A stretch of 64,000 bases of DNA from Pararhodobacter zhoushanensis (GTDB lineage Bacteria > Pseudomonadota > Alphaproteobacteria > Rhodobacterales > Rhodobacteraceae): the NCBI RefSeq assembly GCF_003990445.1, contig NZ_REEZ01000001.1:496001-560000 (forward strand), written 5' to 3'. The notes under the pieces were generated by a model. It did no database searches. It was not told the DNA's origin and saw only the letters and a list, made by a program, of their open reading frames with translations. Of this stretch, positions 1-64,000 are shown in pieces (within the stretch, counting starts at the first letter, position 1; each line of letters begins with the position of its first letter). The translations under genes and the position numbers were made by a program.

Positions 1-868
1 CGTCAGGCAGCGGCAAGTCGGTGCGGCGCGGCGTCAGGCTGAGGTCAAGCTCGCTGCCACCGCGCCAGACCTGCAACGCGACCGGTGCGCCCGCGCCATC
101 AGACACCAGCGGCGGCAGTTGCGAAAACGCCCAGACCGGGGTTTCGTTCACCGACAACACGACATCGCCGGTCTGCATCGACGCATCGCGGGCCGCCGAG
201 TTCAGCGCGATACCCGCCGCGCGGGCGGGGATCGGGTGCGGGCCTTGCACGGTCAGCGTCTGGCCGTCGCGCTCGACCGTGTAGAGCACGGTTTCAGCCG
301 GTGCGATGTCGCTTCCGACGCGGTAGAAATCCGTCAGTTCCGGGGTCGGCTGGCCTTCGATGGCGGTGATCATGTCGCCTTCTTGCAACTCAACCAGCCC
401 CGGCATCGCGAACAGCGGGCCGACGCGCGGGGTTTTGTCGGGCAGGCCCTGCACGGCCAGAAACGCGGTGAAGATCAGGATCGAGAAGATGAAGTTGAAC
501 GCCGGGCCTGCGAAGATTGTCGCCGCCCGTGCCCAGAGCGGTGCGCCATGCATCGTGCGCCGCCGTTCCTTGGCGTCGAGATGTGACATCACCTCATCAT
601 CGGCACCCGCCGAGGCCGCGTTGGCGTCGCCCAGAAACTTGACGTAACCGCCAAAGGGCAGCGCCGCGACCTGCCATTGCGTGCCGCGCTTGTCGGTGCG
701 GCTGAACAGCACCGGACCAAAGCCCAGACTGAACACCTCGGCATGAATGCCCGACCAGCGGCCGACGATATAATGGCCGTATTCATGCACCGTCACGATG
801 ATCGACAGCGCCACGATGAAGGCAGCAAGCGTGAAGAAGAGGTTGCCGAATTCGGGCAGCAGACCCAT
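1..868 (-). CDS. rseP: RseP-like site-2 zinc protease, cut at left edge
   Basis: Intramembrane metalloprotease of the M50 family, which cleaves membrane-anchored anti-sigma factors and signal-peptide remnants in the inner membrane. Reading inward from ATG at 868, the first helix carries the zinc motif HEYGH at residues 28-32, followed by the family's FGPVLF and LPFGGYVKF stretches (50-79) and a second membrane segment with AGPAFNF (120-126). A PDZ-like region follows (roughly 130-289). The C-terminal LDG motif lies beyond the window, so only 289 residues are visible. The start is 14 bases after the dxr stop, making it the next gene of the pyrH-frr-uppS-cdsA-dxr block. Family assignment is firm; the substrate is not shown by the sequence. 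Confidence 0.93.
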   Translation of the reverse strand, partial: MGLLPEFGNLFFTLAAFIVALSIIVTVHEYGHYIVGRWSGIHAEVFSLGFGPVLFSRTDKRGTQWQVAALPFGGYVKFLGDANAASAGADDEVMSHLDAKERRRTMHGAPLWARAATIFAGPAFNFIFSILIFTAFLAVQGLPDKTPRVGPLFAMPGLVELQEGDMITAIEGQPTPELTDFYRVGSDIAPAETVLYTVERDGQTLTVQGPHPIPARAAGIALNSAARDASMQTGDVVLSVNETPVWAFSQLPPLVSDGAGAPVALQVWRGGSELDLSLTPRRTDLPLPD

Positions 869-882
869 GGGGACTTCCTTTG

Positions 883-2064
883 TTACGCTGGCGCGGCCCG
901 GTGACGGGCCTGCGCGGCCTCGCCTGCCAGAGCGCGCGCCTCGGTGTCGATGGCCAGAACCTCGGCCAAACTACGCGGGGTTTGCGTGATATCCGCCCGC
1001 GCGGCGAAGGCACTGAGCGTGTCCTCAACCAGCGGGGCCATGTCGAGAAACCCGATCTTGCGGGCAATGAAATGATCAAGCGCGATTTCCTTGGCGGCGT
1101 TGAACACCGCCCCCGCCGCGCCGCCGGTGCGCATGACCTGCCACGCCAGCGCCAGCGCCGGATAGCGGGTCAGGTCCGGCTCGGCGAAATCGAGCCGCCC
1201 GGCTTGCGCAAGGTTCAGCCGCGCCACCGGCAGGTCGCCGCGCTGTGGCCAGTTGAGCGCATAGCCGATCGGATGGCGCATATCAGGCGCGCCCAGATGG
1301 CCCATCACCGCGCCGTCGCGGAAGGCGACAAGCGCGTGGACCAGCGATTGCGGATGGATCAGCACGGCGATCTGGTCAGGGGCGAGGCCGAAGAACTCGT
1401 GCGCCTCGATCACCTCCATCGCCTTGTTGAACATCGACGCGCTGTCGATGGTGATGCGCTGGCCCATGTCCCAGTTGGGGTGCTTGCCCGCGTCGTCGGG
1501 CGTCGCATGCGCAAGGCGTTCCATCGGCCAGTCACGCAGCCCCCCGCCCGAGGCGGTCAGGGTGACGGTCTCAACGGCGGCAATATCCTCACCGGCCAGC
1601 GCCTGAAACACCGCCGAGTGTTCGCTATCCACCGGCAGGATCGTCGCGCCATGGCTGCGGGCTTCGGCCAGCAGCAGCGGCCCGGCGGTGACCAGCGATT
1701 CCTTGTTGGCCAGCGCAACGGTGCGCCCCTGCGCCAGCGCGGCAAAGCCCGGCGCAAGCCCGGCAGCGCCGACAATGGCTGACATCATCCAGTCGGCGGG
1801 ACGATGCGCGGCCTCAACCACGGCCTGCGTCCCGGCAGCAACGCGGATGCCGGTGCCCGCAAGCGCCGCCTTGAGCGGCTCGTAACAGTCGTCAAAGGCG
1901 GTGACGGCCAGCTCGGCCTTGTGGGCAATGGCCTGCCTTGCCAACAGCGCCACGTTGCGCCCGCCGGTCAGCGCCACCACCGCGATGTCATTCCGGCGGC
2001 CCAGCAGATCCAGCGTGCTGACCCCGACAGATCCCGTCGCGCCAAAGACCGAAACCTTGCGCAT
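883..2064 (-). CDS. dxr: 1-deoxy-D-xylulose 5-phosphate reductoisomerase
   Basis: Second enzyme of the MEP isoprenoid pathway: it rearranges and reduces DXP to 2-C-methyl-D-erythritol 4-phosphate with NADPH in the cytosol. The 393 residues match the family length. Visible are the N-terminal nucleotide motif GATGSVG (8-14), LANKE (118-122), the metal-binding DSEH (146-149) and the substrate-loop region HPNWDMG through SASMFNK (195-214). The start overlaps the cdsA stop as ATGA, so the two are translationally coupled, and rseP follows 14 bases later. Its product feeds the undecaprenyl diphosphate synthase encoded two genes upstream, which gives the operon a clear shared purpose. Confidence 0.97.
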   Translation of the reverse strand: MRKVSVFGATGSVGVSTLDLLGRRNDIAVVALTGGRNVALLARQAIAHKAELAVTAFDDCYEPLKAALAGTGIRVAAGTQAVVEAAHRPADWMMSAIVGAAGLAPGFAALAQGRTVALANKESLVTAGPLLLAEARSHGATILPVDSEHSAVFQALAGEDIAAVETVTLTASGGGLRDWPMERLAHATPDDAGKHPNWDMGQRITIDSASMFNKAMEVIEAHEFFGLAPDQIAVLIHPQSLVHALVAFRDGAVMGHLGAPDMRHPIGYALNWPQRGDLPVARLNLAQAGRLDFAEPDLTRYPALALAWQVMRTGGAAGAVFNAAKEIALDHFIARKIGFLDMAPLVEDTLSAFAARADITQTPRSLAEVLAIDTEARALAGEAAQARHRAAPA

Positions 2065-2867
2065 CAGCCCGGAAGTCCGGGCACGATGTGACCACTGAAC
2101 GCGCCCAGATAGGCCAGAACCAGTGCCAGCGCGGCGACGGCAATCATCGCGTCAAAGCGGTCGAGTACACCGCCATGGCCGGGGATCAAGTTCGAGGAAT
2201 CCTTGACCTTCATGCGACGCTTGATGGCGCTCTCGGCGATGTCGCCCAGTTGCCCGGCGAAGGCGAGCAACGACGACAGTGCGATCACTTCGCCCGGCAT
2301 TCCGCCCCAGACCACAAAGCCCGCGCCGACGCCAGCGGCCAGCAGCCAGCCCGCCACGGTGCCGGACCATGTTTTCTTGGGGCTGACGCGCGGCCAGAAC
2401 TTCGGCCCGCCGATCACCCGCCCGGCGAAATAGCCCGCGACATCGGACGCGATGACCACACAGACCAGCCAGAGCACGAAGATCAGCCCGTAACCTTCAC
2501 GCAGCACGATCAGCCCATGCGCGGCCCACAGGATCAGCGCGAAATAAAGGCCAAAGATCACCCGGTCGCGCGGCATCTTCCACGCCATCGCCACCGCGCC
2601 CAGTGCCAGCCCGGCCAGTGCGAACCAGCCGCCCTGCCAGACGGTGAAGACACCGACCAGTATGGCGGCAACCACGCCGGTCGCCTCGGCGCGGCCTTCG
2701 GGCGCGTCGGGGACCATCATCTTGTGCAACTCCCAGCCCATCAGACCGGCAAGCACCACGGCCAGCACGCCGAAGGTATAGCCACCCAGCCAGATCGCGG
2801 CGACACCGACCACAGCCATCACGATACCCGAGAGCACGCGAGCGCGCAGATCGCCAAAATTCGCCAT
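2064..2867 (-). CDS. cdsA: Phosphatidate cytidylyltransferase
   Basis: Inner-membrane enzyme that makes CDP-diacylglycerol from phosphatidic acid and CTP, the branch point for bacterial phospholipids. The 267-residue protein is a chain of hydrophobic segments and ends in the family signature: SAIKRRMKVKD followed by PGHGGVLDRFD near residues 213-240. It shares one base with uppS (TAATG) and overlaps dxr by ATGA, so it lies in a tightly coupled operon. Length and signature are normal and nothing is missing. Confidence 0.96.
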   Translation of the reverse strand: MANFGDLRARVLSGIVMAVVGVAAIWLGGYTFGVLAVVLAGLMGWELHKMMVPDAPEGRAEATGVVAAILVGVFTVWQGGWFALAGLALGAVAMAWKMPRDRVIFGLYFALILWAAHGLIVLREGYGLIFVLWLVCVVIASDVAGYFAGRVIGGPKFWPRVSPKKTWSGTVAGWLLAAGVGAGFVVWGGMPGEVIALSSLLAFAGQLGDIAESAIKRRMKVKDSSNLIPGHGGVLDRFDAMIAVAALALVLAYLGAFSGHIVPGLPG

Positions 2868-3580
2868 TATTTAACCCCGCCGAAACGCCGGTCGCGGGTG
2901 CCAAAGCGACCAAGGATCTCGGCCATCACCTCAGGGGTGAAATCGGGCCACAGCACCGGGGTGAATTCATATTCTGAATACGCCGCCTGCCAGAGCAGGA
3001 AGTTGGACACCCGCGTCTCGCCCGAGGTGCGGATGACCAGATCCGGGTCGGGCAGATGCGCGGTATCCAAGGCGCCGTCCAGCGCCGCCTCGTCGATCTG
3101 ATCGGCGGTGATTTCACCCGCCGCGACGCGCAGCGCCAGCTTGCGGGCAGCGCGGATCAGCTCGTCCCGGCCGCCATAGTTGATGGCAACGGTTACGGTC
3201 AGCCGGTCGTTCGCCATGGTCCGCTGCTCGATCCACCCCATCAGGTCTTGCAGCTTCTTGTCCAGACGGCTGCGGTCGCCAATAAAGCACATGCGCACGT
3301 TTTCACGCGACAGCGCCTCGGCCTCGCGCTGGATGTAGCGCCCGAACAGCTTCATCAGCCCGAGCACTTCCTCGGTCGAGCGTTTCCAGTTCTCGGTCGA
3401 AAAGGCGTAGACGGTCAGATACCGGATACCCAGATCGGGCGCGGCGCGCACGATCTCCTTGACGCGCTCACTGCCCTTGCGATGGCCGACAAGACGCGGC
3501 CAGCCCTTGCTCGTCGCCCAGCGGCCATTCCCATCCATGATGATGGCCACATGGCGAGGCGTGGCGGGCGCATTAGACAT
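2867..3580 (-). CDS. uppS: Isoprenyl (undecaprenyl) diphosphate synthase
   Basis: Cis-prenyltransferase that builds the C55 lipid carrier for peptidoglycan and other envelope glycans. I start it at the ATG at 3580 (237 residues), because the family motif MDGNGRW then falls at residues 15-21 with the catalytic Asp at 16; the open frame continues 29 codons further upstream but without family-like sequence. RTSGE and SNFLLWQ, the diphosphate and substrate motifs, are present near the C terminus. It lies about 50 bases after frr and overlaps cdsA by one base. The product length of the polyprenol cannot be read from sequence. Confidence 0.96.
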   Translation of the reverse strand: MSNAPATPRHVAIIMDGNGRWATSKGWPRLVGHRKGSERVKEIVRAAPDLGIRYLTVYAFSTENWKRSTEEVLGLMKLFGRYIQREAEALSRENVRMCFIGDRSRLDKKLQDLMGWIEQRTMANDRLTVTVAINYGGRDELIRAARKLALRVAAGEITADQIDEAALDGALDTAHLPDPDLVIRTSGETRVSNFLLWQAAYSEYEFTPVLWPDFTPEVMAEILGRFGTRDRRFGGVK

Positions 3581-3632
3581 GAGTACTCCGAGCGTGAAAC
3601 AGACGGCACAATAGCGCGACAGCCAGGTGTCG

Positions 3633-4196
3633 TCAGACCTGCATGATCTCTTCTTGTTTGGCCTCAAGCGCCTTGTCGACCAGCGAGATATGCGTGTTGG
3701 TCAGCTCCTGCACCTCGGATTCCCAGAGCTTCTGGTCATCTTCGGACATGCCGGCGGCCTTGGCCTTCTTGATCTGGTCCATCCCGTCGCGGCGCACGTT
3801 GCGCACGGCGACGCGCGCACTTTCGGCGTAGTGACCGGCAACCTTAGTCAGCTCGCGGCGGCGTTCCTCGTTCAGCTCGGGGATCGGCAGCATGATGATC
3901 GTGCCGTTGAGCTGCGGGTTGATGCCCAGCCCGCTTTCGCGGATCGCCTTTTCAACCTTGTTCACCATCGCCTTGTCCCAGACGTTAATGGTGACCATAC
4001 GCGGTTCGGGCACGTTGACGGTGCCCAGCTGGTTGATCGGGGTCATCTGGCCATAAGCGTCGACCTGAATAGGCTCCAGCATCGAGCCCGAGGCCCGCCC
4101 GGTGCGCAAACTGGCGAATTCAACCCGCAGAGAGGAAATCGCGCCGTCCATCCGGCGGCTGAGGTCGTCGATGTCGATGTCGATTTCGTCGGACAT
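3633..4196 (-). CDS. frr: Ribosome recycling factor
   Basis: Splits post-termination ribosomes together with EF-G. The 187-residue length and motifs are typical: LRTGRAS near residue 30, the central beta domain with PEPRMV and [21 protein letters not shown], then the long C-terminal helices ending KQEEIMQV. It follows pyrH in many bacteria; here an extra unknown gene separates the two. The start at ATG 4196 is set by the conserved acidic N terminus. It ends about 50 bases before uppS. Confidence 0.97.
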
Positions 4197-4298
4197 GATG
4201 GTAGTTTTCCTTTTCTCGCCTGCGACCGTCAGGTCCGAAGCACGTCGTCTTTGGGTTTCTATAAGCCAAGGCCGCCTCTGGGTATAGAGGGGTGGGCG

Positions 4299-4961
4299 CT
4301 ACATCGACCGGCGTTGTGCGGCCTTACGGGATTCACGGTACAGCGCAATAAGGCCGGGCACGATCAAGTGCCCATACCAGATCGCCAAAAACAGCTCTAT
4401 TCGCGTTTGATACACCCAGGCCACGCCGATCATCCGGCCATAGAAGAACCACCACGGCAGCGGCTGCGTCCCCTCCGGCATGACAAACACCATCGTGTGT
4501 ACTGTCGTTACCGCAAGCAGAATGACCACGATCGCCAGCGGCACCAAAGCCCAGCGCAGACTGCGCCACGGGCTGTTGGGCGGATGCATTGGCGCACAGC
4601 GCAGACCGCTGTCGACATAGCGCCCCTGCTGCAACGACGCGGCCATCGAGCCCAGCGTGTCGTCGACTGGTTGCAGTGTCGAGCGTGCGAGCAAGTGCTT
4701 AGCTGACGGGGAAATCCCCGACAACCAGCGCAAGGAGGCCATTGTGATCCCGTTAAACCGAACGGAATAGTAAGGCATCGTCTCGAAAATCGGATGCAGG
4801 TTGACCCCGACCTCCAAAGCCGCCCGCTCGAGGATCAGCGTCCGGTCATGGGGGCCAGCCTTGAGCTGAGAGAACCGAGAGTGCGGGCTCAGCCGTTCCG
4901 GCGCGACGTCCAGAACCTCTGAAGCGGCCCGAAGTATCGCAGCGTCAACCTTCTCCGACAC
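4299..4961 (-). CDS. Unknown two-helix membrane protein with carrier-like N terminus
   Basis: I do not recognise a family. The 220 residues split in two. Residues 1-100 are soluble, and their start (AASEVLDVAPERLSPHSRF) resembles helix I of acyl carrier proteins in spacing, but the DSL phosphopantetheine site is absent. The C-terminal half has two hydrophobic segments, about 137-160 and 188-208, with a WWFFYGRM linker between them. It lies seven bases after the pyrH stop and about 100 bases before frr, so it is probably cotranscribed in an operon where pyrH and frr are normally neighbours. A role in the membrane next to lipid synthesis is only a guess from position. Confidence 0.7.
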   Translation of the reverse strand: MSEKVDAAILRAASEVLDVAPERLSPHSRFSQLKAGPHDRTLILERAALEVGVNLHPIFETMPYYSVRFNGITMASLRWLSGISPSAKHLLARSTLQPVDDTLGSMAASLQQGRYVDSGLRCAPMHPPNSPWRSLRWALVPLAIVVILLAVTTVHTMVFVMPEGTQPLPWWFFYGRMIGVAWVYQTRIELFLAIWYGHLIVPGLIALYRESRKAAQRRSM

Positions 4962-4968
4962 GGCAAAA

Positions 4969-5691
4969 TCAGCCCTGTACGCGGGTATACGTCCCTTCGC
5001 CGTTCAGGATCGAGCGGAACCCGCCCGAAGCGTCCAGCGAGAAGACGATGATCGGCAACTGGTTATCGCGGGCCAGTGCGATCGCGGTTGCATCCATCAC
5101 GCCGAGGTTCTTTTCCAGCGCCTCGTCGTAGGACACCGTGTCATACCGCTTGGCGTCGGCGAATTTGTTGGGGTCCTTGTCGTAGACGCCATCGACCTTG
5201 GTGCCCTTGAACACCCCTTCGCAGCCCATCTCGCTGGCGCGCAGGGTCGCGGCGGTGTCGGTGGTGAAATACGGGTTGCCGGTGCCTGCTGCAAAGATGC
5301 AGACGCGGCCTTTCTCAAGGTGACGCACGGCGCGGCGGCGGATGTAGGGTTCGCAGACCTGATCCATCGGAATGGCGCTGATCACGCGGGTGAAGATGCC
5401 GACACCTTCCAGCGCCGACTGCATGGCCAGCGCGTTCATCACGGTCGCCAGCATGCCCATATAGTCGGCCGTGGTGCGTTCCATCCCCTGCGCCGAGCCT
5501 GCAAGCCCGCGAAAGATGTTGCCGCCGCCGATGACCATGCAGATCTCAACGCCCATGTCATGCACCGACTTCACCTCTTGCGCGATGCGCGCAACGGTTG
5601 GCGGATGCAGACCGTATCCTTGGTCCCCCATCAGGGCTTCACCCGAAATCTTCAACATTACGCGGCGATACGAGGGGGACTGGTCGATCAT
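4969..5691 (-). CDS. pyrH: UMP kinase
   Basis: Hexameric amino-acid-kinase-fold enzyme that phosphorylates UMP to UDP in pyrimidine synthesis. I choose the ATG at 5691 (240 residues) rather than the longer open frame to 5778, because the family start [13 protein letters not shown] then sits at residues 9-21 and an AAGGAAAGG ribosome site precedes it. Other family features are GGGNIFRG, the [14 protein letters not shown] helix and [13 protein letters not shown]. It heads the minus-strand operon and is divergent from miaA, so the 158 bases between them should hold both promoters. Confidence 0.96.
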
Positions 5692-5849
5692 CGGAGCCTT
5701 TCCTTGCGGCGCGATGCGGGCCGGGTGCGGGTGGTGGCACGGGCGCTGGCAGCGGGCGGCAATCGGGGGTGGTTTCATTCGGCTGCAAAATGTCGGAAAA
5801 CCCCGGCAGGTTCAACGCCTGATCGCCCCCAATTGCACGAAGAGCGCGC

Positions 5850-6740
5850 ATGTTCGCCGAGCTGCCCCTGCCCGACCCGTCCCGCCCCGTGCTGATCGCC
5901 GGCCCCACCGCCAGCGGCAAGTCGGCGCTGGCGCTGCGCATCGCGCAGGCGCAGGGGCGCGCGGTGATCAACGCGGATGCGTTGCAGGTTCATGACAGCT
6001 GGCGGGTGCTGACCGCCCGGCCCGATGCGCGCGACGAGGCAATGGTGCCGCATCTGCTCTATGGCCATGTGGCGCGCGACGCTGACTATTCCGTCGGCCA
6101 CTGGCTGCGCGAGGTGGCGCCGCTGCTGGCCGCGAACCCGGTGATCGTGGGCGGGACCGGCCTCTATTTCACCGCGCTGACCGAGGGGCTGGCCGAGATC
6201 CCGCCCACCCCGCCCGCGATCCGCGCCGAAGCGGACGCGATCCTGCGCGACGACGGGCTTGCGACGCTGCTGGCCGATCTGGATCCGCAGACCGCCGCCC
6301 GCCTCGACCAGCGCAACCCGGCCCGCGTGCAGCGCGCCTGGGAAGTTTTGCGCGCCACCGGCAAGGGGTTGGCGGCATGGCAAGACCAGACCGGCGCGCC
6401 GCTCTTGCCGCTATCACAGGCCACCGGGCTGGTGCTGACCCCCCGAATCGACTGGCTGAACGACCGAATCGGCACCCGGTTCGACGCCATGCTGGCAACC
6501 GGCGCGCTGATCGAGGCACAGGCCGCATTGCCGCATTGGCCCGCCGACGCAGGCACACCTTCGGCCCCGTTGTGGACAAGAGCCATCGGCGCGCCCGAAT
6601 TGATCGCCCATCTGCAAAACCACATGTCGTTAGAGAATGCGCGGGATTCCGCCACATTAGCCACACGGCAATACGCGAAACGCCAGCGCAGCTGGTTTCG
6701 CAACCGCATGAAGAACTGGAACGCGGTGGTTATCCCCTGA
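5850..6740 (+). CDS. miaA: tRNA dimethylallyltransferase
   Basis: Transfers a dimethylallyl group to A37 of tRNAs reading UNN codons; MiaB, encoded at 17.2 kb, then methylthiolates the same base. The P-loop GPTASGKS is at residues 18-25, followed by the INADALQVH segment (family form usually INADSMQVY), GGTGLYF and a C-terminal [12 protein letters not shown] element. The 296-residue length is normal for the family. The usual Ser-Met of the D-S-x-Q-V-Y motif is replaced by Ala-Leu here, a variant I have not checked in relatives. The gene is divergent from pyrH. Confidence 0.95.
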
Positions 6741-6869
6741 CTTATCCAGAGTCACCAAACTGCAACGCCTGTGAGTCGATTCACAAATCCGCCCAGCTTT
6801 GACCGTGATTCTCCTTCCAGAGTGGCTGTGACGCTCCCTACGCTGGGGCACCGCTGCCACGGAAGAATT

Positions 6870-7703
6870 ATGACAATCATACCCGATACCCCTTCGCAAC
6901 TGAGGTTGACGCCCATTTCGCGTCTGGCCGCCGGTGGGCGTTGGCGCGTTGAGGCGATGCGCTCTTTGCGCGAACCGGTGCTGCTCTGGTTCACGCAAGG
7001 TCAGGGCCGCATCACCGTCGCCGGCACCACCCGCGCCTATGGCCCGAACAACGCGGCCTTCATTCCGCCCGGCGTCATGCACGGGTTCGAGATCGCGCCG
7101 CGCGTGCAAGGCACAGTGGTGTTCTTTGGCCGCAACCACGGTCTCGACCTGCCCGCCACGCCGCAGTTCCTGCGCCCCCGCGATCCGATCTCACAAAAAG
7201 AGCTGATCGCCACGCTTGAGGCGATCCAGCGCGAACTGGAAAGCGCGCGCTCGGGCTCGCTGAAAGCTGCGCAGCATCATCTGGGCTTGCTGGGCGTCTG
7301 GCTTGACCGCCAGCTGGAACGCGAAAAGGCGTTCGAGACGATGCCGCACCGCCCTGCGGCCTCGCAGCAGCTGGTGGCGCGCTATGCCTCGCTGCTGGAA
7401 CGCGATTTCCGCTCGAACCGGGCCGTCGCCGATTATGCCGAGGCGCTTGGCGTTACGCCGACACATCTGACCCGCGTGTGCCGGGGGGCCTGCGGCAAGG
7501 GTGCGCATCAGCTGCTTGAGGACCGCATCCTGTTCGAGGCCCGCCGCCTGCTGGCCGAAACGCGGCTGCCGGTCAAGGACGTGGCCGAGATGCTTGGCTT
7601 CAACTCGCCGGGTTACTTCACCCGCGCCTTCCAGAAAACCGCCGGGGTCACCCCGTCGGCGTTCCGCAAGAAACCGGCGGGGCCTGTCGTTCCCCGGGTA
7701 TAA
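6870..7703 (+). CDS. AraC-family transcriptional regulator
   Basis: Predicted DNA-binding regulator with an N-terminal cupin-like sensor half (about residues 1-120; PPGVMHGFEI is the typical cupin strand) and a C-terminal pair of helix-turn-helix units (about 175-275; ALGVTPTHLTRVCR and VAEMLGFNSPGYFTRAFQK). I start it at ATG 6870 (277 residues), preceded by GGAAG at 6861-6865; the open frame extends 33 codons upstream without family-like sequence. No metabolic gene is adjacent, so its target cannot be inferred from context. It ends just before a bidirectional terminator shared with the lytic transglycosylase. Confidence 0.9.
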   Translation: MTIIPDTPSQLRLTPISRLAAGGRWRVEAMRSLREPVLLWFTQGQGRITVAGTTRAYGPNNAAFIPPGVMHGFEIAPRVQGTVVFFGRNHGLDLPATPQFLRPRDPISQKELIATLEAIQRELESARSGSLKAAQHHLGLLGVWLDRQLEREKAFETMPHRPAASQQLVARYASLLERDFRSNRAVADYAEALGVTPTHLTRVCRGACGKGAHQLLEDRILFEARRLLAETRLPVKDVAEMLGFNSPGYFTRAFQKTAGVTPSAFRKKPAGPVVPRV

Positions 7704-7721
7704 GTGCGCCGTGTATGCAAG

Positions 7722-7757
7722 ACAAAAGCCGCGCCCCAAAACAGGCGCGGCTTTTGT
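7722..7757. terminator. Bidirectional intrinsic terminator
   Basis: A perfect 14-base inverted repeat (7722-7735 and 7744-7757) with an eight-base loop. The arm ends are ACAAAAGCC and GGCTTTTGT, so the transcript of either strand ends in a U-rich tract. It lies between the convergent AraC regulator and lytic transglycosylase genes and should stop both. Confidence 0.9.
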
Positions 7758-7780
7758 GTGTCCGACGGGGCTGGTCGTCC

Positions 7781-8362
7781 TCAGCCCGCGCCCAGAATGA
7801 TGCTGACGTATTGCGTTGTCTCGGCGAAGGGCGGCACGCCGTTATGCCGCTCGACCGCGCCGGGCCCCGCGTTATAGGCCGCCAGCGCCAGCCGCCAGTC
7901 GCCGAAACGCTCGTACATCAGACGCAGATAGCGCGCGCCGCCCTCAAGGTTCTGGCGCGGATCGTTGATATTCACGCCCAGCAGTGCCGCCGTTTCCGGC
8001 ATCAACTGCGCCAGACCATGCGCACCGACGGGCGAGGTTGCATTGGGGTTCCAGCCACTTTCCTGATGCACCAGCCGCAGGAACAGCTCTTCGGGCACGT
8101 TGTGGCGCTGTGCTGCGGCACGGGCCAGCGCGATATACTCGCCCCGGTACGCGCCATTGTAGACCACTGCCGGGGCGGCGTTTTCAGGAACCGCCGCCGA
8201 ATATTGCCGTGACATTCGGGTGTCCATCAGGCGGGTTTGCGAGCGGAACGCCTCGGTCCGCGACGTCGGCGCCGCAGAGCCGCCACCCAGCCGCAACCCG
8301 CTGGCATCCGCCATCGTTGCACTGACCATCAGGCCTGCCACCAGCAGCGTTCTGAGCATCAT
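7781..8362 (-). CDS. Lytic transglycosylase, SLT family
   Basis: Predicted periplasmic peptidoglycan lyase that cleaves the MurNAc-GlcNAc bond to give anhydro-muropeptides. A signal peptide covers about residues 1-21, then a variable stretch leads to the catalytic domain from about 75. The catalytic Glu is E101 in HQESGWNP, followed by [13 protein letters not shown] and the [12 protein letters not shown] motif near the C terminus, all family hallmarks. I choose ATG 8362 (193 residues); the open frame starts seven codons earlier at a TTG. It is a short single-domain member. No partner gene is adjacent, so the role (cell-wall turnover or assembly of an envelope machine) is open. Confidence 0.93.
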
Positions 8363-8491
8363 CCGCCCCAATCCTGTCCCCAAGTGGCGCGGACTATACG
8401 CCCGAATCGCTTATGCGCCAAGCGGGGCGTCCGGGGTCTGAGCGGGAGCGCGCGCAGGCTCCGCGGACACGGATAACCCTTTCGCAACCAA

Positions 8492-8506
8492 GTTCATGTG
8501 GTGTAC
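8492..8506. promoter_or_regulatory. Possible LexA (SOS) box upstream of ssb
   Basis: GTTC, seven bases, GTAC. The alphaproteobacterial LexA site is GTTC-N7-GTTC, so this has one mismatch. It lies 45 bases before the ssb start, where SOS control would make sense. A single near-match in a short region can occur by chance. Confidence 0.3.
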
Positions 8507-8550
8507 CCAAGCGGTCAACAGATTCGGAACAAGAACAAGGGGCGCTGAAT

Positions 8551-9072
8551 ATGGCGGGATCGGTCAATAAAGTCATTCTGATCGGCAATCTGGGCCGCGA
8601 CCCTGAGGTGCGCAGCTTTCAGAACGGCGGCAAAGTTGTGAACCTGCGGATCGCGACCAGCGAGACGTGGCGCGACAAGGCCTCGGGTGAGCGCAAAGAG
8701 CGCACCGAATGGCATTCGGTGGCGATTTTCAGCGAACCGCTGGGCAAGATCGCCGAGCAGTATCTGCGCAAAGGCTCGAAAGTGTATATCGAGGGCCAGC
8801 TGGAAACCCGCAAATGGCAGGACCAGTCGGGTCAGGACCGCTATTCGACCGAGGTCGTGCTGCGTCCGTTCCGCAGCGAACTGACCCTGCTCGATGGCCG
8901 CAATGACGGCGGTTCGGGCGGCGGCGGTGGGCGCGGCTATGACGATCCGATGGGCGGTGGCGGTGGCTACGGCGGCGGTTCGTCGGGCGGCAGTGGCGGT
9001 GGCGGCGGCCGGTCCTCGGGCGGCGGCTTTGGCGGCGGCGCCTCGGACATGGACGACGAAATTCCGTTCTGA
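8551..9072 (+). CDS. ssb: Single-stranded DNA-binding protein
   Basis: Binds and protects single-stranded DNA during replication, recombination and repair. ATG 8551 gives 173 residues beginning [15 protein letters not shown], the standard start of the OB fold (about 1-112), including ETWRDK and [12 protein letters not shown] linker of nearly pure Gly/Ser follows (about 115-165), then the acidic tail MDDEIPF, the docking peptide for partner enzymes. The glycine content of the linker is very high but in keeping with alphaproteobacterial SSBs. The start is preceded by AAGGGG. tRNA-Gly follows 94 bases downstream. Confidence 0.97.
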
Positions 9073-9166
9073 GGAACAAACGCGACCGGGGGAACGGCAG
9101 CACGAGACGCGAGCGAACCGGGGCCACTTGACGCCCCATCGCCCTGCCGCTATTCCCCCGATCAGC

Positions 9167-9240
9167 GCGGGTATGATGTAATGGTAGCCTGTCAGCTTCC
9201 CAAGCTGAACGCGCGGGTTCGATTCCCGCTACCCGCTCCA
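9167..9240 (+). tRNA. tRNA-Gly, anticodon CCC
   Basis: Complete cloverleaf of 74 bases: acceptor stem GCGGGTA paired with TACCCGC, a short D arm, anticodon stem TCAGC/GCTGA around the loop TTCCCAA (anticodon CCC, reading GGG), T arm CGGGTTCGATTCCCG, discriminator T and encoded CCA at 9238-9240. Part of its 3' half recurs in diverged form at 16994-17040, which marks this gene as a likely integration target. Confidence 0.97.
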
Positions 9241-9514
9241 ATATTTTCCGAACATTTGTCAGCTTAGTCAAAGCCTTACAGGCTTCATCCGGCCCCGCTG
9301 GATGCAGCCACAAAAGAGAACTTTCGGACAACTTCTACCAGAATCGGCCAGAGTTTCCCGAAGAGTTCCGAAGAAAATCCCGAAGACCGTCCGCAGTTGT
9401 TCCTCACACTCATTCGAGTGTTGAGCATCAACGTCGAACACCTGCGATCCACGCATCTCAGATCGAGCGACCCAAAGTACACGCTTTAGCGCACATCGCG
9501 CATTAGGCGCCGAC

Positions 9515-9610
9515 TTCAAACGTCGGTAAGGCGTTCGAACTGTGATCCTGCCCCACCCGGAAAAAGACCAATCGCTGGGAACCGGCAAAAGCAGCAGGCC
9601 GGACTTCTTT
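9515..9610 (+). pseudogene. Remnant of hicA toxin gene
   Basis: No intact frame exists between the tRNA and hicB. Read from 9515, the translation gives FKRR, a stop at 9527-9529, then TVILPHPEKDQSLGT. This matches the C-terminal pattern of HicA mRNA interferases (FKHP...TVPHPKKD...GT), directly upstream of hicB as in hicAB modules. The N-terminal half is not recognisable. The match is short, so I call it a probable remnant only. Confidence 0.45.
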
Positions 9611-9660
9611 AGCCCGGCAACCCTGTCGCCCCTCCGCCGCATAAACTTGCGCGCTTGGAC

Positions 9661-10059
9661 ATGCGCGACGACACCGCGATCGTTCATCATAACGAAGGCA
9701 GCGCGTTTGGCCTGACCTTCCCTGACCTTCCTGGCTGCTTCGCCGCGGCCGACAGCTGGGATGAGATCTCCGCTGCCGCCGCCGAAGCGCTCGATCTTTG
9801 GTTCGAGGACATGCCGTCCGGACAGCCGGCATCACTTTCAGAGATCCGGGCCCGCCCTGAAGTTTCCAGAAAACGTAAAGCCGGGGCAGATCTGCTTCCT
9901 GTGCCAGACATCCCCGCCGACACCGCCGTGCAGCGCGTCAACATCCCGATTGAGCGCGGGCTGTTACAAGCGATCGATCAGACAGCAAAAGCGAGGGGCA
10001 TGAACCGTTCGTCATTCCTCGCCTCAGCCAACCGTCGTGAACTGGTGGGAGCGAGCTGA
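9661..10059 (+). CDS. HicB-family antitoxin (apparently orphan)
   Basis: 132 residues from ATG 9661 (a TTG lies two codons earlier). The N-terminal half is the HicB partial RNase-H-like fold: AIVHHNEGSAFGLTFPDLPGCFAA is diagnostic in its middle part FPDLPGCF. The C-terminal part, about 95-128, looks like a ribbon-helix-helix DNA-binding unit (NIPIERGLL, then NRSSFLASANR). HicB normally neutralises the HicA RNase and represses the operon. Here the upstream hicA seems to be destroyed, so the antitoxin may persist as a solo regulator or as relict. It sits at the tRNA-proximal end of the suspected island. Confidence 0.8.
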   Translation: MRDDTAIVHHNEGSAFGLTFPDLPGCFAAADSWDEISAAAAEALDLWFEDMPSGQPASLSEIRARPEVSRKRKAGADLLPVPDIPADTAVQRVNIPIERGLLQAIDQTAKARGMNRSSFLASANRRELVGAS

Positions 10060-10323
10060 CACGCCTTTGCGTCACAAAAGTCATGAAGCGGCCATTCGCT
10101 GCGCTGACGCCAACGGCAGCGATGCGAATGAACGGTTTCTTTGCGAAGCTTGGTCATCCTTGCATTAATCGGCCCTGACCCCAGAAAGACTTTTTTCCAC
10201 TTTCGGCTTTTAATTGACGTTTTGTGCGTTAGTGTCGCGGCGTATCAGTGGGCTGTTATTGCCTATCAAAGAATGCCCATCGCAGGAATGCGGCGTTCTG
10301 CAAACATAATTTAAGGATATGCT
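10060..10323. other. Intergenic leader of the giant secreted protein
   Basis: 264 bases without a gene. The first part contains a GC-rich stretch resembling intergenic repeats seen in this order (10080-10150). The second is AT-richer and must hold the promoter of the 1520-residue gene; a TTGACG lies near 10215, but I see no -10 at standard spacing. AAGGA at 10313-10317 is the ribosome site of the next gene. Confidence 0.4.
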
Positions 10324-13300
10324 GTGCGTTTTTTGCCCATTTTGGCGGCGGCCACTTCATTGGCCGCAGCCCCAGCGTTTTCGCAAAATCTGCTGTCCAA
10401 CGGTGATTTTGAAGCCTCAGGCGATATCGGATTTGGCGATCATCGATCCTTTGATATTCCAGCGTGGGAATCGGGTGGCGATTGGTTTGGTGACTTTGTC
10501 GCCTGGAACTCGGGTAACCTCGTTCAGGTCGATGGACCAGGGGGTGGGGATTACGGCATCCAAGGCCCCGAGAGCGATGCCGACGGTGGTCCTGCCGGAT
10601 CGGCCATGCATTATGTCGACGACTCTGGCGGTGGCCGCAAAATGCTCTTGTGGCAGTATTTCACACCGCAATGCTCAGGCCCGGTTCAGGGATCGGCGGC
10701 ATTTTCGAACCGAGCCGACCGCAGTGCGCCGGTTGCGCTGGGCATCGTTGGTCCAATTTCGAACCCGCTCACAGCCCCGGTGCGCGGTGAGTATTTACTT
10801 GAAGAGAGCGCCGTCGCGCAGGATTTCATAGCGTTCAGTACCGCGTTCGACGCGGTCGCCACGACTGAAATGCTCCCCAGCACGCCGTCACGCACCCATT
10901 CTTGGGTGGTCTTGCCTACCAATTCAGCGAACGTCGTCGCAGGGCAAACGTATGCTTTTGCCGCGCGTGTTTCGGGCGACGGCAACGTCGATAATGCCTC
11001 GGTCACATTTGTTTCGATGGATGATTGTGGGGCAGAGCCGAATATCGGAGCGGTAATGGTCCCTGATCTTGCCCCCTTCGTGCCGCCCTTCAACCCCAGC
11101 GATATCTCCCTGACAAAGTCCTGCGAAGCGCTTGAGGCAAGTGTTCAGAATGGCGTTTTAGGACAAACCTGGCGCTGCTCAGTCGACGTCACCGTGCCCC
11201 AGGCGCCGTTTGCCGGCAGCTTGACGGTGAATGATCTGTTGAGCCTGCCTGCCACGGTCACCGGCGAGATCCTCTCCAGCAGCGCGCAATCGGGCAATTT
11301 TGATTGCTCGGCGGTGAGTTCTTGCACAATTGACGGTGCGCAATTCGACCCAACGGGTACGGAGACCCTGCTGTTCGAGGTATTTGTCACCAGCGAAACG
11401 GCTGAGCGTTCAGAGTCACTGCGAAACTGCACCAGCGGCAGCTATGTGTTGAACGATTCGACCGTGTCGGTCCCGGGGAATTGCGTTCAGGCCAGCTGGT
11501 CGGCCCGTCATGACGTGGTGAAAACCTGCGATCCGGTGGTTGCGACCGACTCCGGCGTGATGTCGCTGACGTGCCAAATCACCGTGACTGGCAGCAACCT
11601 GCCTGCCAACGGCTACGTCTCGCTCATCGACATGTTCGCCGCACGGCCACCCGCCGTAGCGACCGTCGTGGGCCCGATGACCAACATCACCTCTGCCCAG
11701 CCGTGGAGCTGTCAGGACGTCCCCAACACCGGCGGGACGGGAACGATGGGCGTGTGCCAACTGAGCACGCTGGACCTTTTCAACGCGGGTGGCAGCTCGG
11801 TCATCGACATGACCTTCGATTTCAGCACCGATCAGGCACCGACGCAGGTGATGAATTGCCCGATCCTGAGCATTGAAGACACGCTGATGCCCGGCAACCA
11901 GCGCAGCGCTTCCGGTACGATGCGCAACCCCGATGGCACTGGATGGCCTGCCGGGCTGCCCGACGGCTGCGTGTTCATCGATGTGCCCGCGCCCACCCCG
12001 CCCCTGCCGGTGCTGGAAGATGCGTACACCTGGAAAACCTGTGATGCCCCGCGTGCGGGTCAGGTTGCGGGTGTCAACGGCTTCCTGTGGGACTGTGAGG
12101 TCAATGTCGTTCTGAACCCCGCGCCCTTCGACGGCAGCTTTACCCTGACCGAGAACGCCAGTCAGATCACCAATGGCACCGCGTCTTTCGTGTCGGCGTC
12201 GCGACCCTGTACCGGCATCGGCACCGATGTGCTGCAGTGTCAGATCGATGGGGCAACTGCCTCCAGCGCGGAATCGATGTCGGTGCAAATGTTTGCCACC
12301 GCGACAAACGCCAATCGCAGCATCCTGTGGACCAATTGCGTCAGCGGTCTCGGCACCGGGACTGACCCTCAGATCGACACCGGTGACTACTGCGTGCAGA
12401 CCGAGATCAAGCCCGGTGACACCCCACGCGAACCGGTGATTGATGTCACCAAGACCTGCGAGGCGATCGGTGATCGGCAAATTCTGTCGCGGACGATGTG
12501 GACGCAGCAAATGCGCTGCGCGCTGACCGTCACCACAAACGGTGTGCCGTTTACCGCGCCGTTGTGGCTGACCGAAGAGCTGAGCTATGGTCCCAACTCG
12601 ATGAACGGCACGCTTGCAACGCTCTCCTCGGCGGACCCGTGGCAGTGCTCGCAGGCGCCCTATACGGCGCCGGGTCAGCCTCAAACCAATCTTCCCGTTT
12701 GCGCGATTTCAGGCGCACAATTCCCGCATGCGGCAGGCAGCTCGACAGTTTTCGTCGATTTTGTACTCTATGGCGGACCGGCAAGCATCAGCGGGGCGGA
12801 AAACTGCGTTGGTGTGACCTTGGGCGATGCGCCAGTGGTCGACATCAGCGCTGCGCAAGCGTCGGATTGTGTGGAAATCTTGCCCACGCCCGTGCGTCTT
12901 GACCCCGAACTGTCGATCATCAAGACCTGCGAGCCTGCGGTGCAGGGTACGCCTGGAGCGTGGCATGTCGCCTGCGCGATCATCGTGTCCGGCAGCAACC
13001 TGCCCGGCGGACAGCTGGTGCAAGTTCGCGACGAAATCACGTCGTCCGCCACGCAATCCGTCTGGCAGGGAGCTTTTACGCCCTCGGCCTCGTGGAACCT
13101 GGCGTGTGGCGGGTATGGCGTCGCGAATGGGATTGGCAGCGCCTGCACGCTGACCACCGATTTCATCACCGCTCAGGGAGGCAGCGTAACGATCCCCTAT
13201 AGCGCTGATTTCACCGGGCCTGCCGGGCGGACGCTGAACGGCGCGCAAGCGCAGAACTGCGTCTACGCGGATCTGTCGAACCCCAGCCTGCATGCACCGG

Positions 13301-14886
13301 CAGGCGCGAATAACCGCCAATGCGTGCCCATTCTGTTCAACCACTCACCGCTCGACCCGATCCTGAATGACCCCGCTGTGGTGGTCGATCCGACGGGCCC
13401 GATTGTCGCCCCCGGCGGCACCATCGGCAGCGTCGCCAACCCCGTCATTGTTGATCCGGCTGTCCCTTCGGGTCCGGTTTTTGGCGGTAACATCGGCACT
13501 CTGGGCGGCGGAGGCTTGGTCGTTCCGCCGACCCCGCAGATCGAGGTATCGAAAACATGCGACCCCATCGTCGTCGCTGCCGGGGCGCAAACCTCGCAGA
13601 TGCGATGCACCATCTCGGTGACGGGGCACAACCTGACCTCGGCCAACAGCCTGCATCTGATCGATCAGTTGGGCTATTCGCCCTGGGCGGCAAATGATCC
13701 GGTGGTGCCGATCGTCGGCCCGTTCAGCAATCTCACCGGCGCGAACGGCTGGACCTGCAATGACTATCCCTATGGTCTTGCCCATGGCGCTGGTATCTGC
13801 TCGGTTTCCGGCGATGTGATGAATGCCGCCGGTGGCACCATGACATTCGAGTGGACGGCTGAGCTTGGCCCGCTTGCCGCCGGTCGCACCTTGCGCAACT
13901 GCGCTACCGTCCGTCTCGACAGCCTGAGCAATTACGTCGATGCACCGTCGGCTTGCGCCGAAATCGACGTCTTGCACGAGCCCGAGGCGCTGCCCACTTC
14001 CGCCGAGCTGCTGCTGACGCCCGAGCAGATCGGCAGCTGCCACGCGGACCGGGATCGTCAGGTCTATGACTGTGTGGTCGGGGTGCGGGTCGAAAACACC
14101 GGCGCGCAACCCTACAGCGGCCCAATCGCTCTGCTTGAGACGTTCGGAGCACCGGGCATCAACGCCGCACATCTGGTCTCGGGCGAAGGTGCAGCCTGCG
14201 CTGGTCCCGTCGACAACGCGGTGACCTGTTCGATCCCTCAGGTATCGTGGGAGCCGCGTCACGTTTACCGGATCGACCTGTCGCTGGTGGTGCCCGGTCG
14301 GCCCAATGGCGGTCAGATGCAGGTCTGCGCGCAGCTTGGCGCGCCCGACAATCAGCGCCAGCGTATTGCGATGGTGCAGAACAGCCTGAACCAGCGCGGC
14401 TATGACGCCGGGCCGGTGGACGGCTTCACGGGGCGCCGGACCTATGGCGCTCTGGCGCAGATGCAGGCGCGGTTGGGCGTGCCGCTCAGCCGCGAGCTCG
14501 AACCGGCGCTCTTGAGCGCGCTGGGGCTGGCACCGCCAACGGAACCGGCTTGCACCCAGATCTCGCTGCCGCGCATGCCCGCGCCAGCGTTGCAGTGCAA
14601 CCGCGCGACGACCGTCGCACAGGGCGAGAGTTGTGCCTGTCGCTATGACGGCATGACCCGTCGTAATGCCACCAGTTGTTCGTGCCCGCGTGGGACCGAG
14701 CTGGTGGGGGGCGAAGGCTGCCGCCGTGTCGTGGCACCTGCGCCGGTGCCTGCCCCGACACCGACAGCGCCACACGACAACCCGGATGAGCCCTGCCGGT
14801 CCGGCCTGACGCTGAACGGGGCTTGCGTCTCGCTCGGTGGGCCATTGCTCGAAACACTGATCCCGGGTCTGCGCGGAAGCGAATAA
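10324..14886 (+). CDS. Giant secreted cysteine-repeat protein with peptidoglycan-binding domain
   Basis: 1520 residues from GTG 10324, with AAGGA six bases upstream. A signal peptide (about 1-20, ending AAPAFS) leads to a beta-rich domain opening NLLSNGDFE (about 21-250). Then come six repeats, each opening with Lys-(Ser/Thr)-Cys-(Asp/Glu): the Cys residues are at 267, 402, 573, 712, 869 and 1079, and most have a second Cys 15-25 residues later in a C-x-(I/L/V)-x-V strand. A divergent seventh unit has Cys 1239. A Pro/Gly/Val linker separates units five and six (about 1035-1070). Near 1344-1402 is a peptidoglycan-binding fold (VQNSLNQRGYDAGPVDG), then a Cys-rich tail. Units resemble DUF11-type extracellular repeats. 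Function unknown; probably periplasmic or cell-surface, wall-attached. Confidence 0.85.
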   Translation: MRFLPILAAATSLAAAPAFSQNLLSNGDFEASGDIGFGDHRSFDIPAWESGGDWFGDFVAWNSGNLVQVDGPGGGDYGIQGPESDADGGPAGSAMHYVDDSGGGRKMLLWQYFTPQCSGPVQGSAAFSNRADRSAPVALGIVGPISNPLTAPVRGEYLLEESAVAQDFIAFSTAFDAVATTEMLPSTPSRTHSWVVLPTNSANVVAGQTYAFAARVSGDGNVDNASVTFVSMDDCGAEPNIGAVMVPDLAPFVPPFNPSDISLTKSCEALEASVQNGVLGQTWRCSVDVTVPQAPFAGSLTVNDLLSLPATVTGEILSSSAQSGNFDCSAVSSCTIDGAQFDPTGTETLLFEVFVTSETAERSESLRNCTSGSYVLNDSTVSVPGNCVQASWSARHDVVKTCDPVVATDSGVMSLTCQITVTGSNLPANGYVSLIDMFAARPPAVATVVGPMTNITSAQPWSCQDVPNTGGTGTMGVCQLSTLDLFNAGGSSVIDMTFDFSTDQAPTQVMNCPILSIEDTLMPGNQRSASGTMRNPDGTGWPAGLPDGCVFIDVPAPTPPLPVLEDAYTWKTCDAPRAGQVAGVNGFLWDCEVNVVLNPAPFDGSFTLTENASQITNGTASFVSASRPCTGIGTDVLQCQIDGATASSAESMSVQMFATATNANRSILWTNCVSGLGTGTDPQIDTGDYCVQTEIKPGDTPREPVIDVTKTCEAIGDRQILSRTMWTQQMRCALTVTTNGVPFTAPLWLTEELSYGPNSMNGTLATLSSADPWQCSQAPYTAPGQPQTNLPVCAISGAQFPHAAGSSTVFVDFVLYGGPASISGAENCVGVTLGDAPVVDISAAQASDCVEILPTPVRLDPELSIIKTCEPAVQGTPGAWHVACAIIVSGSNLPGGQLVQVRDEITSSATQSVWQGAFTPSASWNLACGGYGVANGIGSACTLTTDFITAQGGSVTIPYSADFTGPAGRTLNGAQAQNCVYADLSNPSLHAPAGANNRQCVPILFNHSPLDPILNDPAVVVDPTGPIVAPGGTIGSVANPVIVDPAVPSGPVFGGNIGTLGGGGLVVPPTPQIEVSKTCDPIVVAAGAQTSQMRCTISVTGHNLTSANSLHLIDQLGYSPWAANDPVVPIVGPFSNLTGANGWTCNDYPYGLAHGAGICSVSGDVMNAAGGTMTFEWTAELGPLAAGRTLRNCATVRLDSLSNYVDAPSACAEIDVLHEPEALPTSAELLLTPEQIGSCHADRDRQVYDCVVGVRVENTGAQPYSGPIALLETFGAPGINAAHLVSGEGAACAGPVDNAVTCSIPQVSWEPRHVYRIDLSLVVPGRPNGGQMQVCAQLGAPDNQRQRIAMVQNSLNQRGYDAGPVDGFTGRRTYGALAQMQARLGVPLSRELEPALLSALGLAPPTEPACTQISLPRMPAPALQCNRATTVAQGESCACRYDGMTRRNATSCSCPRGTELVGGEGCRRVVAPAPVPAPTPTAPHDNPDEPCRSGLTLNGACVSLGGPLLETLIPGLRGSE

Positions 14887-14914
14887 GCGCGGGAACGACG
14901 TGTCATCAAGTCCG

Positions 14915-14947
14915 GGGCCATGCATCTCAGGTGCATGGCCCTTTTTT
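14915..14947 (+). terminator. Intrinsic terminator after the giant gene
   Basis: Perfect ten-base stem GGGCCATGCA (14915-14924) with TGCATGGCCC (14932-14941), seven-base loop, then six T residues. It lies 29 bases after the stop codon. Confidence 0.92.
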
Positions 14948-14989
14948 CTGCCCTCATGTCACCGGCGACAGCACATCAGTCAGGACGCA

Positions 14990-15300
14990 TATGTATCACC
15001 CGACAGCCGTTGAACGGCGCGCGGGTAGCGGTTTTCGAGTAAACTTGGGTGACCTTCTTGCGCCGTATCGACAGGCTCCCGTCGGCCCGAGCAGGTCATT
15101 CGCTGCGGCGAACAGAAGGCTCTGCCAAGGGCCGGGAGCGACGCGCGCGCCAAGTGACCAAGCGCGCGGGCTACCCGAGCGCTCCACGACCACTTCGAGC
15201 CGATAGGCGACATGCATGACCCGCGCGGCGTGTCGCCCAACCTCCCGAATCCCTCACAGTACGCGAATACCTCATCTCACCCTCAAACGCGGGCGTTTGC
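14990..15300 (-). pseudogene. Possible decayed HxlR-type regulator
   Basis: There is no clear gene between the terminator and the dehydrogenase. On the minus strand one frame reads IGSKWS, then QRMT 33 residues later, then RRE, roughly the spacing of the HxlR hallmarks (GxKWS, ISQRM, LRELE) allowing for small indels. HxlR regulators often sit divergent to a short-chain dehydrogenase, which is the arrangement here. The rest of the protein does not align in any one frame. This is a weak pattern read by eye. Confidence 0.35.
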
Positions 15301-15373
15301 GCAAGAATCGGGTCGAGTGAGTAGCGAGCCATTGCCTATGCAGTTCCCGAGACATCATCAGACGGAGACGGAA

Positions 15374-16126
15374 ATGCTTCTGGAAGGCAAGACAATCATT
15401 ATTACCGGCGCAAGCAGCGGCATCGGTGCCTCGGCTGCGAGAATTTTCGCGGCGCAGGGCGCGCGACTGGTCCTCGGTGCGCGCCGTGCCGAACTGCTTG
15501 AGACAATCGTCGACGAGATTTCGGCTGCCGGTGGCGAAGCGGATTTCATCGTAGGGGACGTTGAAGAGAACGGCTATGCAGAAGAGTTGGTAAAACGCGC
15601 CGAAGAGCGCTTCGGTGGCCTGGATGGTGCGTTCAACAATGCTGGCACAACAGGAGACGTCGGGCCGATCCCCGACATGGATGAGAGCAACTGGCACAAA
15701 GTGATGGCCGTGAATCTCAACAGCGGATTCTATGCGGCAAAGCATCAGATACCGGCGATGCGCAAACGCGGCGGCGGCTCGATTGTCTTCACGTCGTCTT
15801 TCGTCGGGCACACGATCGGTCTGCCTGGCATGGGCGCTTATGCCGCGGCAAAGGCGGGCCTGATCGGCATGACTCAGGTTCTGGCAGCGGAACATGGGGC
15901 CCAGAACATCCGCGTCAACGCGCTCCTGCCCGGAGGCACCATGACGCCGATGGCTGGAGAGGATGCCGGGTTTCACGAGGTCGTGCGGGGTTTCCACGCA
16001 CTGAAGCGTATGGCTGATCCATCCGAGATCGCGCAGGCGGCTCTCTTCCTGCTTTCCGATCATGCGTCCTTCGTGACCGGGACCGCAATGATCGCGGATG
16101 GCGGGAACTCGATCAACAAATTCTAA
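15374..16126 (+). CDS. Short-chain dehydrogenase/reductase
   Basis: NAD(P)-dependent oxidoreductase of the classical SDR family. From ATG 15374 (250 residues, preceded by GGAGACGGA) the cofactor motif TGASSGIG is at residues 11-18, NNAG at about 91-94, and the catalytic Tyr-Lys pair at Y156 and K160 (YAAAKAG). The C terminus FVTGTAMIADGGNS is that of FabG-like members. The open frame extends 54 codons upstream without family-like sequence. No substrate can be assigned. It stands alone inside the suspected island with an AhpD-like gene downstream. Confidence 0.92.
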   Translation: MLLEGKTIIITGASSGIGASAARIFAAQGARLVLGARRAELLETIVDEISAAGGEADFIVGDVEENGYAEELVKRAEERFGGLDGAFNNAGTTGDVGPIPDMDESNWHKVMAVNLNSGFYAAKHQIPAMRKRGGGSIVFTSSFVGHTIGLPGMGAYAAAKAGLIGMTQVLAAEHGAQNIRVNALLPGGTMTPMAGEDAGFHEVVRGFHALKRMADPSEIAQAALFLLSDHASFVTGTAMIADGGNSINKF

Positions 16127-16331
16127 GGCACTCGAAGCGGACCTTGCTCAATTAAGGGACAGCGTCCGCTTCGTCCTGCCCCCCTTACCTTGTCGCGCCA
16201 GAGCAAGGCGCACGATGCCAGCGATGGCCGGTTTGTAGAAGCTGCACCGAATTGCGCTGCGTGGACAGTGCCGGCTTTGACGTTCCCCCGCAGATTCTAT
16301 AGTCGGGCCTCAAAACTAGAGGAGCAGGAAA

Positions 16332-16787
16332 ATGACCGGAACGAGCCGGATTTCGCCTCAAGAGGTTTCCCCTGAGGTCTACAAGGCAATCGCCGCAGTC
16401 GATCAAAAGCTTTATAGCTCATCTCTCGGCAAGCCACTGATCGAACTGGTGAAAGTGCGCATATCGCAAATCAACGGATGCGCGTTCTGCCTCGATATGC
16501 ATAGCCAGGCGGCGATCAAGGCCGGCGTGTCGGAGCGCAAGCTCTTTTTGCTCGCCGGCTGGGACGAGGCCGGCGTCTGGACCGAGCGGGAACAGGCCGC
16601 GCTCCGCTGGGCCGATGCCGTGACCAAGATCAGCGAGAGCCGCGCCGCAGACGACGCCTACTCCCCTCTTGTCGATCTGTTCGACGCCAAGGAGATTGCC
16701 GATCTTACGATGCTGATCGGGCTGATGAACCTCTGGAACCGCCTTGCCGTCGCCATGCGCTATCAGGTTCGGCCCGACGCCGAGTAG
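16332..16787 (+). CDS. Carboxymuconolactone decarboxylase/AhpD-family protein
   Basis: 151 residues starting at ATG 16332, with GAGGAGCAGG just upstream. The core is an alpha-helical AhpD-like fold with the redox motif C50-A-F-C53 and H57 (CAFCLDMH). This CxxCxxxH pattern marks the peroxidase-partner branch rather than true decarboxylases. The rest matches the family: LIELVKVRISQINGC before the motif and EREQAALRWADAVTK after it. Likely role: thiol-dependent handling of peroxides or other electrophiles. The preceding dehydrogenase ends 205 bases upstream, so coexpression is not certain. Confidence 0.88.
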   Translation: MTGTSRISPQEVSPEVYKAIAAVDQKLYSSSLGKPLIELVKVRISQINGCAFCLDMHSQAAIKAGVSERKLFLLAGWDEAGVWTEREQAALRWADAVTKISESRAADDAYSPLVDLFDAKEIADLTMLIGLMNLWNRLAVAMRYQVRPDAE

Positions 16788-16993
16788 ACAGGATCGCGCC
16801 GGACTGAGGCGAAGGCGCTTAAGGTGGCCGTTGGCCGTAACAGACGCCAACGTCCATCATGGGCCGAATCGAACATTGCAACGAGACGCTGCAGCTCAAT
16901 TGGGAACGCCGCACCTGGACATAAGTCCCAAGGAAACCCCGAAGACATAACGATAGCTAATTATTTTCATATAGTTACAAGATTATCAGCTAG

Positions 16994-17040
16994 GCTTCCC
17001 AAGCTAAACGCTCAGGTTCGGCTCCCGCTACCCGCCTCCA
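16994..17040 (+). repeat. Diverged copy of the tRNA-Gly 3' half
   Basis: GCTTCCCAAGCT (16994-17005) is identical to the tRNA anticodon-arm sequence, and TCCCGCTACCCGC near the end is identical to the T-arm/acceptor sequence. Over about 46 bases I count five substitutions and one inserted base before CCA. The D arm and 5' acceptor strand are missing, so it cannot be a functional tRNA. It is best read as an old attachment-site repeat. Confidence 0.75.
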
Positions 17041-17052
17041 GATCTGACAGAC

Positions 17053-17077
17053 CGGCGCCCCTTGGGGCGCCGTTTGC
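17053..17077 (+). terminator. Hairpin terminator, probably the original tRNA-Gly terminator
   Basis: CGGCGCCCC (17053-17061) pairs with GGGGCGCCG (17064-17072), followed by TTTGCTT. It lies 12 bases after the tRNA copy, while the intact tRNA at 9.2 kb has no such hairpin after it. This fits a terminator displaced from its tRNA by the insertion. Confidence 0.65.
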
Positions 17078-17161
17078 TTAAGCGCCCCTGCCCGTTGAAG
17101 CACAGCCGCTTCTGGTCTATCTGACGCGCTAGCCCTCAAAGGCCCTCAACAGGATCGAACA

Positions 17162-18496
17162 ATGACCCAGCCCCGCAAGCTGTTCATCAAGACCTATGGT
17201 TGCCAGATGAACGTCTATGACAGCGAACGCATGGCCGAAGCGCTGGGCGTGAACGGCTATGTGACGACTGACCGGGCCGATGATGCGGACATGATCCTGC
17301 TCAACACCTGCCATATCCGCGAAAAGGCGGCGGAGAAGGTCTATTCCGAGCTGGGCCGCCTGCGCCCGCTCAAGGATCTGAACCCGGACCTGCGCATCGG
17401 CATCGCCGGTTGCGTCGCGCAGGCCGAGGGTGAAGAGATCCTGCGCCGTGCGCCGGTGGTCGATCTGGTGGTCGGACCGCAAACCTATCACCGCCTGCCC
17501 GAGATGGAGATCGCCATGCGCGGCGGCGCCCGCCCCGTCGACACCGATTTCCCGCAGGAAGACAAATTCGAGCATCTGCCCAAGGGCCCGCGCGCCCGGC
17601 GTGGGCCGACCGCGTTCCTGACCGTGCAGGAGGGTTGCGACAAGTTCTGCGCCTTCTGCGTTGTTCCCTATACCCGTGGCTCCGAGGTCAGCCGCCCGGC
17701 CGAGCGCCTGCTGCGCGAGGCGCGCGATCTGGTGGATCGGGGCGTGCGCGAGATCACGCTGCTGGGCCAGAACGTCAACGGCTACCACGGTGCCGGGACC
17801 GACGGGAAAACCTGGACACTGGCGCGGCTGGTGCGCGAACTGGCCGAGATCCCCGATCTGTGGCGCATCCGCTATACCACCTCGCACCCCAACGACATGA
17901 CCGATGATCTGATCGCCGCGCATGGTGATCTGGACAAGCTGATGCCCTATCTGCACCTGCCGGTGCAGTCGGGCTCGGATGCGATCCTGAAGGCGATGAA
18001 CCGCAAGCACACGGCGGCGGATTACCTGCGGCTGCTCGACCGGCTGCGCGCGGTGCGCCCCGATCTGGCATTGTCGGGCGACTTTATCGTCGGCTTCCCC
18101 GGCGAGACGGATCAGGATTTCGAGGACACGCTGAAACTGGTGCGTGAGGTCGGCTATCACTCGGCCTTCAGCTTCAAATACTCCGCCCGCCCCGGCACCC
18201 CCGCCGCCGAGCGGCCGGTGCTGCCCGATAGCGTGCTCGACGCGCGGCTGCATACGCTGCAATCGCTGATCACCGAGCAACAGCGCGCGGCGCAGGAAGC
18301 GATGGTCGGGCGCGAGGTTTCCGTGCTGTTCGAGAAGCCCGGACGCATGCCCGGCCAGATGGTCGGCAAGACCGAATACCTGCACGCGGTGCATGTCACG
18401 GGCCAGCCCGGCGGGTCGCAGGCAGAGCCCGGAACGCTGCAACGCGTCAGAATCACTGCCAGTTCGACCAACTCGCTGGCTGGCGAGGCGCTCTGA
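17162..18496 (+). CDS. miaB: tRNA-2-methylthio-N6-dimethylallyladenosine synthase
   Basis: Radical-SAM methylthiotransferase that converts i6A37 to ms2i6A37 in tRNA. The 444 residues show the N-terminal domain with YGCQMN (C14), NTCHIRE and [10 protein letters not shown] for the auxiliary [4Fe-4S] cluster. The radical-SAM motif is C159-x3-C163-x2-C166 ([10 protein letters not shown]), with VPYTRG after it. GFPGET and FSYS-like [11 protein letters not shown] lie further on, and a TRAM domain occupies the C-terminal 65 residues. It acts on the product of miaA, 10 kb away. The start codon is two bases into the annotated leader and the downstream gene is not coupled. Confidence 0.97.
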
Positions 18497-18589
18497 CCCC
18501 TGCCCCGATATGACCCATATTTTGGGTGCGAGCCGCGCAAAAGCGGAACAGGTGGTGCCTTGTTGCACGTCGATGACAAGGATTCGGCA

Positions 18590-18618
18590 CGGTTTGGGGG
18601 AATCGGTCTTCCAAACCG
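18590..18618. repeat. Inverted repeat in the miaB-ompA-like gap
   Basis: CGGTTTGG (18590-18597) and CCAAACCG (18611-18618) form an eight-base stem with a 13-base loop, about 95 bases after the miaB stop. There is no T run, so it is a weak terminator at best. Otherwise the 238-base gap holds only an AT-rich patch before the next gene and its AAAAGGA ribosome site. Confidence 0.4.
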
Positions 18619-18734
18619 GCTGCGATTTGCTAATGTTTCCGAAGTGGTAGGCACTTATCTCGTCCGATGTTTCTCTGCTCGGAACATCTTGATGGCGGCG
18701 GGTCTTGCCAGGGGGTTTAACAATTAAAAGGATA

Positions 18735-19316
18735 ATGACTGTGGTTAAGTCAGTTTCCAACGCTGTACGGCTGATCGCCGGTGCTGCTGCCATGGCACTG
18801 CTGCTGATCAGCCTGACGGCCACCGACGCAGCGGCGCAGCGCCAGCGCACGATTGTCGGCGAGCGGTATGTGCCAACGATCTGGATCGACCCGGACGGTT
18901 GCGAACACTGGGTGATCGACAACGGGATCGAAGGCTATATGACCCCGAATCGCACGCCTGACGGGCGCCCGGTCTGCCACCGCACCAATGTGTGCCTGTC
19001 GGAAAGCACCGACACGCTGTTCGCCACCGGCAGCTATACGCTGCGCTCGGGTGCGGCAGAGCGTCTGGCCGCGTTCTTCCGGTCGCGCAATGACACGGCC
19101 TTTGTGGTCTACGGTCACACCGATCCGCGCGGCGGGTTCGAATACAACATGGCGCTATCGGAAAACCGTGCGCGTGTCGTCGCCAACGTCGCCATCGCCA
19201 ATGGCGGGCGCGTGTCGACGGTGCGCGGCTTTGGTCCGATGTATCCGGTCGCCTCGAACAACTCGGCAGCGGGCATGCAGCAAAACCGCCGCGTCGAAGT
19301 TCTGTGCGTGCAGTAA
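18735..19316 (+). CDS. OmpA-like periplasmic protein with novel N-terminal motif
   Basis: 193 residues from ATG 18735, with AAAAGGA upstream. Signal peptide about 1-35 (ending DAAAQ). Residues 49-81 carry the motif IWIDPDGCEHWVID...GIEGYM...G.PVC, shared with the next gene. Residues 88-193 are an OmpA C-terminal peptidoglycan-binding domain: YGHTDPRG, then LSENRA, and NRRVEV at the end. Such domains hold proteins to the cell wall noncovalently. There is no transmembrane barrel, so it is a free or lipid-independent periplasmic protein. The next gene starts 16 bases downstream and surely shares the transcript. The N-terminal motif has no function I know. Confidence 0.88.
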   Translation: MTVVKSVSNAVRLIAGAAAMALLLISLTATDAAAQRQRTIVGERYVPTIWIDPDGCEHWVIDNGIEGYMTPNRTPDGRPVCHRTNVCLSESTDTLFATGSYTLRSGAAERLAAFFRSRNDTAFVVYGHTDPRGGFEYNMALSENRARVVANVAIANGGRVSTVRGFGPMYPVASNNSAAGMQQNRRVEVLCVQ

Positions 19317-19332
19317 GGTCGGGGGAAACATC

Positions 19333-19668
19333 ATGAAAACCACGAAACTCGTCCTGCTTGGCCTCAGCGCCGTTGCGCTGTCGGCCTGTGTCAGCACCGC
19401 TCCGGGCGGCAACCAGAACCGCGAAGCCGGGTTCTTTGAGATCAACACCGCCGACAACACCTCGGACCGCGAACTGGGCGTGCCGAACCATCTGTCGAAC
19501 ATGCGCGACGCCGGTATCTGGGTCGACCCGCATGGCTGTGATCACTGGATCATCGACGAAGGCATCGAGGGCTATATGTCCGCGCGTCTGGACCAGTATG
19601 GCAACCCGGTCTGCTCGGGCATCGCCCCGCCGACCATCGCCGTGGGCCGCTATCGCCGCGGCACCTGA
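19333..19668 (+). CDS. Small lipoprotein sharing the IDPDGC-like motif
   Basis: 111 residues from ATG 19333, preceded by GGGGGAA. The N terminus is a lipoprotein signal with the lipobox LSAC and lipidated Cys at 19. Residues 62-94 repeat the motif of the upstream OmpA-like protein: IWVDPHGCDHWIIDEGIEGYM and a terminal PVC, about two thirds identical over 33 positions. The remainder is short and unremarkable. The pair may form a lipoprotein/wall-binding partnership in the periplasm, but that is inference from adjacency and the shared motif. Confidence 0.85.
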   Translation: MKTTKLVLLGLSAVALSACVSTAPGGNQNREAGFFEINTADNTSDRELGVPNHLSNMRDAGIWVDPHGCDHWIIDEGIEGYMSARLDQYGNPVCSGIAPPTIAVGRYRRGT

Positions 19669-19882
19669 GTCTGCCATCACCCTGTCAAGAACGGTGCGGC
19701 CCCCGGTGGGGCCGTTCCGCATTTCCGGACCAGATATTGCAAGTCACCATGGCAAAAGCACAACAATTAGCCGCATCTCGCCTATTGAGCGACTGTCACA
19801 CGATCTTTGCTTGCGAGAAAGGCACGCGCGCGGCAGCATGGGGCTATCCCCTCGGGGCCCCGTTTTGAAGCAGGAGAGCCAT

Positions 19883-20887
19883 TTGGGCATCAGCGCGCTG
19901 ACCCCCCCGCCCACCGCCGGTGATACGATGCAGACACTGCTGGAATTCGCCGACAACCGATTGATGGTCGACCTTTGCGGTGAATATGACCGCAATCTGG
20001 TCAAGCTGGAAACCGAGTTGGGCGTCCAGATCATCCACCGGGGAAATCAGTTGCATATCATGGGCGAGGTCGAGGCGCGCACCCGCGCGGCCGAGACACT
20101 GAGATCGCTCTATGACCGGCTCAAAGGAGGGAACCCTGTGGAAATGGGCGATGTTGACGGCGCGGTGCGCCTGTCCGCCGGCGAACGCGGCGAGCACCAG
20201 CTGGAAATGTTCCGCACCGGGCAGGTTGAGATCCGCACCCGCAAGAAGAACGTGGCACCCCGCACCAAGGCGCAGCAGGACTATGCCCGCTCGCTCTTTG
20301 ATACCGAACTGAACTTCGGCATCGGTCCGGCGGGCACCGGCAAGACCTATATCGCGGTCGCGGCGGCGGTGAACTTTCTGATTGAAGGACATGTGAACAG
20401 GATCATCCTGTCGCGCCCTGCTGTCGAGGCGGGCGAAAAACTGGGCTATCTGCCCGGCGACATGAAGGAAAAGGTCGATCCCTACATGCAGCCGCTCTAT
20501 GACGCGCTGGGTGATTTCCTGCCCGCCAAGATGCTGGCCAAACTGATGGAGGAAAAGCGCATAGAGATCGCGCCGCTCGCCTTCATGCGCGGCCGCACCC
20601 TGTCCAATGCCTTCGTGGTGCTGGACGAGGCGCAGAACGCGACCGAGTTGCAGATGAAGATGTTCCTGACCCGTCTGGGCGAAGGCTCGCGCATGGCGAT
20701 CACCGGCGACCGCACGCAGGTCGATCTGCCGCGCGGGATGCAATCGGGGCTGGTCTCGGCCGAGCGGGTGCTCAACGGGGTCAAGGGTATCAGCTTCAAC
20801 TACTTCACTTCGGTCGATGTCGTGCGCCACCCGCTGGTTGCCCGCATCGTCGAGGCCTATGACAGGCAGTCGCCCGCACAGGTATGA
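19883..20887 (+). CDS. phoH: PhoH-like ATPase
   Basis: Cytosolic P-loop ATPase of the PhoH/YbeZ family, thought to act with YbeY in rRNA or RNA metabolism. I start it at TTG 19883 (334 residues) because AGGAGAG lies directly upstream and the product then opens MGISALTPP, as relatives do; longer in-frame starts lack this. An N-terminal KH-like region (LVKLETELGVQIIHRGN) precedes Walker A GPAGTGKT (148-155) and Walker B VVLDEAQN (about 245-252). Its stop overlaps ybeY as ATGA, and corC and lnt follow: the standard phoH-ybeY-corC-lnt operon. Confidence 0.93.
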   Translation: MGISALTPPPTAGDTMQTLLEFADNRLMVDLCGEYDRNLVKLETELGVQIIHRGNQLHIMGEVEARTRAAETLRSLYDRLKGGNPVEMGDVDGAVRLSAGERGEHQLEMFRTGQVEIRTRKKNVAPRTKAQQDYARSLFDTELNFGIGPAGTGKTYIAVAAAVNFLIEGHVNRIILSRPAVEAGEKLGYLPGDMKEKVDPYMQPLYDALGDFLPAKMLAKLMEEKRIEIAPLAFMRGRTLSNAFVVLDEAQNATELQMKMFLTRLGEGSRMAITGDRTQVDLPRGMQSGLVSAERVLNGVKGISFNYFTSVDVVRHPLVARIVEAYDRQSPAQV

Positions 20888-21426
20888 GCGTCTCTCTGGA
20901 TATCAACGATGAAGAGCCGCGCTGGGGGGATCTGGACCCTCTGGCGCGCGCTGCCATTGACGCGACGCTGGTGCATCTGGGCCATGACCCTGCGTGTTTC
21001 GAGGTCAGTCTGCTGGCCTGCAACGACGCGCGCATCAAGGGCCTGAACGGCCAGTTTCGCGCCAAGGACAAGCCGACCAATGTGCTGTCCTGGCCTGCGT
21101 GGGATCTGTCGCCGGAAACGCTCGGCAGCACCCCTGATGAGCCTGAAACCGGCACCCCGGATGACCCTGAAGCGCTTGGCGATATCGCGCTGGCCTATGA
21201 GACCTGCGCGCGTGAGGCCGAGGAACAGGGCAAGCGATTCGCCGACCATGTGACACACCTCATCGTCCATTCGACGCTGCATCTGTTGGGATTCGATCAC
21301 GAAACTGACGAAGACGCGCTTCTGATGGAGAAAACCGAAGTGTTGGTCCTTGCGCAGATGGGCATCGCGGACCCATATGCAGACGACCACGACGCCACGC
21401 CACTCGGCGTGACGGCGGTGGACTGA
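20884..21426 (+). CDS. ybeY: Endoribonuclease YbeY
   Basis: Zinc-dependent endoribonuclease needed for 16S rRNA 3' maturation and 70S quality control. The metal-binding motif HSTLHLLGFDH places the three His at 129, 133 and 139. The 180-residue length includes a short acidic insertion (about 78-97, TPDEPETGTPDDPE) before GDIALA, common in alphaproteobacterial members. It overlaps phoH by four bases and corC follows after 20 bases. Confidence 0.95.
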   Translation: MSVSLDINDEEPRWGDLDPLARAAIDATLVHLGHDPACFEVSLLACNDARIKGLNGQFRAKDKPTNVLSWPAWDLSPETLGSTPDEPETGTPDDPEALGDIALAYETCAREAEEQGKRFADHVTHLIVHSTLHLLGFDHETDEDALLMEKTEVLVLAQMGIADPYADDHDATPLGVTAVD

Positions 21427-21446
21427 AACGATCCTGGAAAGGACCC

Positions 21447-22376
21447 ATGAGCGATATCACTTCCGGTTCGACGCCATCGGCGGATCCTGCCGATGACCCC
21501 GACCAGAGTCCGGACGGCAATCAACAACAACGCGGCCTGTTCGGTCGCCTGTTCGACGCCCTGACCCCGCACGACGCCCAGAACGAAGCCGAGACGGCGC
21601 TCAGCGCCTCGATGCGGCAGGTTCTGCCGGGACTTGCCAATCTGCGGCGCCTGCGCGTTGCCGATGTGTCGGTGCCCAAGGCCGAGATCGTTTCAATTTC
21701 CGTCGACATTGACCGCGATGAGCTGATCGAGGTGTTCCGCGAGTCGGGCTTCTCGCGTCTGCCGGTCTATAGCGAGACGCTCGACAAGCCGATGGGTCTG
21801 CTGCTGCTCAAGGATGTTGTCCTGCAACGCGGGTTCAATCTGAGCGAGGGCGATCTGGACATTGCGTCCATGCTGCGCCCGCTGTTGTTCGTGCCCCCCT
21901 CGATGCCACTGGTCGTCTTGCTGCAGAAAATGCAGACCGAGCGCACGCATATGGCGCTGGTGATCGACGAATACGGTGGCGTGGACGGCTTGGTGACGAT
22001 CGAGGATCTGCTCGAACAGGTCGTCGGCCAGATCGACGACGAGCACGACACCGAGGACGAAAACCTGTGGACCGAGGAATCGCCGGGCGTCTGGCTGGTT
22101 CAGGCCCGCGCGCTGATCGACGATCTGGAAGAGGCGCTGCAGATCGATCTGCGCACCGACGTCACCGACGAGGATATGGACACCATCGGCGGGCTGGTCT
22201 TTGTGCTGCTGGGTCGGGTTCCCGCGCGCGGCGAGGTGATCGAGCATCCCAAAGGGCACGAGATCGAAGTGCTCGAAGCCGACCCGCGCCGCGTCAAGCG
22301 GCTGCGCCTGCGGCGCAAGGGTAACGGCACGGGTGCCGTGGTGGAAGCTGCCGAAACCGGCACCGAAACCGCCTGA
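21447..22376 (+). CDS. corC: CorC/HlyC-family protein with paired CBS domains
   Basis: Cytosolic CBS-pair protein of the CorC/TlyC family, linked to magnesium/cobalt efflux. The 309 residues have a variable polar N terminus (1-55), two CBS domains (about 70-130 and 145-195; DEYGGVDGLVTIEDLLE is the classical second-CBS sequence) and a C-terminal CorC_HlyC domain (about 210-295; DTIGGLVFVLLGRVP). There is no membrane segment, so this is the soluble form. It sits between ybeY and lnt with a two-base gap to lnt. The older name hemolysin is not supported. Confidence 0.92.
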   Translation: MSDITSGSTPSADPADDPDQSPDGNQQQRGLFGRLFDALTPHDAQNEAETALSASMRQVLPGLANLRRLRVADVSVPKAEIVSISVDIDRDELIEVFRESGFSRLPVYSETLDKPMGLLLLKDVVLQRGFNLSEGDLDIASMLRPLLFVPPSMPLVVLLQKMQTERTHMALVIDEYGGVDGLVTIEDLLEQVVGQIDDEHDTEDENLWTEESPGVWLVQARALIDDLEEALQIDLRTDVTDEDMDTIGGLVFVLLGRVPARGEVIEHPKGHEIEVLEADPRRVKRLRLRRKGNGTGAVVEAAETGTETA

Positions 22377-22377
22377 C

Positions 22378-23928
22378 ATGACCCCTGCCCGCCTGCGCCT
22401 GATCCCGTGGCTTGCCGCCGCCCTGTGCGGCGCGCTGGCCGCGCCCGGTCAGGCGCCGTGGGGCTTGTGGCCGCTGACGCTGCTCGGGATGGCGGGGATG
22501 CTGTGGCTGGTGGCCCGCGCACCGCGGCCGCGCGCGGCGTTCGCGCGCGCGCTGATCGCCGGTCTTGCGCATTTCGCGCCGGTGATGGCGTGGATCATCG
22601 ATCCGTTTCTGGTCGACGCGGCCGTCACCGCGTGGATGGCCCCGTTTGCTCTGGCGCTGATGGCGCTGGGGATGGCGCTGTTCTGGGCGGTTCCGGCGCT
22701 GCTGGTCGCCTGGGCCACCCGCCGCCCCGTGGCGCGGATCTGGCTGCTGGCACTGGCGCTGCTGGCGTTTGAGGACGCGCGCGGAGTGATTCTGACGGGC
22801 TTCCCCTGGGCCTTGAGCGGGCACATCTGGATCGGCACGCCGCCGGATCAGATCGCCGCCTATGGCGGGGCGTTGCTGCTCAGCGCGCTGACGCTGGGTC
22901 TGTCCGCCGCTCTGGCAACCGTTGCACTCCGCCTCAAACAACGCCGCTGGTTGCGCGGGGGCGTCGTGGCGGCTGTCGCAGCTGTCGCGCTGCTCGGCGT
23001 CTGGCTAGCGGGCACGGCGCGGCTGGCGCAGCCCCTGCCTGAAGGGCCGGGCGTGACCTTGCGTTTGGTACAGGCAAACGTCCCGCAGGATCTGAAATGG
23101 CAGCACGATCTGGTGCGCGGCTTTTATCAGCGCCATCTCGATCTGAGCGCCGCCCCCTCCGATACCCCGCCCGATCTGGTCATCTGGCCCGAAACCGCCG
23201 CGCCCTTCTTTCTGGACCGCTCCGGCGACGGGCTTGAGATGGCAGCGGAAGCGGCACGCGTGCCCCTCATCATGGGTATCCAGCGGCGCGAAACCGATGC
23301 CGAGGGCGTACAGCGCTATTACAATTCGCTGGCAGTGCTCGCCGCCGACGGCACGGTCGGTGCCGTGTATGACAAGCACCACCTCGTGCCCTTCGGTGAA
23401 TACATCCCGCTTTTGGGCGACTACGCCGCGCGCAACGGCTGGGGTGGCCTCGCCGCTCAGGCGCTGTCGGGCTACACCCCCGGCCCCGGCCCGGCCCTGC
23501 TGGACCTTGGCCCTGCAGGCATGGCGCTGCCGCTGATCTGCTACGAGGCCGTGTTTCCCCGCGACCTGCGCACCGATCAGCGCCCCGGATGGATCCTGCA
23601 AGCCACCAATGACGCGTGGTTCGGCACCAGCATCGGCCCCTACCAGCACTTCGCGCAAGCGCGGCTGCGGGCCATCGAGACCGGCCTGCCGCTGGTGCGC
23701 GCCGCCAACACTGGGATCTCGGCCTTTGTCGATGCGCGTGGGCGGGTGACGGCATCCCTGCCGCTGGACCAGATGGGCGCGCTGGACGCTGTGCTTCCGG
23801 GCGCACTGCCCCCGACACCCTATGTGCGATGGGGTGACCTGCCGTGGCATATCGCGCTGGGTTTGGCGATGTTGGCGATGCTGGCATGGGGTCTGAAACG
23901 CATCCAATTAAGCCGACAAGCTGATTGA
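22378..23928 (+). CDS. lnt: Apolipoprotein N-acyltransferase
   Basis: Inner-membrane enzyme that adds the third acyl chain to the N-terminal Cys of lipoproteins. The start is ATG 22378, one base after the corC stop; 516 residues. About six hydrophobic segments fill residues 1-220. The periplasmic nitrilase-like domain carries the catalytic triad E272 (WPETAAPF), K333 (YDKHHLVPFGEY) and C388 (LICYEAVFP), with spacing as in the E. coli enzyme. A last membrane segment lies near the C terminus. The lipoprotein encoded at 19.3 kb would be one of its substrates. Confidence 0.96.
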   Translation: MTPARLRLIPWLAAALCGALAAPGQAPWGLWPLTLLGMAGMLWLVARAPRPRAAFARALIAGLAHFAPVMAWIIDPFLVDAAVTAWMAPFALALMALGMALFWAVPALLVAWATRRPVARIWLLALALLAFEDARGVILTGFPWALSGHIWIGTPPDQIAAYGGALLLSALTLGLSAALATVALRLKQRRWLRGGVVAAVAAVALLGVWLAGTARLAQPLPEGPGVTLRLVQANVPQDLKWQHDLVRGFYQRHLDLSAAPSDTPPDLVIWPETAAPFFLDRSGDGLEMAAEAARVPLIMGIQRRETDAEGVQRYYNSLAVLAADGTVGAVYDKHHLVPFGEYIPLLGDYAARNGWGGLAAQALSGYTPGPGPALLDLGPAGMALPLICYEAVFPRDLRTDQRPGWILQATNDAWFGTSIGPYQHFAQARLRAIETGLPLVRAANTGISAFVDARGRVTASLPLDQMGALDAVLPGALPPTPYVRWGDLPWHIALGLAMLAMLAWGLKRIQLSRQAD

Positions 23929-23963
23929 CCTGCCAGACACAACGCGCTAGCGCCTTAATAATC

Positions 23964-24010
23964 CCGTCACAACGGCTTCCTGGCGTGACGGCTGAACCCT
24001 AACGGAGCAC
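23964..24010 (+). ncRNA. SAM/SAH riboswitch upstream of metK
   Basis: Stem CGTCAC (23965-23970) with GTGACG (23985-23990) closes a loop containing AACGGCTTCCTGGC. GCTTC (23975-23979) in that loop can pair with GGAGC (24004-24008), forming the H-type pseudoknot of the SAM/SAH class, and GGAG is also the metK ribosome site nine bases before ATG. The loop sequence matches my recollection of the studied members of this class, which is known upstream of metK in Rhodobacterales. Binding of SAM (or SAH) should hide the ribosome site and shut off synthetase translation. Confidence 0.92.
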
Positions 24011-24016
24011 TCGCCC

Positions 24017-25183
24017 ATGAGCCGACAGAACTATATTTTCACCTCGGAATCCGTTTCCGAGGGGCATCCTGACAAGGTCTGCGACCGGATCTCGGATGCC
24101 ATCCTTGACGCCTTTCTCGCCGAAGAAGCCAACGCCCGCGTCGCCTGCGAGACCTTCGCCACCTCGTCGATGGTGGTCATCGGCGGTGAGGTTGGTCTGT
24201 CCGACCCCGAGCGTCTGAAGGACTACATGGGCCGCATTCCGCAGATCGCGCGCGATTGCATCAAGGACATCGGCTATGAGCAAGAGCACTTCCACTGGAA
24301 CACCCTGCACGTCCTGAACTTCCTGCACGAACAATCGGCGCATATCGCGCAGGGCGTTGACCGCGACGGCGCGGGCGATCAGGGCATCATGTTCGGCTAT
24401 GCCGTGGATGAAACGCCCGAGCTGATGCCCGCCCCGATCCAGTACGCCCACGCGATCCTGCGCCGCCTGACCGAAGTGCGCAAATCGGGGCAAGAGCCGA
24501 CGCTGCGCCCTGACGCCAAATCGCAGATCTCGCTGCGCTATGAGGGTGGCAAGCCGGTCGAGGTGACTTCCATCGTGCTCTCGACCCAGCACGCGCTGGA
24601 AAGCCAGACCTCGGACGACATCCGCGCCATCGTCGAACCTTACATCCGTGAGGTTCTGCCCTCGGGCTGGATTTCCGAGAAAACCGAATGGTGGGTCAAC
24701 CCGACCGGCACTTTCGTGATCGGCGGGCCGGACGGTGACGCGGGCCTGACCGGGCGCAAGATCATCGTCGACACCTATGGTGGCGCTGCCCCGCATGGCG
24801 GCGGCGCGTTCTCAGGCAAGGATCCGACAAAGGTGGACCGCTCTGCCGCCTATGCCGCGCGCTATCTGGCTAAGAACATCGTCGCCTCGGGCATGGCCAA
24901 ACGCTGCACCTTGCAGATATCCTATGCCATCGGTGTGGCCAAACCGCTGTCGATCTATGTCGACACGCATGGCACGGGCGTGATGCCGGATGAGGAAATC
25001 GAGCGGATCGTGGCCCGCAGCATGGACCTGACCCCGCGCGGCATCCGCACGCATCTGGGGCTGAACAAGCCGATCTATGCGCGCACCTCGGCTTACGGCC
25101 ATTTCGGGCGCGAGCCTGAGGCGGATGGCGGGTTCTCGTGGGAAAAGACCGATCTGGTCGAGACGCTGAAGAAGGCGGTCTGA
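24017..25183 (+). CDS. metK: S-adenosylmethionine synthetase
   Basis: Makes SAM from methionine and ATP. The 388 residues include the family motifs [20 protein letters not shown], the [17 protein letters not shown] substrate loop and [15 protein letters not shown]. Translation is probably controlled by the SAM/SAH riboswitch in its leader, which would give direct product feedback. The gene is followed by a strong terminator and is transcribed alone. SAM is used by MiaB and by other methyltransferases. Confidence 0.98.
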
Positions 25184-25190
25184 AGCAGTA

Positions 25191-25220
25191 AGGGCCGGGG
25201 AGATTTCCCCGGCCCTTTTT
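25191..25220. terminator. Bidirectional terminator between metK and nagA
   Basis: Perfect 11-base stem AGGGCCGGGGA (25191-25201) with TCCCCGGCCCT (25206-25216), loop GATT, then TTTT. It lies eight bases after metK and just beyond the end of nagA on the other strand. Confidence 0.93.
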
Positions 25221-26339
25221 CTACACCCTCACGCCGCCGCGCCAGACACCGAGCAGCGCACCCGCGTCGCTCAGGTGCACCAGATCGGCGTGCGCGCCCT
25301 CGGTCAGCACGCCCCGGTCGGTCAGGCCCAGCACCTGAGCCGGGCGGCGGGTCATCATCGCCAGCGCGGTTTCCAACGCGATCCCGGCTTGCCCGGTCAT
25401 CCACGCCAGCGCCTGTGGAAAGCTGACATCGGCCCCGGCCAGCGTGCCATCTTCCAGCGTCAGCCGCCCGTCCTGTCGCAGAATGGTGCGGCCATTCAGC
25501 GTGAAGCGGTCGTCGTCCGTTCCCGCCACCGCCATGCTGTCGGTCACCGCAAACAGCCGCTCGCCCGCCGTCTGCACCGCCAGCCGGAACGGCGTGCGCG
25601 CGACATGCACGCCATCGGGGATGATGCCGACCAGCGCCGTGCCCTCAAGCGCCGCGCCGGTCAGGCCGGGGGCGCGGTGGCCGAGCGGCGACATGGCATT
25701 GAAAAGATGGGTCACGACGCGCGCGCCCGCCTCCTGCGCTTCGTGCGCCTGCGCCTCGGTGCAATCGCTGTGGCCCAGGCTCACCAGCAACCCCGCCGCC
25801 GCCAGCGCGGCAATCTGCGCGGGCGTAGCGCTCTCGGGGGCCAGCGTGACCATCAGCACCGGCAACGCGCGGGCGGCGGCGCACAGCTGCGCGAGGTCGG
25901 CGTCCTCCATCGGGCGGATCAGGCGGGCGTCGTGCGCGCCCTTGCGGCGCGGGTCCAGATGCGGGCCCTCCAGATGCAGGCCCAGAAACCCCGGCAAGCC
26001 CACCTTCGCCGCCCGGATACCCGCCCCCAGCACGTCTGCGGTCACCGCGCGGTCGGCGGTGATCAGCGTCGGCATCAGCCCCGCCGTCCCCAGCCGCCCG
26101 TGTGCCGCGCACATCAGCGCCAAGGCCTTATCCGGGTCGCCCTGCCCCAGCAGCGCGCCGCCGCCGCCATTGACCTGCAGGTCGATGAACCCGGGTGCTA
26201 GTATCCCGCCGCCCAGATCAACGCCCGCGCCCGTGTCCTCGGCCAGCGCCACAACGCGCCCGCCCTCGACCACCAGCGCGCAGCGGTCGTGCAACGACCA
26301 GCCGTCAAACACCCGCGCCCCGCGCCAGATCTGCCGCAT
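25221..26339 (-). CDS. nagA: N-acetylglucosamine-6-phosphate deacetylase
   Basis: Amidohydrolase that removes acetate from GlcNAc-6-phosphate in amino-sugar catabolism and cell-wall recycling. ATG 26339 has AGGAGG eight bases upstream and gives 372 residues. Visible are PGFIDLQVNGGGG, the metal-ligand HLEGPHLDP, GHSDCT, the HLFNAMSPL loop and the catalytic Asp in AVTDSM. No nagB, kinase or transporter neighbours it, so it is a single gene here; the arsR operon is divergent. The terminator with metK ends it. Confidence 0.95.
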   Translation of the reverse strand: MRQIWRGARVFDGWSLHDRCALVVEGGRVVALAEDTGAGVDLGGGILAPGFIDLQVNGGGGALLGQGDPDKALALMCAAHGRLGTAGLMPTLITADRAVTADVLGAGIRAAKVGLPGFLGLHLEGPHLDPRRKGAHDARLIRPMEDADLAQLCAAARALPVLMVTLAPESATPAQIAALAAAGLLVSLGHSDCTEAQAHEAQEAGARVVTHLFNAMSPLGHRAPGLTGAALEGTALVGIIPDGVHVARTPFRLAVQTAGERLFAVTDSMAVAGTDDDRFTLNGRTILRQDGRLTLEDGTLAGADVSFPQALAWMTGQAGIALETALAMMTRRPAQVLGLTDRGVLTEGAHADLVHLSDAGALLGVWRGGVRV

Positions 26340-26411
26340 GTCAGCCTCCTGTTGTTGCGGGCACAAAAGCACAGGCCAGCGGGAAAGTCACAGGGGTCCG
26401 CAACCCATCAT

Positions 26412-26461
26412 GCAGGTATTCACCTGCCTTTCTTGACAGGCAGGCATTTACCTGCTTAATT
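26412..26461 (+). promoter_or_regulatory. Promoter with two ArsR-type operators
   Basis: TTGACA (26433-26438), a 17-base spacer and TTAATT (26456-26461) form a near-consensus promoter for the arsR gene 24 bases downstream. The palindrome GCAGGCATTTACCTGC (26440-26455) fills the spacer, and a second copy, GCAGGTATTCACCTGC, lies at 26412-26427, exactly 28 bases upstream. Both have six-base arms. Binding would block RNA polymerase; autorepression by the adjacent ArsR protein is the natural reading. Confidence 0.85.
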
Positions 26462-26485
26462 GAGTCGCAAGAGAAACGAGGCCCG

Positions 26486-26806
26486 ATGGACGACGACAAG
26501 GTTTTCAAAACACTGGCCGACCCCAGCCGCCGCAAGCTGCTGGACAGCCTGTGTGATCACAACGGCCAGACGCTGAGCCAACTCTGCGCAGCGCTGGAAA
26601 TGACCCGCCAGTCGGTAACCCAGCATCTGGGCCTGCTGGAGGATGCCAACCTGCTCAGCACGACCCGTAAGGGCCGGGAGAAACTGCACTTTATCAATCC
26701 GATCCCGCTGTACGAGGTCTATGAGCGCTGGATCCGCAAGTTCGAGGAAGGCCGCTTGAGCCTTTTGCACGACCTCAAAACCCAGCTTGAAAGCGACCAG
26801 CCATGA
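26486..26806 (+). CDS. ArsR-family repressor
   Basis: 106 residues from ATG 26486. A winged helix-turn-helix fills the protein: VFKTLADPSRRKLLDSL opens it and LCAALEMTRQSVTQHLGLLEDANLL is the recognition region. There is no CxC metal site, so it belongs to the metal-independent branch that is commonly paired with SRPBCC (AHSA1-like) genes, as here. It overlaps the next gene as ATGA. Its own promoter carries two matched palindromes, indicating autoregulation. The inducing signal is unknown. Confidence 0.92.
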   Translation: MDDDKVFKTLADPSRRKLLDSLCDHNGQTLSQLCAALEMTRQSVTQHLGLLEDANLLSTTRKGREKLHFINPIPLYEVYERWIRKFEEGRLSLLHDLKTQLESDQP

Positions 26807-27249
26807 CCGACAAATCCGCCAGCTTCATCTATGTCACCTATATCCGCGCCACGCCCGAGCAGGTGTTCGAGGCGATCATCAAACCCGAGATCGCGCTGCG
26901 CTATTGGGGCCACGCCAATGTCTCGGACGACTGGCAGCCCGGCTCGACGTGGAAACATGTGCGCGCCAGCGATGCCAATGTGGTCGATCTGGTGGGCACG
27001 GTGCTGGAAAACGACCCGCCGAAACGGCTGGTCCTGAACTGGTCGAATGAGAGCCAGCAGCATGACCCCGACCACACCTGCATCGTCGCCTTTGACATCG
27101 AGCCTGCGCTGGATGGCGTCAAGCTGACGGTCACCCATACCGATCTGCAACCGGGCAGCGGCATGCTTGCCGGGATCAGCAAGGGCTGGCCGATGGTGCT
27201 GTCCAGCCTGAAATCCTTGCTCGAAACCGGACAGGGCTTTGATCTGTAA
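26803..27249 (+). CDS. SRPBCC (AHSA1-like) domain protein
   Basis: 148 residues of the START/Bet v1-like fold, with a hydrophobic cavity for small ligands. Opening FIYVTYIRATPEQVFEAII, then the YWG motif and WQPGSTWKHV, matches the ArsR-linked AHSA1 subfamily; KGWPMVLSSLKSLLETG is its usual C terminus. Start overlaps arsR by four bases, so the pair is cotranslated. These proteins are of unclear function; stress or ligand sensing has been proposed for the family. Confidence 0.9.
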   Translation: MTDKSASFIYVTYIRATPEQVFEAIIKPEIALRYWGHANVSDDWQPGSTWKHVRASDANVVDLVGTVLENDPPKRLVLNWSNESQQHDPDHTCIVAFDIEPALDGVKLTVTHTDLQPGSGMLAGISKGWPMVLSSLKSLLETGQGFDL

Positions 27250-27270
27250 CCTTTATCGGGAGGAAGGCGA

Positions 27271-27690
27271 ATGTCGGACGACGTCTATATCGGCGGCTGT
27301 GGCTGTGGCGCGGTGCGCTATCAGGCGGTGGGCCGACCGGTCGCGCAACTGCATTGCCAATGCACCCACTGCCGGAAGCGCAGCGGAACGGGACACGCGT
27401 CGTATCTGGTGTTCGCCGGGCCGGATGCCGTCACGCTGACGGGTGAGGTCCGGGTCTGGAGCCTCAAGGGTGACAGCGGCACAGACAAGCACCACGCCTT
27501 CTGTCCGGTCTGTGGCATCCCCACCCACGTCACCTTCGCCGCCAATCCCGGGATCACCGCGATCCACCCGGGTAGTCTGGACGCGCCCGAGCGTTTCGCG
27601 CCCGGTTTCGTCACCTACGGGTCGCGCGGGCTGGACTGGGACCGGCTGGACGCGGGCCTGAGGGTATTCGACAGGGGGCCGACGGGTTGA
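27271..27690 (+). CDS. GFA/CENP-V family zinc protein
   Basis: 139 residues with the GFA fold named after glutathione-dependent formaldehyde-activating enzyme. Zinc ligands are visible as C10 and C12 (GGCGCGAVRY), C29, C31 and C34 (HCQCTHCRK) and C78 and C81 (FCPVCGIP). It lies 21 bases after the SRPBCC gene, so it is probably the third gene of the arsR operon. The formaldehyde role is not established for most members. It converges on the metallo-hydrolase with a two-base gap. Confidence 0.9.
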   Translation: MSDDVYIGGCGCGAVRYQAVGRPVAQLHCQCTHCRKRSGTGHASYLVFAGPDAVTLTGEVRVWSLKGDSGTDKHHAFCPVCGIPTHVTFAANPGITAIHPGSLDAPERFAPGFVTYGSRGLDWDRLDAGLRVFDRGPTG

Positions 27691-27692
27691 CC

Positions 27693-28400
27693 TCAGCGCT
27701 GCAGCCGGTCGATATGGCGGCGCACCGCCACGGCGGGCAAGGGTCCGCCGTGGCCGAGGTAGAAGGTCTCGCAGCCCATTGCCAGAAGGCGGTGCAGCGA
27801 GGCGGCGACGGCGGCGCTGTCTTCCTCGAACGGCGGGGATTTGGGCCGCCCGCGCAACGCGATCCCGCCCAGCAGGATGCCCGAGGCCAGCAAGTCACCA
27901 GCAATCACCCGCCCCCCGTCCAGCACCACCGACAGTGACCCCGGCGTGTGGCCGGGCGTGTGGACCAGATGCGCGGAGAAGCCATACTCGGCCAGATCCA
28001 GCGTCTCGGCGGTCATCAGCCGGTCGGGCGTGACCGGCTCGAAGGGACGCTCGATCGCGCCGGTCTTGTGGAACAGCCAGCCGAACGGCCCCGAGGGCTT
28101 GAGCAGCGGCTTCGCGCCCTGCGCATAGGCCAGCTCATCCCGGTGCAGGATCAGCGGCGCTTTTGTGTGGCGCTGGAGTTGCGCGGCAGACCCGGCGTGG
28201 TCGATATGGGCGTGGGTCAGCACGATCAGCGCCAGATCCGACCAGCCCAACCCCTGCGCGCGCAAGGCCCGCTCGATCCGGGGCTGTGCGCCCGGCAGGC
28301 CGGTGTCGACCAGCATCGCCCTGCCCTGACGGACAAGCAGGAACGCGTTCAGCATGCCGAAAGGGAGCATCGCCAGCCGGTGCACAGAGGTTTGCGTCAT
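27693..28400 (-). CDS. Metallo-beta-lactamase-fold hydrolase
   Basis: 235 residues from ATG 28400 (a TTG lies one codon earlier). Metal ligands: HAHIDH at residues 63-68, then HTPGHTPG near 145 and AGDLLAS. Such enzymes hydrolyse thioesters, lactones or phosphodiesters; the substrate cannot be told. It is divergent from an HxlR regulator 95 bases away, which probably controls it. No signal peptide, so cytosolic. Confidence 0.92.
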   Translation of the reverse strand: MTQTSVHRLAMLPFGMLNAFLLVRQGRAMLVDTGLPGAQPRIERALRAQGLGWSDLALIVLTHAHIDHAGSAAQLQRHTKAPLILHRDELAYAQGAKPLLKPSGPFGWLFHKTGAIERPFEPVTPDRLMTAETLDLAEYGFSAHLVHTPGHTPGSLSVVLDGGRVIAGDLLASGILLGGIALRGRPKSPPFEEDSAAVAASLHRLLAMGCETFYLGHGGPLPAVAVRRHIDRLQR

Positions 28401-28495
28401 CAAGGAACCCGCCTATTATGGTGTTGTGGTCCGGCTGATCGCATCCACACCGCAACCCCGCAATTGGGCACTTTTTGGGAACCGGAGGGTTCACG

Positions 28496-28831
28496 ATGAC
28501 CGCACATACCCCCGGCCCCTGGGCCGATCCGGTGACCGGCGTCTGCCCGGTGGCCGAGACGCTGCGCCTGCTGGGTGGCAAGCACGGCCCCACCCTGCTG
28601 CATTGCCTGACCGGCGGTGAGATGCATTTTCTCGAGCTGTCACGCGCCCTTGGCGGCATCAGCCGCAAGGTGCTGACCGAGCAACTCAGGGTGTTCGAGG
28701 CCGAAGGCCTGATCAGCCGCACGCCCAAGCAGGACGCGCGCCGTCGGGTGGCGTATGCGCTCACCCCGCGCGGTCAGGCGCTGGGGGCGATCATCGCGCA
28801 GCTCTATGACTGGAGCACGCAGCCCGCGTGA
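28496..28831 (+). CDS. HxlR-family transcriptional regulator
   Basis: 111 residues from ATG 28496, preceded by GGAGGG. The winged-helix signature is complete: VCPVAETLRLLGGKHGPTLL, ELSRALGGISRKVLTEQLR and VFEAEGLISR. GKHG replaces the common GDKW/GGKW. C17 lies in the position used for redox sensing in some HxlR/QorR members, though the response is not shown here. It is divergent from the metallo-hydrolase and converges on urtE with its stop codon directly abutting. Confidence 0.9.
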   Translation: MTAHTPGPWADPVTGVCPVAETLRLLGGKHGPTLLHCLTGGEMHFLELSRALGGISRKVLTEQLRVFEAEGLISRTPKQDARRRVAYALTPRGQALGAIIAQLYDWSTQPA

Positions 28832-29533
28832 TCACACCGTCAGCCAACGCCGCAGCTCGACCTCGTTCGCGTCGATATCGGCGCTGGTGCCGGACATGAC
28901 CAGCTCGCCCCGGTCGAGCACGGCAAAGCGGTCGGCCAGCGCGCGGGCAAAGTCGAAATATTGCTCGACCAGCACCACCGCCATGCCGAACTGATCGCGC
29001 AGATACTCAATCGCGCGGCCGATGTCCTTGATGATCGACGGCTGGATACCCTCGGTCGGCTCGTCCAGCACCAACAGGCGCGGCTGCATAACCATTGCGC
29101 GGCCAATCGCCAGCTGTTGCTGCTGTCCGCCCGACAGATCCCCGCCCCGGCGGTTCATCATCTGCAACAGGACCGGGAACAGCTCGAACACCGCGTCGGG
29201 CACCTTGCGCGAGCCGCGCGGCAGGGTGGCGAAGGCGGCTTCGAGGTTCTCGCGGACCGTCAGCAGCGGGAAAATCTCGCGGCCCTGCGGGACATAGGCG
29301 ATGCCGCGCTTGGCGCGTTCGGGGGGCGAGAGCTTGTTGATCTCCTCGCCATTCCACAGGATTTTCCCGCCCGAGGCCGGATGCCGCCCGACAATGGCCC
29401 GCATGAGCGAGGTTTTCCCCACCCCGTTGCGACCCAGAACGGTGGTGATCTGCCCCTCCTGCGCGGTCAGCGAGATGCCTTTGAGGGCCTGCGCCGCGCC
29501 GTAATGCAGCGTGAGATCGGTAATTTCCAACAT
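28832..29533 (-). CDS. urtE: Urea ABC transporter ATP-binding protein UrtE
   Basis: Second ATPase of the urea importer, LivF-like. 233 residues with Walker A GRNGVGKT (34-41), signature LSGGQQQQLAIGRAM and Walker B LLVLDEPTEGI; the string NRRGGDLSGGQ is typical of UrtE. It is the last gene of the run urtA-B-C-D-E, two bases after urtD. It abuts the convergent HxlR gene with no gap. Confidence 0.94.
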   Translation of the reverse strand: MLEITDLTLHYGAAQALKGISLTAQEGQITTVLGRNGVGKTSLMRAIVGRHPASGGKILWNGEEINKLSPPERAKRGIAYVPQGREIFPLLTVRENLEAAFATLPRGSRKVPDAVFELFPVLLQMMNRRGGDLSGGQQQQLAIGRAMVMQPRLLVLDEPTEGIQPSIIKDIGRAIEYLRDQFGMAVVLVEQYFDFARALADRFAVLDRGELVMSGTSADIDANEVELRRWLTV

Positions 29534-29535
29534 GC

Positions 29536-30273
29536 TCAGCGCCCCAGATACACTTCGATGACGTCATCACGACCCGACACATAGTCGAGCGACCCTTCGG
29601 CCAGAACCGAGCCCTGATGCAGCACCGTCACCCGGCAATCGAGCGCGCGGACAAAGTCCATGTCATGCTCGACCACGATCACCGTGCGCTCTCCGGCGAT
29701 GGATTTGAGCAGCTCGGCGGTTTCCATCGTTTCGGCGTCGGTCATGCCGGCGGCGGGCTCATCCACCAGCAACAGCTGCGGCTCCTGCGCCAACAGCATG
29801 CCGATTTCCAGCCATTGCTTCTGACCGTGGCTCAGATTGGCCGCATCCTCAAACCGCAGATGGGTCAGGCGGATCTGGTCCATCAGTTCGGTCACCCGCG
29901 TCTCTTCCGCCTTGGTCGAGCGGTGGAACAGCGAAGCAAACACCCCGCGCGGCGCTTTCAGCGACAGGCGGATGTTGTCCTCGACCGTGTGGGTCTCAAA
30001 CACCGTAGGCTTCTGAAACTTGCGCCCGATGCCCAGCCGGGCGACGCGCGCCTCGTCCAGACGGGTCAGGTCGGTGTCCATGTTCCACAGTACCTCGCCG
30101 CCATCGGGGCGGGTTTTGCCGGTGATGATGTCCATCATCGTGGTCTTGCCCGCGCCATTGGGGCCGATCACCGCGCGCAGCTCGCCCTTGTCGACCGACA
30201 GCGCCAGATTGTTGATCGCCTTGAATCCGTCGAAACTGCGGGTCACGCCATCCAGATAGAGTTGCGCGGTCAT
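29536..30273 (-). CDS. urtD: Urea ABC transporter ATP-binding protein UrtD
   Basis: First ATPase of the urea importer, LivG-like. I start it at ATG 30273, which overlaps the urtC stop as ATGA, giving 245 residues; the upstream extension in the open frame lies inside urtC. Walker A is GPNGAGKTT (37-45), the signature reads LSHGQKQWLEIGMLL, and Walker B LLVDEPAAGMTD. The SHGQKQWLEIG variant is characteristic of UrtD. Confidence 0.94.
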   Translation of the reverse strand: MTAQLYLDGVTRSFDGFKAINNLALSVDKGELRAVIGPNGAGKTTMMDIITGKTRPDGGEVLWNMDTDLTRLDEARVARLGIGRKFQKPTVFETHTVEDNIRLSLKAPRGVFASLFHRSTKAEETRVTELMDQIRLTHLRFEDAANLSHGQKQWLEIGMLLAQEPQLLLVDEPAAGMTDAETMETAELLKSIAGERTVIVVEHDMDFVRALDCRVTVLHQGSVLAEGSLDYVSGRDDVIEVYLGR

Positions 30274-31379
30274 GCGGGGACCTCCTTGGGGGCGGGTTTG
30301 GCACGGCGGAAGCGGTCGAGCAGACCCAGCAGCCCGTTCGGCAGCGCCAGTGTCACCAGAATGAACAGCCCGCCCAGCGCGAACAGCCACAGGTCAGGGA
30401 AGGTCGCGGTGAGCCAGCTTTTCAGCGCCACCACGACCAGCGCGCCGATGGCTGCCCCGACCAGCGTCCCGCGACCGCCCAAGGCGACCCAGACGACAAT
30501 CTCGATCGAGTTGGCGGGGGCAAATTCGCTGGGGTTGATGATGCCGACCTGCGGCACATAGAGCGCCCCCGCCAGACCCGCCATCATGGCCGAGATGGTG
30601 AAGACAAAGACCGAATAGCTTTCCACCCGGTAGCCCAGAAACCGCGTGCGGCTTTCGGCGTCGCGCACGGCGACCAGCACCTTGCCCGCCTTGGAAATGG
30701 TGATCGCGCGGGCGATCAGGATGCAGGCGGCAAGGCAGATCGCGGTCAGCACGAACAGCGCGATGCGGGTCGAGGGGGCCGAGAGCGAGAAGCCCAGCAC
30801 GTCGCGGAAATCGGTGAGGCCGTTGTTGCCGCCAAAGCCCATCTCGTTGCGGAAAAAGGCCAGCAGCAACGCGAAGGTCAGCGCCTGGGTGATGATCGAC
30901 AGATACACGCCCGACACCCGGCTGCGGAAGGCGAACCAGCCAAAGACGAAGGCCAGCAGCCCCGGCACGGCCAGCGCCATCACGGCGGCAAAGCCGAAGT
31001 TGCCAAAGCCCCACCAGAACCACGGCAGGTGGTCATAGCTGAGAAACACCATGAAATCGGGCAGTTCGGGGTTGGCATAGACGCCGCGCGCGCCGATCTC
31101 GCGCATCAGGTGCATGCCCATCGCATAGCCGCCCAGCGCAAAGAACGCGCCGTGCCCCAGTGACAGAATGCCCGCGTACCCCCAGCAGAGGTCCAGTGCG
31201 ACAGCGAGCAACGCATAGCACAGGTATTTGCCCATCAGCGGGATCAGATAGCTGGGCAGGTTGAAGGGAGAGGACGACGACAGCGTGGTGGCCAGCGGCG
31301 CCAGCACGGTGACGGCGAACAGCGCGGCCAGAAACAGGCCGAGGCGCAGGTCGATCAGACGGGTCATGCTTGCTTTCAT
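30270..31379 (-). CDS. urtC: Urea ABC transporter permease UrtC
   Basis: LivM-like inner-membrane permease, 369 residues if started at ATG 31379 (an ATG four codons later is also possible). About ten hydrophobic segments, with the family motif LCWGYAGILSLGHGAFFALGGY split around residue 75 and VAVRDAESRTRFLGYRVESYK-like sequence in the cytosolic loop (EAA-type). The start lies just after the urtB stop; the end overlaps urtD. Confidence 0.94.
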   Translation of the reverse strand: MKASMTRLIDLRLGLFLAALFAVTVLAPLATTLSSSSPFNLPSYLIPLMGKYLCYALLAVALDLCWGYAGILSLGHGAFFALGGYAMGMHLMREIGARGVYANPELPDFMVFLSYDHLPWFWWGFGNFGFAAVMALAVPGLLAFVFGWFAFRSRVSGVYLSIITQALTFALLLAFFRNEMGFGGNNGLTDFRDVLGFSLSAPSTRIALFVLTAICLAACILIARAITISKAGKVLVAVRDAESRTRFLGYRVESYSVFVFTISAMMAGLAGALYVPQVGIINPSEFAPANSIEIVVWVALGGRGTLVGAAIGALVVVALKSWLTATFPDLWLFALGGLFILVTLALPNGLLGLLDRFRRAKPAPKEVPA

Positions 31380-31383
31380 GGGA

Positions 31384-32982
31384 TCAGCCCTCGGCCGCGC
31401 GGCCACGCTGCGGGAACAACCCGCGCGGACGCTTCTGGATGAAGAGAATGATGAAGATCAGGATCAGGATCTTGCCCAGCACGGCCCCGGCCCAGGGCTC
31501 GAGGAACTTGTTGGCGATGCCAAGGCTGAGCGCAGCCGCGAAGGTGCCCCACAGGTTGCCGACCCCGCCAAACACCACGACCAGAAAGCTGTCGATGATG
31601 TAGCTTTGGCCCAGGTTGGGCGAGACGTTGTCGATCTGGCTGAGCGCGACACCGGCCAGCCCGGCGATGCCTGCGCCCAGACCGAAGGTCAGCGCGTCCA
31701 CATAGCCGGTGCGGATGCCAAGATTGGCGGCCATCGGGCGGTTTTGGGTAACGGCGCGCATCTGCAGGCCAAAGGCTGAATAGCGCATCAGCAGCAACAG
31801 GCCGAAGAACACGAACAGCGCAAACACCACGATGGACACGCGCGACCATGTTACGGTCATCTCGCCCAGCTGGAACGCGCCCGACATCCAGTCCGGCGTG
31901 CCGACCTCGCGGTTGGTCGGGCCAAAGAGCGTGCGCACCAGCTGTTGCAGGATCAGGCTGACGCCCCATGTCGCCAGCAGCGTTTCCAGCGGCCGCCCGT
32001 AGAGATGGCGCACGATGCCGCGCTCAATGGCGACACCCACGGCCCCCACCAGCAGGAACGCGACCGGCACGGCGACGGCCAGCGACCAGCCCAGCATATC
32101 GGGCGCATAGGCGCGAAACACCTGCTGCACGGCATAGGTGGTATAGGCGCCCAGCATAACCAGCTCGCCATGCGCCAGATTGATCACCCCCATCACACCA
32201 AAGGTAATCGCCAGACCAATCGCCGCCAGCAGCAGGACTGATCCCAGCGACAGCCCGAACCACAGGTTCTGCGCCTGCGACCACACAGCCTGACGGCGCT
32301 CTGCTGCGGCAATAGCCGCAGCGACCGCAGCAGCGATCTGCGGATCGGCATCGGCGCGGTGCGCGTTCAGGGCAGATTGCACGGTCATCGCGGGCGCATC
32401 GGCCAGCGTGATGATAGCGGCGAGGCGCGCGTCAATTGGCGCGTCGGTGCCCAGCAGCGTGGCCGCGCGGGCGCGCTCAAGCGCGGTGCGGATGGTGCTG
32501 TTCTGCTCGGCCTCCAACGCCTCGGTCAACGGGTCGAGCTGATCGGCGTCGGGGCTGCGCAGCGCGGCCTCGGCAGCGGCCAGACGGCGCGCGGGATCGG
32601 GATCACGCAGGGTCAGCACGCCCAGCGCAGTGCGGATCTGGCGGCGCAGGCTGTTGTTGACGCGGATGGATTCGGTGGAACGCCGCGCAACGGTGCCCAG
32701 CTCTTCGCCGGTCAGCACATCCACAGCCGTCTCATTGTTGCGCGAGCCGGTGACGCGCACGATGCGCCCATCGGCAGTGCGCTGCTCCAGCTCGCCCTCA
32801 AGCAGCGCGTCCAGCACGCTGGCGGCACGCGGGTCGCCGGTGGCAGCGATCCGGGTGACCAAAGCGGCGCGGTCGTTGTAATTTCCGTCGGGCAATTGCC
32901 CCACGAGCTCGTCGAGGGTCTGGGCAGACGCGAGGCTGGGAAGCAGCAGCGCGAGGCACAGCGTCATCAGGCGCAGGAGCAT
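31384..32982 (-). CDS. urtB: Urea ABC transporter permease UrtB
   Basis: 532 residues. A signal-like first segment (1-20) is followed by a roughly 220-residue periplasmic part made of helical, HEAT-like repeats (ATGDPRAASVLDALLEGEL and similar), then a LivH-like permease from about residue 245 with GVMGVINLAHGE and GLGAGIAGLAGVAL. The long N-terminal part is normal for proteobacterial UrtB and probably faces the binding protein. It follows urtA after 118 bases that hold a hairpin terminator, so it is expected to be expressed below urtA. Confidence 0.94.
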   Translation of the reverse strand: MLLRLMTLCLALLLPSLASAQTLDELVGQLPDGNYNDRAALVTRIAATGDPRAASVLDALLEGELEQRTADGRIVRVTGSRNNETAVDVLTGEELGTVARRSTESIRVNNSLRRQIRTALGVLTLRDPDPARRLAAAEAALRSPDADQLDPLTEALEAEQNSTIRTALERARAATLLGTDAPIDARLAAIITLADAPAMTVQSALNAHRADADPQIAAAVAAAIAAAERRQAVWSQAQNLWFGLSLGSVLLLAAIGLAITFGVMGVINLAHGELVMLGAYTTYAVQQVFRAYAPDMLGWSLAVAVPVAFLLVGAVGVAIERGIVRHLYGRPLETLLATWGVSLILQQLVRTLFGPTNREVGTPDWMSGAFQLGEMTVTWSRVSIVVFALFVFFGLLLLMRYSAFGLQMRAVTQNRPMAANLGIRTGYVDALTFGLGAGIAGLAGVALSQIDNVSPNLGQSYIIDSFLVVVFGGVGNLWGTFAAALSLGIANKFLEPWAGAVLGKILILIFIILFIQKRPRGLFPQRGRAAEG

Positions 32983-33032
32983 GGGTTCTCCGGGGGGACG
33001 CGGATGTCAGGTCGCGGGTTCTGTGAGGGGTG

Positions 33033-33055
33033 CGCGCGGCACTGCCGCCGCGCGC
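33033..33055. repeat. Inverted repeat between urtA and urtB
   Basis: GCGCGCGGC (33032-33040) pairs with GCCGCGCGC (33047-33055) around a six-base loop. There is no T run in the direction of transcription, so it may act as an mRNA-stabilising or pausing stem just before the urtB ribosome site. Confidence 0.5.
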
Positions 33056-33060
33056 GTCAG

Positions 33061-33092
33061 AAAAATCGGGGGGCAGGAAGGGGCGCCCCCCG
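33061..33092 (-). terminator. Partial terminator right after urtA
   Basis: On the minus strand GGGGGGC and GCCCCCC (33085-33091 and 33068-33074) form a stem with an added C-G pair, followed by five U residues. It lies nine bases after the urtA stop, inside the operon, and probably sets the excess of binding protein over membrane components. Confidence 0.75.
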
Positions 33093-33100
33093 GCGATGGC

Positions 33101-34372
33101 TCATTCAGAGCCGCCGCAAGTTCCGGTTTCGACGTTGAAGTTGCCGCACGACAGCGGCGCGCGCCAATCCGAGATCAGCGGAGCCGATTCGGGCAGGAAG
33201 TCGGACCATTCGTCGCCCAGAACCAGACCCGAGGTTTCCCAGACAACTTCGAACTGGCCGTCATCCTGGATCTCGCCGATCAGCACCGGCTTGGTGATGT
33301 GGTGGTTTGCCCCCATCGAGGACAGACCGCCCGTCAGGTTCGGAACCGCCACGCCAACCAGCGCGTCGATCACGGCGTCGGCGTCGGTGGTGCCTGCCGC
33401 TTCAACGGCATCAACCCACATGTTGAAGCCGATATAGTGGGCTTCCATCGGGTCGTTGGTCACGCGCTCGTCGCTGCCGATATAGGTATGCCAGGCGTCT
33501 ATGAAGGCGTCATTCTCGGGCGTGTCGACCGACATGAAGTAGTTCCAGGCGGCCAGGTGGCCGACCAGCGGCGCGGTGTCGATACCGGCCAGTTCTTCCT
33601 CACCCACCGAGAAGGCGATGACAGGGATGTCTTCGGCCGAGATGCCCTGCGCGGCCAGCTCGTTGTAGAACGGCACGTTGGCGTCGCCGTTGATCGTGGA
33701 CACAACGGCAGCCTGACGGCCGGTCGAGCCAAACGCGGCGATTTCGGCCACGATGGTCTGCCAGTCGGAATGACCAAAGGGCGTGTAGTTGACGATGATG
33801 TCTTCCTGCGCGACGCCCTGCGCCAGCAGATAGGCCTCAAGGATCTGGTTCGTGGTGCGCGGGTACACATAGTCGGTCCCGGCAAGGTAGAAACGCTCGA
33901 CACCCTCGGCCAGCAGATAGTCAACGGCGGGGATCGCCTGCTGGTTGGGGGCGGCACCGGTGTAGAACACGTTGCGTTGCGATTCCTGACCTTCGTACTG
34001 GACCGGATAGAACAGGATCGAGTTCAGCTCTTCAAAGACCGGCAGCACCGATTTGCGCGAGACCGAGGTCCAGCAGCCGAACACCGCCGCGACACCGTCA
34101 CCGGCGATCAGCTCACGGGCCAGTTCCGCAAAGCGCGGCCAGTCCGAGGCAGGGTCCACAACCACGGCTTCCAGCGGACGGCCCAGCAGGCCACCGGCTT
34201 CGTTTTGCTGCTCGATCAGCATCAGCATCGCGTCGCGCAGGGTGGTTTCCGAGATCGCCATCGTGCCCGACAGAGAGTGCAGGATACCAACGCGGATCGG
34301 CTCGCCTTCTTGCGCGAAAGCGCCCGTGGCGAAACTCGCGCAGAGCGCGGTCGAAAGCAGCAATTTTTTCAT
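33101..34372 (-). CDS. urtA: Urea ABC transporter substrate-binding protein
   Basis: Periplasmic urea receptor, 423 residues with a signal peptide cleaved after AFA (about 21). The mature start IRVGILHSLSGTMAISET, FGCWTSVSRKSVLPVFEE, FYPVQYEGQE and the GAAPNQQAIPAVDYL stretch are those of UrtA/FmdD-type proteins. A C-terminal NFNVETGTCGGSE region with Cys is also usual. No urease gene lies in the window; one would be expected elsewhere if urea is the ligand. First gene of the operon, with a terminator directly behind it. Confidence 0.94.
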   Translation of the reverse strand: MKKLLLSTALCASFATGAFAQEGEPIRVGILHSLSGTMAISETTLRDAMLMLIEQQNEAGGLLGRPLEAVVVDPASDWPRFAELARELIAGDGVAAVFGCWTSVSRKSVLPVFEELNSILFYPVQYEGQESQRNVFYTGAAPNQQAIPAVDYLLAEGVERFYLAGTDYVYPRTTNQILEAYLLAQGVAQEDIIVNYTPFGHSDWQTIVAEIAAFGSTGRQAAVVSTINGDANVPFYNELAAQGISAEDIPVIAFSVGEEELAGIDTAPLVGHLAAWNYFMSVDTPENDAFIDAWHTYIGSDERVTNDPMEAHYIGFNMWVDAVEAAGTTDADAVIDALVGVAVPNLTGGLSSMGANHHITKPVLIGEIQDDGQFEVVWETSGLVLGDEWSDFLPESAPLISDWRAPLSCGNFNVETGTCGGSE

Positions 34373-34702
34373 AATCCCCTGTCCATCTTTTTTCTCCCTG
34401 CGGCGCGACGGTCGCGCCCGGCAGGGCGGAGTTGCGTTCCGTTGGGCGTCAATGCGCCCAAGGACACGCTATTGCCGCGTCGCGGCGAAAGTGGCGCGGT
34501 TTTACGCGACGGCAGGATGTCAGGCCGGGATCGCCGTCTTTTTGAGCGCCTATTGCCCTTCCAAGCGGCAAATCTGAGCGGCGAGTGCATGTTTTAAGCG
34601 TCTGACAAAGCGAAGATCCGCCGATGACCCCACAGAATCACGGCAGCGTGAGTGGATCGGCACCTTGCCGCCGATGCAGTTTTCGCTCACCTTGCGCGGG
34701 AT
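34373..34702. other. Divergent intergenic region urtA / nuclease
   Basis: 330 bases between the divergent starts of urtA and the metallophosphoesterase. It holds a GC-rich imperfect hairpin (about 34397-34426, CCTGC and GCAGG outer arms) in the urtA leader. I cannot identify a promoter or a sigma-54 site with confidence, and there is no small gene I would defend. Confidence 0.4.
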
Positions 34703-35833
34703 ATGACCGACGGGTTCCGCTTCCTGCACTCTGCCGACCTGCATCTCGGGCGCCGTTTCGGCAGCCTGCCCGACGGCGTGCGCGGTCGTCTGATCGAAGC
34801 GCGGCACCAGATCATCGCCCGTCTGGCGCAGGCGGCGCGCGATCACGGCGCGCGCGACATCCTGCTGGCGGGCGACACATTCGACAGCGAAACCCCGGCG
34901 GACCCGACATGGCGGCAGGCGCTGCTGGCGATGGGCGCGGACCCGGCGCTGCGCTGGTGGCTCTTGCCCGGTAACCACGATTCGCTCGCGGCCGAGGCGT
35001 TGTGGGACAACATCGCCCGCATCGCGCCACCCAATGTGCAGCCCCTGACCCAAGCCGCGCCGGTTGAGCTGTCCCCCGGCGTCACCCTGCTGCCTGCCCC
35101 CCTGCCCCGCCGCCACGCCGGGCGCGACCTGACCGACTGGATGCCTGCCGCCGCCACGGCTGAGGGCACGCTCAGGATCGGGCTGGCCCATGGCGGCGTG
35201 CAGACCTTCTCGGAAGATGCCAGCGACGAGGGCATCATCCCCCCCGACCGCGCCGCCACCGCCGGGTTGGCCTATCTGGCGCTGGGCGACTGGCACGGGC
35301 AGATGACCGTCGGCCCGCGCACCGCCTATGCCGGCACGCCCGAGTTCGAGGAATTCCGCCATGCAGGGCGCGGGGCCTGTCTCGCCGTCACCGCCTTCGC
35401 CGGGGCTGTTCCGCAGATCGAACGGGTAGAGACCGGCCAGTTCGACTGGACCGAGCAACCGCTGTCGCTGGTCCCCGGTCAGGACGCCGCCGCTGCCCTG
35501 TCGGCGCTCCTCCCCCCTTCGGGTGCCGGTCGCCGCGACCACCTCCTGCGCCTGCGCGCGCAGGGTCGTGCCACGCTGGCCGAGCAGCAGGCGCTGCGCG
35601 ATGCGGCTGAGGCCGCCGCCCCCGAATTCGCCTTCTTCGCGCTGGACACCGCCACCCTCGACACCGAAATCGACGCCGCCGATCTGGACGCGCTCGACCA
35701 CGGCGGCGCTTTGCGGGTCGCCGCCGAGGCGCTGGCCGCCCAGGCCCGCGACCCCGCCCGCGCTGAGGATGACCGCCGCATCGCCGCAGGCGCGCTCAAC
35801 CGCCTCTACGCCTATCTGAGCGAGGGCGCATGA
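34703..35833 (+). CDS. SbcD/YhaO-like metallophosphoesterase nuclease
   Basis: Predicted DNA repair exonuclease subunit of the Mre11/SbcD superfamily. From ATG 34703 (376 residues) the phosphoesterase motifs are in order: DLHLG (12-16, with His), GDTFDSE, LPGNHDS, LAHGG and GDWHGQ. The C-terminal third is a variable capping region. The stop overlaps the next gene, an SMC-like ATPase, as ATGA. The pairing copies the Mre11-Rad50 plan, with the YhaO-YhaN type of Bacillus as closest model. Confidence 0.9.
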   Translation: MTDGFRFLHSADLHLGRRFGSLPDGVRGRLIEARHQIIARLAQAARDHGARDILLAGDTFDSETPADPTWRQALLAMGADPALRWWLLPGNHDSLAAEALWDNIARIAPPNVQPLTQAAPVELSPGVTLLPAPLPRRHAGRDLTDWMPAAATAEGTLRIGLAHGGVQTFSEDASDEGIIPPDRAATAGLAYLALGDWHGQMTVGPRTAYAGTPEFEEFRHAGRGACLAVTAFAGAVPQIERVETGQFDWTEQPLSLVPGQDAAAALSALLPPSGAGRRDHLLRLRAQGRATLAEQQALRDAAEAAAPEFAFFALDTATLDTEIDAADLDALDHGGALRVAAEALAAQARDPARAEDDRRIAAGALNRLYAYLSEGA

Positions 35834-38391
35834 AGCTGCGCTCGGTCACCCTGAACGACGTGCGCCAGTTCACCAGCCCGGTGCGCGTGGCGGGCATCGG
35901 CGATGGCGTTAACCTGCTCTCGGCCCCCAATGAAAGCGGCAAATCCACGCTGTTCGACGCGATCCATGCGGCGTTTTTCATCCCCCACCGCTCGGCCAAG
36001 ATCAAATCCCTGCGCCCCGATGTCGGCGGCAATCCCGAGATCGAGGTCACGCTGGAAGACGCGCGCGGCCCGCTGACCCTGCGCAAACGCTGGGGCCGTG
36101 GCCCCTATGCCGAGGTCTGGCGCGGCGGCCAGCTTGTCGCCAAATCGGACGAGGCCGAGGCGCAGATCGCCGCCCTCACCCAGTCCCCAGCTGACGGCGG
36201 ACCTGCTGGCCTGCTGTGGGTGCGCCAAGGTGTGACGGCGCTCGACGACACCGACAAGGCTGCGGTAAAGACGCGGCAGGATCTGCTGACTTCGGTCACC
36301 GGGGAAATCGCGGCGCTGACTGGCGGCAAGCGGATGGACCGGGCGTTGGCCCGAGCGCGCGAAGAGCTTGACCGGCTGGTGACGTTGCGCGGGGCCAAGG
36401 CGGGCGGACCGCTGGATACCGCGCTCAAGGCCGTGGCCGTGCTGGAAACCCGTGTCAGTGAGTTGAATGACAAGGCATCGAAGCTGCGCGCGGCCTTGGG
36501 CGAGCGGCGCGGCAAGCGGCGGGAGCTGGCCGAGCTAACCGACCCGGTTGAGGTCAAGACCCGCACCGAACGGCTGACGCAGGCCGATGCCGCCTTCAAA
36601 GCCGCCGACCGTCACGCCAGCCAATTGCAGGCCGCCGAGGCTGCGCTCAAGGCCGCCGATCTGGCACTGCAGGCGGCCCGGCGCGAGATCGACAACCGGG
36701 CGCGCACTGTGCAGGCGATTGAGACGCTCACCGTGCAAAGCACCGCCGCGCAAGCCGCCGCCGAGGCTGCCGACGCCCGCGCGACCGAGGCGCAAACCGC
36801 GCTGACGAAAGCCACCGAAACCCACACCGCAGCCCGCAAAACCCTGCGCGAGGCAGAAGCGCAGATGCAAGCCGCGCTCAAGATCGAAGCCCGCCGGGCC
36901 GAGGTAGAGCGCCACGCGCAGCTGGCGGAAACGCTGGCACAGGCCGAAACCCTCGCCGCCACCCTGCCCGCCTTGCGCGAGGCTGCAGCAACCGGTCCCG
37001 ACGCGCGCCAGCTGCAAGCCCTTGAGGACGCGGCCAAAGCCCTCGCCATCGCCGAAGGGCTGGCACAGGCGGCAGCGCCTCATCTGACCTTCACCCCCCG
37101 CCCCGGTGCGCCCGCTGTCACGCTGGACGGCACCCCGCTTGACGCCAGCCCCCATGCGATCACGCAGGCCGTTACGCTCGACCTGCCCGGCCTCGGCACG
37201 CTGCACATCGCCCCCGGCGCAGGAGATGCGCCCGACCGGCTGGCCGGTGCGCAAGACGATCTGGCACGCGCGCTGGCGCAGGCCGGAACCGATGCACCCG
37301 AGGCGGCGCGGCGCGCGGCGCGCGCACGAGTCGAAGCCGCGCAACGGCTGAAAGAGGCGCAGGAAGCCCTCAAACGACTCGCCCCCGAAGGCATCGACTC
37401 GCTGCGCGGCGCGCTGGCCCGCCTCGCCCCGCAAGCGCTGCCCGAGGCCCCCGATCTGCCCACCGCGACCGACGCCGTCGAGCGCGCCCGCACCGCCGAG
37501 ACCGCTGCCGAGCTGGAAACCGCCCGCCTGCGCCCCGGCTTCGACACCGCGCGCGAGGCCGCTTTGGGCGCGCGCCACGACCTTGGGTCGCTCAGCCAGC
37601 GCCTGTCCGACGCGCGTGCCGATCTGACCGAAAAGCCCGACGCCGAATCGCTGAATGAGGCCCTCGCGCAAGCCGAGACCCAGCGCCAAACCGCGTCTCA
37701 AGCCCACCAAGCCCTTGCCGCCGAGGCCCCCGATCTGACCCTCAGCCGCGCCGCGCTCAATCGGGCGCAGAGCGTGGTGAAGGCGGCGGATGACGCGATC
37801 AACACCCTGAACACCGCCCTCGCCGGGCTGGACGCGACCGTCGCGCACCTGTCGGGCGAAGGGGTCGAGGAAGATCTCGCCGATGCCACCGCCCGCCTGA
37901 GCGCCGCACAGGCCACCCGCGACGCGCATGAGCGTGAGGTCGCCGTGCTGCGCTGTCTGATCGGTGCGCTGGAGGCGGCGCAATCCGCCGCGCGCGACCG
38001 CTATTTCGAGCCGGTGCTGACCGAACTGCGCCCGATGCTGCGCCTGCTCTGGCCAGGTGCCGAGCTGAGTTTCGACGGCGACAGCCTTTTGCCGGTCGAA
38101 TTGCTGCGCGACGGGCGGGTTGAGTCGATTGGCACCCTGTCTGGTGGCACGCGCGAGCAGATTTCGCTGCTGGTCCGGCTGGCCTTTGCCCGGCTGCTGG
38201 CGCGCAGCGGCCAACATGCGCCGGTGATCCTGGACGACGCACTGGTGTTCACCGATGACACGCGGATGGAAGCGATGTTCAACGCCCTGCATGCGCAGGC
38301 GGCCGATCTTCAGATCCTCGTTTTCAGCTGCCGTACCAGAGCCTTACGGCAACTGGGCGGAACGGTTTTGCAGTTCGAACACGTAAACTGA
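35830..38391 (+). CDS. SMC-like ATPase, YhaN/SbcC type
   Basis: 853 residues; partner of the upstream nuclease. The N-terminal half-ATPase has Walker A APNESGKST (32-40) with the AFF helix. Long Ala/Glu/Arg-rich coiled coils occupy about 180-370 and 480-700, separated by a compact middle region near 380-470 that lacks an obvious CxxC zinc hook. The C-terminal half-ATPase carries the signature LSGGTREQ (about 770) and Walker B PVILDDALVF (about 796). Likely a DNA end-processing complex. The absence of a readable hook matches the YhaN branch more than true Rad50. Confidence 0.88.
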   Translation: MKLRSVTLNDVRQFTSPVRVAGIGDGVNLLSAPNESGKSTLFDAIHAAFFIPHRSAKIKSLRPDVGGNPEIEVTLEDARGPLTLRKRWGRGPYAEVWRGGQLVAKSDEAEAQIAALTQSPADGGPAGLLWVRQGVTALDDTDKAAVKTRQDLLTSVTGEIAALTGGKRMDRALARAREELDRLVTLRGAKAGGPLDTALKAVAVLETRVSELNDKASKLRAALGERRGKRRELAELTDPVEVKTRTERLTQADAAFKAADRHASQLQAAEAALKAADLALQAARREIDNRARTVQAIETLTVQSTAAQAAAEAADARATEAQTALTKATETHTAARKTLREAEAQMQAALKIEARRAEVERHAQLAETLAQAETLAATLPALREAAATGPDARQLQALEDAAKALAIAEGLAQAAAPHLTFTPRPGAPAVTLDGTPLDASPHAITQAVTLDLPGLGTLHIAPGAGDAPDRLAGAQDDLARALAQAGTDAPEAARRAARARVEAAQRLKEAQEALKRLAPEGIDSLRGALARLAPQALPEAPDLPTATDAVERARTAETAAELETARLRPGFDTAREAALGARHDLGSLSQRLSDARADLTEKPDAESLNEALAQAETQRQTASQAHQALAAEAPDLTLSRAALNRAQSVVKAADDAINTLNTALAGLDATVAHLSGEGVEEDLADATARLSAAQATRDAHEREVAVLRCLIGALEAAQSAARDRYFEPVLTELRPMLRLLWPGAELSFDGDSLLPVELLRDGRVESIGTLSGGTREQISLLVRLAFARLLARSGQHAPVILDDALVFTDDTRMEAMFNALHAQAADLQILVFSCRTRALRQLGGTVLQFEHVN

Positions 38392-38419
38392 ACTTTGCTG
38401 CATTGCAGAATGCAAAGTT
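38391..38419. repeat. Inverted repeat after the SMC-like gene
   Basis: AACTTTGC (38391-38398) and GCAAAGTT (38412-38419) with a 13-base loop that itself contains the palindrome TGCATTGCA. The stem overlaps the stop codon's last base, and no strong U run follows, so it could be a weak terminator or an operator for the next gene. Confidence 0.45.
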
Positions 38420-38453
38420 TCCCATTGACAGAATGGCCGTGCGCGCCGCAATT

Positions 38454-38467
38454 TAATCAGGCGATTA
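38454..38467. promoter_or_regulatory. Palindrome upstream of tetR-type gene
   Basis: TAATC-AGGC-GATTA, a perfect inverted repeat 21 bases before the TetR start, and flanked by A/T tracts. A TTGACA lies at 38425-38430, about 20 bases upstream of a TTTAAT, slightly wide for a promoter. Suits an autoregulatory operator. Confidence 0.5.
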
Positions 38468-38488
38468 ATTAACCGGGGGGAGTCGGTT

Positions 38489-39148
38489 GTGACGCGACCC
38501 GTTGAGCAGCGACAGGACCGGAGTCTGGCGCAGGAATCGATCCTGGATGCCGCCGAGATCGTCTTTGCCGAGAACGGCTTTCATGGCGCCACCACCCGTG
38601 CCATCGGCCTGTGTGCACAGGCCAATGCGGCGCTGATCCACTACTACTTCGGCTCGAAAGAAGCGCTATATGAAGCGGTGATCGCCCGGCGCTCGGGGGC
38701 GATCAACGACGCGCGCCGCGCCCGGCTGGCGCAGTTGCATGCGGCGGGCGACGTAACGCTGGAAATGGTGCTGGATGCCCTGCTGCGCCCGACGATCACG
38801 ATGGGCCGCAACCCGGTAGGCGGCGGCGCATCCTATGCCCGCCTGCTGGGCCATGCAGCGACCGGGACCGATGCGCGCTCGCAGCGGATCATCGGGGCCT
38901 ATTATGACGACATCGCGCGGCTCTTTGTGGCCGAACTGGCCGCTGCGGTGCCCGGACTGGGCCGCGCAGGCGCGGTGCGCGGGTATCTGAACACGATCTC
39001 CATCGGCATCACGCTGATGGCTCCGACAGGCCGCGTGCAGGCCCTGTCGGACGGGGCGCTGGCCGATGACGATCTGGAGGAGGTCATCGCCGGAGCGGTT
39101 CGCTTTAACGCGGCGGGTATCCGCGCGATGGCGCAAACCGGCGACTAG
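38489..39148 (+). CDS. TetR-family regulator
   Basis: 219 residues from GTG 38489, preceded by GGGGGGAG. The N-terminal helix-turn-helix is clear: ILDAAEIVFAENGFHGATTRAIG and ANAALIHYYFGSKEALYEAVI. The C-terminal ligand half is AcrR/CerR-like (LLRPTITMGRNPVGGG..YARLLGH). It is followed 69 bases later by a TRAP transporter operon on the same strand, which it probably controls; the ligand would be the transported compound or an intermediate. Confidence 0.93.
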   Translation: MTRPVEQRQDRSLAQESILDAAEIVFAENGFHGATTRAIGLCAQANAALIHYYFGSKEALYEAVIARRSGAINDARRARLAQLHAAGDVTLEMVLDALLRPTITMGRNPVGGGASYARLLGHAATGTDARSQRIIGAYYDDIARLFVAELAAAVPGLGRAGAVRGYLNTISIGITLMAPTGRVQALSDGALADDDLEEVIAGAVRFNAAGIRAMAQTGD

Positions 39149-39217
39149 CCCAACGAAAACGCACGGAAATCCGGGTCCGGGGAGGATCCGGCAACGACCA
39201 ACCGAGGAGGAGAGACC

Positions 39218-40297
39218 ATGACATTGACCATCCGCCGCCTTTTGACAGGCACCGCACTGGCAACCGCACTGAGCGCCGGTCTGGCGCTTCCTGCAATGGC
39301 TGACGAGACCATCGACATCACCATCGTCAACGGCCACCCGCCGATCTTTCTGTGGGTCAAGCACCTGACGGAATCCTTCATCCCCGCCGTGGATGCAGCG
39401 CTTGAAGGCTCGGGCTATTCGATCAACTGGACCGAAGCGTATGGCGGCACGCTGGCCGGCGTCGGCGGCGAGCTGGAAGCCATCGAGAACGGTCTGGCCG
39501 AGATCGGCAGCGTGCCGACGGTGTTCATGCCCAACCAGCTGCCGTTGCAGAACGTCACCTACAACACGCCCTTTGGCCCCTCCAGCGCGCAGATGGTGAT
39601 GAGCGCGATGGAAGTGCTTTATGACACCATCCCGGCGATGGGCGAGAGCTGGCATACCTATGATACCGAATACCTCGGCGGCGGCTTTGCGCTGGACAAC
39701 TACATCCTGATGACCAACTTCCCGGTCACCTCGATCGACGATCTGGCCGGTCACCGCATCGCGGCGCCCGGGCCGGCGGTCAACTGGCTGGAAGGCACCG
39801 GCGCGGTTGGTGTGGCGGGCAACCTGACGACCTATTACAACGATCTGCAGACCGGGGTGTTTGACGGGGTGATCGTGTTCGCCACCGCCGCCGCCCCTGC
39901 CCGTCTGCAAGAGGTCGCGCCCTATGTGACCGTGACCGACTTTGGCGCGCAATCGGCCGGTGGCATCGTTGCCAACCAGACGTGGTTCGCCGATCAGCCG
40001 GAAGTCGTCCAGAACGCGCTGCGCGCCGGGGCTGCGGCCTATCAGGCTGGCTATCTGGAAGAGCAAAGCGCCCGCGTGACGGCTGCCATGGCCGCCATCG
40101 CACCGGATGCCGAGCACCTGCACACGCTGGCCCCGGAAGAACGCGCGCGCTGGGCCGCCGCTCTGCCCGACGTGGCTGGCACCTGGGCTGCTGCGACGGA
40201 TGCGGCGGGCCTGCCCGCGACCGAAGTGCTGAACGCCTATGTCGCCACGCTGCAAGCCGCCGGGGCCGATCTTGGCCGCGACTGGTCGATGCGCTGA
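39218..40297 (+). CDS. TRAP transporter substrate-binding protein, DctP type
   Basis: Periplasmic binding protein, 359 residues with a signal peptide cleaved near residue 28 (PAMA|DET). Typical DctP features: GGTLAGVGGELEAIENGLAEIG near 90 and the GHRIAAPGPAVNWL segment in place of the usual GLKIR...; an Arg that normally binds the carboxylate is likely in this region. AGGAGGAGAG precedes the ATG. The ligand is probably an organic acid, but its identity is not readable. It starts the catabolic operon. Confidence 0.9.
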   Translation: MTLTIRRLLTGTALATALSAGLALPAMADETIDITIVNGHPPIFLWVKHLTESFIPAVDAALEGSGYSINWTEAYGGTLAGVGGELEAIENGLAEIGSVPTVFMPNQLPLQNVTYNTPFGPSSAQMVMSAMEVLYDTIPAMGESWHTYDTEYLGGGFALDNYILMTNFPVTSIDDLAGHRIAAPGPAVNWLEGTGAVGVAGNLTTYYNDLQTGVFDGVIVFATAAAPARLQEVAPYVTVTDFGAQSAGGIVANQTWFADQPEVVQNALRAGAAAYQAGYLEEQSARVTAAMAAIAPDAEHLHTLAPEERARWAAALPDVAGTWAAATDAAGLPATEVLNAYVATLQAAGADLGRDWSMR

Positions 40298-40316
40298 TCG
40301 GGGCGCTGATCCCTGC

Positions 40317-40345
40317 GGGCCGGGGGTGCTTTCCCCCGGCCCTTT
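40317..40345 (+). terminator. Hairpin after the TRAP binding-protein gene
   Basis: Perfect ten-base stem GGGCCGGGGG (40317-40326) with CCCCCGGCCC (40333-40342), loop TGCTTT, then TTT. It lies 19 bases after the binding-protein stop and 21 bases before dctQ, so it is a partial terminator or 3' stabiliser within the operon. Confidence 0.75.
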
Positions 40346-40366
40346 CCCTCTGACGGAGCCCCTGCC

Positions 40367-40921
40367 ATGGCCTCGCTCGACCAGCTTTCCACGGGCATCG
40401 CTCCGCTGGACGCCTTTTCCCGCCTAATCGACCGGATCACCGCGCTGCTCTCCGTTCTGGGCACGTTGATGATCCTGGCCGTGATGCTGCTGATCGCCGC
40501 CGATGTGGTCGGGCGGTTCTTCTTTGGCCACCCCATCGCCGGGGTGCCCGAGATGGTCGCCATGTCCATTCTCGCCATCGTGTTCCTGCAGATTGCCAAC
40601 ACCACCGCACAGGGCAAACTGACGCGCTCGGACGCGCTGCTGGGGGCGCTCCACCGAAACAACCCGCGTCTGGCTGAAGCCTTTGACGCGGTGTTGCATC
40701 TGGCGGGCGCGGTACTGCTTTGCACAATGGTTTCGGCGTTTTATCCGCTGTTCCTGCGCTCTTACGGGCGGAATGAGATGGTCGGTACAGTCGGCCAGTT
40801 TCTGGCACCGATCTGGCCGGTGCATGGCATCGTGCTGCTGGGGGCAGCGATGATGGCGCTGGTCTTTGGCCTGCGCGCGCTGGTGCTGGCGATCCGGGCC
40901 GTCAAAGGAGTTCCCGCATGA
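40367..40921 (+). CDS. TRAP transporter small permease, DctQ type
   Basis: 184 residues with four hydrophobic segments and the family sequence LIAADVVGRFFFGHPIAGVPEMVA near residue 45-68 in part. It pairs with the large permease encoded next (four-base ATGA overlap). The small subunit supports the large one in the membrane. Start at ATG 40367 after a GGAGCC site. Confidence 0.92.
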   Translation: MASLDQLSTGIAPLDAFSRLIDRITALLSVLGTLMILAVMLLIAADVVGRFFFGHPIAGVPEMVAMSILAIVFLQIANTTAQGKLTRSDALLGALHRNNPRLAEAFDAVLHLAGAVLLCTMVSAFYPLFLRSYGRNEMVGTVGQFLAPIWPVHGIVLLGAAMMALVFGLRALVLAIRAVKGVPA

Positions 40922-42231
40922 GCGGCGTCGAGATTGGTCTGTGGTCGCTGGCCGGTATTCTGGGCCTGATCTGGCTGGGCATGCATGTGTCCATCGCGCT
41001 GGCGCTGACCTCGTTCGTCGGCATCTGGGTGCTGCGCGACAATGCGCAATACGCCGCCCGCATGATGTCGCTGGCCACGCGCGAGAGCATTTCAAGCTAC
41101 CTGTTCGGCGTCGTGCCGCTGTTCGTGCTGATGGGGCTGGTCGTAAGCCGCGCCGACATTGGCCGCGATACCTTTGACGTCGCCAATCGCGCGCTGGGTC
41201 GGCTCAAGGGCGGGCTGGGCATGGCGACGGTCGGCGCGAATGCGATTTTTGCGGCGATTACCGGGATTTCCATCGCCTCGGCCGCCGTCTTCACCAAGGT
41301 CGCCGTGCCCGAGATGATGCGCATCGGCTATTCCGCGCGCTTTGCCACCGGGGTGGTGGCGGGCTCATCCGTGCTGGGCATGCTGATCCCGCCGTCGCTG
41401 CTGCTGATCCTCTACGGCATTCTGGCCGAGCAATCGGTCGGCCTGCTGTTTCTGGCGGGCATCGGGCCGGGTCTGGTGCTGGCCGTCGCCTATTGCCTCG
41501 GCATCGCGCTGATGGTGCGCTATTGGCCCCGCTTCACCGGCACCCCGCGCCCGGCCCCGGCCAGTGCGCACGAAGGCTCGCTGCTGGGCGATACCTTATC
41601 CAAACTCTTCCCCATCGCCGCGCTGATCGCGCTGGTGCTGGGCGGCATCTATGGCGGCATCTTCACCCCGACCGAGGCCGGGGCCATCGGTGCCCTCGGC
41701 GCGATCATCATCGCCGGTGTCAAACGCCGGATCGGGCCACGCGTGTTGTGGCAGGTGACGCTGGAGACCGGGCATATCACCGCCTCGATCTGCTTTCTGA
41801 TCATCGCCGCCACGATGTATTCGCGCTTTCTGTCGCTCAGCGGCCTGCCCGCCGCCGTCACCGAATGGGCCATCGCGCTGGAGCTGGGCACCGTCGGTTT
41901 CGTGCTGATCTTCTGCGCCATCCTGATCGTGCTGGGCACCATTCTGGACAGCTCGTCGATCATGATGATCACCCTGCCGCTGGTCCTTCCCATCGCGCAG
42001 GCCATGCACATTGACCTGATCTGGTTCGGCATCGTCACCGTGCTGGCGGTCGAGATCGGGCTGCTCACGCCGCCCCTCGGCCTGTCGGTCTTTGTCATCA
42101 AAGGCGCGCTGGATGATCCCACGATCCCCTTGGGCGATGTCTTCAAAGGCGCGCTGCCCTTTGCCGCGATCATGGTGCTGGTGCTGCTGGCGCTGATCGT
42201 CTTCCCCCCTATGTCCACCGGACTGCTGTAA
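40918..42231 (+). CDS. TRAP transporter large permease, DctM type
   Basis: 437 residues, about twelve membrane segments, sodium- or proton-driven uptake subunit. Typical sequence: GGLGMATVGANAIFAAITGIS around residue 100-120, AGSSVLGMLIPPSLLLILYG, FTPTEAGAIGALGA and LDSSSIMMITLPLVLPIA. Overlaps the small permease by four bases; the cyclase-like gene follows after nine bases. Confidence 0.95.
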   Translation: MSGVEIGLWSLAGILGLIWLGMHVSIALALTSFVGIWVLRDNAQYAARMMSLATRESISSYLFGVVPLFVLMGLVVSRADIGRDTFDVANRALGRLKGGLGMATVGANAIFAAITGISIASAAVFTKVAVPEMMRIGYSARFATGVVAGSSVLGMLIPPSLLLILYGILAEQSVGLLFLAGIGPGLVLAVAYCLGIALMVRYWPRFTGTPRPAPASAHEGSLLGDTLSKLFPIAALIALVLGGIYGGIFTPTEAGAIGALGAIIIAGVKRRIGPRVLWQVTLETGHITASICFLIIAATMYSRFLSLSGLPAAVTEWAIALELGTVGFVLIFCAILIVLGTILDSSSIMMITLPLVLPIAQAMHIDLIWFGIVTVLAVEIGLLTPPLGLSVFVIKGALDDPTIPLGDVFKGALPFAAIMVLVLLALIVFPPMSTGLL

Positions 42232-42240
42232 GGAGCCTGT

Positions 42241-43023
42241 ATGCAGATCATCGACCTTTCCGTCGCGCTTGAATCCGGCATTGCCTCGGACCCGCCGCCG
42301 ATGCTGCCGCAGATCAACTACATGAACCACCGCGAGACGCAGGCGCAGATGACCGATTTCTTCCCCGGCATGACGGCGGCTGACCTGCCTGACGGCGATG
42401 GCTGGGCGGTCGAAACGCTGGTGGTCAGCACCCATAACGGCACCCATCTGGACGCGCCCTATCACCACCATTCGACCATGGACCGTGCGCTGGTGCCGGG
42501 GGGCCGCCCGTCGATCACCATCGACGAAGTGCCGCTGGAATGGTGCTTTCAGCCCGGCGTAAAGCTGGATTTCCGCCATTTCGCCGATGGGTATGTGGTC
42601 ACACCCGAGGATGTGGAGGCCGAACTTAAACGCATCAACCATACGCTCAGCCCGCTGGAAATCGTGGTGATCAACACCTCGGCGGGCGCGGCCTATGGTC
42701 AGCCGGATTTCCTGCTCAAAGGCTGCGGCATGGGCAAAGCGGCAACGATGTACCTGCTGGAACGTGGCGTGCGCGTGACCGGCACCGACGCGTGGAGCTG
42801 GGACGCGCCCTTCTACCACACCGCGCAGCGCTACGCCGAAAGCCACGACCCGGCGATCATCTGGGAGGGGCACCGAGCCTCGATGGAGATCGGCTATTGC
42901 CACATGGAAAAGCTGGCCAATCTGGACCAGTTGCCTGCCACCGGCTTCAAGGTGTCCTGCTTTCCGTTCAAGATCAAACGCGCCTCGGCCGGGTTCGTCC
43001 GCGCCGTCGCGATCATGGAGTGA
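42241..43023 (+). CDS. Cyclase-family metal hydrolase
   Basis: 260 residues of the cyclase / kynurenine formamidase / isatin hydrolase superfamily. The metal motif HxGTHxDxPxH is complete as H65-N-G-T-H69-L-D71-A-P-Y-H75, with two more His directly after. These enzymes hydrolyse cyclic amides, amides or lactones using Mn or Zn. RIGHT-context: it follows a TRAP importer and precedes OsmC-, SDR- and SMP-30-type genes, so it probably opens a ring or amide in the imported compound. Substrate unknown. Confidence 0.88.
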   Translation: MQIIDLSVALESGIASDPPPMLPQINYMNHRETQAQMTDFFPGMTAADLPDGDGWAVETLVVSTHNGTHLDAPYHHHSTMDRALVPGGRPSITIDEVPLEWCFQPGVKLDFRHFADGYVVTPEDVEAELKRINHTLSPLEIVVINTSAGAAYGQPDFLLKGCGMGKAATMYLLERGVRVTGTDAWSWDAPFYHTAQRYAESHDPAIIWEGHRASMEIGYCHMEKLANLDQLPATGFKVSCFPFKIKRASAGFVRAVAIME

Positions 43024-43025
43024 GC

Positions 43026-43505
43026 ATGGAAAAGGCAATCGTCCAGTTCGACGCCACAGGCACCGCCTCGGGCAAGATGCGCAACGATCTGAGCGTCACC
43101 ATGGTGCATCCCTTCGCCGAAGGGCCATGGGAAATGGCCACCGATGAGGGTTCGTTCCACGGGGGCGACGCCAGCGCGCCCCCGCCTCTGGCGCTGTTCG
43201 TCGGCGGGCTGACCGGCTGCATCATGACCCAGATCCGCGCTTTCGCAAAACGCATGGGCGTGACGCTGAGCGACCTCAAGGTCGAAACCCGCGTGCAGTG
43301 GGACTGGCAAGCCAAGGGCCGCGTTTACGAGACCGCGCCCAAGAGCTTTGAGATCGATGTGCTGATGGAAAGCCCCAATACACAAGCCGAGGTTGCAGCC
43401 CTGATCGAGGCCGCTAAGAAGGGGTGTTTCATCGAACAGACGCTGGGGCGGAGCAATCCGATCCGCCACCGGCTGAAAACTCAAGGAGGCTGGGTAGATG
43501 TCTGA
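43026..43505 (+). CDS. OsmC/Ohr-family protein
   Basis: 159 residues with the family's two redox-type cysteines, C65 (GGLTGCIMTQI) and C134 (KKGCFIEQTL). OsmC/Ohr proteins reduce organic hydroperoxides; YhfA-like members are less defined. The gene begins two bases after the cyclase gene and overlaps the SDR gene by eight, so it belongs to the catabolic run. A role in detoxifying a reactive intermediate is possible. Confidence 0.88.
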   Translation: MEKAIVQFDATGTASGKMRNDLSVTMVHPFAEGPWEMATDEGSFHGGDASAPPPLALFVGGLTGCIMTQIRAFAKRMGVTLSDLKVETRVQWDWQAKGRVYETAPKSFEIDVLMESPNTQAEVAALIEAAKKGCFIEQTLGRSNPIRHRLKTQGGWVDV

Positions 43506-44373
43506 CCCGATCCGTTTCGACACCCGCGTTGCCATCGTCACCGGCGCCGGTGGAGGCTTGGGCCGCGCCCATGCGCTGGCGCTGGCCGCGCGCGGCGCCA
43601 AAGTCGTGGTTAACGACGTGGGCAACGCGCAGGCCGTGGTCGACGAGATCCGCGCCGCCGGGGGCGAGGCGATGGCCAGCGCGGCCTCGGTCAGCGATGC
43701 CGACGCCGTTCAGGACATGGTGGCGCGGATCATGGCGCAATGGGGCCGCATCGACATCCTGATCAACAACGCCGGCATCCTGCGCGACAAGAGCTTTGCC
43801 AAGACGCCCACCGAGTTCTTCGAGGCGGTGATCGACGTGCATCTGCGCGGGGCGTGGGTCTGCACGCAGGCGGTCTGGGAGATCATGCGCGCTCAAGGGT
43901 ATGGGCGGGTGCTGATGACCACCTCGTCCTCGGGCCTATATGGCAATTTCGGTCAGGCCAACTATTCCAGCGCCAAGCTGGCCCTTGTCGGGCTGATGAA
44001 CACGCTGGCGATCGAGGGCGAGAAAAGCGGCATCCGGGTGAACGCCCTTGCCCCCGCCGCGATGACGCAGATGACCGAAGCGCTGCTGCCCGCGGGCGCA
44101 GCCGAGGCATTGGGGCCGGAAAAAGTCTCGCCCGCCGCGCTGTTTCTGGTCAGCGAGGGCGCGCCGACGAAAACCATCCTGACGGCGGGTGCCGGTGTCT
44201 TTGCCGTGGCGCGGATCGAGGAAACGCCGGGCCTTGCTTTGGGCGACGCCCCCGATGTCGATGACGTCGCTGCCGCCTGGGAGGCGTTGCAGGCGCAACC
44301 GATCCACAAGTCGGTGCAGGCCGCCTGGGAGCAAACGCAGAAATTCGTCGATATGGCGAAGGGCAAAGGGTGA
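43498..44373 (+). CDS. Short-chain dehydrogenase, MFE-2-like
   Basis: 291 residues. Cofactor motif TGAGGGLG (15-22), NNAG at about 90-93 and the catalytic pair Y156/K160 (ANYSSAKLA). VNDVGNAQ and SSGLYGNFGQANYSSAK are typical of the hydroxyacyl-CoA dehydrogenase branch related to peroxisomal multifunctional enzyme 2. It may oxidise a hydroxyacyl or cyclic alcohol intermediate. Overlaps the OsmC gene by eight bases; an SMP-30 gene follows after four bases. Confidence 0.9.
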   Translation: MSDPIRFDTRVAIVTGAGGGLGRAHALALAARGAKVVVNDVGNAQAVVDEIRAAGGEAMASAASVSDADAVQDMVARIMAQWGRIDILINNAGILRDKSFAKTPTEFFEAVIDVHLRGAWVCTQAVWEIMRAQGYGRVLMTTSSSGLYGNFGQANYSSAKLALVGLMNTLAIEGEKSGIRVNALAPAAMTQMTEALLPAGAAEALGPEKVSPAALFLVSEGAPTKTILTAGAGVFAVARIEETPGLALGDAPDVDDVAAAWEALQAQPIHKSVQAAWEQTQKFVDMAKGKG

Positions 44374-44377
44374 CGTG

Positions 44378-45388
44378 ATGAGCAACCCGATTGATGGCTT
44401 CACCGTCACCGCGCAGGATCTGTGGTACGTCGGCGAAGATCTGCAACGGCCCGAGTGCATTCTGGCCGAGCCCGACGGCTCGCTCTGGTCCGCCGATGCG
44501 CGCGGCGGGGTGGTGCATATCCGGCCCGACGGCACGCAGGCGCTGGTGGCGCAATCGCTGGACCAACGCTTCGGCGGCACGCTGGACGAGGCGGATCGCT
44601 TCACCCAGGGCACCCTGCCCAACGGTCTGGCCTTCGATGTGGACGGCTCGATCCTGATCTCGAATTTCGGCACCGACCGGCTGGAACGCATGACCCGCGA
44701 CGGGCGCACGACGGTGGTGCTGGACACGATCGACGGCACCGCCATTGGCAAGGTCAATTTCGTGCTGCGCGACAGCAAGGGGCGGATCTGGCTGACGATC
44801 TCGACCCGGATCACCAACTGGATGGCCGCGATCAGTCCAAAGCTGAGCGACGGCTACGTAGCAGTGCTGGACAATGACGGCGCGCGGATCGTGGCGGACG
44901 GGTTCATGTTCACCAACGAGATCCGCTTCGATGCGGCTGAGGAATGGCTCTACGTCGTCGAGACCTCGGGCCGCCGCGTGACCCGCCTGCGCATCGGTGA
45001 GGGTGCGACGGTGCTCGAACGCGAGGTTTTCGGGCCCTCGGATACCGGCGGGTTCATCGACGGGATCGCCTTTGACAGCTTCGGCAACCTCTGGGGGACA
45101 CATGTGATGTCCGACCGGATCTTTGCGATCACCCCGCAAGGGGATTTCCGGGTGATCCTGGACGATGACAACCCCGGCCCGTCGGCGGCGCTCTATGAAG
45201 CCTTCGAGCGCGACGCCGTCACGCCCAACCACATGCTCGCTTGCGGGGGCCAGATCGCGCCGTGGTTCGCCTCGGTCACCTTCGGCGGCGCTGACCTGCA
45301 AACCCTCTACATCGGCTCGCTGCGCGGCACCCGCATTCCGGCGTTCCGCAGCCCGGTCGCAGGCCTGCCGATGGCACATTGGCGGTAA
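44378..45388 (+). CDS. SMP-30/gluconolactonase-like protein
   Basis: 336 residues in a six-bladed beta-propeller family of calcium-dependent lactonases. Blade sequences are PECILAEPDGSLWSADARGGVV, LPNGLAFDVDGSILISNFG, SKGRIWLTIST, TNEIRFDAAEEWLYVVET and IDGIAFDSFGNLWGTHV in parts. The likely reaction is lactone hydrolysis. Last gene of the TRAP operon; a very strong hairpin follows. Confidence 0.88.
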   Translation: MSNPIDGFTVTAQDLWYVGEDLQRPECILAEPDGSLWSADARGGVVHIRPDGTQALVAQSLDQRFGGTLDEADRFTQGTLPNGLAFDVDGSILISNFGTDRLERMTRDGRTTVVLDTIDGTAIGKVNFVLRDSKGRIWLTISTRITNWMAAISPKLSDGYVAVLDNDGARIVADGFMFTNEIRFDAAEEWLYVVETSGRRVTRLRIGEGATVLEREVFGPSDTGGFIDGIAFDSFGNLWGTHVMSDRIFAITPQGDFRVILDDDNPGPSAALYEAFERDAVTPNHMLACGGQIAPWFASVTFGGADLQTLYIGSLRGTRIPAFRSPVAGLPMAHWR

Positions 45389-45395
45389 CGGAGTG

Positions 45396-45430
45396 GCGGC
45401 GCGAAGGGGCATCGAGCCCCTTCGCGCCGC
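45396..45430 (+). terminator. 15-base perfect hairpin ending the TRAP operon
   Basis: GCGGCGCGAAGGGGC (45396-45410) and GCCCCTTCGCGCCGC (45416-45430) with loop ATCGA, seven bases after the stop codon. No U run follows; it may work with the further hairpins downstream. Confidence 0.65.
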
Positions 45431-45468
45431 GCGGGGGGCGCTGCCCCCCACCGGGCCGTTCCGGCCCG

Positions 45469-45552
45469 CCCCCCGGGATATTTAGAGAGCAAAGAGGGGC
45501 GTTAACATTTGGTTAACCGCGCTTTCTTTGCTCTTCAAATATCCTCGGGGGG
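45469..45552. repeat. Large inverted repeat between the convergent TRAP and pst operons
   Basis: The left arm (45469-45495; CCCCCC, GGGATATTT, AGAGAGCAAAG) is matched in reverse by the right arm (45524-45552; CTTTGCTCT, AAATATCC, TCGGGGGG) with a few mismatches. The loop contains GTTAAC twice around ATTTG. The G/C-run plus GATATTT and GAGCAAAGA pattern recalls intergenic repeats of this order. Probable bidirectional terminator or repeat element. Confidence 0.6.
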
Positions 45553-45572
45553 TGAATTCGCTGAAAGCGAAG

Positions 45573-45593
45573 AGGAGGGCTGAAAGCCCCCCT
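45573..45593 (-). terminator. Imperfect hairpin after pstB
   Basis: AGGAGGGCT (45573-45581) pairs with AGCCCCCCT (45585-45593) with one mismatch, 13 bases beyond the pstB end. U run is weak. Confidence 0.4.
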
Positions 45594-45605
45594 TCCCCGT
45601 TGCCG

Positions 45606-46442
<837 letters not shown>

Positions 46443-46443
46443 G

Positions 46444-47808
46444 TCATGCTTTCCTTTCAAGGCGGCTGCGCAGCCAGATCGCCAGAGCGTTCAGAAGGAT
46501 CATCAGCGCCAGAAGCACGATGATCGCAGCAAAGGTGCGTTCTTCAAAGAAGTTGCGGTTCTCGTTGCCCTGCCAGAGGTAGATCTGCACCGGCAGTGCT
46601 GCCGATTGCTCCAGCGGCGTTGCCGGGATGTTGGCGACAAAGGCGTTCATGCCGATCAGCAAGAGCGGCGCGGTTTCGCCCAGCGCCTGTGCCACGCCGA
46701 GGATCGAGGCGGTCAGGATGCCCGGAAAGGTCACCGGCAGCACATGGTGGAACACCATTTGCATCCGCGAGGCGCCGATCCCCAGCGCCGCCTGCCGCAG
46801 CGAGGGCGGCACGGCGCGCAGGCTGGAGCGGGTGGCGATGATGATCGTCGGCAGGGTCATCAGCGTCAGCACCAGACCGCCGACCAGCGGGGCCGAGAGC
46901 GGCAGGTGGAAGATGTTGATGAACACCGCCGCCCCGAGCAGGCCGAACACGATGGAGGGCACGGCGGCAAGGTTGTTGATGTTCACCTCGATCAGGTCGG
47001 TGATGCGGTTCTTGGGCGCGAATTCCTCAAGATAGATCGCGCTCGACACGCCAATCGGCACCGACAGCAGGATCACCACCAGCATCATATATAGCGAGCC
47101 GACAAAGGCCCCGGCCAGACCGGCGCTTGCCGGTGACGAGCGGCTGTCAACATTGGTGAAGATATGCCAGGCAAACGCCGGGTGGATCGCCCCGGTCGCC
47201 GTCAGCGCGTCAATCGCGTCGCGGGCCGGTCGGGTCAGTTGCTGGCGCGCGTCGGGCAGGTCGCGGCTGAGCTTGCCCTTGGACCAGTTGTCGCCATCCG
47301 CCGAGAGCAGCATGCTCACGTCGCGCGTCTGGCCGATCAGATCCGGGTTCGCCAGCACCATGTCGCGCAGCACGAAGCGGGTGCCGGTGTCGACGATGGA
47401 CAGGGCCGAACGGTCGTCGATCTCGACATCTACGCCCTGCATGGCCTGCGCAATCGACGCTGTGATCAGCCGGTTCCAGTTGACCATCGCCAACCGGCGC
47501 TGCCAGGCGAGCGAAGCCGCCTGATAGTCAGCGTCGGACTGACCGGCTTCCTGCACCGGCGGGGCCGGGACGTTGATCACGTCGGGATCAAAGTAGACCT
47601 CGGTCTGCAGGTTATACTGCCAGAAAGCGGGCAGACCGTTGGACAGGATGTTGCCAAAGAGCACGGCGACAAAGGCCATGGCCGCCAGCACCGAGCCCAG
47701 CCCCAGCAGGCGAAAGCGGGTCTCGGCGCGGTTGCGGCGGGTCAGCGACTGGCGGACCTGCGCACGGCGACGGGTGTTGGCGTCGAATTCAGTCTCGACA
47801 CTGGTCAT
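46444..47808 (-). CDS. pstA: Phosphate ABC transporter permease PstA
   Basis: 454 residues, longer than the E. coli protein (about 296), because of an N-terminal cytosolic stretch and a long periplasmic loop (about 80-245) between the first two membrane helices, as is common in alphaproteobacteria. The permease core is C-terminal: [32 protein letters not shown] and [22 protein letters not shown] in parts. It overlaps pstC by four bases. Confidence 0.95.
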
Positions 47809-49169
47809 TCGTATTGCTCCCGGTATTTCCGAACGATGACAAGCGCGCCGATGTTCAGCATCAGGGTGATGACAAAGAGGGTGAGGCCCAGCGCAAAGGC
47901 GACCAGCGACTGCGGCGAGGCGAAATCGGCATCACCCGTCAGGGCGGTGACGATCGTCACGGTGAAGGTCGAGGTCGGCTCGGCCGGGTTGAAGCGCAGG
48001 ATCGGCGCGTTCCCGGCGGCCAGTACCACGATCATCGTCTCGCCAATCGCGCGGCTGACAGCCAGCAGGATGGCGCCGACGATCCCCGGCAGGGCGGCGG
48101 GCACGATGACCATGCGGATGGTTTCGGATTTCGTCGCCCCCAGCCCCAGCGAGCCGTCGCGCATGGTGCGCGGCACCTGCCGGATGATGTCGTCCGACAG
48201 CGAGCTGATGAAGGGGATGATCATGATCCCCATGACGATACCGGCGGTCAGCGCCGAGGTGGCGTTGATACTTAGGCCGATGACATCGCCCAGACCCGAC
48301 AGGGCCGGACCGACGGTCACCAGGGCGAAGAAGCCGTAAACGATGGTCGGGATCCCGGCCAGAACCTCGATCACCGGCTTGATCATGTTGCGCACGCGTG
48401 GCTTGGCGTATTGCGTCAGCCAGATCGCGCTCATCAGACCGATGGGCAGGGCCACCAGCATGGCGATGCCTGAGATCATCACGGTGCCCAACAGCAGCGG
48501 CAGCATGCCGTACGAGCCGCTCGCCTCATTCGAGGTGGTGGAATAGCCGGGGTTCCAGACGGTGCCGAAGAAGAAGTCGATCGGCGACACATAGGTGAAG
48601 AAGCGCACGGTCTCGGTGACCAGCGAGATGACAATGCCCAGCGTGGTCAGGATGGCCACGATCGAGCAGAAGATCAGCAGCGCCTTGATGGCGGCTTCGA
48701 CATGGTTGCGCGCGCGCAGCCGGGCCGAGAGACGCGCGCGGGCCATCACCAGACCGGCGATGCCCAGAAGCGCACCCAGCGCGACGGCCGAGAGTTTCAG
48801 GATGGTATTGAACCGGCCAAGGCTTTCGCCAGCGGTACGCTCCCAGTCGGCCATGTCACCGGCGACGCCAAAGCCCGAGGCAATGTTGCGCAACCGGGCG
48901 GCGGCTGAGGCATAGTCTGAGCCCGCAGCGATATCCGAGGGCATCAGGCTGGCCAGATACCATTCCTGCGCCTGCCCCGAGGTCAGGCCCCAGAGCGCGA
49001 GAATGAGAAGGAAGGGAACGACAGCCCAGAGGGCCAGCAAAGCTCCGTGGTACTGCGGCCGCGAGTGCAGGCGGGACTGCCCGGCCAACACGCGGCTGCG
49101 CGAATACCCTTGCCGGTAGGCGAAGGCCATCATGGCCAGAACAAGGGCGGCGATCAGGACGCTGGTCAT
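47805..49169 (-). CDS. pstC: Phosphate ABC transporter permease PstC
   Basis: 454 residues, again with an N-terminal extension containing two extra hydrophobic segments (1-25 and about 45-65) before the conserved part. Core motifs: SYGMLPLLLGTVMISGIAM, YAKPRVRNMIKPVIEVLAGIPTIVYGFFA and SLGLGATKSETIRMVIVPAALPG in parts. It starts 72 bases after pstS, across a hairpin, and overlaps pstA by ATGA. Confidence 0.95.
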   Translation of the reverse strand: MTSVLIAALVLAMMAFAYRQGYSRSRVLAGQSRLHSRPQYHGALLALWAVVPFLLILALWGLTSGQAQEWYLASLMPSDIAAGSDYASAAARLRNIASGFGVAGDMADWERTAGESLGRFNTILKLSAVALGALLGIAGLVMARARLSARLRARNHVEAAIKALLIFCSIVAILTTLGIVISLVTETVRFFTYVSPIDFFFGTVWNPGYSTTSNEASGSYGMLPLLLGTVMISGIAMLVALPIGLMSAIWLTQYAKPRVRNMIKPVIEVLAGIPTIVYGFFALVTVGPALSGLGDVIGLSINATSALTAGIVMGIMIIPFISSLSDDIIRQVPRTMRDGSLGLGATKSETIRMVIVPAALPGIVGAILLAVSRAIGETMIVVLAAGNAPILRFNPAEPTSTFTVTIVTALTGDADFASPQSLVAFALGLTLFVITLMLNIGALVIVRKYREQYE

Positions 49170-49199
49170 GCGCGCGGCTTCATCTTTGAGACAAGGACA

Positions 49200-49224
49200 T
49201 GGCGCCCCGGGGATCGGGGCGCCA
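49200..49224 (-). terminator. Hairpin between pstS and pstC
   Basis: TGGCGCCCC (49200-49208) and GGGGCGCCA (49216-49224) with a seven-base loop, about 18 bases after the pstS end. Weak U content beyond it, so partial termination or mRNA protection is more likely than a full stop. Confidence 0.6.
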
Positions 49225-49241
49225 CATGGGATCAGGGCAGG

Positions 49242-50252
49242 TTATTGACCGACCGACACGCCGTTGGTGTAGGCTTCCAGAACGGCAGCGCGCTCGGCGT
49301 CGGGCATCGGGATCAGACCGGCTTCTTCCAGACGACCGCCAGCACCGGTCATCGCGTCCGACAGGAAGAACTCGACGTATTCGGTGATGCCGGGGATGAC
49401 GCCGATGTGCTCGCCCTTCACGTAGAAGAACAGCGGGCGCGACACGGGGTATTCGCCCGAGGCAACGGTTTCCAGCGACGGGGTGACGCCGCTCATGGTG
49501 GCGACGCGCAGGGTGTCACGGTTCTGCTCGTAGAACGACAGGCCGAACACGCCGACGGTGTCACGGTCCGAGGCCAGACGGGCCAGCGTTTCGGTGTAGT
49601 CACCGGCGATTTCGATCACGTTGTCCTGACGCAGGGCGCCGCAGACTTCGTGGTCGGTGTCTTCGCCCAGAACGGCTTCACAGCCCGGGAAGATGACTTT
49701 CTCTTCAAACACTTCGCGCGTGCCGTGGTTCGAGGCGGGGATCGCCATCACGATGCGCTGGTGCGGCAGCTCGGGGTTGATTTCGTCCCACATGGTCGGC
49801 TGGGCAACGCCCTCGGGCATGGTGGCAGCGATGGCCATGTACACGTCGCGCGGCTCGAGCGCGAAGGCGTCGCCGTCGGCAGCCGAGGCAAAGACGATGC
49901 CGTCATAGCCAATGCGGATTTCGCGGATGTCGGTCACGCCGTTGGCGGCGCAGGTTTCGATTTCCGACGACTTGATCGCACGCGAGGCGTTGGCGATGTC
50001 GATGGTGCTCTCACCAACGCCGGTGCAGAACTGGCGCAGGCCGCCCGACGAACCACCCGACGCGACGACGGGGGTTTCGAATTCCGGGAAGATCTGGCCG
50101 AATTCTTCGGCGACGATCGAGGCGAAGGGCAGCACGGTTGACGAACCGGCGACCTGAATGTTGGTGCGGGTCTGCGCGGCCAGCGGCGCGGCGGCCAGCA
50201 GGGCGCCGGTGGCGGCGACAATCGCGATACGGCTCGTGGTCTTGGCGAACAT
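49242..50252 (-). CDS. pstS: Phosphate-binding protein PstS
   Basis: 336 residues from ATG 50252 (GGAGCAATTCC upstream). Signal peptide cleaved near residue 27 (LAAQ). The phosphate-binding pattern is visible as VAGSSTVLPF, SGGSSGGLRQF and SRAIKSSE, then NHGTREVF. Expected to be induced under phosphate limitation by PhoB: a Pho box lies upstream. First gene of pstSCAB. Confidence 0.96.
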   Translation of the reverse strand: MFAKTTSRIAIVAATGALLAAAPLAAQTRTNIQVAGSSTVLPFASIVAEEFGQIFPEFETPVVASGGSSGGLRQFCTGVGESTIDIANASRAIKSSEIETCAANGVTDIREIRIGYDGIVFASAADGDAFALEPRDVYMAIAATMPEGVAQPTMWDEINPELPHQRIVMAIPASNHGTREVFEEKVIFPGCEAVLGEDTDHEVCGALRQDNVIEIAGDYTETLARLASDRDTVGVFGLSFYEQNRDTLRVATMSGVTPSLETVASGEYPVSRPLFFYVKGEHIGVIPGITEYVEFFLSDAMTGAGGRLEEAGLIPMPDAERAAVLEAYTNGVSVGQ

Positions 50253-50344
50253 GGAATTGCTCCTGGATCGGTTCGGGGTCCAGCCCCTACTCTTGAGGCT
50301 GTGCACCGGGTACGCCCGATACATGACGCTTCTGTCACGGCTTC

Positions 50345-50362
50345 ATGACAGTTCCGTAACAG
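50345..50362 (-). promoter_or_regulatory. PhoB binding site (Pho box) of the pst operon
   Basis: On the minus strand the sequence is CTGTTACGGAACTGTCAT: two CTGT(T/C)A(C/T) units 11 bases apart, the standard Pho-box design, 92 bases before the pstS start. A third, inverted CTGTCAC-like element follows at 50331. No clear -35 is needed in PhoB-activated promoters. Confidence 0.85.
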
Positions 50363-50424
50363 ACCCCAAGGCGATCGTGCGCCCAAACGCAGCCGCCCCG
50401 CGGGCCGCTGCGTCTAACTCCTTG

Positions 50425-51330
50425 TTAATCCATCAATTCCGAGGGCCAGGGCGGGTTTGCCCCCGCCCGGCTGACAGTAACCGCCGCCGCTGCCGCTCCA
50501 CGCCGCAAAGCGTCACGAATCGTCTGCTCGTCCAGATCCTTGAGTCGTTCGCGACTCAGCGCGCTGGCTTTTTGAAGGCTGTCGAGCACACCCGCGTTGA
50601 ACGTATCCCCCGCCCCGACCGTGTCCACCACGCTCACTTTGCGCGCGGGCTCGAACACCCGAAGCGTTGGCGTGATCGCCGTCGCGCCGACGCTGCCATC
50701 GGTCAGCAGCACCAGCGCCGTGCCGCCGTCCAGCAACCCCTGCACAAAGGACTCGCGCCCTTGTGGGGCCAGCCAGTCCAGATCCTCAAGCGACAGCTTG
50801 ACGATATCGGCCATCGCCAGCATCCGACCCAGCCGCGCCCGATAGGCCGCCTCGTCGCGCACGAAACCGGGGCGGATGTTGGGGTCGATCATCAGCACGC
50901 GCTTGCCCGCCTCGCGCTGCATCAGCGCTTCGTAGGTCGCGCCACAAGGCTCGACCACCAGCGAGATGCCGCCAAAGAACAGCGCCTGAGCGGTCACGTT
51001 CGGCAGGTCGGCAACGCTCAGCAGCCGCCCTGCCGTCCCTTCGTCATAAAACGCATAACGCGCCTGCCCGTCGACCAATTGCACGAAAGCCAGCGTACAG
51101 GGCCGATCCGCCGTGACGCTCAGGCTGGTATCCACCCGCGCCTCGGCCAGCTTTGCGCGCAGGATATCGCCCATGAAATCAGCGCTGAGCCCTGAAAAGA
51201 ACCCGGTCGGCGCGCCAAGCCGCCCCAGCGCGATCGCGGTGTTGAACACGGCCCCGCCCGCGTGGGGCGCAAAAGCGCCGCCGTCCACGGGCAACATGTC
51301 AATCAGCGCCTCGCCGCAACACAGGATCAT
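50425..51330 (-). CDS. PfkB-family sugar kinase (fructokinase-like)
   Basis: 301 residues from ATG 51330, with GGGGAGGGG upstream. Ribokinase-fold kinase: N-terminal MILCCGEALIDMLP and the GGAVFNTAIALGRLG substrate loop resemble bacterial fructokinases; the C-terminal signature DTVGAGDTFNAG has the catalytic Asp at 242. It is divergent from a ROK regulator over a 131-base region with a large palindrome, so the regulator probably senses the sugar or its phosphate. The sugar is likely fructose, but not proven. Confidence 0.9.
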   Translation of the reverse strand: MILCCGEALIDMLPVDGGAFAPHAGGAVFNTAIALGRLGAPTGFFSGLSADFMGDILRAKLAEARVDTSLSVTADRPCTLAFVQLVDGQARYAFYDEGTAGRLLSVADLPNVTAQALFFGGISLVVEPCGATYEALMQREAGKRVLMIDPNIRPGFVRDEAAYRARLGRMLAMADIVKLSLEDLDWLAPQGRESFVQGLLDGGTALVLLTDGSVGATAITPTLRVFEPARKVSVVDTVGAGDTFNAGVLDSLQKASALSRERLKDLDEQTIRDALRRGAAAAAVTVSRAGANPPWPSELMD

Positions 51331-51380
51331 CTGGTCCCCTCCCCGGTTTGATGCTTTGTCTTCGCGGGAAACGGGTGAGT

Positions 51381-51419
51381 CTGTCAATAAATAAATCACT
51401 CTGACTTATCTATTGACAG
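51381..51419. promoter_or_regulatory. Operator between sugar kinase and ROK regulator
   Basis: Inverted repeat with 14-base arms: CTGTCAATAAATAA (51381-51394) and TTATCTATTGACAG (51406-51419), 13 of 14 positions paired, 11-base centre. Both arms include a TTGACA, readable as a -35 on either strand. Position and symmetry fit control of both divergent genes by the ROK protein. Confidence 0.8.
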
Positions 51420-51461
51420 CCCCCCGCCCCCTTCGCATGGTCAGCGACAGGAGACCCGCCA

Positions 51462-52613
51462 ATGAACACCTCTCACGCGACCAACGCCACCAGCATGCGC
51501 CAGTCCAATGGCCGTTTGCTGCTGACCCTGCTGCGCCGCCACGGTCCGCAACCCGGCGCGGCGCTGGCGCGGCTCAGCGGGCTGTCGGCACAGACCGCGT
51601 CGGTCATCCTGCGCGATCTGGAAGCCGAAGGGCTGCTGACCCGAGGCGAGCCGCAACGCGGGCGGGTGGGTCAGCCCTCGGTCCCGATGGCGCTGAACCC
51701 GGATGGCGCGTTCTTTCTGGGCCTCAAGATCGGCCGTCGCTCGAACGAGATGCTGCTGGTTGATTTCACCGGCCAGATCCGGGGTCGCCGCCTGCGTCGC
51801 CACGACTGGCCGACGCCCGACGCCGCCCTGCGATTTGCCCAACTCGCCGCCGATGAGCTGATCGCCCAGCTGCCCGCCGCGCTGCAACCGCGCCTTGCCG
51901 GGCTGGGCATCGCCTGTCCGTTCCGGCTGTGGGACTGGCCGGGCGGCTCGGAACAGGCGATGGAGGCCTGGCGCACGGCCGATCTGCGCCACGATCTTTC
52001 GGCCACCCTGCCCTATCCGGTATTTCTGGAGAACGACGCCAGCGCCGCCTGCGAGGCCGAGCTGGTCTTCGGCAAGACCGCCCTGCCCGCCGACATCGCT
52101 TATGCCTATGTCGGCTTCTTTGCCGGTGGCGGGCTGGCATTGGACGGGCGGTTGCGCAGCGGGCCGCAGGGCAATGCCGGTGCGCTGGGATCGCTCACCG
52201 TCCTCGACCGGGCGGGGCAGCCGCGCCAACTGATCGACCTCGCCTCGACGGTCGGCCTTGAGCAGCGCCTGCAGGGTCACGGCCTGTCGCCAGACCTGCT
52301 CTGGGCATCGCCCGACGCTTGGGACGTGCCCGAAGCGCTGGTCTCTGACTGGCTGGCCGACGCCGCGCAGGGGCTGGCGCAAGTGGCACTGACGGCCACA
52401 GCCCTGCTGGATATCGACGCGATGGTGATCGACGGCTGGATGCCCGCGGCATTGCGGACACGCCTGCTGGTCGCGACCGAGGCGGCGCTGAAAGCCCTGC
52501 CCGCCCCCGGCATCACCGCCCCGCGCCTGATCGAAGGCACGCTCGGCCCCGATGCGCGCGCGCTGGGGGCCGCCGCCCTGCCACTGGCGGCACGGTTTCT
52601 CAGCGAGACCTGA
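51462..52613 (+). CDS. ROK-family transcriptional regulator
   Basis: 383 residues. N-terminal winged helix (about 12-70: SNGRLLLTLLRRHGPQPGAALARLSGLSAQTASVILRDL in part) followed by a ROK sugar-kinase-like sensor domain. AGGAGA precedes the ATG. In the sensor the segment PVFLENDASAACEAELVFG is conserved, while the zinc motif CxCGxxGC of many ROK proteins is not seen. Likely repressor of the divergent sugar kinase, responding to a sugar. No transporter is adjacent. Confidence 0.9.
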   Translation: MNTSHATNATSMRQSNGRLLLTLLRRHGPQPGAALARLSGLSAQTASVILRDLEAEGLLTRGEPQRGRVGQPSVPMALNPDGAFFLGLKIGRRSNEMLLVDFTGQIRGRRLRRHDWPTPDAALRFAQLAADELIAQLPAALQPRLAGLGIACPFRLWDWPGGSEQAMEAWRTADLRHDLSATLPYPVFLENDASAACEAELVFGKTALPADIAYAYVGFFAGGGLALDGRLRSGPQGNAGALGSLTVLDRAGQPRQLIDLASTVGLEQRLQGHGLSPDLLWASPDAWDVPEALVSDWLADAAQGLAQVALTATALLDIDAMVIDGWMPAALRTRLLVATEAALKALPAPGITAPRLIEGTLGPDARALGAAALPLAARFLSET

Positions 52614-52626
52614 CGCCGTTGCGGTC

Positions 52627-53055
52627 TCAGCCGCAGTCCTTGAAGTCTTTGTACATCAACCGGGCAAGACTGAGCGCGACGCATTCGCTGGCAGGCACAG
52701 TGTCTTTGCCGAGCAGAATGTCGGCAAGGGAATGAAAACTGTCATCCGAGTATGCGCCGATCTCTTCCGGTCCCGCATAGCCCATTGCCCATTCCGCAAA
52801 GACGCGCGCTTTAACCACATGGCTCCAGATCAGCGAGACACCGCTGTGGCGCAGATCGTTCTTGATACGCTCGTAACAGAGCTCGACAACCTGCCTGCCA
52901 CCTTCCAGAACCTGAAAAAACAATTGATCATGGTACATGAGCACACCCGTAATCCCGTCACGCTCATTATTACGCACCGACGCATCGAGGATATCATCCA
53001 GCATCAATGCGTCCAACGGTGCCAGCGATCGGCTGACATAGGCGATATGGTGCAA
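52627..53055 (-). CDS. BLUF blue-light photoreceptor
   Basis: Flavin-binding light sensor. From a TTG start at 53055 the protein has 142 residues and opens MHHIAYVSRS. The residues that define BLUF function are present at the canonical spacing: Y6, N30, Q48, W89 and M91, matching Y21, N45, Q63, W104 and M106 of AppA with a constant offset of 15. About 45 residues follow the domain as C-terminal helices, with no output domain. No ATG exists in the frame; a second TTG start at 53127 would add 24 residues. It probably signals by protein interaction. It overlaps no other gene. Confidence 0.88.
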   Translation of the reverse strand: MHHIAYVSRSLAPLDALMLDDILDASVRNNERDGITGVLMYHDQLFFQVLEGGRQVVELCYERIKNDLRHSGVSLIWSHVVKARVFAEWAMGYAGPEEIGAYSDDSFHSLADILLGKDTVPASECVALSLARLMYKDFKDCG

Positions 53056-53127
53056 GTGAATAGCGCTGCTCCCAGCATCGAAGGATGAAACCGGACGGAA
53101 AAACGGATGGCTACCGCCCCTTTTCAA

Positions 53128-53391
53128 GGGCTTACGCGATCACACAACGCCGCTGAATGTCAGATCCAGAGGCGATCACAGGTCAAAGGCGCGCGCAACA
53201 AATCAAAGGCCGAGCCGCGGCGAACCCATCAACAGACGCTGGAAAAGATGCGTCAAAGCGAACCCTTACCTTATGGGCGCTAACATGAATAAAGCGGGGG
53301 GTTCCACCACAAAAGCGCAGCCCGTCGCCCGTGACGTCAAGGAATCTCTCGGGGCCGGAAAACGCCGTGACCTGCGGCCTGCAAGCGCCGT
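53128..53391. other. Gene-free stretch between BLUF and kinase genes
   Basis: 264 bases with no credible frame, no hairpin with a T run and no repeat that I can see. It must contain the BLUF promoter and the 3' end of the kinase operon. Confidence 0.5.
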
Positions 53392-54000
53392 TTAGCCGCC
53401 GATCACCACATCCGCCGGCCGCGACCGTTCGATCACGATACGCGCGTTGGGCAGGTCGTTCAGCCGGATCCAGTCCGCCGCGGCGGCACGCCCCTCCCAG
53501 CGCTGGATGAGCCGGGCTTCCAGCACGGACAGTGGCACGTCGAGCATCACCGTCAGATCCCAAAATCCGGCCAGCGCCGCCCAGGGCGGATCATTGAGCA
53601 ACAGGTAATTGCCTTCGACCAGCACGATGCGCACGTCCGGGGTGATCTCGCGGGCCGAGCCTCGCGAGAGATCCAGCGCGCGGTCGAACACCGGCACCAG
53701 AACCGGGGCATCATCGGCCCGCACCCGCGCCAGATCGCGCGCCAGTCCCCCGACGTCAAAGGTCCAGGGTGCACCTTTGCGGTCGCGGTGCCCGCGCGCC
53801 TCTAGTACAGCGTTATCAAGGTGATAGCCATCCATCGGCAGCACAGCAGCCCGCGTGCCCAGCTCTTGCGCAAGATCGTCGACCAGCGTCGACTTCCCGC
53901 TGGCTGGCGCCCCGGCAAGGGCTACGATCAACCGCCCGCCCGACGCCGCCTGCCGCGCGTCGATCAGGGCGGCAAGCGCGTCAGGCGCAAGCACAGCCAT
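53392..54000 (-). CDS. P-loop kinase, uridine kinase / pantothenate kinase-like
   Basis: 202 residues from ATG 54000 (the frame extends 20 codons into the upstream gene). P-loop GAPASGKST (30-38), then PMDGYHLDN with the catalytic Asp and RKGAPWTFDV, then VEGNYLLLNDPPWAAL: these match the YFH7/PanK-like nucleoside kinase group, often annotated as fructose or uridine kinase. Phosphate acceptor unknown. It starts two bases after the SRPBCC gene, so the two are cotranscribed. Confidence 0.88.
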   Translation of the reverse strand: MAVLAPDALAALIDARQAASGGRLIVALAGAPASGKSTLVDDLAQELGTRAAVLPMDGYHLDNAVLEARGHRDRKGAPWTFDVGGLARDLARVRADDAPVLVPVFDRALDLSRGSAREITPDVRIVLVEGNYLLLNDPPWAALAGFWDLTVMLDVPLSVLEARLIQRWEGRAAAADWIRLNDLPNARIVIERSRPADVVIGG

Positions 54001-54002
54001 GC

Positions 54003-54458
54003 TCAGACCGCAGTTCCCGTCAGATAGCGCCGCAGCGCCCCGTCCAGAATTTCGCGCCACATCTTGCGATAGCGGGTGTTCTGATCTTCGGGCACCGGAC
54101 CAATGGCCTGATGCACCAGCTTCAGGCGGCAGCCGCTTGGGCTGGGTTCAAGATCGAAATGCACGCGCCCGGCAACGACACCGCGCACACCGAACCAGCC
54201 CTGAATGTAAATCCTGCGGTCCGGGTCAATGGCGTCGACCACGCCCCAGATCACGCCCGACCCTCCGGGGCCCAGTTCCGTCAGTTTTGCACCGAGCTCG
54301 GGCTCAAGATGCATATGCCCGCCTTGACCGGTTAGCCGCAAGCTGACCGGCCACCATGCGTCCAGCCCAATCGTCAGCGCCGCGAAAACCGCGGCAGCTG
54401 TTGCGACAAACTCATGGTCTTGCCGAATATCGAGTCCCGGCACGCCATGACCGATCAT
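54003..54458 (-). CDS. SRPBCC-like protein
   Basis: 151 residues. The pattern EFVATAAAVFAALT..WWP and a C-terminal RYRKMWREILDGALRRYL helix suggest a START/SRPBCC fold related to AHSA1-type proteins, but the match is looser than for the gene at 26.8 kb. No ligand can be proposed. It is just upstream of the P-loop kinase. Confidence 0.7.
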   Translation of the reverse strand: MIGHGVPGLDIRQDHEFVATAAAVFAALTIGLDAWWPVSLRLTGQGGHMHLEPELGAKLTELGPGGSGVIWGVVDAIDPDRRIYIQGWFGVRGVVAGRVHFDLEPSPSGCRLKLVHQAIGPVPEDQNTRYRKMWREILDGALRRYLTGTAV

Positions 54459-54596
54459 CTTTGTCTCCTCAAAATTGCTGTAGACAGTTTAGCCACGCAA
54501 CAGAGACATTGGCCAAAAAAAATAACCAAATGGACAGAACTAATTCTGAGGTAAACTCAGGGCCAAGACGCGTCAACCGTTCAATGGAGGCTTGGC

Positions 54597-55352
54597 TCAG
54601 AAGCCGGACAGTTTCCGCATCAGCAAGCTGCCCCTTCGGGCGAATTCGGACTGCCCAAGCAACCCTTGCGCAACCGTCTGCGGGGCCTTTTCGACCTGCG
54701 CGAGCAAGGCATCGGCGCGCCATGCGGCCAACAGCGCCGCGCGCGGCAACTGGCGCAGCGCAGGACGTGCAGCCTTCAACCGTGCCCGCGCCTGCCGGGC
54801 AAGGGAGACAAGGCTCTCGGGGCGACCGTCGGGCAGAGGGTGACGGCCTGCCGCCTCCAGCGCGGGGATTGCCAGCAGGTAATTGGCCAACCCCTGCGCG
54901 GTCCCCAGACTGCGCGCGGCATCGCTTTGCGGACCGCCCAGCACCTGAACCGAGGCCTGCATCAGCGCGCCCGCCGTGCCGTCGAGATAGCGCCACAGTG
55001 CCGGTTCATCCTCGAACGGGGCCGAGGTGCCGATCTCGGCCTCGCGCGCGTCGATCATGGCGTTGAGCGGCCCAACCGGCAGCCCGTCGCGGATCAGAAC
55101 CTGCAGGGGGTCTGCGACCTCATGCGCCTTGGGTTCCTCAAGCGCCACCACATCGCGCCAGAACTGCAGCCGCATCTGCGCGATGATCGCTTCGCGTGTG
55201 ACCCACGGGGCGCGGGCCAGTTCCAGATTGAAGGCATAGAGCACGAACAGCGGGCCACGCTGGACCACAGGTGCGGCCATCGCGGCCAGAAAGCGGTCCG
55301 GATCGCCCCGGTCAACCAGAGCAGCGCAGGCATTGATGGCATCAGGTGTCAT
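54597..55352 (-). CDS. Squalene/phytoene synthase-like protein
   Basis: 251 residues from ATG 55352. All-helical trans-isoprenyl synthase fold, of the short branch related to NDUFAF6: FVLYAFNLELARAPWVTREAIIAQMRLQFWRD in part near residues 45-80, and YLDGTAGALMQASVQVLGG. The second aspartate-rich motif is not conserved (LANYLLAIPALEA), so it may not be catalytic. In eukaryotes the relative assists complex I assembly; the bacterial role is unknown. Confidence 0.85.
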   Translation of the reverse strand: MTPDAINACAALVDRGDPDRFLAAMAAPVVQRGPLFVLYAFNLELARAPWVTREAIIAQMRLQFWRDVVALEEPKAHEVADPLQVLIRDGLPVGPLNAMIDAREAEIGTSAPFEDEPALWRYLDGTAGALMQASVQVLGGPQSDAARSLGTAQGLANYLLAIPALEAAGRHPLPDGRPESLVSLARQARARLKAARPALRQLPRAALLAAWRADALLAQVEKAPQTVAQGLLGQSEFARRGSLLMRKLSGF

Positions 55353-55397
55353 GCCCGCCGCATAGCGCGACGGCGGGCGTTTCACCAGCCCCGCGCG

Positions 55398-56381
55398 TTA
55401 GCTGCCTTGCAGGAAGGCGACGATCCGTTGCGCGGTTTCGGGATCATCCACCACCGAGAGATGCGTGGCCCCGGTCAGCGCATATTGCCCTCGGTCTGTA
55501 ATCGCGCGGAAGGTGGGCTCATAGGCCTCGGCGCGGAAGGCCTCATCCGGCGCGCCCGCGATCAGCAAGAAGGGCGGCAGCGCGGCCACATCCGCTTGCC
55601 AGTTGCGACGCGGCGCAAAGCTGGCGTTGAGGCGATACGAATAGGCGCGCGTGGCCGTCTGCCCCTGCGGGCCATCCAACACGCTGGAAGGAAAGCGAAA
55701 CTGGATCACCGGCAACGCGTTCAGCGCGCGGATATGCACCGCGTTGAGCATCGTCAGTCCGATGACCCGCCGCGTCATCACCCGTGCCCATCCGCCCGAC
55801 TCGGGCCGCGCGGTGGGGGCGTCGTATTGCACGAAGGGAGAAAGCAAGATGGCGCGGCCGATCAGCCCTCGGTGCGCGCCGCCCGCAAAGCGGATGACCA
55901 GCCCACCGCCCGAGGAATGGCCAAGCAGGATCACCTCCTGCCCCGGCGCGGCCTCAAGCGTGATCAGATCGGCCAGATCATCCTCGAACTGGCCGATATA
56001 GTCGACATCGCCCCGTCGCTGCGGCGCGGGTCCGTGCCCGCGCAGGTCCGGCGCGATCACGTCAAACCCCTGTGTGGCCAGCGCCGCCCCCAGCCCAGCA
56101 AACTGTGCGCCATGCCAGCCCGAGCCATGCACGGCAACGATCAGCGGCGCGCCCTCTTGCCCGGCGTCCCAGCGCCGGAACCCCAACACCGCCCCGTCCC
56201 GCGCCCGGTAGCTTTGCAACTCTGGCACCTCAGCACCCTGCAAGACGCTGAAGTCCAGCCCGCCAGTTTCGGCGCGTAGATCCTGCACGGGGCGGTCACT
56301 GGCAATCAATCCCAGCGCGAGCGCGCCTGTAATCGTGACACCAAGCGCAACAGAGACGGCAATTTTTCCGAGCACAGTCAT
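55398..56381 (-). CDS. Alpha/beta hydrolase, membrane-anchored
   Basis: 327 residues. One N-terminal membrane segment (about 6-28) faces the catalytic domain to the periplasm. Oxyanion motif VHGSGWHG (84-91), nucleophile S156 in LGHSSGGG, an Asp in IAGAPDEAF and the catalytic His in TGATHLSVVDD near the C terminus complete the triad. Probably a lipase- or esterase-like enzyme. Its start overlaps the Xre gene by four bases, placing it third in a small autoregulated operon. Confidence 0.9.
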   Translation of the reverse strand: MTVLGKIAVSVALGVTITGALALGLIASDRPVQDLRAETGGLDFSVLQGAEVPELQSYRARDGAVLGFRRWDAGQEGAPLIVAVHGSGWHGAQFAGLGAALATQGFDVIAPDLRGHGPAPQRRGDVDYIGQFEDDLADLITLEAAPGQEVILLGHSSGGGLVIRFAGGAHRGLIGRAILLSPFVQYDAPTARPESGGWARVMTRRVIGLTMLNAVHIRALNALPVIQFRFPSSVLDGPQGQTATRAYSYRLNASFAPRRNWQADVAALPPFLLIAGAPDEAFRAEAYEPTFRAITDRGQYALTGATHLSVVDDPETAQRIVAFLQGS

Positions 56382-56581
56382 TCTTCCTCCAATGCGAACA
56401 GGTCATGCACGCTGACCGCCAGCACCTTCGCCAAGGTCAGTGCCAGCGTGGTCGAGGGCACAAACACCCGGTTCTCGATTGTGTTGATGGTCTTGCGGCT
56501 GACCCCCGCCTCCTGCGCCAGCTGCGCCTGCGTCAGGCCCGCGCGGCGGCGGTATTCGGCCAGATGGACGATCAGGCTCAT
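56378..56581 (-). CDS. Small Xre-type DNA-binding protein
   Basis: 67 residues, nearly all helix-turn-helix: YRRRAGLTQAQLAQEAGVSRKTINTIEN (10-37 in part). Such short Xre proteins are often encoded next to a small membrane protein, as here on both sides: it overlaps the upstream membrane gene and the downstream hydrolase gene, each by ATGA. Likely represses the operon by binding the palindrome at 56997. Confidence 0.93.
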   Translation of the reverse strand: MSLIVHLAEYRRRAGLTQAQLAQEAGVSRKTINTIENRVFVPSTTLALTLAKVLAVSVHDLFALEEE

Positions 56582-56979
56582 CGCATCCTCAGATCATGCA
56601 GCACGAAGAGGAACAGGAACGCGGTCGACATCAGGCATCCCATCGCCGCAACCGCGGCAGGCCAGACCACCTGTCCCGTTGCGCCCAGTACCGCAAACAG
56701 CGCAAAGATCGCCAGTGATACCCAATAGGCCTGCGCCGACGCGCGCTGCCAGACCAACCGGTACAGCTCGTCCTTCGAGGCCGTGGCGGCAGCGCGGCCC
56801 GCCGCCATGAAGGCCACGGAGATCACCGCCGCCGCCAACAGCCCCAGCACCGATGGCCAGTACCACGCCACGGGATCGGGTCGCCCAAGCACCAGAGCAG
56901 CCAGACCATAGGCCAGACAGCCCAAGCCGGTCAGACCCAGCGCCGTCGTCCGTATCGCCGCAATCGTTTCGGGCCGCAT
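56578..56979 (-). CDS. Four-helix membrane protein
   Basis: 133 residues with about four hydrophobic segments (11-31, 40-60, 83-103 and 108-128). I cannot name the family with certainty; it resembles the small membrane partner found with Xre regulators. First gene of the operon, about 18 bases from the operator. Confidence 0.75.
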   Translation of the reverse strand: MRPETIAAIRTTALGLTGLGCLAYGLAALVLGRPDPVAWYWPSVLGLLAAAVISVAFMAAGRAAATASKDELYRLVWQRASAQAYWVSLAIFALFAVLGATGQVVWPAAVAAMGCLMSTAFLFLFVLHDLRMR

Positions 56980-56996
56980 CGCGCCACCTCCATCAA

Positions 56997-57038
56997 GTAA
57001 CCCAAGGGTTACATAACGGCAGCAAGATGTCCCGTCAA
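56997..57038 (-). promoter_or_regulatory. Promoter and operator of the Xre operon
   Basis: On the minus strand TTGACG (57038-57033), a 17-base spacer and TATGTA (57015-57010) form a good promoter. The palindrome GTAACCC-TT-GGGTTAC (56997-57012) overlaps the -10 end and the start point, the place for an autorepressor. A further GTAACC half-site lies at about 57038-57043 beside the -35. Confidence 0.8.
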
Positions 57039-57040
57039 GG

Positions 57041-58708
57041 TTACATTACCGGCTCAATCCCGTCGCGGACCAGCTTCCACGTAATCGCATCCAGCAGCGC
57101 GCTGAACGACGCATCGACGATGTTGGCGCTCACCCCCACCGTCGACCAGCGCCGCCCCTGCCCGTCCTCGCTGTCAATGATCACCCGCGTCACGGCTTCT
57201 ATCCCGCCCTGCGTGATGCGCACCTTGAAGTCGACCAGCTTCATATCGTCAATCGTAGCCTGATACGGTCCAAGATCCTTGCTCAGCGCCTTGTAAAGCG
57301 CGTTGACCGGGCCACGATCGGTGCTGGTCTCGTCAACGCTTTCGCTGACCGACAGCACCTTGTGATCGCCGATCTTCACCACCACCACGGCCTCCGAGGC
57401 GCTGACCATCTGATCATATCGGTTCTTGCGACGCTCGACGGTGACCCGGTAGCGCTTGATTTCAAAGAAGCTCGGCAACAGCCCCAGTTCTGCACGCGCC
57501 AGCAGCTCGAAGCTGGCCTGCGCGCTGTCATAGGCATAGCCCTGATCCTCGCGCGCCTTGACCGCGTCCAGAATGCGCGTCAGCCGGTCGTCGCCCTTGT
57601 CGATCTCGATCCCCGCCGATTGCAGCCGCGCCCGCAGGTTCGACTGCCCGGCCTGGTTCGACATCGGGATCACCCGCGTGTTGCCGACCAGCGCGGGCTC
57701 GATATGCTCATAGGTGGTCGGGTCTTTCAGGATCGCACTGGCATGCAGCCCGGCCTTATGCGCAAAGGCCGAAGCGCCCACATAAGGCGCCGAGCGCAGC
57801 GGAACCCGGTTCAGGATATCGTCCAGCGTGCGCGAGATCTTCACCAGCCCCGCCATAGCCTCACGGGTGATCCCCGTCTCATAGCGGCTGGCATAGGGTT
57901 CCTTGAGCAGCAGCGTCGGGATCAGGCTGGTCAGGTTGGCATTCCCGCAGCGCTCGCCCAGCCCGTTCAGCGTGCCCTGAATCTGGCGCACCCCGGCATC
58001 GACCGCGGCCAGCGAGGCCGCCACGGCGCTGCCGGTGTCATCATGGCAATGGATGCCGAGATGATCGCCCGGTATCCCCGCCGCGATCACCGCCCGCACG
58101 ATCGCGCTCACCTCACCGGCCAGCGTCCCGCCGTTGGTGTCGCACAACACCACCCAGCGCGCCCCTGCCTCATAGGCCGCCATCACGCAGGCCAGCGCGT
58201 AGTCCGGGTTCGCCTTGTAGCCGTCAAAGAAATGCTCGGCGTCGAACAGCGCCTCGCGACCCTGCGCCACCATATGCGCCACGGACTCGCGGATCGCCTC
58301 GATGTTCTCCTCAAGCGCAACGCCCAGCGCGGTCGTCACATGGAAATCATGCGTCTTTCCGACCAGACACACCGCCGGCGTGCCCGCGTTCATCACCCCG
58401 GCCAGCACCTCGTCATTCGCCGCCGAACGCCCGACCCGCTTGGTCATCCCAAAGGCGGTGAAAACCGCCCTGGTCTGCGGCCGCGCCTCGAAGAACTCAC
58501 TGTCGGTCGGGTTCGCGCCTGGCCAGCCGCCTTCGATATAATCGACGCCCAAACCATCCAGCGCCTTGGCGATCGCGACCTTCTCGGGGGTGGAAAACTG
58601 CACGCCCTGCGTCTGCTGCCCGTCGCGCAGCGTGGTGTCATACAGATAGAGCCGCTCGCGCTGTCCCCCGATGGGACGCGCGCCTGCCTCGTGCGAATTC
58701 AACGACAT
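57041..58708 (-). CDS. cimA: (R)-citramalate synthase
   Basis: 555 residues, starting at ATG 58708 after GGGGGGCGG. Member of the alpha-isopropylmalate synthase family: DTTLRDGQQTQGVQFS near residue 29 with the catalytic Arg-Asp, then VLCDTNGGTL and HCHDDTGSAVA (metal ligands) and, in the C-terminal third, a regulatory LeuA-type dimer domain ending TWKLVRDG. It condenses pyruvate and acetyl-CoA on the threonine-independent path to isoleucine. The TQGV and length are those of the CimA type rather than LeuA. Confidence 0.94.
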   Translation of the reverse strand: MSLNSHEAGARPIGGQRERLYLYDTTLRDGQQTQGVQFSTPEKVAIAKALDGLGVDYIEGGWPGANPTDSEFFEARPQTRAVFTAFGMTKRVGRSAANDEVLAGVMNAGTPAVCLVGKTHDFHVTTALGVALEENIEAIRESVAHMVAQGREALFDAEHFFDGYKANPDYALACVMAAYEAGARWVVLCDTNGGTLAGEVSAIVRAVIAAGIPGDHLGIHCHDDTGSAVAASLAAVDAGVRQIQGTLNGLGERCGNANLTSLIPTLLLKEPYASRYETGITREAMAGLVKISRTLDDILNRVPLRSAPYVGASAFAHKAGLHASAILKDPTTYEHIEPALVGNTRVIPMSNQAGQSNLRARLQSAGIEIDKGDDRLTRILDAVKAREDQGYAYDSAQASFELLARAELGLLPSFFEIKRYRVTVERRKNRYDQMVSASEAVVVVKIGDHKVLSVSESVDETSTDRGPVNALYKALSKDLGPYQATIDDMKLVDFKVRITQGGIEAVTRVIIDSEDGQGRRWSTVGVSANIVDASFSALLDAITWKLVRDGIEPVM

Positions 58709-58820
58709 ACCGCCCCCCGTTTACCTTTTCTTAACCCGCGCGCTTCATCTTGCCCGAAATACGCCACGGGGGTCCGGGGGTGTGAAACCCCCGGTTCCGA
58801 CACCGAAACCCGCGCGCCGC
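58709..58820. repeat. Intergenic hairpin element between cimA and cysS
   Basis: CCGGGGG (58774-58780) pairs with CCCCCGG (58788-58794) around a seven-base loop, next to CCCGAAATACGCC, an intergenic pattern frequent in Rhodobacterales. It lies right after cysS and probably terminates it (minus strand). Confidence 0.5.
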
Positions 58821-60239
58821 TCACAGCAGCGCCCCCAGTTTGGCCGCATCGAATCCCGGCCCCGGCACCAGCTCGACGCCCGCCTTCGACATGCGCACTT
58901 CAACCCCGGCTTCGATCAGCGCCGCCTTCAGCGCATCGACCGGCGCGAAATCCTTGCTCGCCATCGCCGCCTCGCGCAGCGCGGTTAGTTTCGTGGCCAG
59001 CGGGGCCAGATCAACGCCCTCAGCCCAATCGCCCATACCCGGTTCCAACAGCCCGAGCAGCTGCGCCGAGGCGAGCAGAACGCCCTTTTCGTAAAAACAA
59101 TCCTTCTGCGGATTGCTGGCGATGGCTTTGGCCAGCGCGTGCAGCCGGGCCATCGCACCGGCGCCGTTCAGGTCGTCGGCCAATGCGTCAACCACCTCGA
59201 CGTCCGGCCCCAACGGCTCGGCCCCTGCCGTCAGGCTGCGCCAGTGGCGCAGCACGGCCTCGGCCTCGCGCGCTTTCTCGGCGGTCCAGTCCATCGGTTT
59301 GCGGTAATGCGTCGATAGCATCACGAAGCGGATCACCTCACCGGGATAGCCCTGTTCCAGCAGCTCGCGCACGGTGAAGAAATTGCCCAGAGATTTGGAC
59401 ATCTTCTTGCCTTCGACCAGCAGCATCTCGTTATGCATCCAGACCCGCGCAAAGTCGGACCCCGGATGCGCGCAGCAGCTTTGGGCGATCTCGTTCTCGT
59501 GGTGGGGGAATTGCAGGTCGATGCCGCCGCCGTGGATGTCGAAGGATGCGCCCAGCAGCTCGAAGCTCATCGCCGAGCACTCGATATGCCAGCCGGGACG
59601 GCCCCGGCCCCAAGGCGACTCCCACCCCGGCAGCGAGGCGTCCGAGGGTTTCCACAGCACGAAATCCATCGCGTCGCGCTTGTAGGGCGCGACCTCGACC
59701 CGGGCACCGGCGATCATGTCATCGACCGAGCGGCCCGAGAGGCGGCCATAGTCCGGATACGAGCGCACATCGAACAGGACATGGCCTTCGACCTCATAGG
59801 CGTGGCCCTTGTCGACAAGCCCTTGAATCATCGCGATCATTGCGCCGATATACTCGGTCGCGCGCGGCTCGAACGTCGGGCGCAGCGCGCCCAGCGCGTC
59901 CATGTCGGCGTGATACCAGCCGATTGTTTCCTCGGTCCGCTGGTGGATCAGTTCCTCTAGCGTGCCTTTGGCCCCCGCCTCGTGCCGGGCCAGCGCGGTG
60001 GCGTTGATCTTGTCATCGACGTCGGTGAAGTTGCGCACATACCGGACGTGGCCATCGCCATAGACGTGGCGCAGCAGCCGGAACAGCGTGTCGAACACCA
60101 CCACCGGCCGTGCATTGCCCAGATGCGCGCGGTCATAGACCGTGGGGCCACAGACATACAGCCGCACATCGAGCGGATCGAACGGGGTGAACCCCTCTTT
60201 CGAGCGCGAGCGCGTGTTGTAAAGCCGGATCGCGGTCAT
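58821..60239 (-). CDS. cysS: Cysteinyl-tRNA synthetase
   Basis: 472 residues from ATG 60239 (the frame runs 15 codons further). Class I motifs are visible: [15 protein letters not shown] (the HIGH-type signature with the zinc Cys) and KMSKSLGN (KMSKS), with the [17 protein letters not shown] stretch between. Essential gene. No coupling to cimA. Confidence 0.97.
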
Positions 60240-60430
60240 TTCCTGTCCCTTTCCCGTGCTGATCTCATGCCAAATACACCCCATGCGCGGGGTTAGCGAC
60301 AGACCTTCCGGGTGGGGAAAGACAGCGCCCCGCGCGACCTTGCGGTCAGCGGGTAATGCAGCAGCAAATGAGGGTGCGCAGCGTTGTCATGCGATTGCCC
60401 TAGCACTCTGGCCCTGCACGCGCAAGACAA

Positions 60431-61375
60431 TCAGCGCAGCGCCTGCACCGTGACCGAGGCGGAAACGGCCGCGCGGCGCGAATTCAGCACCTCGCGCCAT
60501 GTCATCACCAGCCCCCCCGCGATGACGATCGATGCACCCGTCAGGCTGACGGCATCGGGCCAGACGCCGAAAAACGCGATGTCATAGAGTGCCGCCCAGA
60601 CGAGGGTGAGATAGAAGAACGGGGCGACAAAGCTGGCATCCACCAGCCGGTTTGCGCCCAGAAGCAGAATTTGGGCCGTGACCATGACGACGCCCATGCC
60701 GATCAGCCCGGCCCAGACCGTCGCGCCTTGCGGCCAGACAAAGACCGTCAGCGCAACAACCGAGGACAGCACCGCGCCCATGGCGTTGTTGATCAGCATG
60801 GTGCGCCCCGGTGGTTCCGAGGTCGCCAGCCGCTTGATCACGATGGCCTCGATCCCCATCGCGACCGCCGCCCCCACCGCCAGCAGCGCGGCGGGCTGGA
60901 TCACCCCCGCGCCGGGCCGAAGCAGCACCAACGCCCCCAGCATGGCGATCACCGCAGCACCCCAGCGCCACGGACCGACCCGCTCACCCAAGAGGAGCAT
61001 GGCGAAGAACATCGTGGCGACGGGACTGGTAAAGCTGAGCGCGTTCACATCGGCCAGCGGCAATTGCGCCGCCGCCGCGAACATCAGCCCGCCGCCGGTC
61101 CAGCCCAGCAGGGTGCGCACCGCGTGGCGGGTCCAGTTGGGTTTGGGCGTGTCAGGGCCTTGTGCCCAGGCCTTGCGTCCCGAGGCAAGGCGCAGGGACA
61201 GGACCACGGCGACGGCCAGAAACCCGAAGACAAAGCGCGCCTGACTGACCATCAGCGGATGGATCACCGTGCCGAGCGCCCCGCTACCCAACGCCTTGGC
61301 GATCAACGAGGTGCCCGCGACAAGCATCGTGCAGCCCAGCATCGAGACGACGGCAATCAGGATGGTCGAGCGCAT
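60431..61375 (-). CDS. EamA/DMT-family transporter
   Basis: 314 residues, ten membrane segments in two EamA repeats; QLPLADVNALSFTSPVATMFFAMLLLGERVG marks the first repeat in part, and DASFVAPFFYLTLVWAALYD the second. DMT exporters move amino acids, metabolites or drugs; the substrate is not readable. The ATG at 61375 follows a long open stretch I regard as non-coding. Confidence 0.9.
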   Translation of the reverse strand: MRSTILIAVVSMLGCTMLVAGTSLIAKALGSGALGTVIHPLMVSQARFVFGFLAVAVVLSLRLASGRKAWAQGPDTPKPNWTRHAVRTLLGWTGGGLMFAAAAQLPLADVNALSFTSPVATMFFAMLLLGERVGPWRWGAAVIAMLGALVLLRPGAGVIQPAALLAVGAAVAMGIEAIVIKRLATSEPPGRTMLINNAMGAVLSSVVALTVFVWPQGATVWAGLIGMGVVMVTAQILLLGANRLVDASFVAPFFYLTLVWAALYDIAFFGVWPDAVSLTGASIVIAGGLVMTWREVLNSRRAAVSASVTVQALR

Positions 61376-61653
61376 ATGCGGGGATTCCGGTCTTGTTCCG
61401 GGCGAGCCTAGACGCTTCACAGGCGAAAGAAAAGATCGCCCCTTCGGCCCGCTGAGCAGGATTTTTCGGCAACCGCCGCGCCCCCGTCGCGGGCTGCGCC
61501 AACCGTCGTTTCGCCCGGCGGCCCCCTCGCACAAACAGGTCGAGGTGCGGCACCGCCAATCGTGGGCGCATTTGATCTCAATCAAGGTAATGGCGCCAAA
61601 AAAACGTGACCCTGCCCCGTATCAATCAGTGCCCCCAGTATCCCGGAGAGCCC

Positions 61654-62142
61654 ATGCGCCTGACAACCCGAACCAACCTCGCCCTGCGTACGCTGATGGT
61701 TTGCGCGGTCAATCCGGACCGGATCGTGCGCAAAAGCGATGTCGCCGCTGTCATCAATGGTTCAGAGAACCATCTGGCGCAGGTGGTCAATCAACTGGGG
61801 CAATCGGGCTATATCACCACGCTGCGCGGTCGCCATGGCGGTTTCATGCTGGCCCGGCCAGCGCGCGAGATCAGCGTGGGGGCGGTGTTTCGCACCTTCG
61901 AATCCGATCTGCCGTTCATCGAATGCATGGCCAAGGACAACACCTGCCCGCTCAAAGGCGTGTGCCGGATGGCCGGCCATCTGACCAACGCGGTCGAGGC
62001 TTTCTATGCCACGCTGGACCCGCTGACCGTGGGCGAGCTGGTGGAATGCAATGAGGGTCTGGAATCGATCCTGGCGCTGGATTCGATTGCGCGCGGGGCG
62101 TCGCAGGCGCGCTGCGAGAAGGCCAAGACCGTCGCGGCCTAA
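61654..62142 (+). CDS. Rrf2-family regulator, NsrR-like
   Basis: 162 residues from ATG 61654, preceded by GGAGAG. Rrf2 winged helix (1-75; MRLTTRTNLALRTLMVC, RHGGFMLARPA) and three cysteines C91, C98 and C104 (ECMAKDNTCPLKGVC), which would bind an Fe-S cluster. The pattern matches NsrR, the nitric-oxide-sensing repressor, better than IscR. Targets are not adjacent. Its stop overlaps the protease stop by four bases on the other strand. Confidence 0.9.
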   Translation: MRLTTRTNLALRTLMVCAVNPDRIVRKSDVAAVINGSENHLAQVVNQLGQSGYITTLRGRHGGFMLARPAREISVGAVFRTFESDLPFIECMAKDNTCPLKGVCRMAGHLTNAVEAFYATLDPLTVGELVECNEGLESILALDSIARGASQARCEKAKTVAA

Positions 62143-62747
62143 AAGGTGATGCTGAGCCGGTCGCGCATGATTTCGATGCGCGAGAACCGCTCAAGATACC
62201 CCATGCCCAGCAAGGACGCATGCAGCGCGCCCTCATTGACCAGCGCGCGCACCTGCCGGGCGGTGTGCCCCTCCAGCGTGACTTGCGACAAGGTGACCTG
62301 CGCCGTGCGCGTGATGCCATTGGCGGTGCTGGCCGTGCCCAGATAGCGCAGATCGTCGGCGTCGAAGCCCAGCTTGGCGGCGTCCTGCTGGGTAAGGACC
62401 ATCTCGGTCGCGCCGGTGTCGATGATGAAACGCACCGGTTGCACGCGACCATCCGGGCCGGTGATGTCGAGCGTCAGGTGATACTGCCCGTCATGGCTGC
62501 GGCGCAGGATCAGCCCCTCGCCATCGGCGGATTGCACGGCTGCGGTGGTGTATTGAAAGTTGTCCCACAGCCCATAGGCCGCCACCGCTCCGGTGAAGAT
62601 CAGCGCCCAGAGCAGAAGGTGACGCACCACGGTCAGGATGCGTCCGCGTGTGGCCACCAGCATGTAGCTGATCAGAACCGCGCCAAGGATCGTCAGATAG
62701 ACGAGCCGGGCGATCTGATCATCACTGAGTTGCTCGAAACTGGGCAT
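62139..62747 (-). CDS. Membrane-anchored retropepsin-like aspartic protease
   Basis: 202 residues. Two N-terminal membrane segments (about 15-33 and 45-60) place the rest in the periplasm. The single aspartic-protease motif is D110-T-G-A (FIIDTGATEMVLT), with hydrophobic LLGMGYLERFSRIEI near the end in the retropepsin pattern. It would act as a dimer. Clan AA family seen in alphaproteobacteria (TIGR02281-type). The cleaved protein is unknown. Confidence 0.9.
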   Translation of the reverse strand: MPSFEQLSDDQIARLVYLTILGAVLISYMLVATRGRILTVVRHLLLWALIFTGAVAAYGLWDNFQYTTAAVQSADGEGLILRRSHDGQYHLTLDITGPDGRVQPVRFIIDTGATEMVLTQQDAAKLGFDADDLRYLGTASTANGITRTAQVTLSQVTLEGHTARQVRALVNEGALHASLLGMGYLERFSRIEIMRDRLSITF

Positions 62748-62823
62748 CCATATGTCCTTGGGGTTCGCTCAATGTAGGCCCGCGAAGGGCCTGCGCCAAG
62801 GGATACCGGCTGTCACGCCTGCG

Positions 62824-63438
62824 TCAGACGATCCCCGCCGCCCGTGCGCCGTTCAGGATAAACTGCACCGACAGCGCCGCCAGCAGCATGCCCAGCAGGC
62901 GGGTGATCACCATCTCGCCGGTACGGCCCAGCAGGCGCTCGATCGGCGGGGCGAGCAGGAAAAAGACAAAGGCCGAGCCGACGACGGCCAGCATCACGCC
63001 CAGCAGCGCCGCCGCCCCGCCCCAGCCGGTGGTCTGGTTCATCAACAAGATCATCGACGTCATCGCCCCCGGCCCCGCGATCAAGGGCATCGCCAGCGGG
63101 AACACCGACGGGTCGGGCGCGTCCTGCGACGCGTGCCCTTCTCGCCGCGGCTGGCGGCGGTCGAACAGCATGTCCAGGGCGGTCAGGAACAACAGCACCC
63201 CGCCCGAGATCTGGAATGCGGGCATGGTGATGCCGATGGTCGTCAGGATGCTTTCGCCCGCCAGCCCGAAGAGCGTCAGCAAGGCGGCCGCGATAAGGCA
63301 GGCCCGCAGACCCACGGCGCGGCGATTCTGCGCGGTCATGCCTGCGGTCAGCGGGATGAACAGCGGGGCCAGCCCGATCGGATCAATGATCACGAACAGG
63401 GTCACAAAGGCCGAGGTGAGAAACGCGAGATCAAGCAT
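62824..63438 (-). CDS. MarC-family membrane protein
   Basis: 204 residues from ATG 63438, six membrane segments. Family start FVTLFVIIDPIGLAPLFIPLT and the central PLAMPLIAGPGAMTSMILL motif are clear. MarC is named from the multiple-antibiotic-resistance locus but has no proven transport role. A Gln/Arg-rich loop (DRRQPRREGHASQ) separates the halves. Confidence 0.93.
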   Translation of the reverse strand: MLDLAFLTSAFVTLFVIIDPIGLAPLFIPLTAGMTAQNRRAVGLRACLIAAALLTLFGLAGESILTTIGITMPAFQISGGVLLFLTALDMLFDRRQPRREGHASQDAPDPSVFPLAMPLIAGPGAMTSMILLMNQTTGWGGAAALLGVMLAVVGSAFVFFLLAPPIERLLGRTGEMVITRLLGMLLAALSVQFILNGARAAGIV

Positions 63439-63545
63439 GGTGAGAGGCTTCCGTGTCCGCGCGTCAAAGTCAACGCCGCTGTGATTTGACGCAGTGCAGC
63501 ATAGCTCCATATGGTAAGACTTACGCGAAGATTATTCGAGCTCTC

Positions 63546-64000
63546 ATGCCCCATACATTTCTGCCCGCAGCCGTCGCAACGTTGTTGTTTTCCGTTCCAC
63601 TGGCAGCGCAGACCGAGCCCGTGCTGAGCCGTCTCGACATCGCCCCGGCGGGTGCTGCCGGTGGCTGTCAGCACGACGGGATCACCGACGCGTTGTGGGC
63701 CTGTCTCGATGCGGCGGGCGTGCCGTCGGGTGGCCTGCGCTTCGCGCAGCGCCTTGCCAACGATCCGCGGATTGGCGAACCGGGGGTGGCCACCGATTTT
63801 GTTGAACTGGGCGTGGTCGATCTGGCCGAGGTCGAATTCCCCTTCCGCGCCAATACCAATGTGCAGCCGGTCTTCGTGAACGGCGCACGGGGCGCGCTGC
63901 TGCCGCAGACGCTGACCGCCGAAAACCCCGACGACCCGCAATCGCGGGCCCTGCGGGCCGCCCATCCGCAGGCCTTTGGCGACTCGCGGCTTCGCGTCAC
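63546..64000 (+). CDS. Periplasmic protein, cut at right edge
   Basis: At least 151 residues from ATG 63546. A signal peptide (about 1-21, ending LAAQT) starts the protein. The visible part has one Cys pair (C41, C53) and repeated acidic, Pro-rich segments such as PNDPRIGEP-like and ENPDDPQS; I do not recognise a family. The start is divergent from marC. The C terminus lies beyond the window. Confidence 0.8.
   Translation, partial: MPHTFLPAAVATLLFSVPLAAQTEPVLSRLDIAPAGAAGGCQHDGITDALWACLDAAGVPSGGLRFAQRLANDPRIGEPGVATDFVELGVVDLAEVEFPFRANTNVQPVFVNGARGALLPQTLTAENPDDPQSRALRAAHPQAFGDSRLRV

What the first reader, a model, noticed from the sequence alone, without database searches (positions are those of the whole stretch)
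10324..14886. 1520-residue secreted protein built from Cys-bearing KTC repeats with a wall-binding end
Six units open with K-(S/T)-C-(D/E) (Cys at 267, 402, 573, 712, 869, 1079) and a seventh diverged unit at 1239, followed by a peptidoglycan-binding fold and a Cys-rich tail. Few such repeat proteins combine regular paired cysteines with a wall anchor. A long extracellular or periplasmic fibre stiffened by disulfides is plausible: adhesion, surface layer or contact-dependent function.
Basis: partly seen in the sequence, partly recalled or inferred. Interest (0 to 1): 0.75.

Follow-up and report, generated by a model that had tools for sequence, protein, structure and literature searches.

The report
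Cross-linked stalk protein on mobile DNA
A bacterium of the Rhodobacter group carries, on a small piece of acquired DNA, a gene for a long exported protein whose six repeated domains look built to be locked by an internal lysine-asparagine bond plus sulphur bridges; its repeats reach no named family and it is probably the stalk of a wall-tethered fibre, a function that still needs a bench test.

Summary
The 1520-residue ORF has six units with six cysteines each (not pairs), a weakly related seventh, a PG_binding_1 domain and a Cys-rich tail. The two units modelled are beta sandwiches (unit 6 pLDDT 77; unit 1 about 78-92). Six of unit 6's seven best PDB fold matches are Gram-positive collagen-binding or pilin domains, with modest TM-scores. 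Units 1-6 keep Lys, Asp/Glu and Asn at CnaA-like spacing, with hydrophobic i+-2 neighbours; unit 7 lost Lys and Asn. The protein has 8 lysines against 53 arginines, six of the 8 at that site. I propose a stalk of CnaA-like domains, each locked by an isopeptide bond and up to three disulfides, tethered to peptidoglycan. No repeat family reaches cut-off; the nearest, DUF7933, falls short. One relative was found (93%), near a repABC set in Rhodobacter sp. NTK016B; in the window the gene lies in a 7.8-kb tRNA-Gly island missing from a sister genome. dN/dS 0.185 and 52 of 52 conserved cysteines argue for a working protein. The bonds, export and adhesion are inferred: no coordinates, outer-membrane translocator or binding domain were seen.

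The parts
10324..10383 (+). Sec-type signal peptide (residues 1-20), no lipobox seen
   Evidence: hydropathy; cleavage site and lipobox judged by eye, no predictor run
10384..11085 (+). N-terminal domain (residues 21-254), begins QNLLSNGDFE; no family, no confident fold
   Evidence: Pfam nothing below E 3, PDB by sequence none, AF2 pLDDT about 30-40
11101..11505 (+). unit 1: triad K265-D304-N368, 6 Cys
   Evidence: (pLDDT about 78-92)
11509..11991 (+). unit 2: triad K400-D436-N511, 6 Cys
   Evidence: not modelled
12019..12414 (+). unit 3: triad K571-E610-N671, 6 Cys
   Evidence: not modelled
12439..12897 (+). unit 4: triad K710-E751-N827, 6 Cys
   Evidence: not modelled
12910..13347 (+). unit 5: triad K867-D903-N978, 6 Cys (the third Cys, 928, lies two columns off the others)
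   Evidence: not modelled
13348..13539 (+). Pro/Gly-rich linker (residues 1009-1072)
   Evidence: no Cys, no Lys
13540..13977 (+). unit 6: triad K1077-D1114-N1192, 6 Cys; weak DUF7933 match
   Evidence: AF2 pLDDT 77, pTM 0.72; Foldseek; DUF7933 15.1 bits vs cut-off 26.5
13999..14349 (+). unit 7, diverged: Lys and Asn positions hold L1231 and V1334, 5 Cys
14356..14484 (+). PG_binding_1 domain (residues 1345-1387)
   Evidence: 26.1 bits over cut-off 23
14551..14826 (+). Cys-rich tail (9 Cys, residues 1410-1501)
   Evidence: own genome the only match in 198 family genomes searched
14914..14942 (+). terminator-like hairpin with T-run after the gene
   Evidence: 6 terminator-like sites in the region against 7.4 in shuffles, so weak
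10087..15143 (+). block shared with Rhodobacter sp. NTK016B (92.4% DNA identity) in a different surrounding
9195..9246 (+). left end of island: 3' end of tRNA-Gly(CCC) 9167-9240
16994..17045 (+). right end of island: imperfect second copy of the tRNA-Gly 3' end

Best explanation
A horizontally acquired, Sec-exported stalk protein. Six CnaA-like Ig domains are each held by an autocatalytic Lys(first strand)-Asn(near-last strand) isopeptide bond assisted by an Asp/Glu, and by up to three disulfides formed after export. The C-terminal PG_binding_1 domain tethers the rod to peptidoglycan; the N-terminal domain is the free end and probably the binding part. Shown: the ORF, unit homology, triad and Cys conservation, the PGB domain, transfer between lineages, purifying selection. 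Predicted: the beta-sandwich fold of units 1 and 6. Inferred: the bonds themselves, export, tethering, and a fibre or adhesion role. Rough odds: CnaA-type isopeptide chemistry in most of units 1-6 about 0.7; a fibre exposed outside the outer membrane about 0.4.
For: Fold: unit 6 model all-beta; 6 of the 7 PDB hits at E<=0.001 are CNM N2, EbpC, LrpA, ACE19, CNA and CppA, the seventh an integrin. Triad positions: K1077, D1114, N1192 in model strands 2-7, 37-47, 117-128; unit 1 likewise, K265, D304, N368 in strands 242-255, 279-287, 344-356, last strand 359-372. PMC12617251 (passages read) says CnaA-like bonds join first and penultimate strands. Spacing: K-acid 36-41, acid-N 61-78, against SpaD 37/75, DUF11 33/58, DUF7933 35/60 from that paper's residue numbers. 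Lys economy: 8 Lys, 53 Arg, 6 of the 8 Lys at the triad site; the relative has 7 Lys and keeps the same 6. Buried phase: 33 of 36 i+-2 neighbours hydrophobic (Ala and Cys counted) versus 14 of 36 at i+-1; without Ala and Cys 23 versus 8 of 36, reached by 0 of 20000 random draws of polar residues. DUF7933 profile: local score 16.45, 0 of 60 column shuffles reach it; the forced global alignment pairs K-K, D-D and N-N, counted by eye. Lys and Asn both absent in unit 7. dN/dS 0.185, 52 of 52 Cys kept.
Against: No coordinates were returned, so Lys-Asn and Cys-Cys distances are unmeasured. In unit 6 a short strand (131-134) and a last strand follow the Asn strand, so it is penultimate only if the short one is not counted. 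Units 3 and 4 have Glu where CnaA-type domains usually have Asp. The spacing test is lax: other families in the same table range from 33 to 56 and from 38 to 97. Low Lys is not unique here: nine other window ORFs have 0.0-5.3% Lys, one exported-type ORF none. The DUF7933 match is weak: hhalign E 0.027, probability 1.8, local alignment covering the acid but not the Lys or Asn; global score 6.8, E 0.19 and best shuffle 16.05. TM-scores of the Gram-positive hits are 0.44-0.56, the top hit is an integrin, and integrins, antibody fragments and pore toxins also appear in the top 50. No outer-membrane export part was recognised, and the N-terminal domain is unidentified.
Confidence: 0.55

Rival explanations
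1. Periplasmic strut: the protein never crosses the outer membrane; it binds peptidoglycan at one end and an envelope component at the other, as a stiffened spacer or envelope-protection factor.
For: Sec-type signal, PG_binding_1 end, no barrel recognised, no lipobox by eye; disulfides fit the periplasm. In another genome of the genus a DUF11-stalk protein has a C-terminal region that looks like a barrel by eye (L134); this protein has nothing like it.
Against: Seven domains plus an N-terminal domain and a linker would form a rod longer than a typical periplasm is wide (general knowledge, not measured); a patchy, mobile distribution (2 of 19 genus genomes) suits surface or interaction functions better (inference).
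Confidence: 0.3
2. Disulfide-only Ig stalk: the conserved Lys, acid and Asn are structural and no isopeptide bond forms.
For: Six Cys per unit could suffice for stability; [quoted passage not shown] units 3 and 4 carry Glu.
Against: Lys kept in 6 of 6 units of a Lys-poor protein, with hydrophobic i+-2 neighbours, and absent together with Asn in unit 7.
Confidence: 0.25
3. Decaying or chance ORF without function.
For: Narrow distribution; unit 6 alone has dN/dS 0.585, though on only 5 synonymous changes.
Against: dN/dS 0.185 over the gene, open in both genomes with one 3-residue indel, 52 of 52 Cys conserved.
Confidence: 0.03

Closest known systems
DUF7933 (PF25564), predicted CnaA-like isopeptide domain
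   Same: Lys-acid-Asn in the same order and similar spacing; a conserved Cys column; tandem repeats in long frames. PMC12617251 reports disulfides as prevalent in DUF7933 (passage)
   Different: Only 1 of 7 units matches, at 15.1 bits under the 26.5 cut-off; units here have six Cys and longer loops
DUF11 / CLIPPER (PF01345)
   Same: Ig-like stalk repeats with Lys-Asp-Asn; disulfides co-occur in 29.7% of them (PMC12617251, passage)
   Different: No match listed for any unit at E<=10 (HMMER's filters drop most above 0.1); no hit in the own genome
CNA N2 / SpaD-type CnaA domains of Gram-positive adhesins and pilins
   Same: Fold neighbours; SpaD 37/75, units 2, 5 and 6 36-37/75-78
   Different: Gram-negative host, six Cys per unit, no sortase signal seen, peptidoglycan-binding domain as anchor
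PG_binding_1 proteins of Rhodobacteraceae and other Alphaproteobacteria (e.g. lytic transglycosylases)
   Same: PG_binding_1-type region
   Different: The seven loci read share only that region, no units

Membership tests
DUF7933 (PF25564) | score over Pfam gathering cut-off (26.5 bits) | tested here: not met
   best unit 15.1 bits, 1 of 7 units; 0 hits in own genome
DUF11 (PF01345) | score over Pfam gathering cut-off (24.6 bits) | tested here: not met
   no hit listed at E<=10; 0 in own genome
CnaA-like isopeptide domain (structural class) | Ig-like beta sandwich | tested here: met
   predicted only, for 2 of 7 units, with fold neighbours and weaker support; the other units were not modelled
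CnaA-like isopeptide domain (structural class) | Lys on first strand, Asn on penultimate strand | tested here: met
   predicted strands of unit 1 fit; unit 6 fits if a short strand is not counted; in sequence Lys and Asn in 6 of 7 units
CnaA-like isopeptide domain (structural class) | catalytic Asp | tested here: inconclusive
   Asp in 4 and Glu in 2 of the six units with Lys and Asn
CnaA-like isopeptide domain (structural class) | covalent Lys-Asn bond | not testable with these tools
   needs mass spectrometry or a crystal structure; no model coordinates were available
Fibrillar adhesin | signal peptide and tandem stalk domains | tested here: met
   repeats; signal peptide by hydropathy and eye only
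Fibrillar adhesin | adhesion domain | tested here: inconclusive
   N-terminal domain has no family and no confident model
Fibrillar adhesin | surface sorting or anchoring domain | tested here: inconclusive
   PG_binding_1 present, but outer-membrane passage is unexplained
PG_binding_1 (PF01471) | score over gathering cut-off (23 bits) | tested here: met
   26.1 bits

The most novel reading that the evidence does not exclude
A new, unfamilied class of doubly locked Gram-negative stalk domain: every unit from 1 to 6 carries an autocatalytic Lys-Asn isopeptide bond and three disulfides, in a protein that has shed nearly all other lysines, tethered non-covalently to peptidoglycan and spread between replicons by plasmid and tRNA island.
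Probability: 0.4. Interest if true: 0.7.

Novelty: new variant of a known kind. Interest (0 to 1): 0.52.

Why it matters
Intramolecular isopeptide bonds had been identified mainly in Gram-positive surface proteins; PMC12617251 (passages read) widened this in 2025 to 26 Pfam families and reports disulfides beside isopeptide bonds in 58.2% of such domains in Pseudomonadota, so the combination itself is known. These units would be a further kind that no Pfam model scanned here reaches, with six Cys per unit (how rare that is was not tested) and lysine kept almost only at the proposed bond site. It gives a directly testable case of how a Gram-negative cell uses such domains with a peptidoglycan-binding end, and a candidate for robust protein scaffolds.

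Tried and rejected
Known repeat family: Pfam, NCBIfam and PHROGs scans of the whole protein listed only matches in the PG_binding region; PADLOC was not scanned. Close relatives: the genome-contig scan uses short exact peptide patterns and so reaches close relatives only; 8 stretches matched a pattern and 1 was confirmed. Distant relatives: the unit profile found the own genome alone in 1 of 295 family genomes (nearly one per genus) and 1 of 385 class genomes, and 2 of 19 genus genomes. In some searches only the best 10-13 first-look candidates of a genome were scored, so absence there is not absolute; every candidate was scored. The phylum search listed 15 further genomes of 398 at E<=0.1 (best 2.5e-4), each with one short partial match in a frame of 47-283 aa, 9 of the 15 crossing stop codons; I judged them spurious from the table and read none. 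The whole-protein search matched 30 of 61 genomes, but in the rows listed all except the two full-length ones lie within residues 1294-1472; I read the ORFs of seven such loci and found other proteins. The N-terminal domain gave 5 weak hits besides its own (6 of 295 genomes, E 0.0011-0.0095), taken as chance without reading them. The tail: own genome only, 1 of 198. Plasmid, phage and viral collections: none. PDB by sequence: one phytase at E 0.49 with A1, none with A3; the full protein weakly matched lytic transglycosylases and a spore cortex enzyme in and around the PG_binding region.

Papers: no paper held both 'intramolecular isopeptide' and 'Alphaproteobacteria'; DUF7933, an isopeptide-DUF11-adhesin set and a fibrillar-adhesin set each returned only PMC12617251; a CnaA/E-set search listed 10 of 14 papers, of which I opened none besides PMC12617251; a DUF11-Rhodobacter-adhesi search listed 6 papers, judged off-topic from the listing. 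Of PMC12617251 and PMC7830162 I saw passages, not the whole text.

The N-terminal part of the second model is uninformative (pLDDT about 30-40), so the fold search with it is weak support: its 3 hits at E<=0.001 are SpaD twice and PrgB, but the alignments run into the poorly modelled part, and adaptor-ear domains and arginine deiminases also appear. In one search I used 4 of 8 printed rows (two sense genes against two relatives) and dropped 4 from ORFs in other frames without gene evidence. In one search I aligned 16 of the 30 DUF7933 loci that fetched, from 5 of 7 genomes with matches. In one search seven of the fourteen A3 rows (the window's) were used.

Full report
Observation. The ORF 10324-14886 (+) encodes 1520 residues from a GTG start. 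The Cys pattern is more regular than described: six per unit in units 1-6, five in unit 7, two before the units, nine in the tail, 52 in all. The units are true repeats: mean pairwise identity about 22% (range 12-37); 10 of 21 pairs score above all 200 shuffles, 7 of 21 with Cys masked, and the other 11 pairs do not stand clear of shuffles on their own. Unit 7 is only weakly related. Units 1 and 3 are alike (33%), as are units 2, 4, 5 and 6 (21-37%), which hints at two subtypes, though units 1 and 4 also match (25%, z 9.9).

Architecture. A hydrophobic leader with a plausible AFS|QN cleavage site (by eye; hydropathy), a 230-residue N-terminal domain without family or solved relative, units 1-5, a 64-residue Pro/Gly linker, units 6-7, a PG_binding_1 domain over cut-off and a Cys-rich tail. 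In the Pfam, NCBIfam and PHROGs scans of the whole protein nothing outside the PG_binding region was listed.

Fold. AlphaFold2 on a 14-row alignment of units from the window and its one relative gave unit 6 as an all-beta domain, pLDDT 77, pTM 0.72. In a second job unit 1 came out at about 78-92 while the N-terminal domain failed at about 30-40. Foldseek with unit 6 against the PDB: 7 hits at E<=0.001, of which 6 are CNM N2, EbpC, LrpA, ACE19, CNA (1amx) and CppA, all Gram-positive collagen-binding or pilin proteins; rank 1 is an integrin domain. SpaD, SpaA, FimA, SspB, SpaP and BspA domains follow in the top 50, together with more integrins, antibody fragments and a few pore toxins. TM-scores of the Gram-positive hits at E<=0.001 are 0.44-0.56, so this is a class-level match.

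The triad. PMC12617251 (passages read) describes CnaA-like domains as Ig-like folds with a Lys-Asn bond between first and penultimate strands, catalysed by Asp, and lists residues for DUF11, DUF7933, SpaD and others. Units 1-6 have Lys, then Asp (4 units) or Glu (2 units) 36-41 residues on, and Asn 61-78 residues further, always just before the fifth Cys. SpaD has 37/75 and DUF7933 35/60 by that paper's numbers; other families there range more widely (33-56 and 38-97 in the rows I saw), so spacing alone is a lax test. In unit 1 the predicted strands place Lys in the first and Asn in the penultimate strand; in unit 6 a short extra strand follows the Asn strand. Triad residues have hydrophobic i+-2 neighbours in 33 of 36 cases against 14 of 36 at i+-1 and a background of 42%, Ala and Cys counted; 23 against 8 of 36 without them. 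The protein has 8 Lys and 53 Arg; six of the 8 Lys are the triad Lys; the relative has 7 Lys and keeps the same six. If Lys and Arg were interchangeable at basic sites, six of six Lys would have a chance of about 6e-7 (computed with the 52 Arg of the mature part), but the units share ancestry and are not independent. Low Lys itself is not unique: nine other window ORFs have 0.0-5.3% Lys. Unit 7 lacks Lys and Asn together. This pattern is the main argument for an isopeptide bond.

Family test. One of seven units reaches DUF7933 weakly (15.1 bits, cut-off 26.5). hhalign of seven units against 16 DUF7933 domains from genomes of the same class gave E 0.027 and probability 1.8, the local alignment covering the acid but not the Lys or Asn. 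A rerun scored 16.45, reached by 0 of 60 column shuffles (mean 9.5, maximum 16.05), reversed 11.06; a forced global alignment (score 6.8, E 0.19) pairs K-K, D-D and N-N, counted by eye. So it is not a member of DUF7933 by Pfam's rule; it looks like a distant cousin in the same structural class.

Distribution and mobility. NTK016B came from beach sediment during a plastic (PCL) biodegradation experiment and groups with Pararhodobacter (PMC7830162, passages read). A 5.06-kb block (10087-15143) is shared at 92.4%; outside it no match longer than 49 bases was found between the window and the 20.6-kb locus L002. Synonymous divergence of the gene between the two genomes is 0.19, against 0.93 and 0.67 for two genes that flank the island in the window (an ssb-like and a lytic-transglycosylase-like ORF, named by eye): it moved between lineages. 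In NTK016B it lies about 11-15 kb from a repABC-type set (ParA-like; ParB_N with a sub-cut-off RepB match; RP-C at E 9e-60), with a resolvase and a transposase nearby, which points to a plasmid. In the window it sits between the 3' end of tRNA-Gly(CCC) and an imperfect second copy of that end at 16994; in sister genome G018 (93-94% identical there) the two flanks meet at a single copy. The 7.8-kb island (G+C 61.1% against 65.6% outside it) also holds a HicB-like antitoxin, a short-chain dehydrogenase and a carboxymuconolactone-decarboxylase-like gene; only these three other island ORFs were scanned, and none is an integrase.

Selection. dN/dS is 0.185 over the gene and 52 of 52 Cys are conserved; by region it runs from 0.07 to 0.59, the highest in unit 6 on only 5 synonymous changes. 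Synonymous divergence varies along the gene (0.05 in unit 6, 0.43 in unit 5; chi-square P about 7e-8 on fractional counts), suggesting recombination among alleles.

Mechanism. I propose an exported, peptidoglycan-tethered rod of isopeptide- and disulfide-locked Ig domains with a free N-terminal domain. The lock would resist shear, proteases and unfolding. Whether the rod leaves the periplasm is open: a DUF11-stalk protein in another genome of the genus ends in what looks by eye like an outer-membrane barrel (L134), but no such part was recognised here. A periplasmic strut is the chief rival.

Noticed in passing
window 9195-17045: 7.8-kb tRNA-Gly island with imperfect direct repeats and a clean empty site in sister genome G018; none of the three other island ORFs scanned is an integrase.
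   Followed up: partly
window 9542-10059: HicB-like antitoxin (9655-10059); no intact hicA was noticed, and a 57-aa frame just upstream (9542-9715) resembles the end of HicA by eye only (recalled, not tested).
   Followed up: no
window 10324-14886 vs L002: Synonymous divergence along the gene is mosaic (0.05 in unit 6 to 0.43 in unit 5), suggesting recombination between alleles.
   Followed up: partly
L134 / L135 (G016:C11): A 1779-aa frame in the same genus carries two DUF11 matches and a C-terminal region that looks like an autotransporter barrel by eye.
   Followed up: no
L083 and sister loci (G252:C6:2423-10159): A 3202-aa frame in the same family holds 17 DUF7933 matches.
   Followed up: no
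window 15212-16126: The island's short-chain dehydrogenase region has a 92% identical copy in sister G018 at another place (C1:3671650), which suggests that the island's genes have different histories.
   Followed up: no
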